A stretch of 64,000 nt of DNA, from contig CAIMLR010000028.1 of the NCBI GenBank assembly GCA_903842345.1, positions 1 through 64,000 of the forward strand, written 5' to 3'. The position numbers and the translations under genes are program-made. The notes below the pieces were generated by a model. The model was not told where the DNA came from and ran no database searches. It saw only the letters and a program-made list of their open reading frames with translations. This stretch comes from an uncultured Myxococcales bacterium (lineage in GTDB: Bacteria > Myxococcota_A > UBA9042). Position 1 is the stretch's first letter; every line of letters begins with the position of its first letter. Of this stretch, positions 1 through 64,000 are shown piece after piece.

Positions 1-151
1 CCAGCAGGCCGTGGCGGCGCGCGAAGGCGGCGAGGGAAAGGCCGCTGCGGCTGGCGGCGGAGAGGACGGCGCGGGCTTCGTCCTCGGTCCACGGGTCGCG
101 GCGGGTGGATTTGCGCGGTTTGAAGTCGGGGATTGGGCTGAGCTCGAGCAT
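1..151 (-). CDS. IS66-type accessory protein (TnpA-like), N-terminal part only
   Basis: The reading frame runs off the left edge, so only the first 50 residues are visible. They begin with a short basic stretch and continue with WTEDEARAVLSAA and LSLAAFARRHGL. That pattern is the helix-turn-helix start of the accessory protein found in IS66-family insertion sequences, which helps the transposase bind DNA. The ATG has a good ribosome binding site, GGAGGTG, about five bases upstream. The gene points away from the initiator tRNA, 240 bases to its right. The rest of the element, including the transposase and terminal repeats, would lie outside the window. A stand-alone MerR/Xre-like HTH protein is the main alternative. 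Confidence 0.5.
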   Translation of the reverse strand, partial: MLELSPIPDFKPRKSTRRDPWTEDEARAVLSAASRSGLSLAAFARRHGLL

Positions 152-335
152 GGGGACACCTCCGGGACGAAGTGTCGGTCAGACCGGCGAGGCGGTCAGT
201 GCGGCGGTCAGCGGGTGGTTACGGACCTGCGGCAGATTCGCGTCGAAGTCGACATCGCACTCGCCGAGCCAGTCCCGCGACGGCAGTTGGCCACGTGTTC
301 CCAGCGGCAAGGGACGCTCTGGGAACAACGTGGGA
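152..335. other. Non-coding stretch with GGTCAG direct repeats
   Basis: No convincing gene is present between the IS66-like ORF and the tRNA terminator. Three copies of GGTCAG start at 177, 194 and 206, and GTTCCCAG (297-304) pairs with CTGGGAAC (319-326). These could be element ends or an operator, but nothing in the sequence decides this. Confidence 0.3.
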
Positions 336-378
336 ACAAAAACGAAAAACGCGCACTTGGTTGTGAGGCCAAGTGCGC
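336..378 (-). terminator. Rho-independent terminator of the tRNA-fMet transcript
   Basis: A perfect 10-bp stem (351-360 with 369-378) and an 8-base loop are followed, reading on the minus strand, by TTTTTCGTTTTTG. The hairpin begins 14 bases beyond the 3' end of the tRNA, exactly where its terminator is expected. Confidence 0.85.
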
Positions 379-391
379 GTACTTCTTCAGG

Positions 392-465
<74 letters not shown>

Positions 466-526
466 AAAAACACACTAGGCGGGTCTGGCGCTCGTGTCAA
501 CCTCGTGACGGACGATTGTTGCGTCG

Positions 527-865
527 TCAGTCCAGCGCGTCCTCGATTTCCTCCAGCAGCTCATCGGCATCTTCGCGCGGTCCCTCGTGGTTCTGGGCGA
601 TCGCAAGCGCCCGAGTCTTCAGGGCAAATGCCTTGGCCTCAGCGTGTCGTCCGAGCTCGCACAGACACTGCGCTTGGCGCAGGTGGGCCATCATCAAATC
701 GTCCTGCAGCAGGGCGGCCTGACTGAAGGCGGGCAGGGCATCCGTGAAGCGTCCCACGTCGAACAGCGCTTGGCCCAAGGAGAACCACGCGAGCTCGTTC
801 TCCGGATCGTCGTCGGTCATCGCGCGGAAGCGGGCTGTACGGACATCATCGTGCGGTTGCGTCAT
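527..865 (-). CDS. Small tetratricopeptide-repeat protein
   Basis: This is a 112-residue soluble protein. It has two to three TPR helix pairs: residues 25-58 include AWFSLGQALFDVGRFTDAL, and residues 59-92 repeat the pattern with a second GRHAEA turn. The tail is acidic (ELLEEIEDALD). No signal peptide or catalytic motif is visible, so a scaffold or adaptor role in the cytoplasm is inferred. The ATG is preceded by GGAGGAGC at good spacing. It is transcribed divergently from the transpeptidase gene, with 120 bases between the starts. The partner cannot be deduced. Confidence 0.8.
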   Translation of the reverse strand: MTQPHDDVRTARFRAMTDDDPENELAWFSLGQALFDVGRFTDALPAFSQAALLQDDLMMAHLRQAQCLCELGRHAEAKAFALKTRALAIAQNHEGPREDADELLEEIEDALD

Positions 866-985
866 CGGTTCGCTCCTCCAGTGCGTTTTCTTGCGCCCCG
901 GCTGAGCTTGGCTACGCTCCTCCGGCCGCCGCCCACTGTAGCGCAGAGCGGCGCGCAGGTCTCGTGTGTGACCGCTGAGGTATTC

Positions 986-2248
986 GTGGCCCGTCCGCTT
1001 TCGTCCCGTTCCCGTCGCTCTGACCTGATTCCTCTGGTTTTGTGCGGTGTTCTTTGCCTTCTCGCGTGCGGTGCCTGGCTCACGCGCGGTCACGCCGCGA
1101 CGCCGGATGCGCCGAATGTGCAGCCAGCCGGTCCCGCGGAGCCGGTCAGCCCGCAGCCCGTGGCGATTGAAGTGGCCGCGCTGACGCCGATCGACCTGCA
1201 GAAAATGCTTCCGGGTCCCGATGGCTTTGAGACGCTGCCCGGCCCGCAGGGGCAGAAGTGGCACACGACGATCGACGCGCCCGTCCAGGCGGCGATCCAG
1301 GCGGAGTTGGATCGCCAGCACGTGGCGTACGCCGCTGTCGTGATCCTTGATCCAGCGACGGGCGCCATCAAGGCGATCGTCGAGCACCGCGAAGCTGGCG
1401 ATCCGGTCGGCGAGATCGGCAGCCTCACGGACGCGACGGTCCCGGCGGCGAGCGTCTTCAAGGTCGTTACGGCCGCCGCGCTGCTGGATGCGGGGCAGAC
1501 GCCCGACCTGCGCGCCTGCTACCACGGCGGGCTGCACGGTCTGGACCCGAGCCACGTGCATGAATCCGCGCGCGACACGCAGTGCCAGACGCTCACGGAA
1601 GCGCTCGCGCACTCGACGAATGCGGCCTTTGCCCGTTTTGCCCTGCGCGACCTGCAGCCCGGCGCGCTGGTGGCGATGGCGGAGCGGCTCGGTTTCAATC
1701 ACCCGCAGCCGGCGGACCTGCTGATGGGCGCGTCGCCGATGGTCGACGGCGTGACCGACTTTGAGCGTGCCAAGACCGCGCCGGGCTTCATCGGCTCCAA
1801 GCTCAGCCCGCTCCACGGCGCACTGCTGGCGGCGGCGATTGCCAATGACGGCGTGGCGATGCGGCCGTATCTCGTCGATGGCGACGCAGCGCTCCCGGGC
1901 GTGGCGCGCGAGCCGACTTCCCTGGGGCAGTGGCTGCCCGCCGATCAGGCCAAGGCGCTGCGCCGCATGATGCGCGAGACTGTCGTGCAAGGTACTGGAC
2001 GCCATGCCTTTGGCGTGCGAACCAAGGCGCTGCGCAATGTTGAGATCGGCGGCAAGACCGGCTCGCTGAACGGCGACGATCCCGCGGTTTTTCGCCACAT
2101 TTCGTGGTTCGTCGGCATGGCGCCCGTTGAACAACCGCGCGTCGCGATTGCAGTTCTGGCAGTCAACGGCATGAACTGGAAGGCCAAGGCGCCTGGGCTG
2201 GCGCGCGATGCCCTCACCGCGTGGTTCACGGCGCATCCGGCAGATTGA
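986..2248 (+). CDS. Stand-alone penicillin-binding transpeptidase
   Basis: The 420-residue protein should cross-link peptidoglycan in the periplasm. After a basic N-terminus there is one hydrophobic segment (about residues 12-30) acting as a membrane anchor. The penicillin-binding transpeptidase domain then shows all three active-site motifs: SVFK (S156, K159), STN (S210-N212) and KTG (357-359). No transglycosylase domain and no PBP dimerisation domain are present, so it is shorter than FtsI or PbpA and resembles the minimal class-B-like enzymes. The GTG start was chosen because it follows GAGG and places the signal anchor at the N-terminus; the open frame extends upstream to 587 but would overlap the divergent TPR gene. 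D,D-endopeptidase activity is an alternative. Confidence 0.85.
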   Translation: MARPLSSRSRRSDLIPLVLCGVLCLLACGAWLTRGHAATPDAPNVQPAGPAEPVSPQPVAIEVAALTPIDLQKMLPGPDGFETLPGPQGQKWHTTIDAPVQAAIQAELDRQHVAYAAVVILDPATGAIKAIVEHREAGDPVGEIGSLTDATVPAASVFKVVTAAALLDAGQTPDLRACYHGGLHGLDPSHVHESARDTQCQTLTEALAHSTNAAFARFALRDLQPGALVAMAERLGFNHPQPADLLMGASPMVDGVTDFERAKTAPGFIGSKLSPLHGALLAAAIANDGVAMRPYLVDGDAALPGVAREPTSLGQWLPADQAKALRRMMRETVVQGTGRHAFGVRTKALRNVEIGGKTGSLNGDDPAVFRHISWFVGMAPVEQPRVAIAVLAVNGMNWKAKAPGLARDALTAWFTAHPAD

Positions 2249-2261
2249 ACGCGTCAGCGGC

Positions 2262-2290
2262 TTGACGCCTCGGCGTTACGCAGCTAGACT
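2262..2290 (+). promoter_or_regulatory. Sigma-70-type promoter of the tRNA-Gln/tRNA-Glu unit
   Basis: TTGACG and TAGACT are separated by exactly 17 bases. The site lies 14 bases after the transpeptidase stop and 126 bases before tRNA-Gln. The same TTGACG-N17 layout recurs upstream of rpsT in this window. Confidence 0.65.
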
Positions 2291-2415
2291 GCTCGCCCGC
2301 TGCTGTAGCCGTGCGCTGCAGCTTCCGTCAGGTTCAGAGCCTGACACACGTTGACGAAGGAATGGCAGTTCGCTGCCCCCAAGTCAGCAGAAGTTTTGGG
2401 GTATTCCCAAACGTT

Positions 2416-2489
2416 TCGGGGATCGTCTAATGGCAGGACCGCAGACTCTGAATCTGCTCATCTAGGTTCGAATCCTAGTCCCCGAACCA
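2416..2489 (+). tRNA. tRNA-Gln (CTG anticodon)
   Basis: A complete cloverleaf is present with acceptor stem TCGGGGA/TCCCCGA, anticodon loop CTCTGAA (anticodon CTG, reading CAG) and T-arm GGTTCGAATCC. The CCA end is encoded in the DNA, unlike in the tRNA-fMet gene of this window. It is probably co-transcribed with tRNA-Glu 60 bases downstream. Confidence 0.95.
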
Positions 2490-2549
2490 AGTCCTGGTAA
2501 CCGCAAGCGCTCTTTACCAAAAGGTCGTTTGTCCCTGGTTTCCCAAACC

Positions 2550-2624
2550 GCCCCGTTCGTCTAGCGGTCAGGACGCGGCCCTCTCAAGGCTGAAACAGGA
2601 GTTCAATTCTCCTACGGGGCACCA
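2550..2624 (+). tRNA. tRNA-Glu (CTC anticodon)
   Basis: The acceptor stem GCCCCGT/ACGGGGC, the conserved TCGTCTAG D-arm, anticodon loop CTCTCAA (anticodon CTC, reading GAG) and T-arm GTTCAATTC identify it. CCA is encoded. Only ten bases separate the CCA from the ATG of the next gene, so 3' processing of this tRNA would define the 5' end of that mRNA. Confidence 0.95.
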
Positions 2625-2634
2625 TTTTATCCAG

Positions 2635-3801
2635 ATGAGCGAGCGCGCGCCGACGCCGGTTCACCCTGTTGTTCCGCCTCTGTCGGCAGCCCTCGCTGCC
2701 CCGGCGGATAGCCCGTGGCGCGATGTGCCCGCGGCGGATTGGCGGGATTGGCGTTGGCAACTGCGCCACCGACTGCGCACCGCCGACGAACTCGCCCAAC
2801 GCTTTGTCATCTCCCAGGAATTGCGGGCCTTTCTTGAGGCGGGCAGCGGCTTTGAGGTGGCGATCACGCCGTTCTTCGCCTCGCTTTGCCGGCCGTTTGA
2901 TCCAACTTGCCCGCTGACCCGCCAGGTGCTGCCTGACGTCGCTGAAGCGACGGTGCGGACTTTTGAACGCGCCGACCCGCTCGGCGAGGATCCGCACCGC
3001 AAGGCACCGGGCATCGTTCACAAGTATCCGGATCGCGTGCTCTTTCTCGTCACGGATACCTGCGCGGCGTACTGCCGGTATTGCACCCGCGCGCGCTGGG
3101 TTGCTTCCGGTTCCGATTCGCTTGGTTCCGCGCAGTTGGACGCTGGCATCGCCTACATCGCGCAGACGCCGACGATTCGCGACGTGCTGATCTCCGGCGG
3201 CGATCCGCTGCTGCTGTCGACGCCGAAGCTCGCGGCGATTCTGGACCGGCTGGCGGCGATTCCGCATCTCCGCTTCATCCGGCTGGGCACGCGCGTGCCG
3301 ATCTTTCTGCCGCAGCGCATCGACGCCGAGCTTGTGCACGCGCTGCGCCCGCGGCGGATTCCGCTGTTCGTGAACGTGCACTGCAATCACTTTGCTGAGC
3401 TGGCGGACCCGGTGCGGGAAGCCCTGGCGCGGCTGGCCGACGGCGGCATCTCGCTGGGCGGGCAAACGGTGCTGCTCCGCGGCGTCAACGACGCGATGCC
3501 GGTCCTGCAGGAGACGCTCTACGCGCTGCTTTCCTCGCGCGTCCGGCCCTACTACCTGTTTCACTGCGACCCGATTCGCGGCTCGGCGCACCTGCGCACG
3601 TCGGTCGACGAAGGCCTGGAGCTGATGCGGCAATTGATCGGCCACACGTCCGGCATGGCGGTGCCCAAGTACGTGATTGATCTGGAAGGCGGCGGCAAGA
3701 TTCCGCTGTGGCCGGCCTACGTGGAGCAGCTTGACCGGGACCTGCTGCACATCACAAACTTTCGCGGCGAGCCCTGGACGTACGTGAACCACGCTGATTG
3801 A
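2635..3801 (+). CDS. kamA: Lysine 2,3-aminomutase family radical SAM enzyme
   Basis: The 388-residue enzyme is expected to shift the alpha-amino group of lysine to the beta position using S-adenosylmethionine, a 4Fe-4S cluster and PLP. The N-terminal WRDWRWQLRHR motif is typical of the family. The cluster cysteines are C143, C147 and C150 in CAAYCRYC, and the PLP lysine is K355 in GGGKIP. D312 (FHCD) and D349 (YVID) match the two aspartates that bind the lysine side chain in the clostridial enzyme, which argues for lysine over glutamate as substrate. No epmA or efp lies nearby, so a free-lysine role (beta-lysine) or an EpmB-like EF-P role cannot be separated by context. No Shine-Dalgarno is visible because tRNA-Glu ends ten bases before the ATG. 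Confidence 0.9.
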   Translation: MSERAPTPVHPVVPPLSAALAAPADSPWRDVPAADWRDWRWQLRHRLRTADELAQRFVISQELRAFLEAGSGFEVAITPFFASLCRPFDPTCPLTRQVLPDVAEATVRTFERADPLGEDPHRKAPGIVHKYPDRVLFLVTDTCAAYCRYCTRARWVASGSDSLGSAQLDAGIAYIAQTPTIRDVLISGGDPLLLSTPKLAAILDRLAAIPHLRFIRLGTRVPIFLPQRIDAELVHALRPRRIPLFVNVHCNHFAELADPVREALARLADGGISLGGQTVLLRGVNDAMPVLQETLYALLSSRVRPYYLFHCDPIRGSAHLRTSVDEGLELMRQLIGHTSGMAVPKYVIDLEGGGKIPLWPAYVEQLDRDLLHITNFRGEPWTYVNHAD

Positions 3802-3864
3802 TTGACAACGTCTGCGGTGAACCGCACAAGGAATGCGCGGCTGTCGCGACGGGTTGGAGAGCAG

Positions 3865-6800
3865 GTGAAACGTGCGCGCGCCACATGGCTGCTCTGGCTG
3901 ACGCTGACCGCGTGCGGTAGCGCCCAGCTTGCGCCCGCCACGCCGCAATTCCCGCTGACGACGCAGCAGGCGCTGGACCAGATGGCGCCGCTGGAACGGC
4001 AGGGCCAGTTCGATGCGATGCGCGCGCTTGCCAGCCGTGTGCCGGGCCAACACGCGCCGCAGTTGCAGGCGGCGGAAGTGCGGGCGCTGTGGCAGCTTGG
4101 GCGCCCGGAGGCGGCGGCGCAGGAGAATCTGTGGCTCGCGCGCCTGCACATGGACGTGGCGGGAGACGCGCGCCTGGTGCTGGAGCACGCGCGCTGGCAT
4201 GCGGGGCGCAAGGCTTGGTCGGCGGCTTGGCACGTGCTGGAGCCGCTGCGCCGGGATGGCTGCCGCGATGGCGTGACCTGCCAATTGCACGCCGCGGTCC
4301 TCCTGGGCTGGCATCCGCCGGAATTGCCGACGCTGGCCTTTGACGGCGCGCCGCAGGGCAACCGCGCTGAGTGGCTCATCGCGCTGGCGGAACGCGTGGC
4401 TGAAGCCGGGCTCCTGACGGATGCCCGCCTCCTGCTGGACACCGCCCGCCTGCGGCAGCCCAACGACCTGACGCTGTGGGCCGCGTGGCTCCTGCCCGAT
4501 CGCAAGGTGCCGACGCCGGAAGCGCGCAACGCGTGGCTGCAGGTGGTCGCGGCGCACCCGTTCCCCGCCGCGCAGCTGCTGCAGTTGGCGCAAACGGACC
4601 CGGTCGACCGCTTTACCGCCGCGCGGCTCGTGCAACTCGCGGCGCAGCGTCCGGACGCGGACGAAGGCGTGTGGCTACAACTGCCGATGGCGCTGCTGCG
4701 CGCCGATGACGCGGATGGCCTGCAGAACCTCGTGGCTTCCCCCGCGCAGCATTTCCAGACGCCGCGCGGCCAATTGGTGCTGGCACGGGCCCTGTTGGGC
4801 GTCAAGAAGCCGGCGCTCGCGCAGCCGCTGCTCGCGGCGCTGCCCCAGGATGACGCGTGGACGCAGTTGTTGCAGGCGGAAACGCTGCGGCAAACCGGGC
4901 AGCTGGCGGCAGCGGCGGCGCTGCGGGCCCAGGCGGTGCAGAAGGCCGCGGATCGGTCGGAACTGTCGCTGATCTCTGCGCAGTTGCTGCGCAAGACCGG
5001 TGACTCAGCGGAGGCGGCGCTGTTGGACGCGGCGAACCAGCCGGGTATTGGCCAGTCGACGGCCGCGCGGACGCGGGCACTGGACGCGACCAACCTGCCG
5101 CTGAAGTTGCCGGCGCGCGAACTGACCGCGCGGGTGACGGAATATGCCCGAACGTTGACGCGCGACGTGCCGCCGCCTTCGCCGCTCTCGGACGAATGGC
5201 AGCCCCCGGCGGCGCGCGCCCGCGAACAGCTGGCCCGGCAACTGGAGAACCTGCAGCCGCGCTGGAGCGATGCGTTCGTCGCGACGCTGCGGATCTTTGC
5301 CGATGGGCAGGTGGCGGCGCCCTGGATGCTGCGCGAATTGGCCTTGCGGGCGGTGCGCGACGACGACGTGGGCGTCTTTGCCGCGCTGGATGCGAAGGCG
5401 CGCGCCCAGGCGGTGGCTGCCGGGCAGCCGCTTGCGGACGATCGCGTCCTGAATGAACTGTCCGGCAAGCCGAGTCCGGTGCTCGCGCACTGGCTGCGGG
5501 ACAGCGGCGTGCAGGACGCCAATGCGCCAGTCGCCGCGTGGAAGGTGGTCAACAGCCTGATTCGCGGGCCGTTTGCCTTCTTGGGCCGCACCTGGGCGGA
5601 GCGCGCGCTGCTGAATGGCCAGGCGCCGGACCTGACGATCCCGCTTGTCACGACGCTGACGGCGGGCGGTGCGGCGGATCTGACCCTGGAGCTGCTGGCC
5701 AAGCGCACGCCGCTTGAACCGGCGCAGGAGCTGCCGTGGACGATTGCTGAAGTCAACGCGCTGATGGCGCTGGACCGGATGGACGATGCGGAAGCGCGGC
5801 TGAAAGTGCTTGTGCAGCGGACGGATTTGCCGCCGCGGCAGGTCCGCCCGGCGGTGGATTTGGCGTGGGAGCACGGGCTGTGCGAGGTCGTGCTGCTGGC
5901 CGTGCCGCGCCTGCTGGGCGAGCGCGACGACCTCTACACCTGGCGGACCGGCGTGCAGCGCGGCTTGGATTGCGCCCGGCGGCAAGGGCGGCTGGACTGG
6001 CTGGAACTCGTTGTACAGGCGAGCAAACTGCCGCAGCCGGATCCCAATCGCATCGAAGGGTTGGCGCGCGAGTTGGGCAATTTCGGTTTTCACGATCGCG
6101 CAGCGGCGACGTTTGAGAGCCTGGAGAAAATTCGCCCGATGGCGCCCGATGCGTTGAGCCAGTGGGCGAAATCCCTGTTGCACTTGGGGCGCGTCGCGGA
6201 GGCGAGGGAAGTGCTGAACCGCGCGACGTTGGCGATGCGCGGCCGCACGAGCCTGTTGCACCAGCGCGCCGCGGAAATGCTGGAGGATTTTGGCGAACTG
6301 CAAGCGGCGAGCGGCTTCTGGCACGGCGCCGTGACCATCGAGCCGGACAATCCGCTGCCGCGTTACCGGCTCATCGCGAACACGCTGCGCCTCGGACAGA
6401 CGACCGACGTGGCCGAAGACCTGCTGGCGATGTTCCGCGCCGGTCCGGGGCCGGAGCTGCTGGACCAACTGCTGGCGCTCGCAGCAAAGACCGGCCAATC
6501 GCGGCTGATTTACGACGCGCTGGCGACGATTCCCGATGCGGATCGCGATACTGAACGCGTGCGGATGAGTTTGGCGGCGCGGCTGGGCCTGCGCGATGCC
6601 GTGGAAGCGGGCGTGCGGCGGCTGCGCGCCAAGCGATCGGCGCAGTCCGCGCAAGTGCCGCAGTGGCTGCTGGCGGTGGGCGATCGGCGGACGGCGCGCG
6701 AGGTTGCGGAAGACGTGCTGTCGTCCCCGGATCCAACGGGCGCGCCGCAGGATCGGCCGCTGACCCTGCGCTTGGCGTTGGCGGAGCGGCGGGATCCGAC

Positions 6801-9291
6801 GTCGGACGACGAAGCGATCGCCCTGACGCGGTTCTACGTGGGGCGGGCGCTGGACAGCCAGCGCGCGGCGATGGAGGCGGCGGTTGAATTGGCGCGGGCG
6901 GGCCTGTCTGACCCGGCGCGCGCGGTGGCGACGGTGGCCAATCCGGGCGATCACCCGTTGCGGACGTGCATGCTCGCGACTTTTGAGCACGACGCCGGCC
7001 ATCACGACAAGGCGATGGAGCTGTGGCGCAAGTCGATGGCGGCGGCGCTGCTGGATACGCGGCTGCGCGATTACCTGCGCATGGGCGTTGCGCAGACGCG
7101 GGAAGGCGATGGCGACGAGGTCGCGCTGGAACTCCAGTGCGTGATGGCGGGTCTGACCGAGTCGCACGAATACACGGCGCTCGCGGCGTGGCTGCACGAT
7201 TTGCTGGTGATGGCGCCGGATTCCTCGACGCTGCGGTCGCGGCTGTTCCACGTCCACCTGCTGCGCGGCGACGTGCCGGCGGCGCTGGCGGAGTTGCGCG
7301 ACGCGGCGCAGACGCTCACAGAGCTGAAGGAAGCGGATTGGCAGCGGCCGTGCGAGCGAATGCTGCGCGACGGCGGCGGGCCGTACCTGCTGACGTGGCT
7401 GCTGGAGCAGGGGGAGGCGCTGCGGACGGAGCCTTGGTTCCTCGCGTTTTCAGCGGCGGTTGTGTCGAGCCAGACGGCGAATCCGCCGGACCGGGGCGCG
7501 GTGCCGGGCCAATTGAAGGCCGCGCTGATGACGGGGCCGGGCGCTCCGGTTCAGGAAATGCCCGCGACGCCCCAGCCGGTTGCCGATGCGCCGAATGTGC
7601 GCGCGGCGCTGCGGGCGCTGGCCCCGGCGCTGCCGGCGTTGCGCATGGAGCTGGCGCTACAGTGGTCGTCGCGCGGCCGAGTTGACGAGGCGATTGCCGC
7701 GCTTGGTCAGGCGCCGCTCAGTGTGGGTGACGGCCAAATGGCGGATGCGATCAAGGCCGTGGCTGCGACGGCGATCAGCGCGGTGGCGCAGGGCGATCCG
7801 CTGCCGCGCCTGCAGCAGTGGCTCGCGCGCGGTCGCGGACTGGATACGCAGTCGGCGGTGGCGCAGGACCTTGTGCGGCAGGGGCAACTGCCCTTGGCGC
7901 TGGCAGCGCTGCCGATGCCAGCAGAAGCCGCGCCGGTCGGATTGCACGCCAATGCCGTGGTGCAAAAGCGGCGGGCGCTCGTGGCGCTGGGGCTGGCGGA
8001 CGATGGCGTGCTGGCCGCGCAGTGGCTCCGGGCGATTCGCGGTCAGCGCGCTTCGCTGGACACGGCGGATGAAGCGGTGCTTGGCCTGCTGCGGGCCGGT
8101 CGCGTCAAGGCGGCGACCCTCCTCGCGCGGTCGTTGCACGAAGCGGAGCCTGGCGTCCTGCCGCTGCAGTTGGCTGATTCGGCGTCGCCGACCGATCGCG
8201 AACCGCCGACGGTGCTCGCGCAGGCCCGGGCTTTCCGGCTGGAAGCGTTGGCGCACTTGAAGCGGAGTCCGGCCGAGCTCAACGACGAAACGGCGCGCGC
8301 GCTGCTGCCGCTGGCGGTCGCGGCGGATCCGGCGTTGGCGTTGCGTTGGACCCGCGCGCGGGCCAAGTTGGATGCCGAGCCGTGGCGCGTCTGGCAGGAA
8401 CTCCTGGAAGTCGCTGAGGACTTTGCCGAGCGTGACTTGGCGCAGACCGCGCTGCGTCAGGCGGCGGCGATGGGCGCCCCCGCGGGCATGCAAGCCTGTC
8501 CGCGCCTGTGGTTGGAGCGCGCTGGCACGTTGGCCGGTTGCCTGCGCGGCCGATCGCCGGATGCCCTGCGCGCCGATGAACTCGCCGATCTCGCCGCTGG
8601 CCTCGCCATGGCGGCCGACAAGACGGAAAGCAACGACTTTCTGCAGCGATTGGCCGGCGCGCAGCACCAGACACAGGGGCAGTTTCTGGCAGCGGCGGCG
8701 GGCCGCATCTGGGCGCTCTCGCCCCAGGAGCTGAACCAACTGCGCGCGGCGCTTCGGCGTTGGCTGGACAGCCTCCCGCAGCCGGAGCGGGAATCCATCA
8801 TCGTCATCCAGCTGGACGAACTGGCGGCGCTTGGCCTGGGCGAGCTTGGCGTCGCGCTTGAAGAACGCGTGTGGCAGCGCGATCCCGGAGCGCGGAGTGA
8901 GCGCAACAACCTCGCGTATTCGCAGTTTCTCGCCGGTGCGCCGCGGGAAACGTCCCTGCAGTTGGCGTCGCAGGCAGCGCTCCAGACGGGCGGCGATGCG
9001 GCGTACGCGACGCTCGATACGGTCGCGAGCCTGCGCTGGGCGTTGGGGGACGCGCCGGGTGCCCTGGAAGCGCAACTCCGCGCGCTGGCGTCAGTTGCTG
9101 CGGGACCGCGCGATCCGGATGCCGGCATTTCCCTCCCGCTGGTCCGCTACGCCGAGTTTTTGCTGGCGCGCGGCGATCTGGAGCAGGCGCGGGTGATTGC
9201 TGCCGTCGCGCTCCAAAAGCCGGAGGAAGCGGCTACTGGCCAGCGCGCGCGCCGGGTTCTGCAGGCCGTCCTGCGCCAACAGGTGCGGTGA
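3865..9291 (+). CDS. Giant TPR-rich lipoprotein (1808 aa)
   Basis: The protein starts with a lipoprotein signal peptide ending LTAC (C17) and continues for about 1790 residues of alternating Ala/Leu-rich amphipathic helices with TPR spacing. Examples are WAKSLLHLGRVAEAREVLNRA and AAEMLEDFGELQAASGFWHGA. It is therefore a long helical solenoid tethered to a membrane, presumably a periplasmic scaffold. The GTG start was chosen because GGAGAG lies just upstream and it gives a proper lipobox; a TTG 63 bases earlier would add a non-signal extension. mtgA begins six bases after the stop, so the two genes are probably one operon. An assembly role near peptidoglycan synthesis is inferred from that neighbour only. 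No enzymatic motif was found. Confidence 0.85.
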   Translation: MKRARATWLLWLTLTACGSAQLAPATPQFPLTTQQALDQMAPLERQGQFDAMRALASRVPGQHAPQLQAAEVRALWQLGRPEAAAQENLWLARLHMDVAGDARLVLEHARWHAGRKAWSAAWHVLEPLRRDGCRDGVTCQLHAAVLLGWHPPELPTLAFDGAPQGNRAEWLIALAERVAEAGLLTDARLLLDTARLRQPNDLTLWAAWLLPDRKVPTPEARNAWLQVVAAHPFPAAQLLQLAQTDPVDRFTAARLVQLAAQRPDADEGVWLQLPMALLRADDADGLQNLVASPAQHFQTPRGQLVLARALLGVKKPALAQPLLAALPQDDAWTQLLQAETLRQTGQLAAAAALRAQAVQKAADRSELSLISAQLLRKTGDSAEAALLDAANQPGIGQSTAARTRALDATNLPLKLPARELTARVTEYARTLTRDVPPPSPLSDEWQPPAARAREQLARQLENLQPRWSDAFVATLRIFADGQVAAPWMLRELALRAVRDDDVGVFAALDAKARAQAVAAGQPLADDRVLNELSGKPSPVLAHWLRDSGVQDANAPVAAWKVVNSLIRGPFAFLGRTWAERALLNGQAPDLTIPLVTTLTAGGAADLTLELLAKRTPLEPAQELPWTIAEVNALMALDRMDDAEARLKVLVQRTDLPPRQVRPAVDLAWEHGLCEVVLLAVPRLLGERDDLYTWRTGVQRGLDCARRQGRLDWLELVVQASKLPQPDPNRIEGLARELGNFGFHDRAAATFESLEKIRPMAPDALSQWAKSLLHLGRVAEAREVLNRATLAMRGRTSLLHQRAAEMLEDFGELQAASGFWHGAVTIEPDNPLPRYRLIANTLRLGQTTDVAEDLLAMFRAGPGPELLDQLLALAAKTGQSRLIYDALATIPDADRDTERVRMSLAARLGLRDAVEAGVRRLRAKRSAQSAQVPQWLLAVGDRRTAREVAEDVLSSPDPTGAPQDRPLTLRLALAERRDPTSDDEAIALTRFYVGRALDSQRAAMEAAVELARAGLSDPARAVATVANPGDHPLRTCMLATFEHDAGHHDKAMELWRKSMAAALLDTRLRDYLRMGVAQTREGDGDEVALELQCVMAGLTESHEYTALAAWLHDLLVMAPDSSTLRSRLFHVHLLRGDVPAALAELRDAAQTLTELKEADWQRPCERMLRDGGGPYLLTWLLEQGEALRTEPWFLAFSAAVVSSQTANPPDRGAVPGQLKAALMTGPGAPVQEMPATPQPVADAPNVRAALRALAPALPALRMELALQWSSRGRVDEAIAALGQAPLSVGDGQMADAIKAVAATAISAVAQGDPLPRLQQWLARGRGLDTQSAVAQDLVRQGQLPLALAALPMPAEAAPVGLHANAVVQKRRALVALGLADDGVLAAQWLRAIRGQRASLDTADEAVLGLLRAGRVKAATLLARSLHEAEPGVLPLQLADSASPTDREPPTVLAQARAFRLEALAHLKRSPAELNDETARALLPLAVAADPALALRWTRARAKLDAEPWRVWQELLEVAEDFAERDLAQTALRQAAAMGAPAGMQACPRLWLERAGTLAGCLRGRSPDALRADELADLAAGLAMAADKTESNDFLQRLAGAQHQTQGQFLAAAAGRIWALSPQELNQLRAALRRWLDSLPQPERESIIVIQLDELAALGLGELGVALEERVWQRDPGARSERNNLAYSQFLAGAPRETSLQLASQAALQTGGDAAYATLDTVASLRWALGDAPGALEAQLRALASVAAGPRDPDAGISLPLVRYAEFLLARGDLEQARVIAAVALQKPEEAATGQRARRVLQAVLRQQVR

Positions 9292-9297
9292 CACAAC

Positions 9298-10014
9298 GTG
9301 CTGGTGGATCCGCCGCAAGTCTTTGCCCGCAAACGTCCCATGCTCAGCCGCTGGTGGGTTCGCCTGCTCGTGTTTGCCGGGCTGGCATGCGGCGTGCCCG
9401 CTTGTCAGTGCGCGCTGCTCAACATCGTGGACCCGCCGTTTACGGAGACGATGTTGGCGCGCGCCGTCGAGACCGCCTGGGCGACCGGGGAATGGCGCAT
9501 GCCCGCGTATCGGTTCATGGCGCTGGGTGAAATGCCGCGGTCCGTGCTGACGTCCGCGATCGCCAGCGAAGACCGCAAGTTCTTTACCCACAACGGCTTT
9601 GACATGCCGGCGATCCGCCGCGCCTGGCGCGCGTACAACGGCCACGAATCGGGCAAGCTCATCGGCGGCAGCACGATCTCCCAGCAAGTCGCGCGCAACG
9701 TCTTCCTCTGGCAGCACCGGTCGTGGGTGCGCAAGGGCCTGGAGGCCTGGTACACGATTTGGCTGGAGATGATGGTGCCCAAGCGGCGGATTCTGGAGGT
9801 CTACGTCAACATCGCCGAGATGGGGCCGATGACGTTTGGCGTGCAGGCGGGCGCGCAATACTGGTACCACAAGCCGGCGGACAAGCTGAAGCCCGCGGAG
9901 TCGGCGCACCTGCTGGCGTTGCTGCCCTCGCCGCGCAAGTGGACGCCGCGCACGCCGTATGTGGAGTCGCGGGCGCGCTGGATTTTGGCGGCACCGCCGC
10001 GCTTGCCGTGGTAG
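9298..10014 (+). CDS. mtgA: Monofunctional biosynthetic peptidoglycan transglycosylase
   Basis: The protein polymerises lipid II into glycan strands at the outer face of the inner membrane. It has 238 residues, the normal MtgA length. An N-terminal hydrophobic anchor lies at about residues 20-40. The GT51 domain carries the ASEDRKFF motif with catalytic E91, followed by the family motifs GGSTISQQ and the second conserved block around EVYVNIAEMG. No transpeptidase domain follows, which separates it from class A PBPs. The GTG start six bases after the TPR lipoprotein is used; an ATG at 9340 would also keep the anchor and is possible, since neither has a strong ribosome binding site. Confidence 0.9.
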   Translation: MLVDPPQVFARKRPMLSRWWVRLLVFAGLACGVPACQCALLNIVDPPFTETMLARAVETAWATGEWRMPAYRFMALGEMPRSVLTSAIASEDRKFFTHNGFDMPAIRRAWRAYNGHESGKLIGGSTISQQVARNVFLWQHRSWVRKGLEAWYTIWLEMMVPKRRILEVYVNIAEMGPMTFGVQAGAQYWYHKPADKLKPAESAHLLALLPSPRKWTPRTPYVESRARWILAAPPRLPW

Positions 10015-10020
10015 CCGCCG

Positions 10021-11034
10021 TCAGGCGTCGAGCAGCCCGAGTGTTTCGGCCGCATCGCGCACCATCCGGTGCAGATCGGCGTCAGGATGGATGTCCAGCA
10101 CCGTCGCGAGCCGCGTCGGATCGGCGACAAGCGCCGCCACGTCGCCCGGACGCCGTCCGTGGACCTGCCGCGGCACGGGCTTGCCCAGCACGAGTTCGCA
10201 CGCGTCGATCACTTCCTTGACGCTGCGGCCATGGCCTGTGCCGACGTGCAGCACTTGAAATTCCGCTTCGCCGCTTACGGCCTGCTGCATCGCCAGCCGC
10301 GCGGATCGCACGAACGCCTCGACGACGTCGCGCACGTGCACGTAGTCGCGCAGGCAGGTGCCATCGGGGGTCGGGAAATCGTCGCCAAAAACGTGCAATG
10401 GCGGCAGTTCACCGGCCGCCGCGCGCAGGGCGAGCGGAATGAGGTGCGTCTCGGGGTCGTGCCGCTCGGCCAGCCCGTAGGCCGCACCGGCGACGTTGAA
10501 CAGCCGCAGCGCGACCGTCGCCATCCGGCCGAGATCGGCGGCGGCGCGCAACGTGTATTCGCCGCTGAGCTTGCTGGAGCCATACGGGCTCTCCGGTCCA
10601 ACGGGGGCGTCTTCGTCCAGCCGCTCGCCTACGCCCTTGAGCGGCCGCAGCACCGCCGCGGACGACGCCATCACCAGCGCCGGCACGCCCGCTTCCAGGC
10701 ACAGATCCGCGACGACCTGCGTGCCCACGGCGTTGACGTCGCGGTACAGCTGCGGAAACAGCGTGGATTCACCGACCTGAATCAGCCCGGCCAGGTGGAT
10801 GCACGCGTCCGGCGGCCGATCAAACAGGCGCAGCGCTTGGCGCACCGCGTCCGGATCGCGCACGTCGCCCACGATGAGCGGCACTTCGCGGGGCATTTGT
10901 TCGGCGTGACCGCGCTCCAAACTGTCCAGCGCGATCACGCGCGCGCCGTCCGCAAGCAGACGACGCAACAACGTTGTGCCGATGTAGCCAGCGGCGCCAG
11001 TGACGAGGACGGTGGAGGGAGAGGTGCTGAGCAT
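10021..11034 (-). CDS. galE: UDP-glucose 4-epimerase
   Basis: This is an extended short-chain dehydrogenase of 337 residues that should interconvert UDP-glucose and UDP-galactose for surface polysaccharide synthesis. The NAD-binding motif GAAGYIG is at residues 13-19. The catalytic pair is Y151 and K155 (YGSSK), with serines at 124-125 in the ASSAAV block. The GalE-specific segment DGTCLRDYVHVRD is intact. The length matches bacterial GalE (about 330-340). It converges on mtgA, leaving six bases between the stops, and diverges from carA. Related epimerases acting on GlcNAc or glucuronate cannot be ruled out from sequence alone. Confidence 0.85.
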   Translation of the reverse strand: MLSTSPSTVLVTGAAGYIGTTLLRRLLADGARVIALDSLERGHAEQMPREVPLIVGDVRDPDAVRQALRLFDRPPDACIHLAGLIQVGESTLFPQLYRDVNAVGTQVVADLCLEAGVPALVMASSAAVLRPLKGVGERLDEDAPVGPESPYGSSKLSGEYTLRAAADLGRMATVALRLFNVAGAAYGLAERHDPETHLIPLALRAAAGELPPLHVFGDDFPTPDGTCLRDYVHVRDVVEAFVRSARLAMQQAVSGEAEFQVLHVGTGHGRSVKEVIDACELVLGKPVPRQVHGRRPGDVAALVADPTRLATVLDIHPDADLHRMVRDAAETLGLLDA

Positions 11035-11116
11035 GGGTTTTGCCGGGCCTGACAGACGGGGGGGCCAACTTGTACCACGCTCTTCGCGGGTTCACCAAAC
11101 GTTCACTCCAAAGCCC

Positions 11117-11145
11117 TTGACCCTGCGGCGGCGCTCCCCTACCGT
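11117..11145 (+). promoter_or_regulatory. Candidate promoter of the carAB operon
   Basis: TTGACC and TACCGT are separated by 17 bases, about 40 bases before the carA ATG. The -35 element is nearly canonical and the -10 element is weak. No pyrimidine-responsive leader hairpin with a T-run is apparent in the short leader. Confidence 0.5.
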
Positions 11146-11183
11146 CCGCCCGCCCCGCCCAATGACGGGGGATTGGAGTCGCG

Positions 11184-12364
11184 ATGGACGGCATCCTGGT
11201 ACTTGAGGACGGCCATTTCTTCCGCGGCAAACGATTCGGCGGAGAATTCGCCGGATCGGGAACGCATGGCGCGGGTGAAGTGGTCTTCAACACTTCGTTG
11301 ACCGGTTATCAGGAAATCCTGACGGATCCGAGCTACGAAGGGCAGATCGTCACGCTGACGTATCCGCACATCGGCAACTATGGCGTCAATCCGGAAGATT
11401 CCGAGTCTTCCGGGCTGCGCGCGGCGGGTCTCATCTGCCGCGACTACCATCCGGTGCCGTCGAACTGGCGCTCCGATCGCTCGCTGGGCGACTACCTCGC
11501 GCTGGCCAACGTTCCGGCGCTGTGCGGCGTCGACACGCGGCGGTTGGTGCTGTTGATTCGCGACGTGGGCGCGCTCCGCGGCGTGATCCGCGCGTTTCCC
11601 GATGGCGACGATCTGCCGATCGCCGGTCGCGTGCGCCTGGACGAGCAGCGGCCGGGTGACATCGAGGATCCGCGCGTCGCCCTGTTGGCGCGTGAGGCGC
11701 AGGTGCATCCGTCGATGGCGGGACTCGACCTCGCGAGCCGCGTGACGTGCAAGCAGCCGTGGACCCTTGGACCCGCCAACGCCCGCAAGCATGTGGTGGC
11801 GATGGACTTCGGCATCAAGCTGAACATCGTGCATCAGCTGGTGGCGCTCGGTTGTCGCGTGACGGTGGTGCCGGCAACGACGACTGCGCTGGAAATCATG
11901 GCGCTGCAGCCCGATGGCGTGCTGTTGTCCAACGGTCCGGGCGATCCGGAGCCGGTGACGTACGCAGTCGACACCATTCGCTACCTGCTCGGCAAAGTGC
12001 CCATCTTTGGCATCTGCCTCGGCCACCAGTTGCTTGGGATCGCGTGCGGCGGCAAGACCTACAAATTGGGCTTTGGCCACCGCGGCGGCAACCATCCGGT
12101 GCGCGATCTCGACACCGGCCGCGTGGAAATCACCGCGCAGAATCACGGTTTCGCCGTCGCTGCGTCGTCGCTCAACGGCCGCGAAGTGGTCGTCACGCAC
12201 ACCAACCTGAACGACGACACGGTCGAAGGGCTGCGCCACAAGCGCTTCCCGGCGTTCTCCGTGCAATTCCACCCGGAAGCATCGCCAGGCCCGCACGACA
12301 GTCACCACTTGTTCAAGCGTTTTGCTGAGTTGATGGAGCGTCCCCTTAGCCCAGGAACCAAGTC

Positions 12365-12368
<4 letters not shown>
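11184..12368 (+). CDS. carA: Carbamoyl-phosphate synthase small (glutaminase) subunit
   Basis: CarA hydrolyses glutamine and channels ammonia to CarB for carbamoyl phosphate, the precursor of arginine and pyrimidines. The 394-residue protein has the N-terminal CPSase domain ([20 protein letters not shown]) and a C-terminal class I glutamine amidotransferase domain. The nucleophile is C278 in GICLGHQ, and the His-Glu pair lies in FHPEASPGP. The ATG has GGAG upstream. The stop codon overlaps the carB start by four bases (ATGA), indicating translational coupling. Confidence 0.97.
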
Positions 12369-15552
<3,184 letters not shown>

Positions 15553-15556
<4 letters not shown>

Positions 15557-15783
15557 ACGCGCTGCTCGCCGACCCGCTGCGTCTTGCCGTGGCGCTGGCG
15601 ACCGCGGTCGCTGGCCTCCTCGTATTCTGGCAAGGGCAGAAACGCCAGGAAACGCCGCAGCGCGTCGCGGGCGTGATCATCGCGCTCTCCCCGCTGGTGA
15701 TTCATGAGATGGACCACCTGCTCGGCTTCGTCGGCGGCGTCGGGCTGGGGCTGTGGATGTACCTGCGGGTGAATCGCCCCTGA
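15553..15783 (+). CDS. Small membrane protein coupled to carB
   Basis: The gene encodes 76 residues with hydrophobic segments at about 9-26, 37-50 and 55-72, and short basic loops (QGQKRQE, LRVNRP). It is not a family I recognise. Its ATG overlaps the carB stop (ATGA), so it depends on carB translation and is likely expressed with it. It ends 20 bases before the convergent Omp85-type gene. Membrane location is clear; any link to carbamoyl phosphate metabolism is only suggested by the coupling. Confidence 0.75.
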
Positions 15784-15792
15784 CGCGCAACC

Positions 15793-15810
15793 CGCGGTCG
15801 CGTTACCGCG
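15793..15810. terminator. Hairpin at the carB/Omp85 convergent junction
   Basis: CGCGGT pairs with ACCGCG across a six-base loop, overlapping the stop codon of the minus-strand gene. No T-run follows on either strand, so it is at best a weak bidirectional terminator. Confidence 0.35.
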
Positions 15811-17155
15811 AGGCCGGCTGCCATTTTCCGTCAAAGTACTGGTAGACGCCGATGCTCACGTCCGGGCAGAACGACCTGCCGCCGGTGCAGCCGTTGGCCA
15901 TCGGCACGGCGACGTCGACGCGCAGGCCAGAATCGACCATCCACGGGAACAGAATGCGCACGCCGGTGCCGGCTGAGAGCATCGGTCGCACGGTGCGGGT
16001 CTCGGTGGCTGCGATGCCGCCATCCACGAATACGGCGGGCTGGAGCGCGATCCACGTCGATTCCAGCGCGATGAAGCGCGTTTCCAAGTTGGCGATGGCA
16101 TAGCGGGACGTGCTGGCGAAGTTGTCCGTGTAGCCGCGGACTTCGTCCAGACCGCCGATGTAGAAGCGCAACTGCCGCGGTGCGTCGCCTTGCGCGCCCG
16201 CCTGGACGCGACCGGCGAAATTCCAGCGCTCGCCGACGGTGAGGAAGCCGACGCTTTCGACCCACACGCGGCCAAAGTCGTTGGCGAACGCCAGGCTCGG
16301 CGGCGCGGTTGTGACAAGCGAAGCGCGGATTTCAAGCGATATGCCCTCCTGCCGGATGCCCTCTGTGTCGACACGGCCGATCATGCTGGCGAGGCTGTAG
16401 GAGGCGGCCCACGCCTGCGGGGCATCGGGACCCGGGTCGCTGCCGTCCGGTGGGATGAAAGTGGTGCGCATCACATCCACGCGGCCGCCAATGCGGAAGG
16501 CGTCGTTCCAGCCGAGCCACGAGAGGTCGGTCGCAAAGCGCAGTCGCCGGTCGGCAAAGTCGCCGCGCGGGCGGACGAGTTGGTCGGCGAGCACAAGCCA
16601 GTCGATGTGCTTGCCGAGGAAACGCGGATCCCTGAACCACGCCTGAAAACCGTTGAAGTGCGTGAAGCGCTGGTATTGCGCGCCATATTCGAGGAAACGC
16701 CCCGCGAGGTTGGTGTCGGTCGCGCCGCCGCGCACCCAGGCGACGCCGCTGCCCGCGCCAAAGGCGAACAGCGGGTTGAGCGTCCAGCGTTCCTCCAACG
16801 TGAAGATCGCGATCACCTTGCCGTCACGGCGGATGATGTCGCCGGAGACGTGGCTGAAAATGTCGAGGTTCCACAGGCGCGTCAGGGCAAAATCCCACGT
16901 CTCCTGAATAACGCGCTCACCGGCGTTGAACGGCAGCTCGCGAAACACCACGTCGGGGTGCGTGCGCGTGAGGCCGGCAATCTCAATGGCGTCCACGACG
17001 ATGGGCAGGTCGACCGAGCTGGACTCGTGCACCGCCGCCTTCGCATGCCGACGCGCCGCAAGCGCGGGCAGCGCCGCCGTTGTCAGCAGCCAGCACAGGA
17101 GAAGTGGCTGGAGGAGCGTGAGGGGCCGTCGGCAACGCATCAGGGCAAGTCCCAT
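15803..17155 (-). CDS. Omp85-superfamily outer membrane protein with a single POTRA
   Basis: The 450-residue protein has a signal peptide (hydrophobic core about 14-32). One POTRA-like domain follows at about residues 50-125 (VDAIEIAGLTRTHPDVVF, then LWNLDIFSHV). The rest is a beta-barrel rich in alternating aromatic strands, ending in a typical outer-membrane strand, FDGKWQPASR. The loop motif YIGGLDEVRGY matches the conserved GG-VRGY signature of BamA/TamA/FhaC-type barrels. BamA has five POTRA domains and TamA three, so this is a reduced member whose substrate is unknown. Protein insertion, lipid transport or surface secretion are all possible. A GAGGGG precedes the start. Confidence 0.75.
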   Translation of the reverse strand: MGLALMRCRRPLTLLQPLLLCWLLTTAALPALAARRHAKAAVHESSSVDLPIVVDAIEIAGLTRTHPDVVFRELPFNAGERVIQETWDFALTRLWNLDIFSHVSGDIIRRDGKVIAIFTLEERWTLNPLFAFGAGSGVAWVRGGATDTNLAGRFLEYGAQYQRFTHFNGFQAWFRDPRFLGKHIDWLVLADQLVRPRGDFADRRLRFATDLSWLGWNDAFRIGGRVDVMRTTFIPPDGSDPGPDAPQAWAASYSLASMIGRVDTEGIRQEGISLEIRASLVTTAPPSLAFANDFGRVWVESVGFLTVGERWNFAGRVQAGAQGDAPRQLRFYIGGLDEVRGYTDNFASTSRYAIANLETRFIALESTWIALQPAVFVDGGIAATETRTVRPMLSAGTGVRILFPWMVDSGLRVDVAVPMANGCTGGRSFCPDVSIGVYQYFDGKWQPASR

Positions 17156-17499
17156 GACCCCTCACCGCGGACGCGCGGACAGGTCGAAAACCGCAAACTA
17201 CACGATTGTCTGTGGTGGGAAAACGCGGCGCTCATCGCGGCGGGGGCAGGTACTGGAAGCACACGAATCCCAAGGTAGCTGCGGGTGCAAGGCTGTCAAG
17301 GCGCACGATCCAGCCGATTCCCGCGCGTCCCGACTCCCGGTCTATTTTGCCGCGGCCTGCAGCGCGTCGCGGAAAATCGCCTATCTTGCATACAGTTGGG
17401 CTGCGGTCGGCGGTTTTTTCGGTATTCGTCGGAATGCCCGCTGCGCGTTTTTGCCCACTACACGTCGTCATGGTTACGACATTGTCCCGGAGAGTCTAC
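17156..17499. other. Intergenic region between divergent Omp85 and LEA-like genes
   Basis: The 344 bases hold no credible gene. Candidate promoter-like patches (CTATCTT, TTGCAT) around 17390-17400 are not well spaced. A GGCGGTTTTTTCGG run near 17415-17430 has no clear hairpin ahead of it. Confidence 0.3.
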
Positions 17500-17781
17500 A
17501 TGCCAGATCTGATCGACAAGGTTGCTGAAGCCGCTGAACACCTCAAAGATGTGGTGTCGGAGACGGCCAGCAAGGTCGTCCACGCGGCGACGGAAGCGCT
17601 CCACAAAGGCGAGCACGCGCTCAACCACACGGCGTCGAAGGCGTCCGATGCGACGGTGAAGGCGACTGCGGAAGCCAAGCAGGAGGGCGCCAAGGCCGCG
17701 CACAAGGCGGAGCATGCGGTGCATATAGCCGGCGACAAGGTCGTGCACGCGGGTGAGAAGCTCAAGAGCGTGGGTCGCTAG
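17500..17781 (+). CDS. LEA-like amphipathic helical protein
   Basis: The protein has 93 residues without signal peptide or cysteine. It is dominated by Ala, Lys, Glu and His in heptad/11-residue-like spacing (ETASKVVHAATEALHKGEH, KQEGAKAAHKAEH). This composition resembles group 3 LEA and phasin-like proteins, which stay disordered and fold into helices on drying or on surfaces. The ATG follows GGAGAG at good spacing; an in-frame ATG 30 bases upstream lacks one. A strong hairpin follows the stop. A stress-protectant or granule-associated role is inferred from composition only. Confidence 0.7.
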   Translation: MPDLIDKVAEAAEHLKDVVSETASKVVHAATEALHKGEHALNHTASKASDATVKATAEAKQEGAKAAHKAEHAVHIAGDKVVHAGEKLKSVGR

Positions 17782-17799
17782 TTCAATAGAAAGCAGCAT

Positions 17800-17828
17800 G
17801 CGGAGCGGGGAATCGCGCCTCGCTCCGC
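17800..17828. terminator. Hairpin between convergent genes
   Basis: GCGGAGCG (17800-17807) pairs with CGCTCCGC (17821-17828) over a 13-base loop. It lies 18 bases after the LEA-like gene stop and about 105 bases beyond the stop of the anti-sigma gene on the other strand. No T-run is present. Confidence 0.5.
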
Positions 17829-17935
17829 CCAGGCATGCGCAACGGGGCGCTGGCTGCCAATCGGGCGCGACCTGTTCCGCCCGTGCCCGTTCCCCGGTGC
17901 CGAAAACGACCTAAACCTGCGGGCGCGACGCGCCG

Positions 17936-19198
17936 TTACCGGTCAAACTGCGGTGCCTCGGCGTGCGGCTGCGGGGACGGCTGCACCGGCATCTGCTCGG
18001 GCGGCGGCATCTGCTGCGGGGGCAGCTCGATCACGATCGCGTGCGGCTGCAGCGCTGTCGCCGCCGGAAAGTTGAAAGCGCGGCTCGCCGGTTCGCCATG
18101 CGCCGGCACACTCGCCCGCTCCGCTTGGCGTGGCGCGGGTCGGCCGTTGGCCACCACCGGCGCGGTCGCAACCGGCGGCAGGACCGCGGCTTCTGCCGGA
18201 ACTGCAATCGGTGCAGCGGGTTCCGCCTGAGGCGCGGCCATCGCCGGCACCGCAACGGGCACGGCCGCCGGAATCGGCTCCAGCGCCATACGGCCACCGG
18301 CATACTGCCAACGGTTGCCCGCCCGCACCATCGTCAGGGTGTCGCCCGGCGCCGCATACGGGTCATCGGCCTGATCGACGCGCACGGCGCCTTCGGTCAC
18401 CTGAACAACCACGCCGGAATCGTTCTCGTCGTGGCGGATCACAAAGCGCGTGCCAACGACCGACGCGCGGAAGCCCGCGAACATCACGCCGTAGCGCTGG
18501 CCCGGCTTCAACTTGTCCACCTGGCATTCCACTTCGCCGTGACGCAGCCGCAGGAACGCGTCCCGATCGGCCATCGCCAGCACGTCCAACTCCGTGTCCG
18601 GCGCCAATTGCAGTTCAAACCGCCCCGGCACCACCACGCGGGCCATCGGGCCTTTCGCCGTGGGCGTCCGCAAGCGGTGGCCAAAGCGAATCGTGTCGCC
18701 GCCCGTCAGCTTGCGCCAACGGCCATCCTGCGCCGCCACTTCCACGTTGCCCTCAACAAGGCTCGTCACCACGCCCGGGCCGGGATTGTCGACCGACGGC
18801 GCCGTGGCCTCGACGACAAGCTGCTGAAACGCAACCTGATTGCGGTGCGACTTCTCAAGGAACGGGAGCGCAACCGTGAAGACGAGCGCGGCCGCCGTCG
18901 CCAGCGCCAGCCCCCAGACAAAGCCCGGGGAAACCCGCGGCGGCTTCTGCCAGCGTCCGGACATCAAGTGCACGCGCTCGTCCAGGCTCTGGCGCTGCTC
19001 AGCAGTCAAGCCCGGCGCCCGGCCGCGCAGCAGGAGCGTTTGATAGCGGCGGACGTCATCGGCCACCGTGCGGCAGCTCGTGCAGGCATCCAAGTGCGCG
19101 TGCAGCAACGCGTCCGCGGGCGTCTCGCGATGCCGCGCGTCCAGCAGATCGAGCCATACGGTCGCGTCCGGACACGGGTTCTGATTCATCGTGCTCAT
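17936..19198 (-). CDS. Zinc-finger anti-sigma factor with FecR domain
   Basis: The 420-residue protein begins with a ZAS-type zinc site H35-x3-C39-x2-C42, which normally holds an ECF sigma factor inactive. A single membrane helix lies at about 95-113. The periplasmic part carries a FecR domain (about 150-255, with GDTIRFGHRLRTP, then ASVVGTRFVIRHDE) and a long Pro/Ala-rich tail. Its start overlaps the sigma gene stop by four bases, so the pair is made together. No TonB receptor gene is adjacent, so the signal sensed by the FecR domain is unlikely to be ordinary ferric-citrate-type transport; cell-envelope sensing is inferred. Confidence 0.8.
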   Translation of the reverse strand: MSTMNQNPCPDATVWLDLLDARHRETPADALLHAHLDACTSCRTVADDVRRYQTLLLRGRAPGLTAEQRQSLDERVHLMSGRWQKPPRVSPGFVWGLALATAAALVFTVALPFLEKSHRNQVAFQQLVVEATAPSVDNPGPGVVTSLVEGNVEVAAQDGRWRKLTGGDTIRFGHRLRTPTAKGPMARVVVPGRFELQLAPDTELDVLAMADRDAFLRLRHGEVECQVDKLKPGQRYGVMFAGFRASVVGTRFVIRHDENDSGVVVQVTEGAVRVDQADDPYAAPGDTLTMVRAGNRWQYAGGRMALEPIPAAVPVAVPAMAAPQAEPAAPIAVPAEAAVLPPVATAPVVANGRPAPRQAERASVPAHGEPASRAFNFPAATALQPHAIVIELPPQQMPPPEQMPVQPSPQPHAEAPQFDR

Positions 19199-19815
19199 TT
19201 GATCACCTGTAGCGCGTGGCTGGGCAGGACGCCCTTGGCGCGCGCCGCTTCAAAAACTTCCTGTCTCGCGTGAAATAGCCGCGATTTCACGGTATTGACG
19301 CCGATGTCGAGCGTTGTGGCGATTTCCTCGAGGGACATGCCCTCCAGCTCGTACAGGGCAAAGACCACATATTTCTTCTCGGAAATGTCGCCGAGGACGT
19401 CGTACAGGGCGCGGCATGTGTCGCGCGCCTCGATGCGACCTTCCGTATGCGTAGCGCGGCTTTGCGACTCCATCACGTTGTCGAGTCCAACCCAGCGCAG
19501 CCAGCCTTTGCGCCGCCCGCGCCGCAGGTACTGTAGCGCGACGTTGACGGTGATCCGGTGCAGCCACGTGGTGAAGCGCGAGTCGCCGCGAAAGCGGTAG
19601 AGCGCCCGCTGCAGTTCGATGAACACGTCCTGCACCACGTCCTCGAGCTCGCTCGACGCGCCCAGCAGGTTGCGCGCCACGGACTCCACGCGCCGACTGT
19701 GCCGCCGGTAGAGGTCGCTCAACGCGTGGCCATTGCCTCGCTGGTAGGCCAGAACGAGCGCTTGATCCTGCGCGTCGGATTCCAGGCGTTCGTCGCGATC
19801 GGGAACTATCGCCAT
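19195..19815 (-). CDS. ECF-family RNA polymerase sigma factor
   Basis: The 206-residue protein has sigma region 2 (LYRRHSRRVESVARNLL, then ELEDVVQDVFIELQRAL and FTTWLHRITVNVALQYLRR) and region 4 (YELEGMSLEEIATTLDIGVNTVKSRLFHARQEV). It should direct polymerase to a small regulon, probably including its own promoter. The ATG start was chosen over an upstream TTG because AGGTAA lies eight bases before it. It is co-transcribed with the FecR-type anti-sigma factor. The divergent neighbour is the cohesin-domain lipoprotein, a plausible target. Confidence 0.88.
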   Translation of the reverse strand: MAIVPDRDERLESDAQDQALVLAYQRGNGHALSDLYRRHSRRVESVARNLLGASSELEDVVQDVFIELQRALYRFRGDSRFTTWLHRITVNVALQYLRRGRRKGWLRWVGLDNVMESQSRATHTEGRIEARDTCRALYDVLGDISEKKYVVFALYELEGMSLEEIATTLDIGVNTVKSRLFHARQEVFEAARAKGVLPSHALQVIK

Positions 19816-19880
19816 GTTCGTTACCTGTGCCACTTGCGCCCAACGCCCGAGCAAGGCGCCCGGATTCGTCAGTTCTGTTG

Positions 19881-19893
19881 CCGCAGCCTGCGG
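19881..19893. promoter_or_regulatory. Perfect palindrome in the sigma/cohesin divergent region
   Basis: CCGCAGCCTGCGG has 6-bp arms around a single central base. It sits 66 bases before the sigma factor start and upstream of the cohesin gene promoter candidate. It could be an operator; no regulator is known. Confidence 0.3.
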
Positions 19894-19924
19894 AAAGGAT
19901 CAAACGGTCGTCCGCGGATAGTCG

Positions 19925-19953
19925 TTGCGACTGGCGAGCCATTCCGCTACTTT
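19925..19953 (+). promoter_or_regulatory. Candidate promoter of the cohesin/dockerin operon
   Basis: TTGCGA and TACTTT are spaced by 17 bases, about 58 bases before the lipoprotein ATG. Both elements are imperfect, so use by the housekeeping sigma is tentative. Confidence 0.35.
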
Positions 19954-20010
19954 GCGCGCGCCGTCCGGCTGTTTCGCCGCCCGGGCTTCTGTAGCGCGAG
20001 AGGACTTTCC

Positions 20011-20640
20011 ATGCAAGTTCAAAATGTTGCCGCCGCGGTACTGTTGGCGCTGACGCTGACGGCCTGTGGCGAAGATACGCCGACCCAGGGCGCCGCGGAC
20101 GTCGAATCCGCTGGCGCTGACACGGACGCGCAAGTTGCTCCGGCGACTGACGGTCCAGTCTTCCTGCCGACAGGCGGAACGGCGACGACGGGCGCGGTTT
20201 CGATCGCCGGCAGTTGGACCGACACGCAGCGCGTGCGCGTGGAGGTTGCGATCAACAACTTCACTGATCTCTTTGGCATTTCCGGGCACTTTCACTACGA
20301 CCCGGCGGTCCTGCAGATGACCTTGCTGCAAGCGAACGCTGTGCCGTTGGGCGTCAAGAAGGACACGAGCGACTACAAGCCGCGCGCGGTGGCCAAGGAA
20401 GCGCCGGCCGGGCGAATCCTGTTGGGCGGTGCGCGGTTCTCCAACATTCCATCGCCGTTTGACACGCCCGCGGGCGTCGCGGTCGGCCGGGAAGTCTGGC
20501 TCGTCCTGGAATTCACCGTGCTGCAGAAAGTGCCGACGACGCTCGCCTTTGACCCGAACACGCTGGTCGTGCGCAACGGCGCCTACACCGACGTGCCGAC
20601 CGATTGGGGCCAGTTGCAGATCACCTGGACCGGGAAGTGA
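20011..20640 (+). CDS. Lipoprotein with cohesin-type domain
   Basis: A lipoprotein signal peptide ends in LTAC (C19), then an acidic, Ala/Asp-rich linker leads to a beta-sandwich domain at about residues 55-209. Its pattern follows cohesins: RVRVEVAINNFTDLFGISGHFHYDPAVLQ corresponds in order and spacing to the strand pair and FxYDPxVL motif of type I cohesins, and the final strand is LQITW. Cohesins bind dockerin modules with calcium. The next gene, eight bases downstream, encodes a peptidase ending in a dockerin, so this lipoprotein would be the membrane-anchored receptor. GAGAGGA precedes the ATG. An unrelated Ig-like fold is the main alternative. Confidence 0.75.
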   Translation: MQVQNVAAAVLLALTLTACGEDTPTQGAADVESAGADTDAQVAPATDGPVFLPTGGTATTGAVSIAGSWTDTQRVRVEVAINNFTDLFGISGHFHYDPAVLQMTLLQANAVPLGVKKDTSDYKPRAVAKEAPAGRILLGGARFSNIPSPFDTPAGVAVGREVWLVLEFTVLQKVPTTLAFDPNTLVVRNGAYTDVPTDWGQLQITWTGK

Positions 20641-20648
20641 GGCGCACA

Positions 20649-22673
20649 ATGAACAAGATTCAGCACCTCATCCTTGGATTTTCCCTCTTCGCGACGCCCG
20701 TGCTGGCGGCGCCGGCCAACGCCAAGCTGCCCGCCTTCCTGGATGGCGCGGACATGCCGGTGTTGCCCGGCACGCCGTTTGCCCATGTGCGCGCGTGGCA
20801 CGAGCGCGAGGCGGCGCAGGCCCATCGGCAGTTGCCAGGCATGACGGATGCGACGGCTGCGCTGGGCGCCGCCAACTTCGCCAATCTTGGCGCGTCCGCG
20901 TGGACGGTGCTGGATCAGGACATCACGGTTGACCTCAACACCGCGACCGGGAACGTGACGACCGATTCGGTCCTGACGGTGCACGTTACCGACGGCGGCG
21001 TGAACCAGCTGATGTTCTACGGCGACAACGGCGAGATTTGGACCGTTATGAGCGCCGCCAACGTGGCGCTGAACACGAGCGTGGGCACGTTGGGCACGGC
21101 CAATTCCTCCTACACCGTGGAACTGCCCGCCGCGGCGACGCCCAACACGGATTTGCAGTTGAAGCTGCACCGCGTCGTCAAGCTGGCCTGTGGCCAAGGC
21201 TTTCAGGGTTTCTTGCAGTGCAACACGTCGGGCACTTACAAGTGGATGGCCGGCTCGGTCGGTGCCAATCCGTACAATGATGGCCACACGCCGTTCACGT
21301 CCAAGCTGCACATCAAGACCGCGGCGACGGAAGTGGCGGCGGCGACGGGCCTGCCCATGGGCGTGGACATCCTGCCCGACGGCCGGAAGCTGTGGCATTT
21401 TGACCAACCGGAGCGCAGTGAGCACAACGACGCGTTTGCGGTCGCGGCCTACAAGATGTTCGAGGGCAAGAGCGAGGACAACCAGCCGATCCGCATCTAC
21501 ACGACGAGCAACTACGCCAACAACGCCAGCACGATCGCCAAGTTCGTCAGCGATGTCCTGGCGTTCTACGGCTCGCACATGGCCAAATTCCCGTGGACGG
21601 ACTTGAATATGATCCAGCTGTCGGACAACTTCGGCGGCGGCGAGTCATTCCTGATGGGCATCTTCGCCATCCAGAGCGTCTTTGATGGGGCGCCGGACAA
21701 CAACGGCTGGCAGGAGACCAACTCGCTGCTCTCCCACGAAATCGCGCACCAGTGGTGGGGCAACGCCGTCGCGCCGCAAAGCCTGGGCGATGTCTGTCTG
21801 TCGGAGTCGATGGCCGAGTTCTCCAGCTGCTGGTACACCGAGATCGCGTTGGCCAACCGTTCGCAGATCCTGACCAACAACCTGAGCTTCGCCTACACGG
21901 TCGCGATTGCGGACGACAAGGCGGTCAATTCGCCCAGCGTCTACTCCGCGGCCAAGTACGTCGACATCATCTACCACAAGGGCGCGGTCGTGTTTGACAT
22001 GCTCCGGCGGGAAGTCGGCGACGCCGTGATGACCCAGGCGTTGACCGACTATACCGCGAAGTACGGCCGCGATTACGCGTCGTTGGCACAGTTGCGGGCG
22101 GTCGTGGAGAAGGCGTACGGCAAGGACCTGACGTGGTTCTTCACGCAGTGGTTCAGCCGCGTGGGCCTCATCCACGCGCAGGTCTCGGCGCGCTCGATTC
22201 ACCACGACGACGGCACGTGGAGCGTGCGCGTCCGCGTCGTGCAGCCGGCGGATCTCAAAATCAAGCCGTACCGCTTCCATCTGCCCGTGCACATCGAGAC
22301 TGTCGGCCACGCGCCGATCGACGTCGTCATGGACGTGCAGGCGATCGTCGACGCTCCGCAAGTGCAGGAATTCCCGGTCCCTTCCGCGCCGCTGCGGGTC
22401 AAGTGCGATTGGCAGCGGCAGCTGCTCCGCAAGTTCGTCGTCGGCACGCCGGGTGACGTCAACCTGAGCGGGCTGGTGGACGGCGCGGACCTCATTGACA
22501 TGGCCTATCGCCAGGGCCGTGGCGTCGTACACACCTATGGCAGCGGCAAAACTTTCTTTTTTCCAGACACCGCGTGGAACGAGCTCTACGATCTGACGGT
22601 CGATGGTCTCGTCGACGGCGACGATGCCAATGCCCTGAACGATTGGTTTGGGACCGAATCCGAGGAGTTTTAG
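20649..22673 (+). CDS. Secreted M1 metallopeptidase with C-terminal dockerin
   Basis: This is a 674-residue zinc aminopeptidase-type enzyme with a signal peptide (1-20). An N-terminal beta domain is followed by the gluzincin site: H363, E364, H367 in HEIAHQWWG and E386 exactly 18 residues later. GGGES (about 329-333) occupies the place of the GAMEN substrate motif, and YHKGAVVFDMLR is the usual M1 helix. After about residue 600 come two calcium-loop repeats: D603-VNLSGLVDGA-D614 and D648-LTVDGLVDGD-D659, the dockerin type I pattern. The preceding lipoprotein gene supplies a matching cohesin. Peptide or protein degradation at the cell surface is inferred; starting at this ATG gives a proper signal peptide. 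Confidence 0.85.
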   Translation: MNKIQHLILGFSLFATPVLAAPANAKLPAFLDGADMPVLPGTPFAHVRAWHEREAAQAHRQLPGMTDATAALGAANFANLGASAWTVLDQDITVDLNTATGNVTTDSVLTVHVTDGGVNQLMFYGDNGEIWTVMSAANVALNTSVGTLGTANSSYTVELPAAATPNTDLQLKLHRVVKLACGQGFQGFLQCNTSGTYKWMAGSVGANPYNDGHTPFTSKLHIKTAATEVAAATGLPMGVDILPDGRKLWHFDQPERSEHNDAFAVAAYKMFEGKSEDNQPIRIYTTSNYANNASTIAKFVSDVLAFYGSHMAKFPWTDLNMIQLSDNFGGGESFLMGIFAIQSVFDGAPDNNGWQETNSLLSHEIAHQWWGNAVAPQSLGDVCLSESMAEFSSCWYTEIALANRSQILTNNLSFAYTVAIADDKAVNSPSVYSAAKYVDIIYHKGAVVFDMLRREVGDAVMTQALTDYTAKYGRDYASLAQLRAVVEKAYGKDLTWFFTQWFSRVGLIHAQVSARSIHHDDGTWSVRVRVVQPADLKIKPYRFHLPVHIETVGHAPIDVVMDVQAIVDAPQVQEFPVPSAPLRVKCDWQRQLLRKFVVGTPGDVNLSGLVDGADLIDMAYRQGRGVVHTYGSGKTFFFPDTAWNELYDLTVDGLVDGDDANALNDWFGTESEEF

Positions 22674-22679
22674 CTTATC

Positions 22680-24035
22680 GTGACGATGCAACAACTTGAA
22701 AAACGCGTGCACATGGTGTCTCTCGGCTGCCCGAAGAACCGCGTGGACAGTGAGATCATGCTTGGCCAGGCGGCCGCCGCGGGCTACCAATTGACGGGCG
22801 ATGCCAGCGAGGCTGACCTGCTCATCGTCAACACCTGCGCCTTCATTGAGGATTCCAAGAAGGAGAGCGTCGGCGCGATCCTCGATCTCGCTGAAGTCAA
22901 AGCGCTGCGGCCGGGAACGCGGCTCGTCGTGGCGGGCTGCCTCGCACAGCGCCACGCGGAAGAGCTGGCGCTGGAGCTGCCTGAAGTTGACGTGTTCCTC
23001 GGCACGGGCGAGTACGACCATCTCGCGCAACGGCTCGGGCTGGACACCGGCATCGCCGTGCCGCAATCGGCGCGCAAGCCGCGGCCGGAATACATCGCCG
23101 ATCACCTGGAGCCGCGCTGGATCGCGCCCGAGAGCTTCTCGACGTACCTGAAGATCGCGGAAGGCTGCGATCAGGCGTGTTCCTTCTGCATCATTCCCAA
23201 GCTGCGCGGCGTGCAGCGCTCGCGGACCGTCGCGGATTGCGTGGCGGAAGCGCGGCAGTTGGTGGAGCGCGGCGTTGTGGAAATCAACCTCGTGGCGCAG
23301 GACTTGACGCACTACGGCGAGGATTTTCAGGATCCGGAGGCGCTGACCAAGCTGATCCGCGCGCTGGGCCACGTCGACGGGCTGCGCTGGGTGCGGCTGA
23401 TGTACGCGTATCCGCACAACGTGTCGGACGCGTTGTTGGACGCGATCGGCGAGACCGAGAACTGCGTCAAGTACATCGACATGCCGCTGCAGCACGCCAG
23501 CGATCGCGTGCTGACGTCCATGAAACGCAAGACGTCGCGCGCGGAGATCGAGGCGCTGCTGGCCAACATGCGGCGGCGGATTCCCGGGCTGACGCTGCGC
23601 ACGACGTTCCTTGTCGGCCATCCGGGCGAAGGCGAGGCGGACTTTCAGGAGCTGCTGGAATTCGTCAAGGAACAGCGCTTCCACCGCGCCGGTTGCTTTG
23701 CCTACAGCCGCGAGGACGGCACGCTGAGCGCGCGACTGGGCGACCAGGTGCCGACGGCGGTCAAGAAATCGCGCGTCAGCAAGATGATGAAAGTCCAGGC
23801 GGGCATCTCCAAGAAGCTGCTGGCTGGGATGATTGGTCAGGAACTGGACGTGCTGATCGAAGGCTTGAGCGACGAGACCGACCTGCTGCTGCAGGGCCGG
23901 ACGGCGGGGCAGGCGCCCGAGATCGATGGCGTTGTCTACATCAACGACGCGCCGGCGGACGTGGGCCGCGGGCAGATCCGCCGCGTGCACATTACGCAGG
24001 CGAGCGAACACGATCTGGTCGGCCACGTGGTTTGA
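22680..24035 (+). CDS. rimO: Ribosomal protein S12 methylthiotransferase
   Basis: RimO adds a methylthio group to the conserved aspartate of ribosomal protein S12 using radical SAM chemistry. The 451 residues show the UPF0004 domain with three cluster cysteines (C17, C53, C87). The radical SAM motif is C163-x3-C167-x2-C170, and a C-terminal TRAM domain is present. The N-terminal VSLGCPKNRVDSE motif distinguishes RimO from MiaB. Length is normal. The GTG is used; an ATG two codons later is equally possible. It follows the peptidase gene by six bases and may be read from the same transcript. Confidence 0.93.
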   Translation: MTMQQLEKRVHMVSLGCPKNRVDSEIMLGQAAAAGYQLTGDASEADLLIVNTCAFIEDSKKESVGAILDLAEVKALRPGTRLVVAGCLAQRHAEELALELPEVDVFLGTGEYDHLAQRLGLDTGIAVPQSARKPRPEYIADHLEPRWIAPESFSTYLKIAEGCDQACSFCIIPKLRGVQRSRTVADCVAEARQLVERGVVEINLVAQDLTHYGEDFQDPEALTKLIRALGHVDGLRWVRLMYAYPHNVSDALLDAIGETENCVKYIDMPLQHASDRVLTSMKRKTSRAEIEALLANMRRRIPGLTLRTTFLVGHPGEGEADFQELLEFVKEQRFHRAGCFAYSREDGTLSARLGDQVPTAVKKSRVSKMMKVQAGISKKLLAGMIGQELDVLIEGLSDETDLLLQGRTAGQAPEIDGVVYINDAPADVGRGQIRRVHITQASEHDLVGHVV

Positions 24036-24089
24036 CACGTCCGGCAGCGCCGCACAGACTGACAGCGACTTCAGCGGGTCAGGAGAAGC

Positions 24090-24701
24090 GTGAATCACGT
24101 CCCGAGACAACCCATTGTGCTGCTGCTCCTGCTGGTGGCTGGCTGCGCCAAGACGTCAGCGAACCAAACGCCGCCGCCGATCGCCGGGCTGTGGCATCCC
24201 GCGGCGGTGCGGCTGGGGCAGGAAGTCGTGCTGGACGCGAGTTCGACGGCGATCGGCAAGGCGCCCGACAGCGATCCCGGAATCGCCGGCACACGCGTCA
24301 CCGGCTTCCGTTTTGAAATTGCCACCTTCGCCGCGGTCGATCGCAGCGGCCCGACGCTCGCCTGGACGTTTTTCGCGCCGGGCCACTATGCGCTGCGGCT
24401 TGTCGTGACGGACGATCTGGGCCGCCAGAGCAGCGTGGATTCCGCGATCGACGTCGTCGCCGATCTCGCGGACGCATGCACGGGCACGATCGCGGACGCG
24501 TGCAGCGCCGGGGTCTGTGCCAGCGGCCAATGCGCGACGTTCGCGTGTGCGGGCGATCCGGCCTGTCCGGCGTTCAACGGCCACGCGCTCACCTGCGATC
24601 GCGGCACTTGCAGCTTGTCGCCTGCGCCGTCGGCCACGGATGACGCCTATTCGGGCGACGACGTCCCACTGATTGGCCCAGCCGATGCGGGATCACCTTG
24701 A
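24090..24701 (+). CDS. Lipoprotein with PKD-like domain and Cys-rich tail
   Basis: The 203-residue protein has a lipobox VAGC (C19) after a short hydrophobic stretch. Residues 30-125 resemble a PKD-type Ig fold (RLGQEVVLDASS, then FFAPGHYALRLVVTDDLGR), a module used for carbohydrate or protein contact outside cells. The C-terminal part has eight cysteines in short loops (about 129-171), then a low-complexity acidic tail. The GTG start follows AGGAGAAG. No enzyme motif is present. It may be co-transcribed with rimO (54-base gap). Surface location is inferred. Confidence 0.7.
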   Translation: MNHVPRQPIVLLLLLVAGCAKTSANQTPPPIAGLWHPAAVRLGQEVVLDASSTAIGKAPDSDPGIAGTRVTGFRFEIATFAAVDRSGPTLAWTFFAPGHYALRLVVTDDLGRQSSVDSAIDVVADLADACTGTIADACSAGVCASGQCATFACAGDPACPAFNGHALTCDRGTCSLSPAPSATDDAYSGDDVPLIGPADAGSP

Positions 24702-24726
24702 CGGGGTGGCCAAAATACCGTAAGTT
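24698..24726 (+). promoter_or_regulatory. Promoter of rpsT
   Basis: TTGACG and TAAGTT with a 17-base spacer lie over the stop codon of the preceding gene. The -35 hexamer is identical to that of the tRNA promoter at 2262. The predicted leader is about 85 bases long and contains two palindromes. Confidence 0.65.
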
Positions 24727-24751
24727 TCCGGCCCCGTGTGTGCGCTTTGTC

Positions 24752-24792
24752 GCCCGTACGGGCAGAACAAACCCGTTGATTCACCTGTGAAT
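24752..24792 (+). promoter_or_regulatory. Two palindromes in the rpsT leader
   Basis: GCCCGTACGGGC (24752-24763) is a perfect 12-bp palindrome, and ATTCAC-CT-GTGAAT (24779-24792) has 6-bp arms. They lie between the promoter and the GTG start. S20 represses its own translation in E. coli, so an autoregulatory or operator role is plausible but unproven here. Confidence 0.4.
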
Positions 24793-24819
24793 TGACTGCC
24801 TTATGTGAGCGAGGAACCT

Positions 24820-25077
24820 GTGGCCAACCATCCGTCCGCTGAAAAGCGCGCCAAGCAGAACATCAAGCGCCGCGATCGCAATCGCGCCGGCCGTGCGACC
24901 AACCGCACTGCCGTCAAGAAGCTCACCCTCGCCATCGGCGAAGGCAAGGGCGCTGAATTGTTCTCCGCCACCGCTTCGCAGCTCGCGGGCAGCGCCGCCA
25001 AGGGCGTCATCCCCAAGAAGCGCGCGGCGCGCAAGATCGGCCGCCTCGCCAAAGCGTTGCACGCTGCCGCCAAGTAG
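24820..25077 (+). CDS. rpsT: Small ribosomal subunit protein bS20
   Basis: The 85-residue basic protein binds 16S rRNA early in 30S assembly. The start (M)ANHPSAEKRAKQNIKRRDRNR is the signature of S20, and the helix ending VIPKKRAARKIGRLAKAL matches the C-terminus. The GTG was chosen because it gives the conserved MANH start and follows GAGGAA; the frame could extend 15 bases upstream but that part is not conserved. Length fits the family (85-90). It has its own promoter and leader. Confidence 0.96.
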   Translation: MANHPSAEKRAKQNIKRRDRNRAGRATNRTAVKKLTLAIGEGKGAELFSATASQLAGSAAKGVIPKKRAARKIGRLAKALHAAAK

Positions 25078-25102
25078 GTCTGGGGCTCATCCCCGGCCAC
25101 GG

Positions 25103-25153
25103 TGCGGATCGGTGTGAAATTCGGGCGACTTCGCCCCACGCCGTCGATCCGCA
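25103..25153 (+). promoter_or_regulatory. Long nested stem-loop after rpsT
   Basis: TGCGGATCG pairs with CGATCCGCA. Inside, GGTGTG can pair with CACGCC, and GGGCGA with TCGCCC at the tip. A smaller hairpin GGGG-CTCAT-CCCC precedes it (25082-25094). No T-run follows, so it may be a 3' end-stabilising or Rho-associated structure for rpsT, or a 5' leader element of the next gene, whose ATG starts 15 bases later. Confidence 0.5.
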
Positions 25154-25168
25154 TCACAGGAATTTGCC

Positions 25169-25879
25169 ATGGCTGCAAGTGCCGCAGCGGTGCCTGTCGG
25201 GCTTGAACTGCTCGACCACCTCTGTCGTGTCGCCGCGGCTGCATCTCCCGCAGCGCGCGGCTTGATCAGCACTGCCACGTCCGGTTTGCTCGGGCGCGGT
25301 TGGCTGCCATCGGTCGATTCGCTGATCGAGACCACGTCCCATAGCCTCGACATCGCCCCAGCCGATCTGCGCGCTGAACTGCCGTGGCTGCAGGAAACGG
25401 GGCTCCTGGAGATCGCCGACAACCGCGTCCTGTCGCTGGGCTGCCTGTTCGCGACGCGCAAGACGGGGCTGACGCTCACGCTCGATGAAAAGCACGCCGT
25501 CGACCTGCTGGGTCCGCTGGCTGCGCTCGCCGCGCCGGTCGCACTCCAGCACGCGGGTGCGATCCGCGGGCGTTGTGCGCAATCCCCGGATAGTGCGTTC
25601 CAACTGTTGGCCGACGAGGAAGGCGTGCATTCGCGGGATCCGGCCGGCGTGGCGCTGTTCCTGCCGGCGTGGCAGCCGGGGCAGCGCCCGACGCAAGTGA
25701 TGGGTGCCGGCGTGTTCCTGGCCGACGACGACGCGCTCTCGGACTGGCAAAGCCAGCACGGCGAACCGCAAGGGATGCCCGTGCTTGGGATGTTCTTTGC
25801 GATGGCCGCAGGTGATCTGGGTGTGAAATTGGGCACCGCGCTGGCGCCGCTCTTCAATCATTTGCCCGATTTTGACTGA
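25169..25879 (+). CDS. Uncharacterised protein, weakly MerB-like
   Basis: The 236-residue soluble protein has no signal peptide. Residues 40-90 look like a small winged-helix segment (PADLRAELPWLQETGLLEI). The later order of elements, KHAVDLLG, then HSRDPAGVALFLP, then GAGVFLADDDALSDWQSQHG, and a final helix, loosely follows organomercurial lyase (MerB). The catalytic cysteine position appears to be histidine (H109-A-V-D) while the aspartate is kept, so C-Hg cleavage is unlikely. The similarity is from memory of the fold pattern and is weak. It converges on the next gene with a 22-bp overlap of coding ends. GAATTTGCC precedes the ATG without a strong ribosome binding site. Confidence 0.55.
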   Translation: MAASAAAVPVGLELLDHLCRVAAAASPAARGLISTATSGLLGRGWLPSVDSLIETTSHSLDIAPADLRAELPWLQETGLLEIADNRVLSLGCLFATRKTGLTLTLDEKHAVDLLGPLAALAAPVALQHAGAIRGRCAQSPDSAFQLLADEEGVHSRDPAGVALFLPAWQPGQRPTQVMGAGVFLADDDALSDWQSQHGEPQGMPVLGMFFAMAAGDLGVKLGTALAPLFNHLPDFD

Positions 25880-28119
25880 TTGACCGAGATGGCAGGCAGC
25901 GATCGCGGCGTGTGCACGCGCGGCAGCCGCACCCCTTCGCGCCGCCGCCACTCGGCCACCAGCGACGGCGGCACGGACGCTTCTGCGATCAGCCGCGTCA
26001 AGAGCGCCACGTGCGGGACTTCCACGTCGATCGCGTAGCGCCACATCACCTGCCGCGCCGATTCCCGCGCCGTGTACGGCAACGCCACCAGCGACCGCGT
26101 CGCGACTTGATCCAGCAGCGGCAGCGCGTTGGCCGTCTGGCCGTGCATCAGCAGCCGGCGCGCCCACAGCGATTGCGCGACCGGATCGTCGGGCAACGCG
26201 ATGAACAGCCGCTCCAGCACCGCATCCGCGCCGCCCGGCACCGGGTGCGCGCCCGTCAGCCACAGGGATTCCAGCGCTTCCCGCGCCGCCGGTTCGTGGG
26301 CGAGATGCAGCTTGACCTCAAGGGTTCGGAGCATCGGCTCGGCGACCGGGCGCGCCGCCACATCCTGCCACAACGCCTCCGCCGCGTGGATTTGCCCTTG
26401 CCGCCACAGCAAATCCGCGCGCGCGGCATCGACGACCGCGCGCAACAGGGGATGGAGCTTCAGCGCGCCCGACCGTTGGCCCAGCGACTCGAGCTCCGCG
26501 ATTGCCGCGTGAATCTCGCCCGCCTGCGCCAGATCGTCGGCCAGATCGAGGTGCAGTTCAGGGTCATCCATGCCGTGCGCCACCCACGTGTCGATCGCCG
26601 CCAGCAGCTTGCGACGCACGGCCACGGCGCGCCGCGGCTGATTCAGCGCCGCCAGCCGATCCGCGCGTTGGCATGCGCGCCCGGTTTCCAGCGCGCACGG
26701 CTTCTCAAACAGCCCCGGACGCGCGAACCGCAGGCGCGCCCGCATCAGGTCCTCGTCCGACAGCGGATGCAGGTGCGGATCATCGACGAATTGGCCCCAC
26801 GCCGCCGCCAGCGTCGCCAGCGATTGGCCCGTGACGGCCTCCAGCGCCTCGCCCGCGTAGACGTGCCGCACGACCGGCCATCCGCGCGTTTCGCCCAGCC
26901 ACCGCAGGAATGACCCGGCCACGGTGTAGGCGCGGTCGCTCTGCTGGCCCAGAAAACCAGTCAACGACCACAGTTGCGCGATGTCCGGGGCCAGCCCGGC
27001 TTGCCGCATGGCGCGGGTCCATTGGTGCGGGTCCAGGTTGCCGCGAATCGGCCACTCCATCGCCACGGCCAGCCCTTCGATCGCGACGGCGTCCGGAATC
27101 ACCCCGTAGCGCAGCGGAATCCCCAGCGGCGACTGCGCCCACTCCGCGGCAAAAACGTGCGCCAGCTCGTGGGTCAGCGTCGTCGAGCCGATGTCCGGCA
27201 GCACCATGTGCACCTGACGCAGCCACGGTTTGGCCATGTCCACGCGGTTGGCGCCCATCAGGCGCTGCTTCTGGCCGGCGTTCTGATAGAAATACAACTG
27301 GATCGGCTGATCCGGCCGCGTGCCAAAGGCCTGCGCCAGTTCGCCAAAGCGAAACGCCACGTCCGTCCGCCACAAGTCGAGGTTCTGATCGACCGCGAGC
27401 GTGTCCGGCAAGTGGATCTGGAACTGATCGCCAACGTGCGTTTCCTGCGTCAAGGTCTGGTCCAGGGTGCGAATGCGCCATGCCAGCGGATCGGCCGCCA
27501 GCAGCAACGTGACCGCCAGCGCGCCCTGCGCGAGCACCAGACCGCGCGTCCAGCGCGGCCGCGGCACCACGACGACCGGCAGCCACAGCAGCAGATCAAA
27601 AAGGCGAAACGTGAGGTACGGCGCCTGGATCGCCACCGCATCTTCGTACAGCGCGCCGGCGACGTAGCCGACAAGACCGTGGTAGGCGAACACTTGCGGC
27701 GTCGTCAGGAAATGCAGGAGAGGCGGGAACGCGGAGAGCAGGGCGCCCAGCCACGCGGCCACACGCGGGTGGGACGGCAGCACCAGCTGCCCGAGGCGCG
27801 CCCAGGCAACGCCGACAAACGCCGAGCAGACCGGGCCAAGCGCATAGAACTTCAGGCCATAGGCGCGGTTGCAGTTGGGCACGAACAGGCTGCCGACGAG
27901 CAGGACCACGAGCGGCGACGCCACGAGCAACAGCCAGCGGCGCCAGAGCGGCCTGGGCTGCAGCGCCAGTGCCAGCGCGCCCAAGCCGACAACGGGTGCC
28001 AGCGCGAGCGAGGCGTGGTAATCGAGCGCGCCCCACGTCGGCGAGGCGAGCAGGGCGACCGCGAGCAGCGTCGGCGGGAGCAGGGGAAGGTGGGGCTGGA
28101 GGTCGCGCAGGCGCTTCAT
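25858..28119 (-). CDS. Polytopic membrane metallopeptidase with TPR-like tail
   Basis: The 753-residue protein has seven or so hydrophobic segments in residues 10-230. A gluzincin metallopeptidase domain follows with H317, E318, H321 (HELAHVF) and E348 in AIEGLAVAMEW. This arrangement fits the peptidase MA family. The last 300 residues are helical repeats of TPR type (LHLDLADDLAQAGEIHAAIAELESLG). It probably acts on proteins near the inner membrane, with the repeats recruiting partners. The ATG gives a basic start directly before the first membrane helix; the open frame continues far upstream but antisense to the cyclase gene. No substrate can be named. Confidence 0.75.
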   Translation of the reverse strand: MKRLRDLQPHLPLLPPTLLAVALLASPTWGALDYHASLALAPVVGLGALALALQPRPLWRRWLLLVASPLVVLLVGSLFVPNCNRAYGLKFYALGPVCSAFVGVAWARLGQLVLPSHPRVAAWLGALLSAFPPLLHFLTTPQVFAYHGLVGYVAGALYEDAVAIQAPYLTFRLFDLLLWLPVVVVPRPRWTRGLVLAQGALAVTLLLAADPLAWRIRTLDQTLTQETHVGDQFQIHLPDTLAVDQNLDLWRTDVAFRFGELAQAFGTRPDQPIQLYFYQNAGQKQRLMGANRVDMAKPWLRQVHMVLPDIGSTTLTHELAHVFAAEWAQSPLGIPLRYGVIPDAVAIEGLAVAMEWPIRGNLDPHQWTRAMRQAGLAPDIAQLWSLTGFLGQQSDRAYTVAGSFLRWLGETRGWPVVRHVYAGEALEAVTGQSLATLAAAWGQFVDDPHLHPLSDEDLMRARLRFARPGLFEKPCALETGRACQRADRLAALNQPRRAVAVRRKLLAAIDTWVAHGMDDPELHLDLADDLAQAGEIHAAIAELESLGQRSGALKLHPLLRAVVDAARADLLWRQGQIHAAEALWQDVAARPVAEPMLRTLEVKLHLAHEPAAREALESLWLTGAHPVPGGADAVLERLFIALPDDPVAQSLWARRLLMHGQTANALPLLDQVATRSLVALPYTARESARQVMWRYAIDVEVPHVALLTRLIAEASVPPSLVAEWRRREGVRLPRVHTPRSLPAISVNQSKSGK

Positions 28120-28260
28120 GGGCCGAAGCGTCGCCGAAGTGAGGTCGTCTGTCACGGCGGATCGCCCCACTGGTCTTGCGCCCGGCCTCAGTGTACGATC
28201 GAATGCTGGCTGTCTGACGCGTCGTGTGTCAGCGATTTTCCGTGTGCAAGTGAGACGACC

Positions 28261-29961
28261 ATGCGTCCCTGCAAGCTCGTACGCGTGAGCACTGGCAACA
28301 GCGAACAGGAAATCCTGCTGGCTGACATCACGACTATCGGCCGTCAACCGACCAATACGCTGCAAATCGTCGATCGCCTGGTGTCCAAGGAACACGCCGT
28401 CATTCAGCGTCGCCCGGGCGGCGCCACGTACATGCTGTCCGATCTCGACAGCCGCAACGGCACGTACTGCAACGATCGGCTCGTCGAAAATACCCTGGCC
28501 TTGCGCCATGGCGACGTCGTGCGCATCGGCAGCACGAGCTGGCGCTTCCTTGCGCCGGACGATATGCCGCCGCCGCCACCGCCGCCGCCGCAGCGTCCCG
28601 CCACGGGACCGATGGGTGGCGGAGCGCTGCCGCCGCCGCCTCCGGGCTATCCCGCCGCCGTGGACGACCTGCCGATGGAGGAGATGGGCGCCGCGAGCAT
28701 CCACGCCACGATGCGCGTCGACCTCGCCGCGGATTTCATGCGCGCTGACCTCGTGCTCGACGAGCGCGTGCTGCGCGCCGACTACGAGAAGCTGCGGCTC
28801 GCCTACACGCTCTCGCGCGACCTGCACGCCGCGACGGACGTCGACACGCTGCTCGACATCTTGCTGAAGCGGATCTTCGAGTGGCTGCAGATCGACCGCG
28901 GCGTCGTCCTGCTGGTGGACGACAAGAAGCACGGCGATCCGGCTGACCAGCTGGTGCAGGCGGCGATGCGCATTCGCCCCGGCGCGCCGATTGATCCGGA
29001 AGAAAAAGAAGTCAAAGTCCCGCGGTCGATCATCAATCAGGTGCTGCTGAAGCGGGAGGCGGTGCTGTCAACGGATGCGCGGCTGGACGCGCGCTTTGGC
29101 AACGCGCAATCCGTGGTGCTGCAGGGCATCAAGTCGTCGATGACGGTGCCGCTGCTGACCCAGGACCGTACGCTGGGCATTTTGCACGTGGATTCCCTCA
29201 TCAGTTCGGGTCTGTACACGGAAAAGGACCTGGCGGTGCTTGTCGCCGTGTCGCGCCAGGCGTCGATTTCAATCGACAACGTGCTGCTGCAACGCCGCGT
29301 GATGGAAGAGGCGGCGCTGCGGTCGTCGCTCTCGCGGATGCTGTCGCCGAACCTCGTGGACCGGATCGTCGCGGGCGATTTGGCGATTGAAAAAGGCGGC
29401 GCGACCAAGCGCGTGACCGTCATGTTCGCGGATATTCGCGGGTTCACGGCGCTGACGGAGCGGCTCGCGCCGGCGGACATGGTTGCGCTGATGAACGAGT
29501 ACTTTGAACGCGTGTCCAACATCATTTTTGCCCACGATGGCACGCTGGACAAGTACATCGGCGATGCGGTGATGGCGCTCTGGGGCGCGCCGCTGGGTAC
29601 GGAAGACGATGAAGTGCTCGCGGTCAAAGCGGCGTATGAAATGCAGCTGGCGGTGCGTGAGTTCAACCGCGAACGCGTCGCTGCGGGCCATGAGCCGATT
29701 GGCGTCGGCATCGGCATCGCGACGGCGCAGGTCATCGCGGGCTACGTCGGCTCGTCGCGGACGATGAGCTACACGGTGTTCGGTCGCGGCGTCAACCTGG
29801 CGGCGCGACTGTGCTCGGCGGCCAAGGCGGGTGAAGTCGTGATGGCGCCGTCGACGTATGAGACGGTGCAGGACCTCGTCGTGGCCGACGAGATGGATGA
29901 AATGCGGCTGAAGGGCATGGCCGATCCCGTCCGCCCGTGGCGCTTGCGGCGAATGAAGTAA
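28261..29961 (+). CDS. FHA-GAF class III adenylate/guanylate cyclase
   Basis: This 566-residue cytoplasmic protein should make a cyclic nucleotide. An FHA domain (residues 1-95, with TTIGRQP, RLVSKEHAVI and DSRNGTY) would bind phosphothreonine. A Pro-rich linker (102-138) precedes a GAF domain (about 175-350). The catalytic domain (about 380-560) has metal aspartates D391 in FADIRGF and D435 in IGDAVMALWG, and VNLAARL contributes the transition-state Asn/Arg. It is thus apparently active. The FHA domain links it to Ser/Thr kinases, of which two are encoded in this window. ATP versus GTP specificity was not resolved. Confidence 0.88.
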   Translation: MRPCKLVRVSTGNSEQEILLADITTIGRQPTNTLQIVDRLVSKEHAVIQRRPGGATYMLSDLDSRNGTYCNDRLVENTLALRHGDVVRIGSTSWRFLAPDDMPPPPPPPPQRPATGPMGGGALPPPPPGYPAAVDDLPMEEMGAASIHATMRVDLAADFMRADLVLDERVLRADYEKLRLAYTLSRDLHAATDVDTLLDILLKRIFEWLQIDRGVVLLVDDKKHGDPADQLVQAAMRIRPGAPIDPEEKEVKVPRSIINQVLLKREAVLSTDARLDARFGNAQSVVLQGIKSSMTVPLLTQDRTLGILHVDSLISSGLYTEKDLAVLVAVSRQASISIDNVLLQRRVMEEAALRSSLSRMLSPNLVDRIVAGDLAIEKGGATKRVTVMFADIRGFTALTERLAPADMVALMNEYFERVSNIIFAHDGTLDKYIGDAVMALWGAPLGTEDDEVLAVKAAYEMQLAVREFNRERVAAGHEPIGVGIGIATAQVIAGYVGSSRTMSYTVFGRGVNLAARLCSAAKAGEVVMAPSTYETVQDLVVADEMDEMRLKGMADPVRPWRLRRMK

Positions 29962-30260
29962 CCCAGGCCCCCCGCGTTCCCTCGCGCCCGCTTGCGATCG
30001 CGCCGTTGGTGGCGGGACACGGGCCGGCGTCAACGCCGTTGGCACCTCGCCCCATTCCGTTCCAGACGCCGATCGTGACAGGGCGCTCGGCGCTTGTCCC
30101 GGCCTGTCTCGCATTGCAACATCTCATTGGGATTGAATGGGTTGAGTTGAGTGGCCGTCGTGATCTCGTCATGCTCGCGAGACCGAACGTTCTGGAAGGC
30201 GGATTGCGGTTTCACGCTGGGGGCGCGGCGGGGTGGCGTTTTGGTCACACGCGGTCGATG
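29962..30260. other. Intergenic region without recognised gene
   Basis: The 299 bases separate the stops of the cyclase and of the lectin-fold lipoprotein. Only short open frames without homology or ribosome binding sites occur. No hairpin with a T-run is visible. Confidence 0.35.
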
Positions 30261-32093
30261 CTACTCAGGCGCAACCTTCACGCACCGGAAACCCACGCCC
30301 GGACGCGCCGCGCCATCCGCGAGGAGCCGCCGCGCGTTCGCGCGCAGCCACGCGGGGCCATCGGCAAAACTGCCGCCGCGCACGACAAACGGCGGACCAG
30401 CGGGGCTTTCGGGCTCCGGCCTCGTCCATTCCGCGACGTTGCCAGCCAAATCGTGGATCCCTTCTGGCGTGTCCCCCAGCGGGAACAGCGCCACGAGCCC
30501 CGGCATCTGCATGCCGCAGCCACATTGCGCCGCCTCCGTGCATTTCTTCACCAGGTCCAGCACGTCGCCGCTTGGCGTAAACCGGGCATGTTCGCAATCT
30601 GGCGGCGCGTTGCCCCACGGGTAGGCGCGCTCCTGGGCCACGCACGTCTCATCGTCGCCCGCACAGGATCCGCGCGCCGCCCGCTCCCACTGCGCCTCGG
30701 TCGGCAGGTCCCAGTTGGCGCCCAGCCACTTCTGGCAATACCCCCGCGCATCTGCCCACGACACGTAGTTCAGCGGACGCTTGGCCAGCACCGGCCACGT
30801 GTGCGCGGTCGGCTGTTCGTCGGAGTAGAACGGGCAGACCGACGCCAGAGCGCACGCGCGCCACTCCTGCACCATCACTTCAGAGCGCTGGATCCAGAAA
30901 CGGGGCAGCGCGACTTTGCGTGCGGGCAGCGCGCCGTCGCACACGGAATCGGTCGTCGGATCGCAGCCCATCCAGAAGGTGGCGGGCGTGACCTCGACGG
31001 GCAACGCGCAATCCATGGGGCAGAGCGCCGCCGTCTCGTCCAAGCCGCAGGTGCCGTTGCCACACGAGGATCGAACGCAGCGGACGTGGGCGCCCAGATC
31101 GTTGTCGGCAATGGTGATGCTGCCGGTGTTGAAGTCGATGACCCAATGCGTGTAGACCGGGTCGGTCGGGAAGTTGCTCGCCTGCACGAGCGCGCCGCCG
31201 GTGAGCCCAGCGGACGGCGCCGTCGCGAAGTACGAGTGGCCGCGGTCCATCAGGCTGGACAACTCGCGGATGTTGCTCAAGTGCCAGCCGCCGTCGCCGT
31301 CGCTGTTCAAGTGCTGGCACCACCCAAAGGCCTTGAGCGGCGTGTAATCGTCCACCGCATCGCCGAGGATCCATTCAAGCCGCGTCAGCCGATCGACGAC
31401 TGCGTTGGCGGTCTCCTGGACAAAACGCGGCGAAGGCGGCGGCACAGGCGGCGCATCGCTGCGGACACAGCGCACCCGGTGGGCGTTGCTGCGCGGTTCC
31501 GGTTGCGTCAGGCCGTTGTCGAAGGCGATCGGCCACGCCGCGCCGCCGACCTTCGCGGGCACAAAGAACGGGCTCGTCGTTGCGCTCCAAAAGACGTCGC
31601 CGGGCGTGGCGTCCAGCGGCGGATCGATGGACGGATTGCTGACCTCAAAATCGACGATCGACTGCAGTTCCGTGAATGTCGGCATCCGCCAATCTGCCCA
31701 TCCGCCGAGATGGAGCGCGTCGCAGTGCACCTGCGCGGCCTGCCATGGCAACGGTTCGGGCGCCGCGTGGGCTTGCCACGTCAGGTGCGTCACCAGGTCG
31801 GCAACCGTGCCATCGCCGCGATCGACCAGCTGCTCTGGCTTGAGTGGCAAGATGCCCCACACCGGCGAGTCCGGGGCACAGGCTTTGCGGGGCACGCCGT
31901 CCACGTCGACTTGTAGCGTTTGCCAGCCTGGGTCCGGGCAGACCACCGGCGTCGGCGCATCGGGCACATCGGCGACAAGCGCGTCAACCGGCGCGTCTTC
32001 CACGTCAGCGGCGCGGCCAAAATCGTCCGGCTGCGGCAACGTCCGGCACGCGAGAGCCGCGCCCAGCACAGCGAACAGAAGCTTGCGGCTCAT
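30261..32093 (-). CDS. Lipoprotein with two DUF1566 domains and an FGE-sulfatase-like domain
   Basis: The 610-residue protein has a lipoprotein-like signal ending ALAC. Two DUF1566 (Lcl C-terminal) modules follow at about 90-215 (GGWADWRMPTFTELQ, ending HRVRCVR) and 225-365 (ending GAHVRCVR). A CGNGTC...CPMDC loop is next, then an FGE-sulfatase/SUMF1 domain at about 388-605 (TFWMGCD, PLNYVSWADARGYCQKW, DLPTEAQWERAARG, GNVAEWTR, GVGFRC). DUF1566 and FGE domains share the C-type lectin fold. The redox cysteine pair of true formylglycine enzymes is not seen, so binding rather than catalysis is inferred. The start overlaps the upstream paralogue by four bases; it is the last gene of the kinase operon. 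Confidence 0.8.
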   Translation of the reverse strand: MSRKLLFAVLGAALACRTLPQPDDFGRAADVEDAPVDALVADVPDAPTPVVCPDPGWQTLQVDVDGVPRKACAPDSPVWGILPLKPEQLVDRGDGTVADLVTHLTWQAHAAPEPLPWQAAQVHCDALHLGGWADWRMPTFTELQSIVDFEVSNPSIDPPLDATPGDVFWSATTSPFFVPAKVGGAAWPIAFDNGLTQPEPRSNAHRVRCVRSDAPPVPPPSPRFVQETANAVVDRLTRLEWILGDAVDDYTPLKAFGWCQHLNSDGDGGWHLSNIRELSSLMDRGHSYFATAPSAGLTGGALVQASNFPTDPVYTHWVIDFNTGSITIADNDLGAHVRCVRSSCGNGTCGLDETAALCPMDCALPVEVTPATFWMGCDPTTDSVCDGALPARKVALPRFWIQRSEVMVQEWRACALASVCPFYSDEQPTAHTWPVLAKRPLNYVSWADARGYCQKWLGANWDLPTEAQWERAARGSCAGDDETCVAQERAYPWGNAPPDCEHARFTPSGDVLDLVKKCTEAAQCGCGMQMPGLVALFPLGDTPEGIHDLAGNVAEWTRPEPESPAGPPFVVRGGSFADGPAWLRANARRLLADGAARPGVGFRCVKVAPE

Positions 32094-33226
32094 CGGATGC
32101 ACCGTACGCCCTGGAGGGTGGCGGAATTGCCCAGCGTGCCGGCTGGCGTGTTGTTCTGAAAGGACGCCATCCACGGCGTGTTCGGCAGCCCTTGCAGGAA
32201 GGTTGAAGTCCACTCGAATGCCTGCGTCGGCGCGAAACCGTCGGGCAAATTCACGCCGAGGCGATCCTCGACGAGCGCGTCCATCTCGCGGACGGTCGGG
32301 AGCCGCCAGCCAGCGCCCGGGGACTGCGCGTCATTTTGCAGACACGCGGCGTTGGCTTTGGACCAGTTCTTGGGCGCGGTCGCCGGGGTCGCCTGCCACG
32401 TCCGCCCCAGCGCGCGGTCCAGCAGCGTGGCGCCATTCGGGTTCGCGATGAAACGCTGCACCGTTTGGATTCCCGACGTCCCGCCGCGCACGCAGCGCAC
32501 TGCCCGTGGCGCCGCCATCAGGTCCTGTCCACCGTCGCCCCGTCCCCAATCGAGCGTGATGTCCTGGTCTGGCACCTCCGGCGAGCCGATCGCGGTGAGG
32601 TATTTCATGCGCAGCGGATCCCAGTCGAGGTGCGCCGCTGAGTTTGCCGGTTGCTGCTTGGTGTAGTCGATGAGCGAGCGAAGCTCCGCCCGGGTCGGCA
32701 GGCGCCAGTCGGCAAAGCCACCCCAAATCTGACTGGGGCAAGCCTGCATCGCTGTGGCGAAATTCATGTCAAACAGCGATTTTTGCGACCACATGAGGCC
32801 AGTCCGCGTGTCGGTCACGGTCTCCTCGTCCCAGGTGAAATCGCTGGCGCTGCGGCTGACGTCGAGCGGCATCCAAGTGGGAAAATTTGCCACGCAGACG
32901 TCCCCGCCCGCGCCGGGCGTGCGGTGCACACACGCGTATCCGGCGCTGCAGCCGTCGGCGAAACCGGGATGCGCGCATGCGCCGGCCAAGTGCGGAAACA
33001 GGCCCGAGCAGTCGCCCGGACAGGTCGCGATGGTCTCGTCCTCGTCGCAGGTATGGTTGCCGCAGAGGCTGGGCGCTACGTCCGCGCTGTCGGCCACGTC
33101 CGGCGCTACGTCCGCCACATCGGCGGCAGCCGCGGTGTCGTCAGGCCAGCCAAAACCGTCACGACCAGGCAGCTCGCGGCACGCGATCGCCAACAGGAGC
33201 GCCAAGCTTGCCGCCAACTGCTTCAT
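32090..33226 (-). CDS. Lipoprotein with two DUF1566 domains
   Basis: The 378-residue paralogue of the next gene shares its layout: a signal ending AIAC, an ACRELPGRDGFG start like the ACRTLPQPDDFG of the partner, an Asp/Ala linker, a CGNHTC...CPGDC loop, then two DUF1566 modules. These run about 135-260 (LMWSQKSLFDMNFATA, GGFADWRLPTRAELRSLID) and 262-378 (GWRLPTVREMDALVE, LQGVRCIR). It lacks the FGE domain. The fold is C-type-lectin-like, so a surface-exposed ligand-binding role is inferred. Both ends overlap neighbours by four bases, showing tight translational coupling. Confidence 0.78.
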   Translation of the reverse strand: MKQLAASLALLLAIACRELPGRDGFGWPDDTAAAADVADVAPDVADSADVAPSLCGNHTCDEDETIATCPGDCSGLFPHLAGACAHPGFADGCSAGYACVHRTPGAGGDVCVANFPTWMPLDVSRSASDFTWDEETVTDTRTGLMWSQKSLFDMNFATAMQACPSQIWGGFADWRLPTRAELRSLIDYTKQQPANSAAHLDWDPLRMKYLTAIGSPEVPDQDITLDWGRGDGGQDLMAAPRAVRCVRGGTSGIQTVQRFIANPNGATLLDRALGRTWQATPATAPKNWSKANAACLQNDAQSPGAGWRLPTVREMDALVEDRLGVNLPDGFAPTQAFEWTSTFLQGLPNTPWMASFQNNTPAGTLGNSATLQGVRCIR

Positions 33227-34563
33227 GGCCCTCGCCGGAATTGCGCGACTTCCGCGTCCGTCACGCCCGCTTGCTCCAGCCACCGGTAGATCTGCCGGCG
33301 ATCGCGGTTGTAATGCGCGGCGACCTTGGCGATGTTGCCGTAGTGCCGCTGCAGCAGCCGCCGCAGCACGGCCGCGTCCGGCGTGAGCGCCAACTGCCCA
33401 ACCGGATGCCCTGAACGCCCCGTCGGTCCCGTCGCTTGCAGCAGCCAGCCGGGCAGGTCGTCGCGCGCCAGCGGTCGCGGACCCGCCTTGGGGGCCAGCG
33501 CCTGCAGGACCGTCGCCAACTCGCGCAGGTTCTCCGGCCAGCCATAGTGGAGCAGCGCTTCCAGGGCCTCCGGCGTCAGGACCTGCGCCCAGCGCTGGCC
33601 ATTGTCCGCCGACAGTGGCGCGACGACGTCGGCGCACTCCAGCAAGTCGCTTCGGCGTTCAGCCAGCGCCGGCACGGCCACGACATGGCACCGCAAACGC
33701 GCCAGCAGATCGCGCCGGAACTTGCCTTGCCCCGCCAGCGCCTCCAGATCCGCGTTGGTCGTCGCGACGATCCGCGTGCGCGACACGATCTCCTGCGGCG
33801 CGCCCACCGGCCGGTAGCGCCCCGACTCCAGGAAGCGCAACAGCTTGGCCTGCAGCGCGAGAGGTAGCTCAGCGATCTCATCCAGCACGAGCGTCCCCTC
33901 GGCCGCTTCGTCCAGCAGGCCAGAGCTGCCGGGCGTGCCGATCACGCCAAAGAACTCCGCCTCAAAGGCGCTCTCCGACAGCGTCGGCGCGCCGACAAAG
34001 ACCAGCGGCCCCGGACGCCCCGATCGCGCGTGCAGCTCCCGGACCACGAATTCCTTGCCCACGCCCGTCGGTCCCAGCAGCAGCACCGGCGCGATGCCGT
34101 CGGCCGCGTGCTGAATGTCCGCGCGCAACTGCCGCGCTCTGCCGGAGCGTCCCGGGATGCACTGGGTCGGATGCGCGTATTCCGCCGCGCCGACGAGATC
34201 GCCTTCAACAATCGCCAGCGAGGAGCCAAACCGGATGATGCCATCGTGCCCCAGCGTGACGTTGGCAACGCGCTGCGCGCCGCGCCACGTGCCGTTCTTG
34301 CTCCCCAGGTCGCGCAGGTCGAGCACATCCGCGCGCGGTCCCGGGCGCAGTTCCAGATGGCGACGCGAAAGCATAGGATCGCCGATGTCGTGGGCCTCCA
34401 CCATCTCCGTCGCGCGCCCCAACACGACGCCGCGCGGGCCAATCGGCACAATGCGACCTTGCCAGTGGCGATCCGGGCTGCTCAGCACGTGGAGCTGCCA
34501 GCAGATCTCAGGCGCCTTGGCTGCCCACAGGGTTTCCGCCGCGGTCGGCGTTGTCGATTCCAT
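33223..34563 (-). CDS. FHA-AAA+ regulator with Fis-type HTH, lacking the GAFTGA loop
   Basis: The 446-residue protein combines an FHA domain (about 20-125; LGRATE, MLSRRHLE, GSKNGTW), a sigma-54-type AAA+ domain and a C-terminal Fis-like helix-turn-helix (about 395-440; NIAKVAAHYNRDRRQIYRWL). Walker A GPTGVGK is at 164-170, Walker B LVLDEI at 225-230 and the arginine-finger region is FRRDLLARL. Between the Walker motifs, where NtrC-type proteins have GAFTGA, this protein reads FFGVIGTPGSSGLLDEA and is about ten residues shorter. It therefore probably cannot remodel sigma-54 polymerase and may act as a repressor or signalling ATPase. GAGAGG precedes the chosen ATG. Confidence 0.85.
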   Translation of the reverse strand: MESTTPTAAETLWAAKAPEICWQLHVLSSPDRHWQGRIVPIGPRGVVLGRATEMVEAHDIGDPMLSRRHLELRPGPRADVLDLRDLGSKNGTWRGAQRVANVTLGHDGIIRFGSSLAIVEGDLVGAAEYAHPTQCIPGRSGRARQLRADIQHAADGIAPVLLLGPTGVGKEFVVRELHARSGRPGPLVFVGAPTLSESAFEAEFFGVIGTPGSSGLLDEAAEGTLVLDEIAELPLALQAKLLRFLESGRYRPVGAPQEIVSRTRIVATTNADLEALAGQGKFRRDLLARLRCHVVAVPALAERRSDLLECADVVAPLSADNGQRWAQVLTPEALEALLHYGWPENLRELATVLQALAPKAGPRPLARDDLPGWLLQATGPTGRSGHPVGQLALTPDAAVLRRLLQRHYGNIAKVAAHYNRDRRQIYRWLEQAGVTDAEVAQFRRGP

Positions 34564-34574
34564 GGCCATTCCTC

Positions 34575-35483
34575 TCAGAACCGGTGGGTCAGCATCACGC
34601 TGCCCGGGCCGGCGGTGACGGTCGTCTGCCCGCGCGTTTCCCGCACAAGCAGCCAAATGCCCGTGATTTCAGTCGCCAGAAACGCAATTCCCAGGACGCC
34701 CGCGCCGGTCAGACGGTGGTTGATTGAAAGTTGCCGGTCCAGCGCTTCCGGATAGCTGACGCGGCTCAAGTCGTACCGGCCATCGGGCAGGTGCAGCAAA
34801 TCGAGTTGACGTTGATCAGCCGTCGCGTTCACGGTCAGCCAGATGCCGGTCGCAGCGGCAGCGGCGCCAGTCGCCACGAGAATCCAACCGGCAGCACGCA
34901 GCCCCGTCGTTTCGTCGGGCGTGGCGACGGCGGGCACAGGCAACGGTGGTAACGGTGCAGCGGTCGATGACGCGATGGGCGTGGCGGGCGCGGGTAGGGC
35001 GACGGGCGGCGATGCCTCCACGGCGACGGGGGGAACCGCACTGGCCAGCGGAGCGACGGGCGCAGGAGCCGCAGCTGCCGTCAGCGCCAACGCGTCGCGC
35101 AGTTCCAGGAGGGCGGTCTCCGCCTTCTTGCGCAGCGGATGGTGGAGCGGCGCGCGCGCGACGACCTCTTCGTACGCAGCAATCGCCTCGCGCAGCCGCC
35201 CGTCCGAACGCTCCGATTTGCCCACGCCGATCATGAACGCAAACTCGTCGGGTTCCACCTGCGCGGCGCGGCGGTAGAGCTCAGCCGCCGTGCGGTATTC
35301 CTGACGCAGGTAGAATTCCAGCGCGCGCTGGCCAATCGCCATCGACTCGTTGTGACGTTTGTCGGCCTTGATTCGCGGTCGCGCGGTCGCGTCGTGGGGC
35401 GCTGCCAGACCGCAAGCCAGCGCGAGGCACAGCAGCAGGCGCGCGGCAAGATTCTGTGGCGGTGGGCGATGCGTCAGCGGCAC
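34575..35483 (-). CDS. TPR protein with signal peptide and two membrane helices
   Basis: The 302-residue protein starts with a signal peptide (hydrophobic core about 14-30). A TPR region follows at about 45-130 (ALEFYLRQEYRTAAELYRRAAQVEPDEFAFMIG). A Pro/Ala/Val linker (135-195) and two membrane segments (about 200-220 and 255-275) complete it. This layout recurs downstream of Ser/Thr kinases in myxobacterial genomes. It overlaps the kinase gene by ten bases and ends 11 bases before the FHA-AAA+ gene. A role as periplasmic partner of the kinase is inferred from coupling; no catalytic residues are seen. Confidence 0.75.
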   Translation of the reverse strand: MPLTHRPPPQNLAARLLLCLALACGLAAPHDATARPRIKADKRHNESMAIGQRALEFYLRQEYRTAAELYRRAAQVEPDEFAFMIGVGKSERSDGRLREAIAAYEEVVARAPLHHPLRKKAETALLELRDALALTAAAAPAPVAPLASAVPPVAVEASPPVALPAPATPIASSTAAPLPPLPVPAVATPDETTGLRAAGWILVATGAAAAATGIWLTVNATADQRQLDLLHLPDGRYDLSRVSYPEALDRQLSINHRLTGAGVLGIAFLATEITGIWLLVRETRGQTTVTAGPGSVMLTHRF

Positions 35484-36937
35484 GGCTCATCCGGTGGCAA
35501 GACGGTGGCGGCGTCTCGGCGTTGCGGGCGTGGGTGCGACCGGGATCGCGGCGCGCGCGCGCCCCAACGACCGGGTGAAACTGCCGATGACACGAGGGGC
35601 ACCTCCACCGGCACGCGCGGCGGCTCCCCTTCGACTTCAGCAACCTGTTGCGACCCCGGCGGCGCAGGCGCGGCCGGCGGGGGCGTCTGGACGGGCACTG
35701 GTGCCTTGACGGCTGTGACGTGGGTTGGCGACCGCCGCGGAATTGGCGCGGGCGAGCGACGCGCCGCGAATGCGCCCGTGGCTGCGAGAACCACCGCCGC
35801 AGCGGCCATTGCCCAGCGGCGGGCTGTGCCGCGTTTTGGCGGCGCGCATGGCGCCTCCACGTATTCGGCGTAGTCCGCCGTCGTCGACTCCACGCGCTCC
35901 GCGGGCGTCGCGCCCGCACTCGCTTCCAGCGCAAGGCGCATCGCGCGGGCGTCGGCAAAGCGATCCGCAGGCGACTTGGCGAGCGCGCGCACGACAATCT
36001 CGGCAAAAGCCACGGAAACCGGCGTCTTCGCCACAGTCAGCAGATCGCGCGGCGGCGCGTGGACGTGATTGTACATGAGGGTCAGCGGGTTCGGATCGTC
36101 AAACGGCAGTTCACCCGCCACGCAGCGATAGAGCAGCACGCCCAGCGAGTACAGGTCGCTCCGGCCGTCCAGCGCCCCGCCCATGCACTGCTCGGGACTC
36201 ATGAAGCTCGGCGTTCCCATCACTTTGCCCGTCGCCGTCACGCGGTCCAGCAGGGTCGCCGGGTCATCCTCGCCCACGGACGTGTCGCGCACGTGCGCGA
36301 TCCCAAAATCGACGACGCGCACCACCGTGCCGCTCGCCTCGTGGCTCACCATCACGTTGCTCGGCTTCAGATCGCGGTGCACCAGCCCTTGCGCGTGCGC
36401 CTCCTCCAGGCTCAGCAGAACCTGGACACCGACGACCCTCGCCTCGGCCTCGGTCAGCGCCGATCCCGCTTCCGTCCGTTCGCGCAGCCATTGATGGAGC
36501 GAAATGCCGCGCAGCAGTTCCATCGCCAGGTACAGCGAACCATCCGCCGTGGGCCCGCGTCCCACCACGCGGACCGTGTGCGGGCTGCGCAGGCGCGCCA
36601 GGATGTCCGCCTCGCGATGGAAGCGGCGCACATCGTCCAGCCGGTCGGTTGGCGAGAGCATCTTCAGCGCCCGCGACTCACCGTTTTCCAAGTCCAGGGC
36701 GGCAAACACGGCGCCGTAGCCACCGCGCCCCAGCAACGTCTCCAGCCGGTAGCGGTGATCAATGATCGCGCCGGTTGTCCAAGGCAGCGGCTGCGATCGC
36801 AGCTGGACCGTCGCGCTCGCGTCCTGCGGACACACGGCGTGCATCGTCGTTTCGCCGCATTGCGGGCAAGTCCGCATCACATTGGGGCTGTCGTTGTCCA
36901 CTTGCTGTCTTCCCACTGACCCGGGCAACTCTGACAT
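35474..36937 (-). CDS. Membrane Ser/Thr protein kinase with N-terminal zinc ribbon
   Basis: The 487-residue kinase starts with a CPQCG...CPQD zinc-ribbon-like segment (24-39). The kinase domain (about 60-340) is intact: glycine loop GRGGYGAVF, K92, HRDLKPSN with D189, and DFG at 210-212. One membrane helix (374-392) leads to a Pro/Arg-rich outer tail of about 90 residues. It is the first gene of a five-gene overlapping operon. The FHA domain of the AAA+ protein two genes later is a natural phosphothreonine-binding partner. A 17-base palindrome lies about 109 bases upstream. The ATG lacks a strong ribosome binding site; GTG at codon 13 is an alternative. Confidence 0.88.
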   Translation of the reverse strand: MSELPGSVGRQQVDNDSPNVMRTCPQCGETTMHAVCPQDASATVQLRSQPLPWTTGAIIDHRYRLETLLGRGGYGAVFAALDLENGESRALKMLSPTDRLDDVRRFHREADILARLRSPHTVRVVGRGPTADGSLYLAMELLRGISLHQWLRERTEAGSALTEAEARVVGVQVLLSLEEAHAQGLVHRDLKPSNVMVSHEASGTVVRVVDFGIAHVRDTSVGEDDPATLLDRVTATGKVMGTPSFMSPEQCMGGALDGRSDLYSLGVLLYRCVAGELPFDDPNPLTLMYNHVHAPPRDLLTVAKTPVSVAFAEIVVRALAKSPADRFADARAMRLALEASAGATPAERVESTTADYAEYVEAPCAPPKRGTARRWAMAAAAVVLAATGAFAARRSPAPIPRRSPTHVTAVKAPVPVQTPPPAAPAPPGSQQVAEVEGEPPRVPVEVPLVSSAVSPGRWGARAPRSRSHPRPQRRDAATVLPPDEPCR

Positions 36938-37045
36938 GTCTGGCGCGCACCGGCAATTGTGAAAACACTGACTTTGGCGGGCGAACTGGCGGGATCACGG
37001 CTGCGCCCGAGCGCGACAAGGAGCACGCCCCCTCACGCAGCGGTT

Positions 37046-37062
37046 CGAGACATGTTGTCTCG
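37046..37062. promoter_or_regulatory. Palindrome upstream of the kinase operon
   Basis: CGAGACA-TGT-TGTCTCG is a perfect inverted repeat with 7-bp arms, located 109 bases before the kinase start in the only upstream gap of the operon. It is a good candidate operator. Confidence 0.4.
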
Positions 37063-37141
37063 CCACTGGATCGCCCTGTCCTGAAGTGTGACATTTGTGC
37101 GAGTTGGGCCAGCCGCGCCGGATCCCGCAGGCAACGGGCGT

Positions 37142-39181
37142 TCAGGGCAACTTTACGTCGCCCGCGCTCTGGGTCAGCGCCGTCAAGAGGAAGGTCGGAT
37201 ACATGCCGGCAAGCTTGGGCTCGTTGAAGATCGCGAAGTGATCGCGGTTCGCCCACTGCGTCACTACCGCCGTGACGTCAAAGCCGTTGGCGTGGCGATT
37301 GCCGGCCACCGGACTCGCCACCAGCTCTGACGTGCCGAGCTGCAGCGCCTCGTCCAGGTGCACCGACGGCGCGAGAATATCCAGGCCCAGCGACGCAGCC
37401 AGCGCCTCAGCGGTCAGGTGCGGCGTGTCCTGATCGAGCAGCCCGGCGGTCAGCAGCACGTCGGGCGGGCGCACTCCCGCCGGCCGCTCCCAGGTCTTGT
37501 TGGCATAGGCCAGCGGATCGGTGATGTCCGCCATCATCTGCACCAGCGAAACGACGGGATGGAATTCCGACAGTTCGCCGTCGTCCAGCGACAGCAAGCC
37601 GGTCAGCATCTTGGGGAAATCGACGGGGAAGATGCGCTCCACGACGGTCAGCGACAGGCCCGCGCCCGCGCCCGAGAGCACAAAAGCGCGGATGTTGGGC
37701 TCCACGCCCGCCGCCAAAGCGCCCGAGAGGCCGCCCTGACTGTGGCCGATAAAGCCGATGTTGTCGGTCGCGAACGCCATACCGCCGCCATTGGGACCGA
37801 TGCCGACCGGCACGTCCAGCTTGCCCTCGCGCAGCAACCGCGTCAGAAAAACGGTGTCCAGCGCCGATTGGCGGAAACCGGACAGGCCGGCGGTAATGTT
37901 GAAGAAATTGAACGTGTCGATGTCCAGGGCATCCGTCGTCAGCGTCACCGGCGCACAGCGCGTGCCGTGCATCGGCTGGTCGATGCTCACCACCGCCAGG
38001 CCTTGCTGCGCCAGCAGCGTCGCGATCTTGAATTTGCCGCCGTCGACGTCGCTCAGCCAATCGCCGCCGGTGCCGTGCGCGGACTCGACGACCAGCACTT
38101 TGCCGCCAATCATCAGCGGCTGCTTCGGCAATACCAGCGAAATCCGGATGTCTTCGGTGCGCTGGACCGTCGGCGAACCATCGGCCGCGAGCTGAAAACC
38201 GCCCTCGCCTTGAGTCGTATACGGGCAAGTGCCCTGTTGGAAATTCGGCGCGCGGTAGTGCGCGGACGCCAGCACAAAGTCAGGATCCTTGGTGTCCAGG
38301 CGATCAAAGCCAAACGCCGGCTCGGTCGCCGCGCTCGTCCGCACCCATGCTGCCATTTTCTCAAGCTCGCCAGTCGGATTGCCGGTCGTGAATACGGTCG
38401 CCGCGGCGATGTCCTTGGGCGCAATCGCGATCTTGCGCGCGTCCATCGCCTGGAACAGCGGCTCCAGCGCCGCCGTCCACTTGGGATCCGCGTTGACCCC
38501 GACGCCGCTCGTGAGGTGGAAGCGCGCGTCGATCGCGGCTGCCAACGCCGCCGGACGGCCCAGCGGCTTGCCCGCCTTGTCCAGGAACCCGCGCCGCAGC
38601 ACAAACGCGTACGTCGTATTCGGCAGCAGCGGTCGGCCCCAAATCGGCTGCGCCATCATCAGGTTCGCCGCCAGATACACGCTGCGCTGCGGGCCGGAAA
38701 GCTGCGTCGTCAGCGGGATCAGCGTGCCGTACTCCGGGCTCGCCGGCGTCACGTTCATCAGGAACAGCTTGTCCTGGGTCGGCTGTGCGGTCGGCGGGCC
38801 AAAAGCCGCCGGATCCAGCGGCTGGTCAAATTGCACGTAGATCGTCGGCTGGATGCTCCACCCGTGAAGGTGCGTACCGGCGTAGGTCAGGTAACCCGTG
38901 AGGATGTCGGGCGGATCGCCCTCGCGCGGCGCAGGAAACCCCGACAGGTCGAGCGCGCCGTCCGCGGCCATACGCGTGTTGGTCGGAAACGGCGCGGCGT
39001 GCCAATCGCCTCCAGTCAGTTCATAGCGGGCCGTCGCACCCGTCGCCTGGCCTTCCCACGGATCGCGGTCTGGGCCAGTGTTTGGGACGACAATCCCATC
39101 TGCGGGCGCGGCTGTCGACGTATCGCAGCCTGCGAGCGCCAGGGCCAGGAGGAGCACGGGCAACGCAAGCAGGCGAATCAT
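37142..39181 (-). CDS. Alpha/beta-hydrolase lipoprotein
   Basis: The 679-residue protein has a lipobox LAGC (C19). The N-terminal part (about 40-330) resembles the Ig-like start of large extracellular lipases (YVQFDQPLDPAAFG). The C-terminal part is an alpha/beta hydrolase: nucleophile elbow GHSQG with S481, oxyanion region preceding it (VVESAHGTGGDW), and a late DHFAIF segment that likely supplies the histidine. It should hydrolyse esters or lipids at the cell surface. Its length and signal resemble virulence-factor-type lipases. GAGG lies five bases before the ATG. It ends about 200 bases upstream of the kinase operon and follows deoC by seven bases. Confidence 0.75.
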   Translation of the reverse strand: MIRLLALPVLLLALALAGCDTSTAAPADGIVVPNTGPDRDPWEGQATGATARYELTGGDWHAAPFPTNTRMAADGALDLSGFPAPREGDPPDILTGYLTYAGTHLHGWSIQPTIYVQFDQPLDPAAFGPPTAQPTQDKLFLMNVTPASPEYGTLIPLTTQLSGPQRSVYLAANLMMAQPIWGRPLLPNTTYAFVLRRGFLDKAGKPLGRPAALAAAIDARFHLTSGVGVNADPKWTAALEPLFQAMDARKIAIAPKDIAAATVFTTGNPTGELEKMAAWVRTSAATEPAFGFDRLDTKDPDFVLASAHYRAPNFQQGTCPYTTQGEGGFQLAADGSPTVQRTEDIRISLVLPKQPLMIGGKVLVVESAHGTGGDWLSDVDGGKFKIATLLAQQGLAVVSIDQPMHGTRCAPVTLTTDALDIDTFNFFNITAGLSGFRQSALDTVFLTRLLREGKLDVPVGIGPNGGGMAFATDNIGFIGHSQGGLSGALAAGVEPNIRAFVLSGAGAGLSLTVVERIFPVDFPKMLTGLLSLDDGELSEFHPVVSLVQMMADITDPLAYANKTWERPAGVRPPDVLLTAGLLDQDTPHLTAEALAASLGLDILAPSVHLDEALQLGTSELVASPVAGNRHANGFDVTAVVTQWANRDHFAIFNEPKLAGMYPTFLLTALTQSAGDVKLP

Positions 39182-39188
39182 CGCGACC

Positions 39189-40172
39189 TCAATAGCCGCC
39201 AATGCGGCGCACGTTCTTGGTATCGGGCGTCTTGGACGGCGTGCCGCGGACAATCGCCACGGACGCCGATGCGCCGATGCGGGTCGCGCCGGCCTGGATC
39301 ATCCGGTCGGCGTCCTCGGTCGTACGCACGCCGCCGGAAGCCTTGACCTCCACGCCTTCGCCGACGATTTCCTTCATCAGGGCAACGTCTTCCGCCGTCG
39401 CGCCACCCGGGCCAAAGCCCGTGGACGTCTTGACGAACGCGGCGCCCGCGATCTTGGACAGCACGCACGCGATGATCTTTTCGTCGCGGTTCAACTCGCC
39501 GGTCTCCAGGATGACCTTGACCTTGCGCGCGCCCGCGGCCTGCACGACCGCCTGCACGTCCTGCTGCACAAGCGCGTAATCCTTGGATTTCAGCGCGCCG
39601 ATGTTGAGCACCATGTCGATTTCTTCAGCGCCGTCGCGAATCGCTTCCTTCGTCTCAAAAGCTTTGGCAGCGGGCGTCGTGGCGCCCAGCGGAAAGCCGA
39701 CGACAGCGACGACCGGCACGCCCGAGCCGCGCAATTCCCGTGCGCAATAACTGACGTTTGCGGCGTTGACGCACACGGACGCGAATTTGTACTGGCGGGC
39801 TTCCTCGCACAGCTTCTTCAGTTCGTCGCGCGTCACGTTGGCTTTGAGCAGCGTGTGATCGATGAAGTGCGCCAGATCCGCGCGCACCACGCCATCCACG
39901 ACGCCCGGCGAGGCCGACACGCGATTGGCGCCCATGTCCATGAGTTTCTTGACGTCGTCCGGGCGGCGCGAAATGGACCAGCCACAGCCCGTGCATTCGC
40001 CTTTGCCCGCTTTGCACGGCTGGCCGGGATGCGGCGCGTGGTCATGCGTGTGCGAATGCGCGTGCGTTGGCGCGGCGGGAGCGGGCGTACCCGAGGCCTG
40101 ACGGGTCATTTCCTGCCGCACGCGGTCGGCGATGGTCTGGACCAGTTGTTCAAACTGCGGATCGTGGGCCAT
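39189..40172 (-). CDS. deoC: Deoxyribose-phosphate aldolase with His/Cys-rich N-terminal extension
   Basis: DeoC cleaves 2-deoxyribose 5-phosphate to glyceraldehyde 3-phosphate and acetaldehyde. Of the 327 residues, the last 220 are a complete class I aldolase: D186 in EIDMVLN, Schiff-base K248 in VKTSTGFG and K277 in VKASGGVRT. The first 100 residues are unusual: a helix, then [13 protein letters not shown], then C-x6-C-x2-C ([13 protein letters not shown]) and [22 protein letters not shown]. Such a segment suggests metal binding or partner targeting. Ordinary DeoC is 220-260 residues. GGAGAG precedes the ATG. It is followed by the hydrolase gene after seven bases. Confidence 0.9.
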
Positions 40173-40211
40173 GTGGGTCTCTCCGGACAGTAGCTTAGCG
40201 GATGGCACGGA

Positions 40212-41117
40212 CTAGCGCGAGCGACGGCGCAACAGCAGCGCGACCGCGCCCAGCGCAAACAGCAGGCTCGCCCAAGGCAGCGACCGCTGGCCGCCGTACA
40301 CGGAGCAGCCGCAGCCCTTGTCCTCGGCCGGCGCCGCCTGCACCGGCGGATTCTTCAGCGTGATCTTGATGCCTTCGCGGCCGGACGGGTCGTACTCGAT
40401 CTTGACCATCGCCCCGTTCACCAGGTCCTCGGCCTTGCCGTTCTGCACCACGGTCGCCCACGCCGGCGCCCCGCCTTCAATCGAGAAAGCGCGCGTCTGC
40501 TTGTCGGCGGTCATCACGAACAGCTTGGACCCGGCGCGGTCAACGACCTTTACGTCGTCGAGCACCTCAATCACCGGCGTCGAGTTGATGATGATTTCCG
40601 GCCGCACAACGCCGCGCGGATCGTAGCGCGCCGTCAGGATCGTCCCACGCACCAGGTCCTCGACCTTGCCGCCCGCCAGGCACTGCGCCAGCAGCGCGCG
40701 ATCCTTGGGCACCGGCACGGCGGTCATGGTCTTGGCATCCTTGCTCGCCTTGACGTACAGCAGCGTCTCGCTGAGTTCATCCACAATCGCGTCCCGCACG
40801 ATGGTGTAGGCAAAACCATCGGGTTTCGCCGCGGTCGCCATCGTGTCCGCAGAGAGCGTCGGGACCGCCGGCGTCACCTCCGTCGCGATGTTCACCGGCT
40901 GCGCCTGAGCCTGTTGGGCGGCGGCGGACGGCGGCGGAACGTTCAGCGCGCGGATCGCGTTCAGCCGCAACAGTTGCCCGTTGGGCTGCTCGGCGCGGAT
41001 GCGCATCTGGATGTTGTCCGCGCCCGGCGGCCCCTCAGCCGGCGCGCTGCCGGGCGCAACAGCAAAGGCCGGCAGGGCGAGCAGAACGGTTGCAGCAACG
41101 ACAATGCGGTGGATCAT
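40212..41117 (-). CDS. Secreted protein with MYXO-CTERM-like sorting tail
   Basis: The 301-residue protein has a signal peptide (1-20) and two similar domains of about 90 residues (110-190 and 195-270). Both contain VEDLV-G-x-LTARYDP / AEDLVNGAMVKIEYDP blocks, so it is an internal duplication. The C-terminus is GCGCSVYGG, a hydrophobic span LPWASLLFALGAVALLL, then RRRSR. That Cys-hydrophobic-Arg order is the MYXO-CTERM pattern used for anchoring and processing surface proteins in Myxococcota. Function of the repeats is unknown. It follows the same strand as deoC, ending 39 bases before it. Confidence 0.75.
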   Translation of the reverse strand: MIHRIVVAATVLLALPAFAVAPGSAPAEGPPGADNIQMRIRAEQPNGQLLRLNAIRALNVPPPSAAAQQAQAQPVNIATEVTPAVPTLSADTMATAAKPDGFAYTIVRDAIVDELSETLLYVKASKDAKTMTAVPVPKDRALLAQCLAGGKVEDLVRGTILTARYDPRGVVRPEIIINSTPVIEVLDDVKVVDRAGSKLFVMTADKQTRAFSIEGGAPAWATVVQNGKAEDLVNGAMVKIEYDPSGREGIKITLKNPPVQAAPAEDKGCGCSVYGGQRSLPWASLLFALGAVALLLRRRSR

Positions 41118-41243
41118 GGCGGTCTCATCCTCAACGGTTGGCGCCGCGGTTGGCGGAGCCCGAGCAGGGTACACGCGCGCGGAAGGGGTCGCAACCGCCG
41201 GCTTCGCAGCGCATCGCTGGCGCCGTTGTGTTATCGTCGCGGC

Positions 41244-41453
41244 ATGAACTTCACCCCGGCAGCCTTCCTCACGTCGTTGGTCACCGGGAGCATTGGCTAC
41301 GTCTACTGGTCGTTCGGCCGCAAGATGACCAAGCCGCTGTTCCTCGTCTCCGGGGCGCTGCTGATGATCTTCCCGTACTTTGTCGATTCGATTCCGCTCA
41401 GCATCGTCATCGGCGCGGGATTGTCCGCGTTGCCGTTCGTCGTTCGCGTTTAG
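41244..41453 (+). CDS. Small membrane protein of 69 residues
   Basis: Two to three hydrophobic segments (about 7-22, 31-46, 50-66) and the motif [20 protein letters not shown], then MIFPYFV. The pattern resembles short bacterial proteins often labelled amino acid transport proteins, whose role is not established. It converges on the glycosyltransferase gene with a 4-base overlap of the ends. The ATG has no strong ribosome binding site. Confidence 0.65.
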
Positions 41454-43201
41454 CGATTGCCCGGAATCCGCGCCGCCAAGTCTTTGCGCACAAACACAAG
41501 CAGCACATAGTCCGCCGCACGGGCGTATTGCTTGACCAGCACAAAGCCTTCCTCCAGGCGCGGATCGCGGTCGAGGCGGCGGGCGAACGTGCCAAAATAG
41601 CCGCGGTAGGCGCGCAAAGGTCCAACCGACTGTGCTGCTGCGGCCAGCGCCGGAGTCGCGGTCGGCACGTGCGCGACGAGGATGAAGGCGGCGGGATTGT
41701 GGGCAAAGATGCGGTCGCGGATCTCCGCGTACGCCAATTCCGTGTTGGCCTCCGCCAGGACTGGATCGGCGACTTTCACCCCGTACGGCGTAATCCGGTA
41801 GCGCGCGAGGACTTCAGCGACCTCGCCGCTCACAAGCCCCACGCTGTCGATGAAGCGCAGCTCCGGCGTTGTGTACGGCATGAGGCCCATGTCCTGACCG
41901 ACGACCCACGCACCCGCCGGCAGCCACGCGGCGAGGTCGCGACCGGCGCGATACTGGTTGGCCCACATCGCTTCATGCACCGGCGACGCGCCAGCGATGC
42001 GGTCCTGCAGGTCGCGGGCATCGAGCAGCGGCGCGAGCGCCAGCGGGAGGAACGCCAGCCAGCCAGCGAGACGCGGCGCTGGCGTGTCGAACGCGCGCAA
42101 GACAGCGTCAAAGCCCACGGCCGCGACGGCAGCCAGCAAGGGGAGCGCGGGGAGCTCCAGCCGGCCCCAGCGCATCGTGTCGCCGCCGACCCAGATCAGG
42201 TAGGCGACAAAAAACGCGGCGAACGTGAACGTGGCGGCGACACGGCGCGTGCGGACGAGCAGCAGTCCAAGCGCCGCGCCGGCCAGCAACAGCGGTCCGG
42301 AACCGTAGAGCAGGGTATCCACCGCGACTTCCGTCCCGCGCCAGGGAAACCAGCCGCTGCCGCTCTTGACGCGGAACGTGTTGGGCAGGAGCGCGCCAAA
42401 GTAGACCCAGCGGAAGGCGTGGTAGCTGGCGAGGATGCCGGACGTCGCGAGAAACGGCCGCCAACGACGGGCGAGGAACGCCGCCGCCGCCGCGATGAGC
42501 CACAGGACGTGCCCTTCGGGCCGCAGGAGCGCCGCAGTCGTCGCCAGCACAAGCGCCAGGACCAAGCGGCCCGCGAGCACCCGCTCCACCGTCCAAACCG
42601 TCAGGGCAACCAGCGGCACGGCTTCCATGCCGCTCATCGCATAGAGGCCAATCGCTGGGTGAATCGCGGTGGCCAGCGCACAGCCCGCCGCGACGATTCG
42701 GCCGCGCGGCGACGTGACGCCGAGGTGCCCCGCGAGGTTTTGGATCGCGAACGGCAGCGACGCGAGCGAGGCAAGCGCGACGATGCGCACGACCCACAGC
42801 GCGATGGCGTTGGCTGGCGACGCGCCCAGCAGGTGCGCGAGGGCGGCGAGCATGACCCAGAGGAAGTTGGTGTAGCCCTCCAGCGGTTCGCCGGGGTTGA
42901 AGACGAGGCCGCGGCCAGCCGTAAGATTGTAGGCGTAGCGAAACGAGATGTAGGCGTCGTCCTTGACGTAGCCGCGGAACAGGGTCGCGACGGCGACGGC
43001 GAGGACCGCGACGGCGGCGGCATAGCCGTACCGCGACCAGGCGGCAGCCGTTGGGTTGTTCGCTGCTGCGTCTTGCGCCGAGGGACCGTGCACGTTCGGC
43101 GTCGCCTGCGGCTCACTGCGGCCGGTCGGACGAGGGTACGACGCCGCGCGAGACCCTGTCAAGCCGGGTAGTTCCTGTGATTTCAACGTGTTGAGGTGCA
43201 T
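41450..43201 (-). CDS. GT-C type membrane glycosyltransferase
   Basis: The protein has about ten membrane helices and a luminal acidic motif early on: [18 protein letters not shown], with DD typical of GT-C enzymes that use lipid-linked sugars. [16 protein letters not shown] matches the arabinofuranosyltransferase-like family (AftB pattern). The C-terminal third is a soluble domain outside the membrane. It should add sugars to a glycan or protein at the outer face of the inner membrane. The start is uncertain: ATGs at 43258 and 43201 lack ribosome binding sites, and a good promoter sits inside that region, so a GTG at 43093 is a real alternative (547 residues). Confidence 0.75.
43133..43162 (-). 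promoter_or_regulatory. Candidate promoter near the glycosyltransferase start
   Basis: On the minus strand TTGACA and TACCCT are spaced by 18 bases. If used, transcription would start near 43126, which supports a translation start at GTG 43093 rather than at the upstream ATGs. Confidence 0.4.
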
Positions 43202-43269
43202 CGCTGTGCGCCGATCCGCCGCGGCGATCGGCGCTTGCGCCTGCTGCCAACTCGGCATACCGTGTAACC

Positions 43270-43716
43270 GTGAAGCTTTCGCCGCCGACAGCCCGTGTCC
43301 GCCTCTTGACCGCCACCGTCGCGTTGCCGTTGCTCATGCAGTTGCTGGGCTTGAATGTGCTCTGTTTCTGCGGCTATTGTCCAGCCAGCCACATCCTGAT
43401 CCCCGTTGCGGCGGCGCCGGAACCCGAGGCGCACGCGTGCTGCCATCACGCGGCCGCTGAGCCTGCCGTTGACGCGTCCGCGCCCACCATTGCCGGGCAA
43501 TTCTGCTGCGGGGATGACCACGTTTGGCGCCCCGCGACCGCGCTGACGCCCGACAATCATGTCCCGTTGCTGCAGATCGCGCCCCTCGTGTGGGCGGTCC
43601 AGCCGCCGGTCATGCCGCCCATTCGCGCCCACGCGCTGCCGTCGTCCCGGCGCTTCCTGGCCCGCGGTCCGCCGCCGGTGCCGATCTATCTCCGCCACCT
43701 TTCCCTGCAAATTTAG
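43270..43716 (+). CDS. Exported Cys/His-rich protein of the metal-efflux locus
   Basis: The 148-residue protein has a signal or anchor segment (about 11-32) and then clusters of metal-binding-type residues: CFCGYC, HACCHH and CCGDDH. The rest is Pro-rich. It precedes the CusB-type gene on the same strand with a gap of 105 bases. A periplasmic metal-capturing or sensing role is inferred from residues and context; I do not recognise a named family. The GTG start has no clear ribosome binding site; it diverges from the glycosyltransferase gene. Confidence 0.65.
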
Positions 43717-43821
43717 GCGTCTCCGCAGCGCTGGCCTTCGCGCCAGTGCGTCGCGTCGCGGCTTGCGCGCGTGCATGTGCACGTGCAGTGGGGCGCGACC
43801 TCGCGTTTGCCGGAGCGTGTC

Positions 43822-45123
43822 ATGTCGTCACAACAACAACAGGGAATGCCGCCGCCGTCGCGGGCTGAGCGGTTCATGGCGGGGCTGCGCTGGGTGATGG
43901 TCGTCGCCGTTGGGCTCGTCGCGCTCTGGGCTTGGTGGCCGCGGATCGTGCACAGCAAGGAGGCCGCGCACCCGCATGCGGCGGGGCACCTGTTTGTGTG
44001 CCCGATGCACCCGCAGATCGTCGCCGATGAGCCTGGCACGTGCCCAATTTGCCACATGGATCTCGTGCCGTTTGACCGCAAAAGCGCGGACGACGAAGCG
44101 CCGGCGGACACGCCCAAAGGCACGCAGCCGCAGCAACTGACGCTGGATCGCGTGCAGGCGATCGGCGTGCGGACGGCTGTGGCGCTGAGCCAGCACGTGT
44201 CGCCGACCGTGGTGGTCACGGGGCTCGTGCAGGCGCCGGAGAGCGGGCGGTCGGAGGTGCACGTGCGCGCGCCGTCGTTTGTGGAGAAGGTGCTGGTGCA
44301 GGAAACGGGTGTGTTCGTGCGCAAGGGCGAGGCGTTGGCGCTGATTTTCAGCCCGGAAATCATCGCCGTTCAGGGCGAAGTGCTGGCGGCAGGGCAGTGG
44401 TCGGACAAGGCGGCGCGCGCGGCGGTGCGGCAGCGGTTGGCGCTGTACGGGTTGAACGACGCGGAGATGGACGCGCTGTTTCGCGAAGGCAAGCCGCGAC
44501 GCCTGTTGACCCTGCGGGCGCCGCAGGATGGCGTGGTGACGGCGCGCGCCGCCGTGCCGGGTGGCTACGCGATGCCGGACGTGGCGCTGTATGAGCTGCA
44601 GGACCTGACGATGCTGTGGCTGGAAGTCGCGGTGCCGCCGGCGCTGCTGGGGCAATTGCCGCCCGGGCTGATGGCGGACGCGCACGCGGAAGGCGTGGCA
44701 GAGCCGGTGCGCGCGGTGCTGGACCGTGTGCTGCCACAGTTGGACGCGGAGCGGCGGACAGGGCGCGTGCGGTTCCTGCTCCAGACGCCGCCGCCGACGG
44801 TGCAGCCGGGCGCGTGGCTGCAAGTGGCGCTGCCGACCGGGCCAGCGCATGACGCGATCCTGGTGCCGCGCGACGCCCTCCTCGACACCGGCCACGAGCA
44901 ATACGTCTTCCTCGCGGCGGACGGCGGCTGGTATCTGCCAACCAAGGTCAAAGTGGGCGCGCTCTATGGCGAGAACGTGGAAATCCGCGAGGGCGTGAGC
45001 GCGGGCGACAGAGTCGTCGCCACCGCCGCATTCCTCATCGACGCCGAGAGCCGGGTGCAGGCGTCCGTGCGCGCCATGAGCCAAGCCTCGACCGCCACGA
45101 CGCGCGACGGAGGCCAGCCGTGA
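43822..45123 (+). CDS. cusB: Heavy-metal efflux membrane-fusion protein (CusB-like)
   Basis: The 433-residue adaptor links a CusA-type pump to an outer membrane channel. It has one N-terminal membrane helix (about 22-40), then a heavy-metal binding module at 56-82 (VCPMHPQIVADEPGTCPICHMDLVP). The lipoyl/barrel-sandwich halves (SFVEKVLVQETGVFVRKGEALALIFSPE, then TLRAPQDGVVTARAAV) and beta-barrel and membrane-proximal domains follow. The ATG follows GGAG. It overlaps the pump gene by four bases (GTGA). No outer membrane channel gene (CusC) is adjacent. Copper or silver is the likely substrate, judged with the pump. Confidence 0.88.
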   Translation: MSSQQQQGMPPPSRAERFMAGLRWVMVVAVGLVALWAWWPRIVHSKEAAHPHAAGHLFVCPMHPQIVADEPGTCPICHMDLVPFDRKSADDEAPADTPKGTQPQQLTLDRVQAIGVRTAVALSQHVSPTVVVTGLVQAPESGRSEVHVRAPSFVEKVLVQETGVFVRKGEALALIFSPEIIAVQGEVLAAGQWSDKAARAAVRQRLALYGLNDAEMDALFREGKPRRLLTLRAPQDGVVTARAAVPGGYAMPDVALYELQDLTMLWLEVAVPPALLGQLPPGLMADAHAEGVAEPVRAVLDRVLPQLDAERRTGRVRFLLQTPPPTVQPGAWLQVALPTGPAHDAILVPRDALLDTGHEQYVFLAADGGWYLPTKVKVGALYGENVEIREGVSAGDRVVATAAFLIDAESRVQASVRAMSQASTATTRDGGQP

Positions 45124-48100
45124 TTGCCCGCTTGATCGATTGGTCAGCGCGCAACCGCGGTTTCGTGCTGCTCTTCTATGCCGCGCTGACGGCCGCCGCG
45201 ATCCAGACCGTGTCGCACCTGCAGCTGGACGCGATTCCGGATCTCAGCGATCCGCAGGTCATCGTCTTCACCGAGTATCCGGGCCGATCGCCGACGCTCG
45301 TCGAGGATCAGGTGACGTATCCGCTGGCCAGCTCGTTGCTCGCCGCGCCGCATGTGAGCGCGGTGCGCGGTTGGTCGATGTTTGGCATGTCGTTCCTGTA
45401 CGTGCTGTTTGAGGAAGGCACGGCCCTCGCGCAAGCCCGCGCGCGCGTGACCGAGTCGCTGGCGAGCGTGCGCGACAAGCTGCCCGAAGGCGTGGCGCCG
45501 ACGTTGGGGCCGGACGCGAGCGGCGTGGGCTGGGTTTACGAGTACGCGCTGCGCGACAAGTCCGGCAAGCAGGATCTGGGCCAACTGCGGGCGCTCCAGG
45601 ACTTTACACTCAAATTGGCGCTGGAGAGCGTGCCCGGCGTGGCGCAGGTCGCGAGCGTGGGCGGTCATCAGCAGCAGTTCCGCGTTGTGCTGGACCCGCA
45701 GCGGATGCAGGCGCGCGGCGTGACGGTGACGGACATCGCGGACGTGGTGCGCAAGTCCAACCTGGAAGTGGGCGGGCGGCTGCTGGAAATGTCCGGGCGG
45801 GAGTCATTCGTGCGCGGTCGCGGCCTCATCGGCGATCCACACGCGCTGGAGCAAGTGGCGCTGCGGCCATCTGCGGACGGCAATCCGACCCGTTTGGGCG
45901 ACGTGGCGCACGTGGAAGTGGGCGGCGACCTGCGGCGCGGCATCGCGGAGCTGGACGGCGAAGGCGAGACGGTTGGCGGCATCGTGATTGCCCGCAACGG
46001 CGAGAACGCGCTGGCGGTGATTGACCGCGTGCAGGCGCGGGTCGACGAATTGCGCGCGACGCTGCCCGACGGCGTGGAGCTCGTCGAGACCTACAACCGC
46101 GCGACGCTGATTCGGCGCGCCATCGACACGCTGAAGCACGCGCTGGGCGAGGAGATGGTCACGGTGTCGCTGGTCATCGCGCTCTTTCTCCTGCACTTCC
46201 GCTCCGCGCTCTTGCCGATTCTCAGCCTGCCGCTGGCGGTGCTGTTCAGCTTCCTGCCGCTCGTCGCCTTGAACGTGCCGGCGACCATCATGAGCCTGGG
46301 CGGCATTGCGATTGCGATCGGCGCGACCGTGGACGCGGAAATCGTGATGATTGAAGCGTGTCACAAGAAGCTGGAGCACGCGCCGCCGGGGCTGTCGCTC
46401 AAGGAGCGCACCAAGCTGCTGCACGAGGCGGCGGCGGAGGTGACGCCGGCGATCGTGGCGTCGCTGCTGATTGTCGCGGTGTCGTTCCTGCCGGTGTTCG
46501 CGTTGAATGGCCAAGCGGGGCGGCTGTTCCGGCCGTTGGCGCTCGCCAAGACGTTTGTCATGCTGTCCGCGGCGGTGCTCTCCGTGACGCTGGCGCCCGC
46601 GCTGCGCGACCTGCTGCTGCGCGGCAAGATGCGCCCGGAGAGCCAGCACCCCGTGTCGCGCGCCATCATCGCGGTGTACCGACCGTTCGTACACGTCGCG
46701 CTGGGCAACCCCAAGACCACGTTGCTGATTGGCCTTTTGGCGATCCTGTCGGCGATTCCGCCAGCGCTGGATTTGGGCCAGGAGTTCATGCCGGCGTTGA
46801 ACGAAGGCGATTTGCTCTTCATGCCGACGACGCTGCCGAATCTCTCCACGACCGAAGCGCGGCGGCAATTGCAGTTGCAGGACGCGGCCATCAAGAAGCT
46901 GCCGGAAGTGAAGCGTGTGTTTGGCAAGATCGGCCGCGCGGACACGCCGACGGATCCGGCACCGTTGGCCATGGTGGAGACGATTGTGCAGCTGCAGCCG
47001 CGCGAGACGTGGCCCAAAGCGACGCACAAGCGCTGGCACACGGATCGCGCGCCGCACTTCCTGCGCGGGCTGTGCCTGAAATTCTGGCCGGAACTGGAGC
47101 CCGAGACGCAGGAGGAGTTGGTCGCCAAACTGAACGCGGCGGTGCAGATGCCGGGTTGGACGAACGCGTGGACGATGCCGATCAAGACGCGGATCGACAT
47201 GCTGACGACGGGGGTGCGGACGCCGATTGGCGTGCAGATTCACGGCCCGGACTTGCCGGCGATTGAGCAGGCGGGCGCGGAGCTGGCGGCGCTGCTGCGG
47301 ACGCTGCCGGGGACGCGGAGCGCGTTCTACGAGCGGCTGGAAGGCGGGAGCTATCTGGATATTGTGCCGAACCGCGAGCGGCTGGCGCAGTTGGGCGTGC
47401 AGGTCGGCGACGTGATGGACGTTGTCGCGCTGGCGCTGGGCGCGGAACCGTTGACGACGGTGCTGGATGGCCGCAAGCGGTTTCCGATTGTGCTGACGCT
47501 GCCCGAGGATGCGCGAAGCCACGTGGCGCAGTTGCAGCAGCTGCTGATTCCGCTGCCGCCGGGAAGCGACGGCAAGCCGCGGGCGTTGCACCTTCAGGAT
47601 CTGGCGGACGTGAAGCTGACGACGGGGCCGCCGATGCTGCGCGAGGAAGGCGGCCAGCTCGTGGGGACGGTGTACGTGGATCTGGAGCCGGCGGCGGACC
47701 TGAGCCGGTATGTGGAGAAGGCCAAGGAAACGGTCGAGCGCGCGCGGACGGATGGGCGCGTGCACGTGGCCAAGGGCGCGTACCTGCGCTGGACCGGGCA
47801 GTACGAGCTGCTGGCGGAGATGAAGGCGCGGATGACGGTGCTGGTGCCGCTGGCGCTGCTGCTCATCGCGCTGCTCCTGTACCTGCAGTTCCGGCACGTG
47901 ACGGAGGTGGCGATTGTGTTCCTGTCGATTCCGTTCGCGCTTGTCGGGTCGGTGTGGCTGCTGTGGGCGCTGGATTACCGGCTGTCGACGGCGGTGCTCG
48001 TCGGCGTGATTGCGCTGTGCGGGCTGGCGGCGCAGACCGGCGTGGTCATGATTGTGTACATCGATCAGGCGTTCCTGCGGCGTCTGCGCGCGGACCAGAT

Positions 48101-48398
48101 TCACAGCCTTGCGGACATCATCGAAGCGCACACGGAAGGCACGGTGCTGCGCGTGCGGCCAAAACTGATGACGGTGGCAACGATGCTGCTGGGGCTTGTG
48201 CCGTTGCTGTGGGCGGACGGCGCGGGCGCGGATGTGATGAAGCGGATCGCCGCGCCGATGGTGGGCGGCCTGCTGTCCAGCGCGTTCCTGACGCTGGAGC
48301 TGATCCCGGTTGTGTACACGTACTGGCGGTACGCGCAGCTGAAGCGGGCGCAGAAGACCGGACGGGATTTGGCGGAGGTTTGCGGGTTGACGTTGTAG
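45120..48398 (+). CDS. cusA: Heavy-metal RND efflux pump (CusA/CzcA family)
   Basis: The 1092-residue inner-membrane pump uses the proton gradient to expel metal ions. It has the twelve-helix RND layout with two large periplasmic loops. The N-terminal DAIPDLSDPQVIVFTEYPGRSP is the HME-RND signature. D405 in GATVDAEIVMIE occupies the same position as the proton-relay aspartate of CusA. Of the three Cu(I) methionines of E. coli CusA, two are kept (PLAMVET and RIDMLTTG); the third place reads LGVQVGDV, with valine. The body is closer to CusA than CzcA. The gene starts with GTG overlapping the cusB stop. Confidence 0.92.
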   Translation: MIARLIDWSARNRGFVLLFYAALTAAAIQTVSHLQLDAIPDLSDPQVIVFTEYPGRSPTLVEDQVTYPLASSLLAAPHVSAVRGWSMFGMSFLYVLFEEGTALAQARARVTESLASVRDKLPEGVAPTLGPDASGVGWVYEYALRDKSGKQDLGQLRALQDFTLKLALESVPGVAQVASVGGHQQQFRVVLDPQRMQARGVTVTDIADVVRKSNLEVGGRLLEMSGRESFVRGRGLIGDPHALEQVALRPSADGNPTRLGDVAHVEVGGDLRRGIAELDGEGETVGGIVIARNGENALAVIDRVQARVDELRATLPDGVELVETYNRATLIRRAIDTLKHALGEEMVTVSLVIALFLLHFRSALLPILSLPLAVLFSFLPLVALNVPATIMSLGGIAIAIGATVDAEIVMIEACHKKLEHAPPGLSLKERTKLLHEAAAEVTPAIVASLLIVAVSFLPVFALNGQAGRLFRPLALAKTFVMLSAAVLSVTLAPALRDLLLRGKMRPESQHPVSRAIIAVYRPFVHVALGNPKTTLLIGLLAILSAIPPALDLGQEFMPALNEGDLLFMPTTLPNLSTTEARRQLQLQDAAIKKLPEVKRVFGKIGRADTPTDPAPLAMVETIVQLQPRETWPKATHKRWHTDRAPHFLRGLCLKFWPELEPETQEELVAKLNAAVQMPGWTNAWTMPIKTRIDMLTTGVRTPIGVQIHGPDLPAIEQAGAELAALLRTLPGTRSAFYERLEGGSYLDIVPNRERLAQLGVQVGDVMDVVALALGAEPLTTVLDGRKRFPIVLTLPEDARSHVAQLQQLLIPLPPGSDGKPRALHLQDLADVKLTTGPPMLREEGGQLVGTVYVDLEPAADLSRYVEKAKETVERARTDGRVHVAKGAYLRWTGQYELLAEMKARMTVLVPLALLLIALLLYLQFRHVTEVAIVFLSIPFALVGSVWLLWALDYRLSTAVLVGVIALCGLAAQTGVVMIVYIDQAFLRRLRADQIHSLADIIEAHTEGTVLRVRPKLMTVATMLLGLVPLLWADGAGADVMKRIAAPMVGGLLSSAFLTLELIPVVYTYWRYAQLKRAQKTGRDLAEVCGLTL

Positions 48399-48434
48399 CG
48401 GGTGCACTCGCGGACCGCGCACCGGCCCCCTCGC

Positions 48435-49397
48435 TCACGGCATCAACAGGATCTTGCCTGTCATCCGCGCGCCCTCGCTGAGGTGCAGGGCTTCTTCCGC
48501 CGCGGTCAGCGGAAACCGCTGCGCGATCGGCAATTTCACTTGCCCCGCGGCGATCGCATCGACCAACGGACGCATGCGCGCGCCCGTGATCACGCCGAGG
48601 ATGGGCCGCGACGAAAACGGCGGCACGAGCACTTGCACCATCGCCAGCGGCGAGTCGCCTGCGACCATCACGTGCTTGCCGCCCGTGGCCAGGAGCGCCC
48701 GACAGCGCGGCCCGGAGTAGCCGCCCGCGCAATCGACGATGAGGTCAAAGGGGCCGTGTGCGCGCAGTTGCTCCAGCGCGTCGCCCTGGCCATAGTCGAT
48801 GACGGCGTTGGCGCCGAGTCCGGTCACGAGCCCGGTGTTGCGCGCCGAGCACACGCCGGCGACGAACGCGCCGCGGACCCGCGCGGCGATCTGCACGCAC
48901 ATTTGCCCAACACCGCCCGATGCGCCGAGCACGGCGACGCGCTGGCCGGCGCCAATTCTGCCCATCTCCACGACGGCCATCCACGCCGTCGCGCCGACGA
49001 CGCCCAAACCGGCGGCGACGTCCAGGTCAAAGCCGGTCGGCAGGACGCAGATCTGGTCGGGCCGCACGACGACGTATTCCGCGTAGCTGCCGCGCTGGCC
49101 CCGGGAAAAATTGACCCCGCCCATGACGGCATCGCCAACCGCCACGCCGGTCACTTTGGGACCCACCGCGTCCACCGTGCCGGAGAAGTCGACGCCTGGC
49201 ACCACCGGCGGCGGTGGCCCAATCAGTCGCGCGGCAAAACGCAACGGCCCGCTCTGCCGCATTTTCCAGTCCACGGGATTGACGCTCGCGGCGTGGACGC
49301 GCACGCGCACTTCGCCCGCGCGCGGCTCCGGCGTCGGCAGGTCCAACAGCGCCAGCGGTGCGCCCGCCGCCCAACTCGTTTGTGCCATCGCTTTCAT
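48435..49397 (-). CDS. MDR-family NAD(P)-dependent reductase
   Basis: The 320-residue soluble enzyme belongs to the medium-chain dehydrogenase/quinone oxidoreductase family. The N-terminal GroES-like domain (VHAASVNPVDWKMR, then PGVDFSGTVDAVG) and nucleotide-binding AVLGASGGVGQMCVQIA are clear. Structural and catalytic zinc cysteines are absent, so it is a zinc-free quinone- or enone-reductase-type member. It converges on cusA. GAGAAG precedes the ATG. Substrate is unknown. Confidence 0.82.
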   Translation of the reverse strand: MKAMAQTSWAAGAPLALLDLPTPEPRAGEVRVRVHAASVNPVDWKMRQSGPLRFAARLIGPPPPVVPGVDFSGTVDAVGPKVTGVAVGDAVMGGVNFSRGQRGSYAEYVVVRPDQICVLPTGFDLDVAAGLGVVGATAWMAVVEMGRIGAGQRVAVLGASGGVGQMCVQIAARVRGAFVAGVCSARNTGLVTGLGANAVIDYGQGDALEQLRAHGPFDLIVDCAGGYSGPRCRALLATGGKHVMVAGDSPLAMVQVLVPPFSSRPILGVITGARMRPLVDAIAAGQVKLPIAQRFPLTAAEEALHLSEGARMTGKILLMP

Positions 49398-49488
49398 GGT
49401 GCTTCTCGCCGGCGAATCGCCTTGGCTGAGGATAGCCGCCGCGCGCGTTCAGGCAATGGTCGCCCGCACGATTCTGCCGCTCAGGCCA

Positions 49489-52400
49489 TCAGGCGGATTC
49501 TGCGTTTGCCAAGCGCGGATGGCCCGCGATGCCGTCGCGCAGCACTTCAAGCGCCTTGTCAAAGTCAAACGCGTTCACCGCGCGGCCCAAGTCACTCTCC
49601 ACGTCGCCCAGCGCGGCACGCAGCATCCCCGCGCTTTCCCGGAACGTCCGCAGCGCCCGCGCGTCGTCGTTGATCAGCAGGGATTCCAGTTCGCGCACCG
49701 TGAGCCGCAACAACGCCCAGTCCACCGATTCCGACGTCATCGGGTTCGCCGGGCGCAAGCAACTGCGCAAGGCAATGACCAGTTCGCCCAGCACGTCGTC
49801 CAGCTCTGCCAATTCCGCCTGCAGCGTCGCCGGGTCCCGCTGGTCCGGACTCAAGCTGGCTTCCAGCTGCGTGGCAAGCTGGCGCACGGTCTCCGCACCC
49901 ATCGTCGCCGCCAAGCCCTTGAGCGTGTGCGCCTCGCGCTGCGCATCGGTCCAGCGCTTCGCTTCCACGTGGCGGCGCAGCGTTGTCACCGTGTTCCCGC
50001 GTTCGTCGCAGAAGCGCCGCAGCAGGCGCTCATAGGCGCTCCAGTCACCTTCCAGCACGCTCAGGCACGCGCTGATGTCCAGACCCTCGATTCGGGCAAG
50101 GCGTTCGCTCAGCTGGCTGTCATCCTTGGGCGAAGGCGCGAGCAACGGCGGCGTCCGGTCGCGCAGCACCGCGCCGGTCCAGCGGCAGATGGTCGCGAAC
50201 AGCGCGTCGGGGCGAATCGGCTTGGCGATGAAGTCGTCCATTCCGGCTTCCTGACACGCCAGCTTGTCCTCGGCAAAGGCGCTCGCGGTCATCGCCAGAA
50301 TCGGCGTGTGGACGGACGAGGGCCGGAGCCGAAGTTCGCGCGTCGCGGTCAGGCCATCCATCACGGGCATTTGCACGTCCATCAGGATCGTGTCGTAGGC
50401 CTTGGTCTCGGCGCGCGCCAAAGCTTCTTCGCCATTGGCGGCGATGTCGACGACAAATCCCTGGGATCGCAGCAAGTCGCATGCGACTTCCTGATTGATG
50501 GCGTCGTCTTCGACGAGCAGCAGGCGCACGCGATCCGGCGAGACGCCAACGCGAATCGCCCGCGCGACGCCGCTCACGGGAGCCGACGCGATCCCGCGGT
50601 CGCCGAGCATCGACGGCGTAAACGGCAACTCAAACCAGAACGTGCTGCCGATCCCCGGGCGACTTTCCACGCCAATCGTGCCGCCCATGAGTTGCACGAG
50701 ACTGCGCGAGATTGCCAAGCCCAGGCCAGTGCCGCCGTACTTCCGCGTTGTCGACACGTCCGCCTGCTCAAACGGCTCAAACATGCGCGTCACTTGTTGC
50801 GCCGTCATCCCGATGCCGGAGTCCTGCATTTCAAAGCGCAGGTGAATTGAATCGCCGGTGGCCGACACGGGCGTTACGCGCAGAATCACGCCACCTTGCG
50901 CGGTGAACTTGACCGCGTTGCTGCCCAGGTTCAGCAGGATCTGGTTCAACCGCAGCGCATCGCCGCCCAGCCACCGCGGCAGTCCCGGGTCGGCCTCAAC
51001 CGTGAACGTGACGTTCTTCTCGCGGGCGCGTTCGCCGATGCTGTCGCGCAGGTTCTCGAGCACTTCGTCCAGCATGAACTCGGCCTGCTCGATTTGCAGC
51101 TTGCCCGCCTCGACTTTGGACAGGTCCAGAATGTCATTGATGAGCGAGAGCAAATGCTTGGCCGACCGCCCGATCTTGGCGATGCGGTCCCGCTGATCCG
51201 GCCGCGGATCGGCGTGGTCGAGCAGGTGCGTGAGGCCGATGATCGCGTTCATCGGCGTGCGGATTTCATGGCTCATGTTGGCGAGAAAGCTGCTCTTGGC
51301 TTGGTTGGCCGCCTCCGCGCGCTGCTGCGCGAGCGCGAGATCCAGCGTCCGGCTCACGACCAACTGCTCCAGGTGCTGGCGGTACTCGCTGAGCTCAGTG
51401 CTCATCTGATTGAATTCCGTGACGTCTTCCTTCACCGCCAAAAAGTGCGTGATGCGCCCGTCCGGCTGGCGGATCGGCGCCAGGGTCGCACGTTCGACGT
51501 ACTCGGTCTGATCTTTGCGGCGATTGATGAATTCGCCCTGCCACGACTCGCCACGCGCCAAGTGCGCCCACATATCCTGATACGTCTCCGGCGGCGTACT
51601 GCCTGACTGCAGGAACCGCGGATTTTGGCCAATCGCTTCCTCGCGCGTGTAGCCCGTCTGGCGCACGAACGCCGCGTTCACGTACTCAATCCGCGAATCC
51701 ACGTCCGTAATCGCGATGCTTTCCGGGCTCTGGTCGACCGCCATCAGGAGCTTGCGGTTCTCGTCTTCAGCCGATTGCAGGGCGGCCAAATCGCGCAGCG
51801 CGGTCAGGCCATAGCTGACGCTCTCAACCAGCGACGCGAGCAACTGGGTTTCCTCCGCATCAAATGCCGCTGGATTTGACGCATAGGCGACGACGCACAG
51901 CGTGGCGTGGCCGTCCTTGGGCAGAATCGGCAGGCAGATGCCAGACTGGAACCCGTGCTTCTCCGCCACCGGTTGGAACGGTGCCATCCGTGGATCCACG
52001 TCGATGTGCTGCACGACTTCGACCCGATTCTCGCGAATCGCTGTGCTCACCGGGCGCTGTCCCTCGGCATTGTCGGCCCACGTGATCGGCAGACCGTCGA
52101 GGTGGCCATCCACAGCGCCGGCAGAAGCTGCGGACGTCACGGACTTTGCCGCGTCGTTTTCGCCGCGTGCGACCCAGCACATCCGGTAGCCGCCGACCTC
52201 GACCATCGCCTCGACCACGCCGCGCAGCAGGGCTTGCTCGTCGTCGGCGTGCAGCACCACACGCATGGCCGCTGCCAGAAGCCGTTGCTCGCGGTTGATG
52301 CGGCGAAGCGTCGCCTCGGTCGCCTTTGTCGCCGTGATGTCCGTCCAGATGGCGGCCAACAGGGTTTCACCCGCCAGCGCAATCGGTTTCGCGCTGACCC

Positions 52401-54744
52401 GGATGTCGTGGAGCGTGCCGTCGGCCGCCCGCACGCGCGTTTCAGCCGTCGCGCCAGACGGTTGGGTCATCCGGTCTGCCAACGCCACCACTTCGTCATA
52501 CGTCAGGCTGACCTGAAATTCATCGATGGTGAGCGCGGCGAACTGTTCACGCGTGTAGCCAAACGTGGTGTGCGCCGCGTCATTGAACTCCACAAAACGG
52601 TGGCTCTGGACATCAATCAGGGCGATCGCGTCAAGCGCTTGACTGGCCAACGCGGTGAAAATCCCCTCGCGATCGGCGAGCGCGGCCTTGGCCGTCACCT
52701 CAGCTGTGACGTCGCGCATCGTGCCGACCACCTTGGTCGCTTGGCCGGCGGCGTTGTACGTGATCAGGCCGCGGGAGTGGATGTAGCGGAGGTTGCCCCG
52801 CACGGTCAGCAGGCGGTAGTTGTTCTCCGGCTCGGTATGCTCGGCGATCGCGCGATTGAACACTTCAGCCGCAGTCGGCTGATCGTCGGCGTGGATCATC
52901 GCGAACAGCGCCTCTGGGGTGTTGGCGAACGTCGCCGGATCCGCCTCCAGGATCGCGTAGAAACCGGTCGATCCGCGAAGCGCTGACCCGTTCAGGTCGA
53001 CCAACCACGAGCCGCTGTGTGCGAGCGATTCGGCCCGCTCGGTCAGCCGCTCATTCTCCAGCAGCCTCGCCTCCGCGGCGTGCCGGGTGCGGGACTCGCG
53101 CAGCGCCCCACGCTTGGCTTCCAGATCCAGCGCCGTCTCCGCGAGAAGTCCAGCCTCCACCTCGGCAAAAGCCCCAGGCATCTTGTCGTAGATCGTCAAA
53201 GCGCCGTACACGCGATCGCCATCCCAAAGCGGCACGGCGATGGCCGACCGCACGCCCATTTCCTGGAGAAAAGTGCGCGCTGGATGGTCCGCAGCCAGGC
53301 GCGGAATCTCGGAAACCACCACGGTCCGGTACTCGCGGATCGCCGTGCCGGTGGGGCCGTGGTTGAGATCCTCCTCGCCCCACGAGATTGAGCTCCGCGC
53401 GATCGCGTCGATGCCCGCGCCCGCGGCGCCCGCGACTGCAACGCTGCGAGCGGCATCGTCGTTGGCCAGCGCGATCCACGCGTACGGATAGGTCTGCGTC
53501 CCGACGATCGCGTTGCACACGGCCGCGTAGAGATCGCTGTCCGTCAACATCACCTGATGGACGCCGCGCACCGCCAGCATCACGTTCAGCGCCCGGTTGG
53601 CCCGCACCGTGTGTTCCATACGCCCCAGCGACCGGGCCATTGCGTCAAAGTTCGCCGCCAACGCTCCGAGCTCCCGCACGGCGGGACCGGACTCGACGCG
53701 ACTGGCCAGATCGCCCGCGCCCAAGCGATCGGTCGCCCGTGTGAGCGCGGCAATCGGGCGCACGACCCAACGCTTTGCCGATTGCCACAGGGCGAGCATC
53801 AACAGGCTCAAGGCGGTGGCCGCCACCAAGCCCGCCCAACGCGCCGACGTTGGTGCCGCCGCAAGCACCGCGTCGACGGGCTCGGACACCCAAAGCGCCA
53901 GATGCTCCGAGCCATGCGTGCCGTACTTCTTGTATGCAGCGACGCGTTCTATCCCATCCACGCCGGTCACTTCGTCCTGCCCGTTGAAGTCCTGTCCACG
54001 CATGCTCAGGAACAGCGGTTCGTTCACGAGAACGCGGCCGATCAAGCCTTTGACCTCCGGGTAGCGATAGAGGATTCGTCCGGACATGTCCAAAAGACCG
54101 ATCGCCCGCGACGGCGCGAAGTAATTGGTCTCCAAGCTGAATCGCAGCCAGTTTTGATCGAGCGTGACGTTGATTATGGCCACGACTTGACCGGTGTCGT
54201 CGCGCACGGCGGCGAAGATGGGGAGCACAAGCTTGCCAGTCACCGGCCCAATCGTTGCCGCGCCGACAACCGGGTCAGCCCTTTTCAGGGCGGCGGCCAA
54301 TTCCGGCACGTCGTCCAGCTCAATGCGCTTCGCTCCCTCGACGGCGCTGCACAGGACGTCCCCGGTCAGGCTGACGACGGCGACGTTGGCGAATTCGCTC
54401 TCGCGACCGCGCCGCGCCTCCGCGCACAGCTTGGAACAGGTTCGGGTGTCGGGACGGAGGAGTCGCGGATCGCTGCTCAAAAGGCGTGCGAGTTGGATGC
54501 CGGACTCTTCGATGAGGCTGTGCTGCCTCGCGATGGCGTCGGCGACGTACGATAATTTGGCCTTTTCGGCCGCGAGCGCGATGGTTCTTTCGTGTTGGAC
54601 CATCGCCAACACGCCGGTCAGCAAGAGCGCGCCAACGCAGACGAAAATAAGCGACAGACGTCCGCGCAGTCCGGAAAAATGCCCGCGTGGCTCCGAGCGT
54701 GCCCGCTTGACGGATGCGAGGTTGCTGCTCGCCGGTCGCGTCAT
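49489..54744 (-). CDS. Large hybrid histidine kinase (1751 aa)
   Basis: The protein is a membrane sensor with many input modules. It has a membrane helix near residue 30, a periplasmic dCache-type sensor (50-290), a second helix and a HAMP domain, then a GAF domain, two PAS domains, another GAF and a third PAS. The HisKA domain has H1159 in SHEIRTP. The ATPase domain carries [12 protein letters not shown], the receiver has D1456 in LMDVQMP, and a histidine phosphotransfer domain has H1606 in AHTLKGLA. A full internal phosphorelay is therefore encoded; no partner regulator is adjacent. GGAGG precedes the ATG, chosen over an upstream TTG. Confidence 0.9.
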
Positions 54745-55060
54745 GCGGCCTCCGAACCGAGGCAAACACCGGCCGCCAACAGGTTCGGTAAACCCATGCC
54801 ATCGATTTTACAATGATTTATAGCCTGCGGCATGCCCCACCCGTTTCTGCGTGAAGACTCCTTCGAATTCGTTGACACTACCACATTCTTGGAATGACAC
54901 AAACATGTTGCACACGTCGGCGAGACCGAGTGTGCCAGTAGGATTGCGGTGTTCCGCGGCACCCGTGGGGCTCCCAAGCGCATGCGATGGCCCCGTGAAT
55001 AACCGCGCGCACGCCGCGTTTGTAAGTACGGACGCGATGTCCTCAACGATGGAGTCAAAG
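54745..55060. other. Divergent intergenic region between kinase and repeat protein
   Basis: The 316 bases include an AT-rich patch (ATTTTACAATGATTTATAG, 54805-54823) unusual for this GC-rich DNA, probably the promoter zone of the histidine kinase. On the plus strand TTGACA at 54871 is a clean -35 element, but no good -10 follows at 16-18 bases. No gene is evident. Confidence 0.4.
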
Positions 55061-55405
55061 ATGAACATGCAGAAAAAGTCGATGGTGTGGGTGATGACGC
55101 TGCTGGTTGGCAGTTCCTTGGCTGGTGCCGCATTTGCTGGCCCCGCCGCGCGGGCCGATCGCCGCGAGGGCAGGGCGGAAGCGCGGGCGGATCGCCGTGA
55201 AGGTCGTGCGGACGCGCGCGCGGACAAGGCCGACGGTCGCGCCAAGGCCCGTGAAGATCGCGCCGCGGGACATCCAGCGGAGGCGCGCGAGGATCGCCGG
55301 GAAGGTCGCGCCAACGCCCGCGAAGATCGCCGGGACGGCCGCGCCAATGCCCGCGAGGACAAGGCCGCCGGTCGTGCCAAGGCGCGCGCTGAGCAGGGCC
55401 GCTAG
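55061..55405 (+). CDS. Secreted protein of seven tandem 11-residue repeats
   Basis: The 114-residue protein has a signal peptide ending AAFAG. It then consists almost entirely of repeats of the type RREGRANARED: seven units, all 11 residues except one of 12. Conserved positions are Gly4, Arg5 and Ala/Arg/acidic residues at 8-11. Such 11-residue periodicity is the hallmark of group 3 LEA proteins, though the high arginine content is atypical. It should be disordered and highly charged in the periplasm or outside. GGAG lies upstream of the ATG. A stress-protectant or polyanion-binding role is inferred; no neighbours help. Confidence 0.7.
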   Translation: MNMQKKSMVWVMTLLVGSSLAGAAFAGPAARADRREGRAEARADRREGRADARADKADGRAKAREDRAAGHPAEAREDRREGRANAREDRRDGRANAREDKAAGRAKARAEQGR

Positions 55406-55452
55406 CCGTCCATCGCCGACGAGGCGAGCTGCCCGTTTGCCGCAGTTGTCGT

Positions 55453-57582
55453 TCATGTCGTCGGCGGGACGCCGATCGCGCTGCGCAACGCGGCAATGGC
55501 GGGGTCGTGTCGCGTCAGGCCAAGCACTGCGAAGCACGCCGCGGCGCGCTCCACGTGAGCCAGCGCGGCCAACGGCTGCTGCTGGGCCAGGAGGGCATCG
55601 GCCTGCCGCACGTGCCACGCGCCGGTCAGCTCCGTTGGGCCCAAAGCCTGCAGGAGCTTGGCCGCACGACCCAGCCACAGCGCCTGCCGTTCCCGCTGGG
55701 CTTGGAACCGCGCAACGTCCGCCAGCGCCAGCAGACAGCGCGCCGCCAGCAGCGAATGACCGAGTTCCTCCGCGCTGGCGAGCGCTTGGTTGGCCAACAA
55801 CGCGGCGTGATCCGCGTGTTGCAGTCGCAAGAGGGCGTCGGCCGCGGCCAGGCGCAGCTCAGACAACGCCGCGACCGCGTCATCGGGAGTCGGCGTCTCC
55901 GAATGGCCCACGTGCGGCGCCAGGAGTGTCCACGCTTGCTCGCTCTGCCCCGCGGCGTTCAGGCCAGCGCCATAGGCCGCCAGCATTTCCAGCCGCAGCG
56001 GCGCACGCGTGCTCGCTGGCAGCTGCCCGACAATCCGCGCGAGCCCCTGCGCCGCGCCTTGCGGGTCGCCCGTCGCCGCCCGCAGCCGCGCCGCCGCCAT
56101 GTTCAGCCGGAGCCGCAGCGGATCGCCGCCCGCCAACCCGGCATCCGCCATCACGCCTTGCGCCTCCGCCAGCGGCCCGCGCGCCGCCGCCAGCCAGCCG
56201 CACGCCAGCAGCCAGTCGATGCGCGCGTTCAGCGCCGCGAGCCATGGCCCCGGCTCCGTTTGGGAGGTCAGCAGCGCCACCGCGCGGGCCAGATGGTGGT
56301 CCCGGGTCAACGCGGTCTTCGCCGTCGCCGCGCTCTCCTGCGCCAGCCGCGCCGCATCCCGCAAACGCCGGGCTGCCAGGTACAGCCGCGTCGCATCCTC
56401 ACGGGTCGCCTCACGCTTCTGCCCGCAGGTCTCCACCGCCATCGCGACGCGCGCGCACACCTGCCGCCGTTGCCGGGGGGACAGCCGCCGCAGCGCCGAT
56501 TCCCGCGACTGCGGCGCGCTCCACCGCCAGTCGTCAGCCACGCCCTCGATCTGGCCCGCCCGCCTCAGTTCCGCGAGCACGTCCGGCGGCGGCGTTGTCC
56601 CCAGCGCCTCGCGCAACGCGCCTGGATAGCCAGAAGGCAGCACCGCAAGCACCGCCAGGATCTGCTCGGCCACGCCCAGCGGGTGAAGCGCGATGCTCAG
56701 CATCGGCACCGGCAGCTCGGAGCTGGTCTTGGACGTGGTGCCCGGATCGATGTCCGGCATCCCGACAAGCGGCCCTCGGAGGTGCGGAAGCCCCAGCGCC
56801 CGCAGCAGCGCATCGACAAAGACGGCCGTCGATCCGAATCGTTGGCCCGGCTGCACGGCGAGCGCGCGCTGCAGCACTTCCCGCGCCTTCGTCGGCACTT
56901 CCAGGTCATCGGGCAACTGCGGCGGGTCGTCTGTCCGTGGCCGCACCGGGCGTTTTCCCGCCAGCAGCTCCACCGCCATCACCGCCAGGGCAAATTGGTC
57001 AGACGCGGGCGTCGGCGGGCCGTGCAGCAACTCGGGCGCCAAATACGCCATCGTGCCGTGGCTCAGCGGCTCGTGCGCGCGCCCATCGGTCTGCGAGCGC
57101 GCGAGGCCAAAATCCGCGAGCTTGGCGAGCTGCGCGCGCTTCTTCAGCATCACGTTTTCCGGCTTGACGTCGCAGTGCACCACGCCGGCTTCATGCGCGG
57201 TCGTCAGCGCCGACGCCAACTGTGCGAGCCACGTCGCCGCCAACGCGCGCCCCGGCGGATCGCCGCGCAGGTGTTGGCGCAGCGACCCGCCGTCAACGTA
57301 CTCCATCTCGATGAACGGCACGCCGCCGACATCCCCCAACGCGTGCACCGCCACCACGTGCGGGTGCACCACGCGCGCCGCCGCGCGCGCTTCCAGCAGC
57401 GTCTTGAGCGCCGCGGTTTCCAGATCGGGAACGTGATCCAGCACTTTTACGGCGACGCGGCGGTCCAGCAGTTCGTCGTGGGCGAGGTAGACGGTGCCCA
57501 TGCCGCCTTGACCGAGCACGCGCTCGATCAGCAGCGCGTGGTTCAGGCGATGACCGGGGCGCAGCGTGGGCTGGTGGGACAT
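55453..57582 (-). CDS. Ser/Thr kinase with HCD catalytic loop and helical-repeat tail
   Basis: The 709-residue protein has an N-terminal kinase domain (about 15-270): GQGGMGTVY, K46, D138, and DFG at 157-159. The catalytic loop reads HCDVKPEN, so the arginine before the aspartate is replaced by cysteine (C137), as in non-RD kinases that do not need activation-loop phosphorylation. The other 400 residues are helical repeats of TPR type (AALLANQALASAEELGHSLLAARCLLALADVARFQ) with no membrane helix. It therefore looks like a soluble kinase with a protein-binding tail. GGAGGATG precedes the ATG. It diverges from the Cys-rich lipoprotein gene. Confidence 0.87.
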   Translation of the reverse strand: MSHQPTLRPGHRLNHALLIERVLGQGGMGTVYLAHDELLDRRVAVKVLDHVPDLETAALKTLLEARAAARVVHPHVVAVHALGDVGGVPFIEMEYVDGGSLRQHLRGDPPGRALAATWLAQLASALTTAHEAGVVHCDVKPENVMLKKRAQLAKLADFGLARSQTDGRAHEPLSHGTMAYLAPELLHGPPTPASDQFALAVMAVELLAGKRPVRPRTDDPPQLPDDLEVPTKAREVLQRALAVQPGQRFGSTAVFVDALLRALGLPHLRGPLVGMPDIDPGTTSKTSSELPVPMLSIALHPLGVAEQILAVLAVLPSGYPGALREALGTTPPPDVLAELRRAGQIEGVADDWRWSAPQSRESALRRLSPRQRRQVCARVAMAVETCGQKREATREDATRLYLAARRLRDAARLAQESAATAKTALTRDHHLARAVALLTSQTEPGPWLAALNARIDWLLACGWLAAARGPLAEAQGVMADAGLAGGDPLRLRLNMAAARLRAATGDPQGAAQGLARIVGQLPASTRAPLRLEMLAAYGAGLNAAGQSEQAWTLLAPHVGHSETPTPDDAVAALSELRLAAADALLRLQHADHAALLANQALASAEELGHSLLAARCLLALADVARFQAQRERQALWLGRAAKLLQALGPTELTGAWHVRQADALLAQQQPLAALAHVERAAACFAVLGLTRHDPAIAALRSAIGVPPTT

Positions 57583-57788
57583 CAGGCATCCTCCGCCCGG
57601 CCAGTTTGCCATGGCTTGGGTCGGCTGGTCGAGTGTCGAGAAATCCAACAATGTGGGAATTGCCTGCAGTCGGCCCGTGCGCGTGTGCGTCCCGATGCGC
57701 TGCGGCGCCGGTTTCATGGCCGCGGATTCCGTTTCCGCATCAAGTTCTTGCGCGTTGTTTGGCGCCACTGGCAGAGGGCGCGGAGACG

Positions 57789-57804
57789 TGGCACACTTCC
57801 TGCA
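57789..57804 (+). promoter_or_regulatory. Sigma-54-type promoter of the Cys-rich lipoprotein
   Basis: TGGCAC-N5-CTGCA matches the -24/-12 consensus TGGCAC-N5-TTGCA except for one base, with the exact GG-N10-GC spacing. It lies 52 bases before the ATG. Confidence 0.6.
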
Positions 57805-57856
57805 ACACGTAGTAGCACGCAGGGTTGTCCAAATGGCCATGCGAGAGGGGAATGTC

Positions 57857-60148
57857 ATGCGCACGCAAATCCACACGATCCAGCGGAATTTCAACCACCG
57901 GGTTGGGCTTTTTGCCGCACTGGCGGTCATGGGCCTCGCGCTCAGCGGCTGCGGTTCAGATGAGGGCGTGGCGGGCAACGAACCCATCGACAGCCTCATC
58001 GGCGGCGGCAGCGACACCTCACTCGGCACGGACGATGCCATGACGGTCGGCGACACCGAGTGCGGCGAATTCTCGGTGTGCGACGTCCACGTTCCCGGCG
58101 ACACCTACGAAAACGACGGCTGGAATCCCGGCGACGCGTGGAACCCATGGGACAGCTTCACGCCCGACGCTGGCCCCGTGCTGTGCGTGAGCGACAACAA
58201 CTGTCCGTCCTCGCCATGCAGCAAGGGCGTCTGCGACCCGAACAGCCACCAGTGCGTCGCCTATCTGGCGCCGGATTACAGCTTCTGCCCGGGCATCGGC
58301 GGCGCGTGCGGCGTCGACGGCTACTGCCAGGCCGGCAAGTGCATGGCCAAGGGCATGACCTGCGACGACGGCAATCCGTGCACGCAGGACGCGTGCGACC
58401 CCGCCAGCGGCTGTATTTACCAGCCGATCCCCGGCTGTGGCGGCGGCTGCAAGTCGGACAGCCAGTGCAACGATGGCGACCCCTGCACGGGCGACTACTG
58501 CAAAGGCGGGAGCTGCATCTCCGTCGCCATTCCCAACTGCGGCTCAACCGGATGCCAGAACGACGCGCAGTGCAATGACGGCATCCTCTGCTCGATCGAC
58601 AAATGCCAATTCAGCGCCAGCGGCGTGGGCAAGTGCGTCCACTTTGCGGCGGCGATGGACAGCGTCCAGTGCTGCGATCCGCTGGTGAACCTCGCGGCTT
58701 GCAACGACGGCAACCCGTGCACGACCGACTACTGCGGCGGCAATTACCAGTGCAACTACGCGCTGATTCCCGGCTGCGGCATCCCCGGCTGCACGAACGA
58801 CATGCAGTGCGACGACGGCATCAAGTGCTCGATCGACAAGTGCCAGTTCGGCGCGGACGGGTTGGGGCAGTGCTCCCATACGGGCGACCTGAGCCAGAAG
58901 GGATTTTGTTGCGATCCGAACATGAACATGATCACCTGCTACGACGGCAATCCGTGCACGGCGGACCAGTGCGGCATGGACTTTCAATGCAGCTACCCCC
59001 AAGTGCCCGGCTGCGGCAACGGCTGCAAGACCGGCCAGGACTGCAATGATGGCAACGCCTGCACCACCGACATGTGCTACGGCGGCCAGTGCGCGTACGG
59101 CGGCATCGCGTGCGCCAGCAGCGATCCGTGCACGACCGTCGCGTGCGATCCCAAGTCCGGCATGTGCATCGCCACGCCGATTCCCGGCTGCGGCGGCAAT
59201 GGCTGCAAGGCGGACTTCCAGTGCGACGACGGCAACTTCTGCACCGTCGACGCGTGCTTGATCGACGCGACGGGGACTGGCAAGTGCATCCACAAGGTCG
59301 ACCCGACGCAGATTGGCCTGTGCTGCGACCCCGCGTCCAGCAGCATCCCGCCGTGCAACGACGGCGACGCGTGTACGCAGGACATCTGCGGACCGGACTA
59401 CATGTGCCAGTTCATCCCGACGCCGGGCTGCGTCAACAAGTGCAAGGCGGACAGCGATTGCGCCGCGGGCGACGTGTGCACAATCGCCAAGTGCGACGTG
59501 GCCAGCGGCGTCTGCCTCTACGGCACGATTCCCAACTGCTGCAACCCCGCGTACTGCGATGACGGCAACCCGTGCACCAAGGACGGCTGCGACGCGGCGA
59601 CCGGCGGCTGCAACTGGACGCCGATTCCCGGCTGCACCAAGCCGTGCGATCCCGTGTCGTGCAACGACTACAACCCGTGCACGTCGGACGGCTGCGACAG
59701 CGTGGGCAACTGCGTCTACAAGGTCATCCCGAATTGCACCGCGCAGTTCTGCAAGTCCGACGTGGAGTGCCAGGATGCCGACAAGTGCACGCAGGACCTG
59801 TGCGACACGGCGAGCTACACGTGCCAGCACTACCAGATCCCCGGCTGCGGCATGCTCATGTGCATGACCAACGCGGACTGCAACGACTTTGACAACTGCA
59901 CTGGCGACCTGTGCCTCAATGGTTCGTGCGCGCACAAGGCCGTCACGTGCGATGACGGCAACCCGTGCACCGCGGACCAATGTCTGGCCATGACGGGCGG
60001 CTGCAGCAACGCGCCGATTCCCGGCTGCACCGCGACGCCGTGCAAGTCGGACGCGATGTGCGACGACAAGAACTTCTGCTCGCTCGACACGTGCGTGACG
60101 GGTTGGTGCAACCACCTGTTCGTCCCGGGCTGCTTCCCGCCGCCGTAG
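57857..60148 (+). CDS. Lipoprotein with about sixteen tandem Cys-rich modules
   Basis: The 763-residue protein starts with a lipoprotein signal peptide (lipobox LSGC), an Asp/Gly-rich linker, and then Cys-rich modules to the end. About sixteen copies of CxDGNPCTxDxC occur (for example CDDGNPCTQDAC, CNDGNPCTTDYC), alternating with IPGCG turns. Three copies use a longer form with CSIDKCQF...GxGxCxH...CCDP. Such disulfide-bonded repeats are typical of Myxococcota surface proteins and probably form a stiff extracellular stalk with possible Ca binding through the DGN loops. The ATG follows AGAGGGG and a sigma-54-type promoter. Function is unknown. Confidence 0.85.
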   Translation: MRTQIHTIQRNFNHRVGLFAALAVMGLALSGCGSDEGVAGNEPIDSLIGGGSDTSLGTDDAMTVGDTECGEFSVCDVHVPGDTYENDGWNPGDAWNPWDSFTPDAGPVLCVSDNNCPSSPCSKGVCDPNSHQCVAYLAPDYSFCPGIGGACGVDGYCQAGKCMAKGMTCDDGNPCTQDACDPASGCIYQPIPGCGGGCKSDSQCNDGDPCTGDYCKGGSCISVAIPNCGSTGCQNDAQCNDGILCSIDKCQFSASGVGKCVHFAAAMDSVQCCDPLVNLAACNDGNPCTTDYCGGNYQCNYALIPGCGIPGCTNDMQCDDGIKCSIDKCQFGADGLGQCSHTGDLSQKGFCCDPNMNMITCYDGNPCTADQCGMDFQCSYPQVPGCGNGCKTGQDCNDGNACTTDMCYGGQCAYGGIACASSDPCTTVACDPKSGMCIATPIPGCGGNGCKADFQCDDGNFCTVDACLIDATGTGKCIHKVDPTQIGLCCDPASSSIPPCNDGDACTQDICGPDYMCQFIPTPGCVNKCKADSDCAAGDVCTIAKCDVASGVCLYGTIPNCCNPAYCDDGNPCTKDGCDAATGGCNWTPIPGCTKPCDPVSCNDYNPCTSDGCDSVGNCVYKVIPNCTAQFCKSDVECQDADKCTQDLCDTASYTCQHYQIPGCGMLMCMTNADCNDFDNCTGDLCLNGSCAHKAVTCDDGNPCTADQCLAMTGGCSNAPIPGCTATPCKSDAMCDDKNFCSLDTCVTGWCNHLFVPGCFPPP

Positions 60149-60224
60149 CGTCTCGCTGCCGCCGGTGCTGGTCAAAACCGTGCGACACCGGCAGAATCCC
60201 GGCAACTTGTTGTGGAGAGTCGCC

Positions 60225-61151
60225 GTGGTCAAGAACGTGAATTGGATGGTTGCCGGCGCGATGCTGCTCTGCGCATGTGCCGCGTTCGCGCAGCGGCCAC
60301 TCGCGCCGGGTCCAATCCGCCGCAATGGCCCGCAGGCGCCACTTTCGGCCGGTGAGGCCGTTGGCACGTGGGACTGGTTCAACCGTGCGACCGTGGACCT
60401 GCTGCCCGATGGCGTGGCGCGTGGCGCTGGCGCGGAGACCGGTCGGTGGTATCGCATCGACGCGGAGCGCCCGCTTGTCGTCATCAGCTGGAAGTCCGGT
60501 TGGGTCGACACGCTGGTGCTGTCGCCCGACGGCATGCGGCTGGACGGGCGCAACCTGCAAGGCCAGGTCGTCAGCGGGACGCGACGCATGCAGGTGCCCG
60601 TGCTGATGCCGCCGCAGCCGATGCCGATGCCGATCGCCGAATACAAACGTCCCGTAGAAGCCGGTCCGATCTGGAGCAACGACGATGCGCAGGCCAAGTG
60701 CCCGTCCGTCTGTCCGCCGCCGGAGCATTGGAATGGTCAGTGGTGGACGACGGTTCAAGGGCAGATGTCGGTCTGCGAGTGCGTTGGGCCGATGGGCGCG
60801 CAGCCGCCGTTGCCCCCGCGCGCGCCGGCGCCCAACTACGCGCCGCCCGCGCCGCCGCCGCCGATGGCCTACAACGAGGAGCAGTTTCGCGGGTTCATGC
60901 ATCGCCTGCGCGAAGCCAACTTCACCGACGCGCAGCTTGCCACTGTGCGGGACGAGACCAACGCCGGTGCGCGCTGGAACACCCAGCAGGTGATCGCCGT
61001 GATGAAGGTCCTCAATTTCAGCGATCCACAGGTCCAAAGCGCGGTCATCATGTGGCAGAGCGTCGTAGATCCGCAGAACTTCCCAGCCGTCGCGGCGAGC
61101 CTGACGTTCGAGGGCGATCGCCAGAAGCTGCGCCGCGCGCTGGGCAAGTAG
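60225..61151 (+). CDS. Secreted protein with MVL-type mannan-binding domain and DUF4476
   Basis: The 308-residue protein has a signal peptide (about 5-23). A beta domain follows (44-120, GTWDWFNR, DGMRLDGRNLQG). Residues 147-187 (GPIWSNDDAQAKCPSVC, then WNGQWWTTVQGQMSVCEC) match the repeat of MVL, the mannan-binding lectin from cyanobacteria. A Pro-rich linker leads to a C-terminal helical DUF4476 domain (214-305, FTDAQLATVRDETNAG, LNFSDPQVQSAVIM). A single MVL module suggests a carbohydrate-binding role outside the cell. The GTG start follows GGAGAG. It lies 76 bases after the Cys-rich lipoprotein and may share its transcript. Confidence 0.8.
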   Translation: MVKNVNWMVAGAMLLCACAAFAQRPLAPGPIRRNGPQAPLSAGEAVGTWDWFNRATVDLLPDGVARGAGAETGRWYRIDAERPLVVISWKSGWVDTLVLSPDGMRLDGRNLQGQVVSGTRRMQVPVLMPPQPMPMPIAEYKRPVEAGPIWSNDDAQAKCPSVCPPPEHWNGQWWTTVQGQMSVCECVGPMGAQPPLPPRAPAPNYAPPAPPPPMAYNEEQFRGFMHRLREANFTDAQLATVRDETNAGARWNTQQVIAVMKVLNFSDPQVQSAVIMWQSVVDPQNFPAVAASLTFEGDRQKLRRALGK

Positions 61152-61160
61152 TCGCCCGCG

Positions 61161-63203
61161 CTATTCCTCCTCGACCCGCGGCCGGTAGGCCGCCGCCACC
61201 GTGGCCTGCACCTGCGCGGGCGTGGCCTCGTAGTGGCTCAGTTCCATCGCAAAGCTGCCCAAGCCGCCCGTCACGCTCTTGAGCATCGACTGATACGACG
61301 TCACTTCTGCCAGCGGCGCGTTCGCCTTGATCGTCACCGTGTCGCCGCTGCCCATGTCCGTGCCCAGCACTTTGCCGCGGCGGCTGGACATGTCGCCGGT
61401 GATCGCGCCCATCTTGTCTTCCGGCACCACGACTTCCAGCGTCACAATCGGCTCCAGCAACACGGGGCGCGCCTTCTGCAGCGCGTCGCGAAACGCGAAT
61501 TTGCCCGCCGTCTTGAACGCGACTTCCTTGGAGTCCACCGGGTGGTACTTGCCGTCGGTCACGGTCACGCGCACGTCCTGCAGCGGATAGCCGCCGACAA
61601 AACCTTCCTCAAGCAGTTCCCGCACGCCTTTTTCAACCGCCGGGATGTACTGGCCGGGAATCGCGCCGCCCACGACCGCGTCGACGAATTCAAACCCCGC
61701 GCCGCGCTCCAGCGGCTCCACTTTCAGCATCACCTCGCCAAACTGTCCCGCGCCGCCGGTCTGCCGCCGATGCCGGTAATGGCCATCGGCCGTGGCGGTA
61801 ATCGTCTCGCGGTAGGCGATCTTGGGCTGTTTGGTATCGACCTCCAACCCGCGGTTCCTCAGCTTCTCCAGCACCAGCTTGAGGTGGAGTTCGCCCAGAC
61901 CGCGGATCACCATCTCGTGCGTCTGGCTGTCGTGGCTCACGGTAAACGTCGGATCTTCCTCGACGATCTTGTGAAACGCGCCCGCGATCTTCGCCTCGTC
62001 CCCACGCGTCTTCGGCGCCACCGCGAGGCCATGCATCGGCGTCGGGAAATTCAGCGGCTTCAGGTGCACAAGGTCCAGCGCGTGGTCGTCATGCAGCACG
62101 TCGCCCGCATGGATTTCCTCCACCTTGGCCACCGCGCCGATGTCGCCCGCCACAAGCTCCTCGCACTCGGGATGTTCCTTGCCCTGCAGGTGGAACACGT
62201 GGTTCAGCTTGATCGGCTTCTTGCTCGCACCGATGTACACCGCCGCGTTGCTCGTCGCCTTGCCCTGATGCACGCGGAACAGCGCCAACTTGCCGACAAA
62301 CGGGTCCGTCGTCACCTTGAACACGTGCGCCAGCAGCGGCCGATTCACGTCGTTGTGGTATTCGTACGGCCGCTCATCCGCGCCTTCGCCGGTCAGGAAC
62401 GGCCGTTCGTTGCCTTCCAGCGGGCTCGGGCACCAGCGCTCGATGATGTCCAGCAGCTCCGGGATCCCCGCGCCATTCCGGGCGTCCGTGAAGCAAATCG
62501 GGATCACGTGCGCTTCATCCAGGCACTTCTCAAACGGCGTGTGCAGCGCGTCGTAATTCGGCTCTTCCCCGCCGAGGTACGTCTCCATCAGCGCCTCATC
62601 GACTTCCACGATCTGGTCCAGAATCGCCGCGTGATGCTCCGCGACCGGGCCCAAATCGCTGTCGCCGCTGTTGTTCAGCAGGCAATCGATCACGCCCTTG
62701 CCGCCCTTGGTCGGCAGGTTGATCGGCAGGCATTCGCGGCCAAAAGTGTCCTGGATCTGCTGGATGAGCGCTTTGAAATCAACGTCAGGCGCGTCCATCT
62801 TGTTGACGATGAGCAACCGCGGCCAGTTGGCGCTCCGCGCGGCCTCCATCATCCGCCGGGTTACGAGCTCCACGCCAGCCGCGGCATTGATGACCACGGC
62901 GACCGTTTCTACAGCGGGCAAGCAGGCGATGGCTTGGCCTAGCAGATCAGCCGCGCCCGGGGTGTCAATCAGGTTGACGCGCCGCCCCGCGTGGTCAAAG
63001 TGCAGGACGGAAGCGTAAATCGAGTGTTTGTGCTCTCGCTCCTCCCGCTCAAAATCGCTGACGCTTGTGCCGTCCTGAGACGAGCCTTTGCGCGTGGCGG
63101 CGCCCGCTGTGAACAGCAACGCGTCCGCCAGCGCGGTCTTGCCGCCGCCCATATGACCCACCAGGATCACGTTGCGAATGTCTGAAGTCGTGATTTTCAA
63201 CAT
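61161..63203 (-). CDS. EF-G-like translational GTPase
   Basis: The 680-residue protein has the five-domain EF-G architecture. The G motifs are GHMGGGKT (16-23), DTPG (80-83) and NKMD (134-137). True EF-G has DTPGHVDF; here it reads DTPGAADL, so the histidine that helps GTP hydrolysis is alanine. EF-G-like proteins of the FusA2 branch show the same loss. The C-terminal domains IV and V are complete (TGGAGQFGEVMLKVEP, DMSSRRGKVLG). It may assist ribosome recycling or act under stress rather than in routine translocation. GAGG precedes the ATG; an upstream GTG is less likely. Confidence 0.87.
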   Translation of the reverse strand: MLKITTSDIRNVILVGHMGGGKTALADALLFTAGAATRKGSSQDGTSVSDFEREEREHKHSIYASVLHFDHAGRRVNLIDTPGAADLLGQAIACLPAVETVAVVINAAAGVELVTRRMMEAARSANWPRLLIVNKMDAPDVDFKALIQQIQDTFGRECLPINLPTKGGKGVIDCLLNNSGDSDLGPVAEHHAAILDQIVEVDEALMETYLGGEEPNYDALHTPFEKCLDEAHVIPICFTDARNGAGIPELLDIIERWCPSPLEGNERPFLTGEGADERPYEYHNDVNRPLLAHVFKVTTDPFVGKLALFRVHQGKATSNAAVYIGASKKPIKLNHVFHLQGKEHPECEELVAGDIGAVAKVEEIHAGDVLHDDHALDLVHLKPLNFPTPMHGLAVAPKTRGDEAKIAGAFHKIVEEDPTFTVSHDSQTHEMVIRGLGELHLKLVLEKLRNRGLEVDTKQPKIAYRETITATADGHYRHRRQTGGAGQFGEVMLKVEPLERGAGFEFVDAVVGGAIPGQYIPAVEKGVRELLEEGFVGGYPLQDVRVTVTDGKYHPVDSKEVAFKTAGKFAFRDALQKARPVLLEPIVTLEVVVPEDKMGAITGDMSSRRGKVLGTDMGSGDTVTIKANAPLAEVTSYQSMLKSVTGGLGSFAMELSHYEATPAQVQATVAAAYRPRVEEE

Positions 63204-63327
63204 GCGACACCTCACTTGGGAGGGGACCGCTCGGTCGTGGCGTCATTGGCGCGTGGCCGCTTGGTTCCCAGTTCGCTGAATGCTACTGAACCTTGCCGAC
63301 AGTCCCAGACGGTGGCTGCCACGGACG

Positions 63328-63355
63328 AGTATAGACCCCCGGCATGCTTGGGCAA
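63328..63355 (-). promoter_or_regulatory. Promoter of the EF-G-like gene
   Basis: On the minus strand TTGCCC and TATACT are spaced by 16 bases, about 125 bases before the ATG. The -10 element is nearly canonical. Confidence 0.5.
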
Positions 63356-63430
63356 TGCGGTCAACAGGGCTTGTGACGGAGGTGTGACGGAGCGGCCGTT
63401 CCCCCGTGAAATCGCGGCGAAAGGCGCGGC

Positions 63431-63459
63431 TTGACGGCCGCAAGGTGGCGGGCCAGACT
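63431..63459 (+). promoter_or_regulatory. Candidate promoter of the epimerase gene
   Basis: TTGACG-N17-CAGACT lies about 50 bases before the ATG and differs from the tRNA promoter of this window (TTGACG-N17-TAGACT) at only one hexamer position. Confidence 0.45.
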
Positions 63460-63507
63460 GGCTTGACCCGACCGCACGGCGGCGGTTTCCCTCGCAAGCA
63501 GGTCCGG

Positions 63508-64000
63508 ATGGGTCTCCCGCAAATCCTCGTAACAGGCGCACCCGGCTGGCTCGGCACGGCGCTTGTCCACGCACTGGCCGAAGGCGGCCGTTTTGGCCCG
63601 GTCGAGCAAGCGCCAGAACCGGTGCGCGTGCTTGCCTCCCCGCGCGCCGACGTCGGCGCCTTGCGCGCGTTGCGCGATGTCGACGTCCAGCACGCGGACC
63701 TGCGACAGCCCGTGCCGCCGTCGCTCTGTGTCGGGATCGACACGGTCGTCCACTCGGCGGGCCTCATCCATCCGCACCGCGTCGCGGATTTCCAGACCGT
63801 GAACGTCGAGGGGACGCAGCGGATGCTGGACGCGGCGAGCGCGGCAGGCGTGCGGCGCTTCATCTACATCAGCTCCAACTCCGCCGCAGGCGTGAACCGG
63901 CAGCCGGATGTGCTCATGCGGGAAGACGATCCCGGCGAGACGCCGTACATGGGCTACGGTCGGTCCAAGGCAGCCGCGGAACAGCTGGTGCGGGCGGCGG
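63508..64000 (+). CDS. NAD-dependent epimerase/dehydratase, N-terminal part
   Basis: The frame runs off the right edge, leaving 164 residues. It is an extended short-chain dehydrogenase that would modify a nucleotide sugar or related substrate. The nucleotide-binding motif GAPGWLG is at residues 10-16, the VVHSAGLIHPH strand follows, then the active-site region ISSNSAAG and YGRSK, which carries the catalytic Tyr and Lys. The ATG was chosen because it starts directly before the first beta strand. No partner gene is visible. Confidence 0.8.
   Translation, partial: MGLPQILVTGAPGWLGTALVHALAEGGRFGPVEQAPEPVRVLASPRADVGALRALRDVDVQHADLRQPVPPSLCVGIDTVVHSAGLIHPHRVADFQTVNVEGTQRMLDAASAAGVRRFIYISSNSAAGVNRQPDVLMREDDPGETPYMGYGRSKAAAEQLVRAA

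Follow-up and report, generated by a model that had tools for sequence, protein, structure and literature searches.

The type I/II cohesin-dockerin interactions of clostridial cellulosomes, with proteins such as ScaB, SdbA and OlpA, offer a close point of comparison for the locus described here, which appears to share with them the cohesin fold, two 12-residue calcium-type dockerin loops and one partner attached to the cell. Non-cellulosomal cohesins and dockerins are listed in many genomes, often with no assignable partner. Peer et al. reportedly dealt with such non-cellulosomal cohesin and dockerin modules in 2009. Single cohesins or dockerins exist outside cellulosomes, for example in Archaeoglobus fulgidus, and the archaeal versions are reported to bind (PMC9012536). 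Dockerin-bearing peptidases are also on record, from Ruminococcus flavefaciens and Clostridium thermocellum (PMC2930009, PMC12484212) and from Ca. Stygibacter (PMC8542988). One of them, a cysteine peptidase from R. flavefaciens, attaches to the cohesin of ScaE, which serves as a surface anchor (PMC12484212). Here, we analyze two adjacent genes of an uncultured Myxococcales bacterium, contained in a 64,000-nucleotide stretch of DNA (the window). In our judgement they probably constitute a docking unit, in which a lipid-anchored cohesin receptor (P0001) holds an exported M1 peptidase (P0002) that clips on by its dockerin-like domain.

The cohesin lipoprotein

Both genes lie on the + strand, separated by 8 bases (Table 1). 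P0001 begins with ATG at 20011 and ends with a stop codon at 20638-20640; P0002 begins with ATG at 20649 and ends with a stop at 22671-22673. The first-pass annotation had given the same overall span (20011-22673) and the same gap, and both are correct.

Table 1. Features of the cohesin/M1 peptidase locus, in window coordinates
Feature	Position	Strand	Basis
Cohesin lipoprotein gene (P0001, 209 aa)	20011..20640	+	ORF; orthologues in 20/22 genomes of the order
Lipoprotein signal peptide with lipobox LTAC (residues 16-19, Cys19)	20011..20067	+	Read from sequence
Cohesin domain, as modelled, about residues 49-209	20155..20637	+	AlphaFold2 model; Foldseek
Gene for M1 metallopeptidase with C-terminal dockerin-like domain (P0002, 674 aa)	20649..22673	+	Pfam Peptidase_M1; cohesin gene adjacent in relatives
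Probable Sec signal peptide, about residues 1-21, MNKIQHLILGFSLFATPVLAA	20649..20711	+	Read from sequence
GGGES replacing the GxMEN exopeptidase motif, about residues 330-334	21636..21650	+	Motif comparison of paired peptidases
Zinc site HEIAH-(18)-E: H363, E364, H367, E386	21735..21806	+	HExxH...E in 46/46 paired peptidases
Dockerin-like domain, residues 594-674	22428..22670	+	Alignment A3; PDB profile matches
Calcium-loop-like repeat 1, DVNLSGLVDGAD, residues 603-614	22455..22490	+	D603, L606, G608, D611, G612, D614 invariant (A2)
Calcium-loop-like repeat 2, DLTVDGLVDGDD, residues 648-659	22590..22625	+	D648, D659 invariant (A2)

P0001 has a simple architecture: a lipobox, then a linker of ~30 residues, then one beta-sandwich domain at about residues 49-206. 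The signal peptide and the lipobox Cys mark the protein as a bacterial lipoprotein, and Cys19 is nearly invariant among 21 orthologues (alignment A1). Taken alone, P0001 reaches 16.7 bits (E=0.0087) with the Pfam Cohesin model (PF00963), below the gathering cut-off of 24.1; two relatives from the same class exceed that cut-off, at 25.3 and 30.0 bits. When the profile of the 21 orthologues (A1) was compared with the PDB using hmmsearch, the best eight matches were all solved cohesins (top E=2.3e-7), the first being ScaB of Acetivibrio cellulolyticus, aligned over profile positions 78-209. In the AlphaFold2 model of P0001, block means are mostly >90 pLDDT across the cohesin domain. All 50 PDB matches listed by Foldseek for this model are cohesins, cellulosomal and non-cellulosomal alike, with a best value of 5.2e-7. 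We accept the domain as a cohesin, with a predicted jelly-roll fold. The first-pass annotation had described a lipoprotein whose only domain has the strand pattern of a cohesin and had staked that view on a significant cohesin match; the lipobox and the single beta-sandwich domain agree with the description, and significant matches came from both the A1 profile and the Foldseek matches listed.

The dockerin-binding face of P0001 was set by strand register with a C. thermocellum cohesin, using the contact residues of that cohesin, and is our assumption. Residues placed on this presumed face, in strands b3 and b6, have a conservation of 0.64, compared with 0.64 for the core and 0.48 for all positions. 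H93 and R142 are among the conserved outward residues of the two strands. A conserved outward face on strands 3 and 6 fits a conserved partner there. It is conceivable, though highly improbable to our minds, that P0001 exists to inhibit or chaperone this one peptidase, with the dockerin as a handle and anchoring as a secondary matter. Strict 1:1 adjacency, as found for these genes, is generally typical of enzyme-inhibitor and enzyme-chaperone pairs too; however, P0001 shows just a linker and a cohesin, with no extra inhibitory domain.

The peptidase and its dockerin-like C-terminus

P0002 matches Pfam Peptidase_M1 (PF01433) with E=1.9e-19, and its catalytic Tyr is present (Y442, alignment A2). 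In M1 aminopeptidases, the GxMEN motif holds the amino end of the substrate. The GGGES that replaces it in P0002 is limited to the window's genus, most other paired peptidases having GGGYA or GAAFG-like sequences instead; another M1 peptidase of the window's genome carries GGMEN. Judged by these motifs, P0002 is a member of the M1 family that lies outside the GxMEN aminopeptidase group, and the missing GxMEN speaks against aminopeptidase activity of the usual kind. Because the zinc site is kept and GxMEN is absent, the docked enzyme is likely to be active as a zinc peptidase, with a specificity that is out of the ordinary.

The last 81 residues of P0002 have a mean column identity of 63%, versus 50% for the whole peptidase, across 20 orthologues. 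Since this segment is conserved in all 20, with D603, D611, D614, D648 and D659 invariant, the two loops are more than a chance resemblance. The best three matches of the A3 profile in the PDB are dockerins (top 1.1e-4), and 15 of the 20 members of A3 match Dockerin_1 (PF00404) at E<=1, the best at 4.5e-4. The Pfam scan of the window's own P0002 gave no Dockerin_1 match. One class relative (L134) passes, scoring 24.2 bits where 22.9 are required. The loops are 45 residues apart in the window, compared with a canonical 34 in other families of the class (L126, for example); the insert behind the longer spacing is common to most of the order, and this spacing is probably the reason that Pfam misses the window's dockerin. 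The Pfam check proposed in the first-pass annotation thus has a divided outcome, with Cohesin below its cut-off and Dockerin_1 unmatched in the window, and class relatives passing both.

The two 12-residue F-hand loops are present as a sequence pattern, and by that pattern would be expected to bind calcium. An AlphaFold model of the isolated domain is poor (pLDDT 56), and its Foldseek matches were discarded as meaningless. We call the C-terminus dockerin-like, a class assigned from sequence that stops short of Pfam-level membership in the window. That P0002 is an M1 metallopeptidase ending in two calcium-loop repeats had been noted before, and the PF01433 match and the loops at 603-614 and 648-659 bear this out. 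The further claim, that the repeats have the dockerin type I form, stands as to the two 12-residue loops and does not as to the Dockerin_1 score in the window or the spacing (45 versus ~34). The final residue of P0002, Phe674 (22668-22670), shows no variation among the 20 orthologues aligned.

Where the two proteins would meet is a separate matter. P0002 has a Sec-type signal only, with no outer-membrane export domain recognized, and the lipoprotein signal of P0001 does not by itself fix the membrane face. Docking might accordingly take place inside the envelope, the lipoprotein retaining the peptidase on the periplasmic face with no surface device. This alternative overlaps with the docking unit and differs from it in location; we consider it a genuine possibility, albeit not the one we favor. 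Characterized cohesin-dockerin pairs, on the other hand, are mostly extracellular (e.g. PMC9012536). Protein export is also common among the Myxococcota. Both are general points, not specific to P0001 and P0002.

Genomic pairing across the Myxococcota

The cohesin lipoprotein is encoded in 20 of the 22 genomes of the order, and at all cohesin loci there (21/21) an M1 gene lies directly downstream on the same strand. A dockerin is visible in 20 of these 21 M1 genes, the remaining one being cut by a contig end. The wider class adds 13 cohesin loci; an M1-dockerin gene adjoins the cohesin at 12 of them, and the other is at a contig end. Sixteen cohesin loci came from the rest of the phylum, chosen by cohesin profile only and blind to M1: 13 adjoin an M1-dockerin gene, one adjoins an M1 gene cut by a contig end, and two have no such neighbor. 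The scan of the genome collection used the dockerin alignment as query. Gene order varies, with the cohesin first in the order and several other families and the M1 gene first in a large set of others; on a tree of the M1 core, this reversal needs one or two switches. The pair persists despite reversed gene order and loss of other neighbors. This genomic pairing of cohesin and M1-dockerin is the strongest evidence for the docking unit. A survey of relatives for kept pairing, put forward in the first-pass annotation, is largely in favor, the exceptions being additional M1-dockerin paralogues, one in each of two genomes (L132 and L134).

These paralogues (L132, 485-2392 +; L134, 3741-5672 +) have no adjacent cohesin, and the genomes that carry them also carry a full cohesin/M1 pair. 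Perhaps the product of each also docks on the receptor of the full pair. They are also compatible with the genes being linked in function and the two domains not being mutual binders: the cohesin fold would recognize something else, for instance a carbohydrate, and the role of the calcium loops would be limited to stabilizing the peptidase. Both domains diverge from characterized families, and docking itself is proposed by analogy, which favors this alternative to some degree. We nevertheless find it unlikely, given that the cohesin fold is recurrently paired with the dockerin-loop M1 and that cohesin and dockerin distances are correlated once the M1-core distance is removed (partial Mantel r=0.41, permutation p=0.001). 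As a test of co-evolution, this correlation is supportive but imperfect, in that shared ancestry is not fully removed. A further M1-dockerin gene free of a cohesin (L133) is in a locus that stops at a contig end.

Profile searches of the window's genome gave one full-length cohesin match and one significant dockerin-like (A3) match. The genome encodes three M1 peptidases, and the dockerin-like domain was found only on the one adjacent to the cohesin. A single receptor with a single dockerin peptidase had been suggested from the window, and the genome-wide profile counts agree. Pfam Cohesin and Dockerin_1 searches of the same genome returned nothing at E<=0.001; they also miss P0001 and P0002, so these empty searches only show how divergent the window's pair is. 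A cellulosome, with a scaffoldin of several cohesins and many dockerin enzymes, was considered and set aside, the genome having one cohesin and one dockerin-like match. Two pairs each are seen in two other genomes, G008 (L038, L044) and G336 (L192, L194). Elsewhere in the phylum, a cohesin-domain protein (L199:6207-6812; Pfam 34 bits) has a weak PEP-CTERM match and no M1 neighbor, and is a different use of cohesin within the Myxococcota. A GTDB record titled Klebsiella pneumoniae (L147, CAMDBH010000023.1) carries a Myxococcota locus whose coordinates match those of G009, a member of the window's family, so the title looks wrong.

The pair is part of a block (17936-25879) that also contains genes for an ECF sigma factor, FecR, rimO, a PKD lipoprotein, rpsT and a MerB-like gene, in an order kept across much of the taxonomic order. 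The first-pass annotation had raised the idea that the ECF sigma/FecR genes control the pair. This is not supported: the association is local synteny only, kept within the order along with rimO, the PKD lipoprotein and rpsT, and in the loci examined outside the order neither ECF/FecR nor rimO was found beside the pair. When the sequence upstream of the cohesin gene was searched with a simple pattern, no ECF-type promoter common to the genus emerged. Also in the window, a long ORF on the - strand (25858-28137) contains a HELAH motif (THELAHVF) and possibly encodes another metallopeptidase.

The proposed docking unit and known systems

The docking unit is built on what computation shows: a lipobox and a cohesin fold in P0001, a zinc site and dockerin-type loops in P0002, and phylum-wide co-occurrence and adjacency. 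After export and lipidation on Cys19, P0001 would sit in a membrane, the outer one being the likeliest, and the ~30-residue linker would hold out its one cohesin domain. P0002 would be exported by Sec as an M1 zinc peptidase. We expect the dockerin-like domain of P0002 to fold with two calcium ions at its center and to clip onto the cohesin of P0001, and the outcome would be a 1:1 membrane-tethered peptidase. Binding, calcium dependence and tethering are drawn from established cohesin/dockerin biology. Against the docking unit we count the poor dockerin model (pLDDT 56), the Pfam cut-offs that neither domain of the window reaches, the spacing of 45 rather than 34 residues, and the L132 and L134 genes.

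A search of the open literature, with subscription papers outside its scope, found no description of a Myxococcota cohesin/M1-dockerin pair. As far as open papers show, the new elements are a conserved gene pair of one receptor and one enzyme, an M1 peptidase that lacks GxMEN, and a long-spaced dockerin. We lean, with some reserve, towards viewing this minimal system, a lipid-anchored receptor plus a dedicated M1-type peptidase that has lost the aminopeptidase motif, as an envelope device of ancient origin, inherited widely within the Myxococcota. If this is true, the cohesin-dockerin snap-fit has a use in diderm bacteria that has nothing to do with polysaccharide breakdown, as a tether for a single enzyme. 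The partner is here suggested by the genome itself, a cohesin and a dockerin peptidase standing side by side repeatedly across the phylum, which opens stand-alone cohesin-dockerin pairs to direct tests of what they do. The divergent dockerin also offers a natural 1:1 pair for comparison with clostridial pairs.

Compared with the clostridial cellulosome, the Myxococcota pair comprises one cohesin and one enzyme; neither a multi-cohesin scaffoldin nor a carbohydrate-active enzyme was found. It differs further in having a lipid anchor in a diderm organism and a longer dockerin, whose loops are 45 residues apart. The dockerin-bearing peptidases of R. flavefaciens, C. thermocellum and Ca. Stygibacter belong to multi-enzyme complexes and are of several types, among them cysteine, S8 and C25, and the accessible text of those reports presents none as an M1 peptidase or as a stand-alone two-gene pair. 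The cohesin of the Clostridium perfringens family 33 glycoside hydrolase (2vo8, 2jh2) is likewise non-cellulosomal, and its solved fold matches the P0001 model with TMt up to 0.72. There, the cohesin is within the enzyme, whereas in the Myxococcota it is a lipoprotein of its own and the enzyme bears the dockerin. Like these bacteria, A. fulgidus has stand-alone modules, and its cohesin (2xdh) is among the Foldseek matches listed for P0001. In contrast to the archaeal modules, those of the Myxococcota form a fixed two-gene pair that persists across a phylum of bacteria and serves a single M1 peptidase.

Follow-up and report, generated by a model that had tools for sequence, protein, structure and literature searches.

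A possible envelope-to-gene signalling operon in an uncultured Myxococcales bacterium joins a Ser/Thr kinase and lectin-fold lipoproteins to an FHA protein lacking the GAFTGA loop

The window analyzed here is a stretch of 64,000 nucleotides from an uncultured Myxococcales bacterium. Its minus strand carries, from 36937 down to 30261, five closely spaced genes for a kinase, a TPR protein, an FHA-AAA+-HTH protein, lipoprotein 1 and lipoprotein 2. The genes and the features associated with them are as follows.

36938..37141, minus strand: intergenic upstream region of 204 bases, a likely promoter region and the only sizeable gap upstream of the operon
37087..37093, no strand assigned: one copy of TGTGACA, reading TGTCACA on the coding strand (p of about 0.009 when the window is taken by itself)
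37046..37062, no strand assigned: 17-base palindrome, CGAGACAtgtTGTCTCG
35474..36937, minus strand: membrane Ser/Thr protein kinase, 487 aa (Pkinase, 3.2e-39)
35489..35515, minus strand: conserved C-terminal motif of the kinase, DAATVLPPD in the window and DPxT[IV][LV]PP[DE] in relatives
34575..35483, minus strand: TPR protein (weak Pfam TPR matches, hydropathy peaks)
33223..34569, minus strand: FHA - AAA+ - Fis-like HTH protein (FHA 3.5e-8, Sigma54_activat 8.7e-35)
33919..33945, minus strand: site of the L1/GAFTGA loop, now VIGTPGSSG (clade alignment and PDB alignments)
32090..33226, minus strand: putative lipoprotein 1, 378 aa, two Lcl_C domains (PF07603 1.4e-28, two stretches)
33146..33181, minus strand: predicted mature N-terminus of lipoprotein 1, CRELPGRDGFGW, the motif of kinase-linked Lcl lipoproteins
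30261..32093, minus strand: putative lipoprotein 2, 610 aa, two Lcl_C domains and one FGE-sulfatase-fold domain (PF07603 2.6e-37, PF03781 4e-25)
32013..32048, minus strand: predicted mature N-terminus of lipoprotein 2, CRTLPQPDDFGR

An initial annotation of this DNA had listed the same five genes, and all are present at these coordinates with a third-position GC of 0.77–0.84 in the called frame. It had also described overlaps of 4–10 bases and one gap of 11 bases. The overlaps were recovered (10 bases at the kinase/TPR junction, 4 bases each at the FHA/lipoprotein 1 and lipoprotein 1/lipoprotein 2 junctions), but the TPR and FHA genes are 11 bases apart only with the alternative ATG at 34563 and 5 bases apart with the start at 34569. 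No promoter-like sites were found inside the operon, and terminator-like sites occur in it only at the level expected by chance. Pfam returned the domains that had been claimed, namely Pkinase, weak TPR, FHA, two Lcl_C (formerly DUF1566) in lipoprotein 1 and two Lcl_C plus FGE-sulfatase in lipoprotein 2.

Four other genomes, from two genera, contain five loci at which kinase, TPR and FHA genes lie next to Lcl_C lipoprotein genes; one further related locus has no FHA gene. Their arrangements are KIN-TPR-FHA-Lcl, KIN-TPR-Lcl/FGE-FHA, and KIN-TPR-FHA with divergent Lcl/FGE genes. The initial annotation had made its reading of the genes as one signalling or recognition system depend on the order being kept in some relative, and the comparison with relatives did not bring about the refutation it had named. 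The exact five-gene order was found in the window only, while in one relative (G006) the first four genes stand in the window order up to the contig end. All six linked FHA proteins fall into a single clade (support 98/90 in a tree with loop columns excluded), and the linked kinases into another (100/99). A class-wide search gave 681–749 bits for the six clade FHA proteins and 464 for the next best match, and the remaining genomes of the class examined hold no member of the clade. Chance clustering is ruled out by the recurrence of the set, the matching FHA and kinase clades and the clear score gap. Because the same gene set recurs, rearranged, in close relatives, the operon probably represents one real envelope-to-gene signalling system, which bears out the core of the initial proposal; the interpretation given there as a whole is partly supported. 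Its statement that no described system has this content agrees with an open-access literature search, which gave no description of the gene set.

The kinase domain spans residues 63–328 and is followed by a Pro-rich C-terminal tail. The window protein retains the ALK, HRDLKPSN and DFG motifs, and no complete copy has lost the catalytic Lys, HRD or DFG that characterize Hanks-type kinases. A weak transmembrane stretch at about residues 371–390 was read from the sequence and was not flagged by a 19-residue hydropathy scan at 1.5. Neither PASTA repeats nor another known extracellular sensor domain of the PknB/Stk1 subgroup is present, the PknB_PASTA model scoring far under its cut-off, and the Pro-rich tail has no Pfam domain. 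At their C-terminal end, the linked kinases share the conserved peptide DPxTxLPPD. More broadly, kinase C-termini of the [ILVFY]P[DEQK] type accompany an adjacent TPR gene (17/21 versus 3/15, p 5e-4, with counts drawn from phylogenetically related and thus non-independent sequences). The end of the motif overlaps the ribosome-binding region of the TPR gene. A pure ribosome-binding-site artefact is argued against by mixed codons outside the Lcl-linked clade and by the conserved upstream DPxT; the partial overlap stays. The TPR protein consists of an N-terminal signal or transmembrane segment, two TPRs, a Pro/Ala linker and two hydrophobic segments at the C-terminus, with hydropathy peaks at 12, 200 and 262. 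An AlphaFold2 model places helices at residues 42–137 and leaves the remainder at low confidence, the mean pLDDT being only 50.

The third protein matches FHA, Sigma54_activat (PF00158, 8.7e-35), AAA lid and weak HTH models in Pfam, and its AAA+ core is of the family that characterizes sigma-54-dependent enhancer-binding proteins (bEBPs). The initial annotation had called the FHA-AAA+-HTH architecture correctly and had missed both the sigma-54-activator relationship and the absence of GAFTGA. This loop is replaced or deleted in all six clade proteins (window plus five) and is retained in their sister clade. Alignment to PspF (PDB 2vii) places the VIGTPGSSG residues of the window protein in the L1 loop; NtrX (5m7n), the top match of the PDB search, was also aligned. 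The window and G006 proteins keep Walker A, Walker B and the arginine fingers, and the other four have Gly in place of the Walker-B Glu. The FHA residues Arg52, Ser68, His71 and Asn92 are invariant in 6/6, as in phosphothreonine-binding FHA domains, and a Fis-like HTH with an R(R/K)QxYRW helix is likewise conserved in every copy. The clade descends from sigma-54 activators and has lost the sigma-54-contacting loop while its FHA residues stayed fixed.

Jelsbak, Givskov & Kaiser (2005, as cited in PMC12288465) have reported FHA-domain enhancer-binding proteins with Ser/Thr kinases in Myxococcus xanthus. To the extent that PMC12288465 describes them, these FHA-bEBPs share with the present protein the FHA domain, the sigma-54-activator AAA+ core, the Fis-like HTH and the association with kinase genes; the clade here differs in lacking GAFTGA and in its operon linkage to TPR and Lcl/FGE lipoprotein genes. 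The FHA protein could be a conventional activator of sigma-54 promoters that, as in Myxococcus, is a substrate or docking partner of the kinase. Its family membership, the intact motor residues of the window and G006 copies, the GAFTGA of the sister clade and a sigma-54 gene in the window's genome are consistent with this explanation, which is nonetheless very unlikely given the loss of GAFTGA from all copies and of the Walker-B Glu from four of six, and no GG-N10-GC site was recognized by eye upstream of the operon. bEBPs that lack GAFTGA and act at sigma-70 promoters have been described for NtrC of Caulobacter and Rhodobacter and for Vibrio VpsR (PMC10274813). The clade resembles these proteins and NtrX (5m7n) in the deletion of the L1 loop from a sigma-54-activator-family AAA+ protein with a conserved HTH. 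Those proteins rely on receiver domains and on histidine kinases or c-di-GMP; the clade here has an FHA domain as its input instead, with a Ser/Thr kinase gene alongside. The pattern known from these response-regulator types is thereby extended to an FHA-type activator clade. Given the lost GAFTGA, the FHA protein would act at sigma-70-type promoters through DNA binding.

Candidate DNA sites come mainly from the relatives. TGTSACA (TGTGACA/TGTCACA) occurs in three to four copies upstream of three related operons (p 7e-7 to 4e-9), and such repeats were found at 7/9 testable GAFTGA-less loci versus 0/25 GAFTGA-type loci, these counts again coming from related, non-independent sequences. In G001, an identical array layout precedes both the kinase operon and one separate lipoprotein gene, and G004 has a kinase-TPR-lipoprotein locus from which the clade FHA gene and the upstream repeats are both absent. 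As the window has one TGTGACA and its genome no excess of paired sites of this type, the operator argument rests on the sister species; another regulator could be the TGTSACA binder. No promoter-like consensus was found in 36938..37141. The GAGACA-N3-TGTCTC palindrome in this region was rejected as an operator, since GAGACA-N2-12-TGTCTC occurs twice in the genome, which is not above chance. The putative arrays and the HTH conserved in 6/6 also weigh against a second alternative, namely that the protein has given up its role in transcription and, as an FHA scaffold or an ATPase, attaches to the phosphorylated kinase and aids lipoprotein assembly or export. Motor residues decayed in 4/6 copies beside invariant FHA residues would fit such a protein, which seems quite improbable on balance. 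The initial annotation was silent on the operator repeats and the kinase C-terminus.

Both Lcl_C proteins are putative lipoproteins, with an imperfect lipobox (Ala at -3) in the window and a canonical one in several relatives. Given the imperfect lipoboxes, the outer-surface position that the initial annotation had assigned to them is putative. Most linked lipoproteins start with CRxLPx4FG, which is specific to kinase-linked Lcl lipoproteins and close relatives, and this shared mature N-terminus suggests a common partner. The Lcl_C domains were modelled with a mean pLDDT of only 56, and a PDB search with lipoprotein 1 gave no match. The nearest solved chain to lipoprotein 2 is SUMF2. An active-site Cys pair is present in SUMF1 and absent from SUMF2. 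In lipoprotein 2 the pair is missing from the C-terminal RGGS...R region (RGGSFADGPAWLRANARR in the window, RGGSFLS... in relatives), which rules out a catalytic formylglycine-generating enzyme. By sequence, its FGE fold is like that of the non-catalytic SUMF2 and GldK/PorK; it differs in being fused to two preceding Lcl_C domains as part of a putative lipoprotein, and no gliding or T9SS genes were recognized beside the operon. The Lcl_C domains belong to the DUF1566 family of Legionella Lcl, an adhesin whose domain has been described as C-type-lectin-like (PMC11162425). Like Lcl, the window proteins carry the domain in a protein predicted to be exported, and unlike Lcl they have no collagen-like Gly-X-Y repeats, contain Lcl_C in tandem, are putative lipoproteins and lie in a regulatory operon. 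Lipoprotein position and domain content vary from copy to copy.

The lipoproteins might be cargo, either adhesins or enzymes, controlled by the regulator-kinase pair and without a role in sensing. Legionella Lcl_C mediates glycan adhesion (PMC11162425), TPR-family and Lcl/FGE genes are paired elsewhere with no kinase gene identified alongside, and the variation among copies points the same way. The CRxLPx4FG N-terminus common to linked lipoproteins and the maintained pairing with one kinase clade speak against cargo, which is considered somewhat unlikely. The signalling reading, to which slightly less than an even chance is given, is that the operon forms one envelope-to-gene unit, running from lectin-fold lipoproteins through TPR protein and kinase to an FHA regulator that controls its own operon independently of sigma-54. 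The two Lcl_C/FGE lipoproteins would be the exported sensing or binding parts, and the TPR protein would lie in the envelope and probably contact the exported C-terminal tail of the kinase. The membrane kinase would phosphorylate a cytoplasmic threonine, which the AAA+-HTH protein would then read with its FHA domain. This protein would activate or repress sigma-70-type promoters, the operon's own among them. Surface lipoprotein genes that carry the same TGTGACA/TGTCACA sites may be further targets in sister species. A fuller version, in which the lipoproteins sense a ligand, the TPR protein recognizes the exported C-terminal peptide of the kinase (DPxTxLPPD or a similar end of the [ILV]P[DE] type) and the converted FHA protein regulates surface lipoproteins through TGTGACA arrays, is unlikely as a whole. 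The system is best read as a lineage-restricted variant of myxobacterial kinase-to-FHA-activator signalling, rewired to sigma-54-independent control.

Few of the numerous Ser/Thr kinases and FHA regulators in myxobacteria-like genomes have a known input or output. If correct, the signalling reading would provide a sensor-to-promoter Ser/Thr-kinase system whose FHA output protein was converted from a sigma-54 activator. Sensor candidates, kinase, reader and candidate DNA site lie in one compact conserved unit, and the envelope-to-promoter chain is therefore testable. Two other systems have been rejected: a diversity-generating retroelement target, as both reverse transcriptases of the genome are encoded on other contigs, and an anti-phage kinase system, as the PADLOC matches did not go beyond the generic kinase and AAA+ folds and the other three genes gave none. 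A decayed copy of the gene set also occurs among the relatives.

Re-reading of the sequence bore out the five genes that the initial annotation had placed on the minus strand from 36937 to 30261, which encode a kinase (KIN), a TPR protein, an FHA–AAA+–HTH protein (FHA) and two putative lipoproteins with Lcl_C domains (formerly DUF1566). GC at the third codon position was 0.77–0.84 in all five called frames. The junctions comprise one 10-base overlap, one 5-base gap and two 4-base overlaps; the 11-base gap described earlier is obtained when counting from the second ATG, and 5 bases from the first. A 204-base gap lies directly upstream of the kinase start, no promoter-like sites were found within the operon, and terminator-like sites occurred there at chance frequency. 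The neighboring genes are:

28330-29961, plus strand: FHA–GAF–cyclase (adenylate/guanylate) gene converging on the operon's downstream end, which places another FHA protein some 300 bases from the operon
37142-39253, minus strand: upstream ORF of 703 aa whose N-terminus resembles a signal sequence; a Pfam search gave no match

Comparison of 22 genomes of the family showed that the gene set recurs with rearrangements:

G006: KIN-TPR-FHA-Lcl, where the contig stops
G002: KIN-TPR-FHA-Lcl, with the second Lcl gene divergent
G003: KIN-TPR-FHA-Lcl, and KIN-TPR-Lcl/FGE-FHA at another locus
G001: KIN-TPR-FHA, with Lcl/FGE divergent
G004: KIN-TPR-Lcl/FGE, without an FHA gene
G013 (locus L131): apparent kinase and TPR remnants, then a pair of Lcl lipoprotein genes ordered as in the window (read from ORFs), without an FHA gene

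In these arrangements the window's first four genes occur in order once more, and the full five-gene order was seen in the window only. The six FHA proteins encoded within such loci (linked proteins; the window and five loci in four other genomes) formed one clade (98/90) in a tree computed with the loop columns discussed below excluded, which splits into the window with G006 (100/99) and the remaining four (100/100). The complete linked kinases likewise formed one clade (100/99). An FHA profile search of 52 genomes of the class scored the six members at 681–749 bits and the next protein at 464, and a GTDB scan, from which the records of the window's own genome were possibly excluded, gave no hit above 40% identity. 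Within the genomes compared, the system therefore seems confined to two genera of a single family.

Pfam matches in the window FHA protein are FHA, Sigma54_activat, an AAA lid and a weak HTH. Most FHA activators of the family retain GAFTGA, GAFSGA or near variants, the loop that contacts sigma-54, and the alignment showed this loop missing in all six linked proteins. Elsewhere among the family's FHA activators it has disappeared or changed on at least three occasions (L072/L078, L049, L053/L076). Four of the six also carry DG for the Walker B DE and have lost the sensor-I Asn; the window and G006 proteins keep the complete ATPase signature. By contrast, all six retain the FHA residues R52, S68, H71 and N92 as well as a conserved HTH. 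In the PDB the closest match is to NtrX (5m7n), and the part of NtrX that aligns likewise lacks GAFTGA. Sigma-54 is encoded in the window's genome, but conventional sigma-54 activation by the linked protein is disfavored by the loop loss. In published cases, proteins of this type without GAFTGA act at sigma-70 promoters (PMC10274813). Together with the conserved FHA residues and HTH, the simplest reading would be a phosphothreonine reader and DNA binder that no longer engages sigma-54; a rival reading is that the protein is a scaffold.

A putative operator accompanies several of the GAFTGA-less proteins. The heptamer TGTCACA/TGTGACA occurs 85 times in the 1.53 Mb of loci examined, yet the related operons L066, L067 and L070 each carry three or four copies in the roughly 90–210 bases that precede the kinase gene (p 7e-7 to 4e-9). 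Among loci having upstream sequence, at least one copy was present in 7/9 GAFTGA-less loci versus 0/25 GAFTGA-type loci, for which p of 7e-6 overstates independence because the sequences are related. No repeats were found upstream of the kinase of G004, in which the clade FHA gene is absent. The G001 layout, TGTGACA-N10-TGTCACA over 44 bases (TGTGACATGTGACA), lies upstream of the kinase operon and recurs before another, separate gene whose start resembles a lipobox. Two arrays mark candidate regulon members:

L286, G001:C23, about 36536-36617: TGTGACA array upstream of an unrelated putative lipoprotein gene
L287, G002:C17, about 1160-1200: TGTGACA array upstream of an unrelated small putative lipoprotein gene

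Because the window's operon has just one heptamer upstream (p about 0.009) and paired sites are not enriched in the window's genome, the operator would hold first for the sister species, where we infer its tie to the linked FHA protein. Separately, G018 carries a 27-base palindrome, TGTGACAGAACAACTTGTTCTGTCACA, in about 30 copies over contigs (L272 and others), with no relation to kinase operons as far as seen.

The window kinase matches Pkinase and has the catalytic lysine, HRD and DFG motifs. Its tail is Pro-rich with no known domain, preceded by a short Ala-rich stretch (about residues 371–390) that looks like a weak membrane segment and was not flagged by a hydropathy scan at 1.5. The TPR protein has weak TPR matches, a hydrophobic N-terminal stretch and two others at 200 and 262 by hydropathy; in a single-sequence AlphaFold2 model, the helices at 42–137 were nearly all that was predicted confidently. 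At their C-terminus, linked kinases carry DPxT[IV][LV]PP[DE] (window version DAATVLPPDEPCR), after which the second G003 copy adds APGGP. Ends of the hydrophobic–Pro–acidic type were found in 17/21 kinases with an adjacent TPR gene versus 3/15 others (p 5e-4, kinship ignored). In L130, L136, L138-L141, L161, L255 and L258, kinases beside a TPR gene finish at the extreme C-terminus in motifs such as DDDLSLPE, YIPD and FIPD. The final residues overlap the ribosome-binding region of the next gene, but outside the Lcl-linked clade the ends are encoded by varied codons, which points to selection at the protein level. The sequences of the two proteins suggest that kinase tail and TPR domain both lie outside the cytoplasm, in which case contact between them would be plausible.

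Both putative lipoproteins have a hydrophobic stretch followed by Cys16, with Ala at −3. The first contains two Lcl_C domains and the second two Lcl_C plus FGE (Pfam). The FGE domain, whose closest solved chain is SUMF2, is probably non-catalytic, because its RGGS…R region has no Cys where SUMF1 has its active-site Cys pair. CRx[LV]Px4FG after the lipobox begins most kinase-linked Lcl lipoproteins (window 2, L061, L066, L067, L079, L125) as well as L132 and L146, two relatives lacking the linkage; it had no match in L070 or the second L067 gene, and was absent from all unlinked, more distant Lcl/FGE proteins compared.

The most likely reading is that an envelope signal would bind the Lcl/FGE lipoproteins, or the lipoproteins would change, and the TPR protein would relay this to the kinase. 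Cytoplasmic phosphothreonine would then form and be read by the FHA domain, altering the HTH protein's control of the operon and, in sister species, of other surface lipoprotein genes. The analysis itself establishes the gene set with its conservation, the kinase and FHA residues that are intact, the loss of the loop and the sequence motifs; binding, phosphorylation and direction of regulation are all steps that we infer. As a rival, the lipoproteins may be mere output. Kinase–FHA-activator pairs have reportedly been described in Myxococcus by Jelsbak et al. in 2005; the pairing is the same, and here absence of the sigma-54 loop and linkage to Lcl/FGE lipoproteins are added. GAFTGA-less activators are known from two-component systems, which share the loop loss, whereas FHA input and Lcl/FGE linkage belong to the present system. 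Searches of the open literature turned up no description of this combination of FHA input, lost loop and linked lipoproteins.

The TPR family also forms pairs elsewhere with large Lcl_C or FGE proteins of up to about 1,800 aa (L126, L127, L128, L134, L142, L143, L155, L162). No kinase gene was recognized beside these eight, and the TPR–Lcl/FGE pair is widespread in the family and apparently undescribed.

Follow-up and report, generated by a model that had tools for sequence, protein, structure and literature searches.

We analysed a 64,000-nucleotide stretch of DNA from an uncultured Myxococcales bacterium (contig CAIMLR010000028.1; hereafter the window), and in particular an open reading frame on its forward strand at 55061-55405, which starts with an ATG at 55061 and encodes 114 amino acids. 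The frame lies between a divergent gene for a hybrid sensor kinase and a convergent gene for a Ser/Thr protein kinase (Table 1). The Ser/Thr kinase is also the convergent neighbour in three other genomes of the genus (G001, G003 and G004), with an intervening permease-like frame, named by reading only, in G001 and G004, while in G002 the gene and the kinase sit on different contigs. By reading of the open reading frame lists, the upstream neighbours differ among the genus genomes, which fits a one-gene unit. Of 8 genomes searched from the family's other genera, 7 have a homologue of the kinase. A crude scan of the 1.4-4.5 kb next to these seven homologues, with the stretches of G006 and G012 ending at the contig start, found no exported charged frame. 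The window also contains a large cysteine-rich frame with Dictyostelium-type repeats (57566-60148, + strand; PF00526, E 9.4e-45).

Table 1. Features at and around the gene, in window coordinates.
Feature	Position	Strand	Basis or remark
Hybrid sensor kinase (PAS, GAF, HisKA, receiver, Hpt)	49489-54765	-	Divergent, upstream of the gene
Promoter-like element GTGAATAA-N12-CGCGTT, containing GAAT-N16-CGTT	54995-55020	+	Two conserved islands, exact spacing, 5/5 genus genomes
Inverted repeat GGAC-GCGAT-GTCC in the leader	55030-55042	+	GGAC-N5/6-GTCC at the same place in 5/5 genomes
Shine-Dalgarno-like GGAG	55051-55054	+	Read in five leaders
Putative signal peptide, residues 1-26, cleavage between AFA and GP	55061-55138	+	Read by eye; homologues have the same layout
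N-terminal arm with four 11-mers (mature residues 1-42)	55139-55264	+	Repeat register; AlphaFold2 helix 2-42
Hinge AGHP, full-length residues 69-72, within the 12-residue unit	55265-55276	+	One-residue insertion relative to the 11-mer register in 4/4 full-length proteins; loop in the model at residues 43-45 of the mature part
C-terminal arm with three full 11-mers and a partial one	55277-55402	+	Repeat register; AlphaFold2 helix 46-86
Stop codon TAG	55403-55405	+	
Ser/Thr protein kinase (open reading frame)	55453-58104	-	Convergent, downstream; kinase domain at residues 194-393

The gene, its repeat and its upstream region

The N-terminus consists of MNMQKK, a hydrophobic stretch and the AFA cleavage motif, without a lipobox cysteine, and by this reading, made by eye and not with a predictor, the protein is exported with a Sec signal peptide. 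The mature part has 88 residues, among them 24 Arg, 4 Lys, 10 Asp, 10 Glu, 25 Ala and 9 Gly, and contains no Val, Ile, Leu, Met, Phe, Trp, Tyr or Cys. Identity at a lag of 11 residues is 0.55, compared with 0.39 as the best value at any lag from 2 to 24 across 2000 shuffles. Picking units by a pattern in which position 3 is R, position 5 is D or E and position 9 is G, we found seven full 11-mers, starting at residues 29, 40, 51, 62, 74, 85 and 96, followed by an incomplete eighth; units four and five start 12 residues apart instead of 11. The unit fits xAR[AE]DR[RA]EGRA, and at the DNA level Tandem Repeats Finder reports periods of 33 and 102 at the gene. The original prediction had placed at these coordinates an exported, arginine-rich protein whose mature part is filled almost entirely by seven 11-residue repeats of the type RREGRANARED. 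The coordinates, the number and extent of the repeats and the export all agree with our reading, and the proposed unit is a rotation of ours. The mature part is more than arginine-rich, since its Asp and Glu residues make it a polyampholyte, with a net charge of +8.

The gene is present in 5/5 genomes of the genus (that of the window, G000, and four others), the copy in G003 being split across two contig ends. All four full-length proteins, including that of the window, have a mature part of 88-89 residues with seven full units and lag-11 identities of 0.54-0.62, against shuffle maxima of 0.38-0.40, so the period, whose loss in homologues would have refuted the original prediction, persists in them; the mature parts hold 0-1 residues of the set VILMFWYC. 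Between species, units at equal positions are more alike (0.79, n = 42) than units at differing positions (0.66, n = 252). Together with the equal unit number in 4/4 proteins, this leads us to regard the array as old and fixed in length, unlike a slipping tandem array.

The reading frame is under purifying selection. For the mature part, dN/dS is 0.05-0.18 in 6/6 pairs of the four full-length genes, at dS values of 0.89-1.86 that are near saturation, and the substitutions between G000 and G001 fall mostly in third codon positions (6/15/50). The start is supported by the GGAG located 6 nt upstream of the ATG and by the homologues, which share this start position. We also considered that the locus might be no gene at all, that is, a GC-rich repeat with an accidentally open frame, for which it speaks that, in the window, the region encoding the mature part is open in all three antisense frames as well. 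The substitution pattern and the conservation of the start, the ribosome site and the promoter-like element all argue against this reading, which is already refuted as far as sequence allows and which we regard as scarcely credible. By comparison among these genomes, then, 55061-55405 is a real gene, and in the genomes searched it is restricted to the lineage of one genus.

All absences and counts from the genome searches outside the genus are lower bounds, with up to 89 candidates scored per genome for the single-sequence query, up to 88 for the class profile and 12 for the phylum profiles. A search with a profile made from the four full-length sequences gave no match at E <= 1e-4 in 47 other genomes of the class, with up to 88 candidates scored in each. 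Weak matches at E <= 1e-3 in two genomes of the class, G032 and G034, were, in one case, another exported repeat protein and, in the other, unrelated; matches in G020 and G039 to the single-sequence query were also read and judged unrelated. Two short-pattern searches beyond the genus returned 592 and 594 matching stretches, none of them confirmed by tblastn, where low-complexity filtering may hide true homologues. With the window protein as query, we obtained no match in a plasmid protein search, none in PHROGs up to E = 1, nothing above cut-off in NCBIfam (best E 0.061) and one insignificant match in a PDB sequence search (E 0.19). Literature searches with the repeat-unit strings and on this protein found nothing.

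Upstream of the gene, five leaders were aligned by anchoring on TGAATA, which sits 64-68 nt ahead of the ATG. Two islands stand out in this alignment, namely the 8-nt bins TGAATAAx and xxCCGCGT, with mean pairwise identities of 0.86 and 0.81, compared with 0.29 for the spacer between them and 0.16-0.44 for the fifteen bins upstream of the element. The full pattern GTGAATAR-N12-CGCGTT is exact in 4/5 genus genomes and has one mismatch in G002. The spacing GAAT-N16-CGTT is presumably that of an ECF-sigma-like promoter; a literature search on this label found nothing, and a scan for sigma-70 promoters gave no site. A comparison of the inverted repeat in the leader with Rfam yielded nothing up to E = 1. 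Allowing one mismatch, the promoter pattern occurs at the gene in 5/5 genomes and at 14 further sites, compared with 7 for the reversed control, while the leader dyad pattern has 42 sites in the five genomes, 5 of them at this gene and 37 elsewhere, compared with 22 for reversed controls. Several of these 37 sites are found in more than one genome and may lie in coding sequence. Across the five genus genomes, neither pattern yielded a demonstrable regulon, and no neighbour or regulon pointed to envelope stress or polyanions.

Charge geometry and predicted shape

Modelled as an 11/3 helix (98.2 degrees per residue), the repeat separates its charges. The centroids of Arg/Lys and Asp/Glu lie 167-194 degrees apart in 8/8 arms of four proteins, and the charge moment at 98.2 degrees exceeds that of all 2000 shuffles in six of these arms, the other two being reached by 2 and 4 of 2000. 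Each arm carries 14-15 basic and 8-11 acidic residues. Among residues spaced i+3/i+4 in the window protein, 7 charge pairs are opposite and 40 are like, and the other three genus proteins show 12/36, 9/43 and 12/36. Since residues one turn apart are mostly like-charged, a free helix should be weak, and the pattern points to a protein that would be a weak helix alone and would become helical upon neutralisation or drying.

This arrangement sets the protein apart from two familiar kinds of charged helix. Single alpha-helix (ER/K) domains are very highly charged helical sequences, as the window protein is predicted to be, but the excess of opposite charges at i+3/i+4 that marks them (147 opposite and 22 like in an (EEEEKKKK)n reference) is absent here. 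Alpha-synuclein has 11-mers with the motif KTKEGV and forms an 11/3 helix, and the window protein likewise has an 11-mer with a Lys/Arg-x-Lys/Arg-Glu-Gly-like stretch; what it lacks, as expected from the 0-1 VILMFWYC residues of the mature genus proteins, is an apolar face for membrane insertion.

AlphaFold2, given the single mature sequence, predicted two helices of 41 residues each (pLDDT 92.8, pTM 0.74), joined by a turn where the single 12-residue unit lies. As a partial control we used the opposite-strand translation of this DNA, which derives from the same repeats and break yet has a different composition, hydrophobic and with prolines; it was predicted as one continuous helix (pLDDT 69.1, pTM 0.30). 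A fold search with the hairpin model found no solved structure at E <= 0.001, and 12 weak matches up to E 10. The mature protein is probably a helical hairpin with opposed charge faces, as far as the model goes, and the fixed unit number and the conserved hinge suggest a defined shape. If the two arms are antiparallel and packed via their Ala faces, equal faces come to lie on the same side, giving a plank that is basic on one face and acidic on the other; this would follow from the geometry rather than from the coordinates of the model. By the same geometry, an antiparallel hairpin of the 11-mer unit brings like charges next to each other where the arms meet, which counts against the hairpin. 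Avoidance of such charge clashes was judged by eye and found too weak to claim.

Relation to other 11-residue repeat proteins

The unit of group 3 LEA proteins has an apolar helix face. The corresponding trait of the LEA_4 family, a regular Lys/Asp-Glu/Ala composition with such a face, is absent from the genus proteins, which have 1-7 Lys against 22-29 Arg per mature part (four full-length proteins) and opposed charged faces instead. A search of the window protein with LEA_4 (PF02987) gave no match up to E = 10, a range in which the HMMER filters remove the majority of matches weaker than about 0.1. The protein does share with group 3 LEA proteins, whose unit is given as TAQAAKEKAGE in PMC6559209, an 11-residue period, hydrophilicity, Ala and one Gly per unit, and helix potential. 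It differs in having Arg for Lys and opposed charge faces where an apolar one would be, in being exported by our reading, and in its lack of a profile match. The proposed likeness to group 3 LEA proteins, which protect plants on drying, is loose and supported in part, and by the tests made here the protein is LEA-like in kind and not a member of LEA_4.

A periplasmic desiccation protectant or polyanion binder had been thought unusual, but an exported bacterial LEA-like protein of 11-mers has a precedent. As described in PMC8096337, BilRI of Aggregatibacter is an outer-membrane lipoprotein with eleven 11-mers, linked to LEA_4 by its authors, and resembles the window protein in being exported, bacterial, made of charged 11-mers and free of bulky hydrophobic residues. 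That description also sets it apart, as a lipoprotein with Lys/Asp-Glu/Ala units, 10/11 of them ending in KD[A/T]. According to the same paper, BilRI is 97% helical by PSIPRED prediction and disordered by NMR, LPS contacted only residues outside its repeats, it had no interaction with DNA, and its deletion reduced natural transformation (PMC8096337). Helix prediction can thus mislead for such proteins, at least by the example of BilRI.

These precedents bear on the possibility that our protein, once exported, protects against desiccation as LEA proteins do: a disordered polyampholyte, it would turn helical on drying and shield proteins and membranes of the envelope, needing no specific ligand. 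Domains of group 3 LEA proteins are reported to be disordered in buffer and helical on drying, and Deinococcus DrG3LEA is a bacterial 11-mer LEA protein (both PMC6559209); together with the exported BilRI (PMC8096337), the period, the single Gly per unit and the very hydrophilic composition speak for this explanation. The missing LEA_4 match and the opposed charge faces in place of an apolar one do not, and a fixed unit number with a conserved hinge suggests a defined shape. On balance, we find a desiccation protectant somewhat unlikely.

The other proteins to be compared come from the same phylum. A profile of the genus proteins matched 16/377 genomes at E <= 1e-3, with 12 candidates scored per genome; 5 of these are the genus itself, and two of the other 11, G032 and G034, belong to the same class. 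By reading, four of the 11 remaining matches are short exported charged repeat proteins (L030, L032, L033 and L040), L038 is another exported repeat and L036 (G209:C42:3276-3593, - strand) is an exported protein with DTKDGAxDAW-type repeats that looks LEA-like; L031, L034, L035, L037 and L039 were set aside as unrelated or low-complexity frames. A profile built from two of these four short charged repeat proteins, both with LDRRGDRID repeats and neither being that of the window, matched 39/377 genomes at E <= 1e-5 (12 candidates scored per genome), a figure that includes two genomes matched through the present gene and some matched through other repeat proteins. We read 30 loci and 9 further stretches, of which G013 is Lys-rich and G223 and G352 are other repeat proteins, and extracted 26 proteins from the 30 loci, leaving out L065, L066, L068 and L070. 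Proteins L041-L064 and others have an apparent export signal, 11-mers of the type LDRRGDRIDRR in varying number and one central AAxxGHxxxAxxLDRKGD-like element. The central pattern A-x-x-x-G-x-x-x-x-A-x-x-[LIF][DE] is found in 23/26 proteins of the set, the match in L047 being misplaced. Two members scanned against Pfam and NCBIfam had no match above cut-off, and a plasmid protein search with one LDRRGDRID protein gave none.

The LDRRGDRID proteins and the window protein have in common a signal peptide, charged 11-mers with R-x-D-R and a central break, and the like-charge pattern at i+3/i+4 recurs in 6/6 LDRRGDRID proteins measured. They differ in that the former have Leu and Ile in each unit, residues missing from the mature part of the latter, and the window counterpart of the central element, DRAAGHPAEARED, is by eye three residues shorter. 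It could be that the gene encodes a divergent member of this group in which Leu and Ile were replaced by Ala and Glu and which shares the putative envelope role of the group. The LDRRGDRID profile matches the window gene at 3.0e-7 and that of G002 at 3.8e-6, in keeping with such a kinship, and gave no match at 1e-5 in G001, G003 and G004 (12 candidates scored per genome). We compared mature parts alone with a profile of the 16 of 26 set proteins that have at most 150 residues. Residue shuffles reached the real score in 0/500 cases for each of four genus mature parts, but column-permuted decoys reached it in 8, 22, 14 and 43 of 500 (G000, G001, G002 and G004), and the reversed sequence scored above the real one for G000 and G002 and below it for G001 and G004. 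In the opposite direction, with a genus profile against six LDRRGDRID-family proteins, permuted decoys reached the score in 3, 1, 12, 87, 2 and 43 of 500. Composition and period can therefore explain most of the match, and we rejected it as proof of family membership. The two can be called the same kind of protein, with a kinship that is putative, and we consider membership of this group unlikely.

Further exported repeat proteins were seen in the family. The genome of the window has a second one, L002 (G000:C5:84087-84377, - strand), which is Lys/Glu-rich (EAKKEGKEKKE), and a similar one is found in G004 (L019, on C137). Another genus of the same family has an exported Lys-rich protein with AEKxEKK repeats (L071, G013:C224:43615-43926, - strand), whose central AADKGEEKKAEKLE stretch resembles that of the LDRRGDRID proteins.

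A possible role at the cell envelope

The explanation we tentatively prefer, as a possible one, is that the genus-restricted gene encodes a Sec-exported polyelectrolyte with two arms, perhaps stress-induced, which folds on contact of its Arg face with a polyanion. It starts from the selection on the frame, the repeat and its conservation, the charge geometry and the upstream element, which are direct observations, takes the export signal as read by eye, and adds to them a predicted hairpin and a putative ligand, induction and role. The protein would reside in the periplasm or at the surface, its eight 11-residue units, of which the last is partial, being divided equally between two arms that the conserved hinge connects. 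Each arm, if helical, would present a stripe of Arg/Lys opposite a stripe of Asp/Glu, and the antiparallel hairpin would be a flat plank, basic on one face and acidic on the other. Alone, the protein might be largely disordered, and folding would occur once a polyanion of the envelope, such as LPS phosphates, extracellular DNA or capsule, neutralises the Arg face. Alternatively, the acidic face of another copy, or drying, may trigger folding. Once folded, it could protect the envelope electrostatically or hold it together like a glue, and its own promoter would allow induction by stress. A polyanion binder, as originally suggested, is a reasonable if putative idea.

Contacts between copies could also go further, the Arg face of one hairpin stacking on the acidic face of the next to form a self-assembling filament or sheet. 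Such an assembly would be in line with the opposed faces and with the numbers of basic and acidic residues per arm, but the low hydrophobicity favours solubility, and we hold it to be quite improbable. In a more speculative version of these ideas, which is rather doubtful, the protein would be a 'Janus' hairpin without any apolar face, its only designed feature being one arginine and one acidic face, and would serve at the cell envelope as an electrostatic switch that folds on a polyanion or stacks into filaments. The helix would then form only once a face is neutralised, and the LDRRGDRID proteins, with their Leu and Ile, would be the ordinary, stably folded counterpart.

If the predicted fold is true, the protein would be a very simple natural case of a shape set only by the pattern of charges, with no apolar core and in an exported compartment. 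The finding also draws attention to the exported 11-mer proteins of the same phylum.
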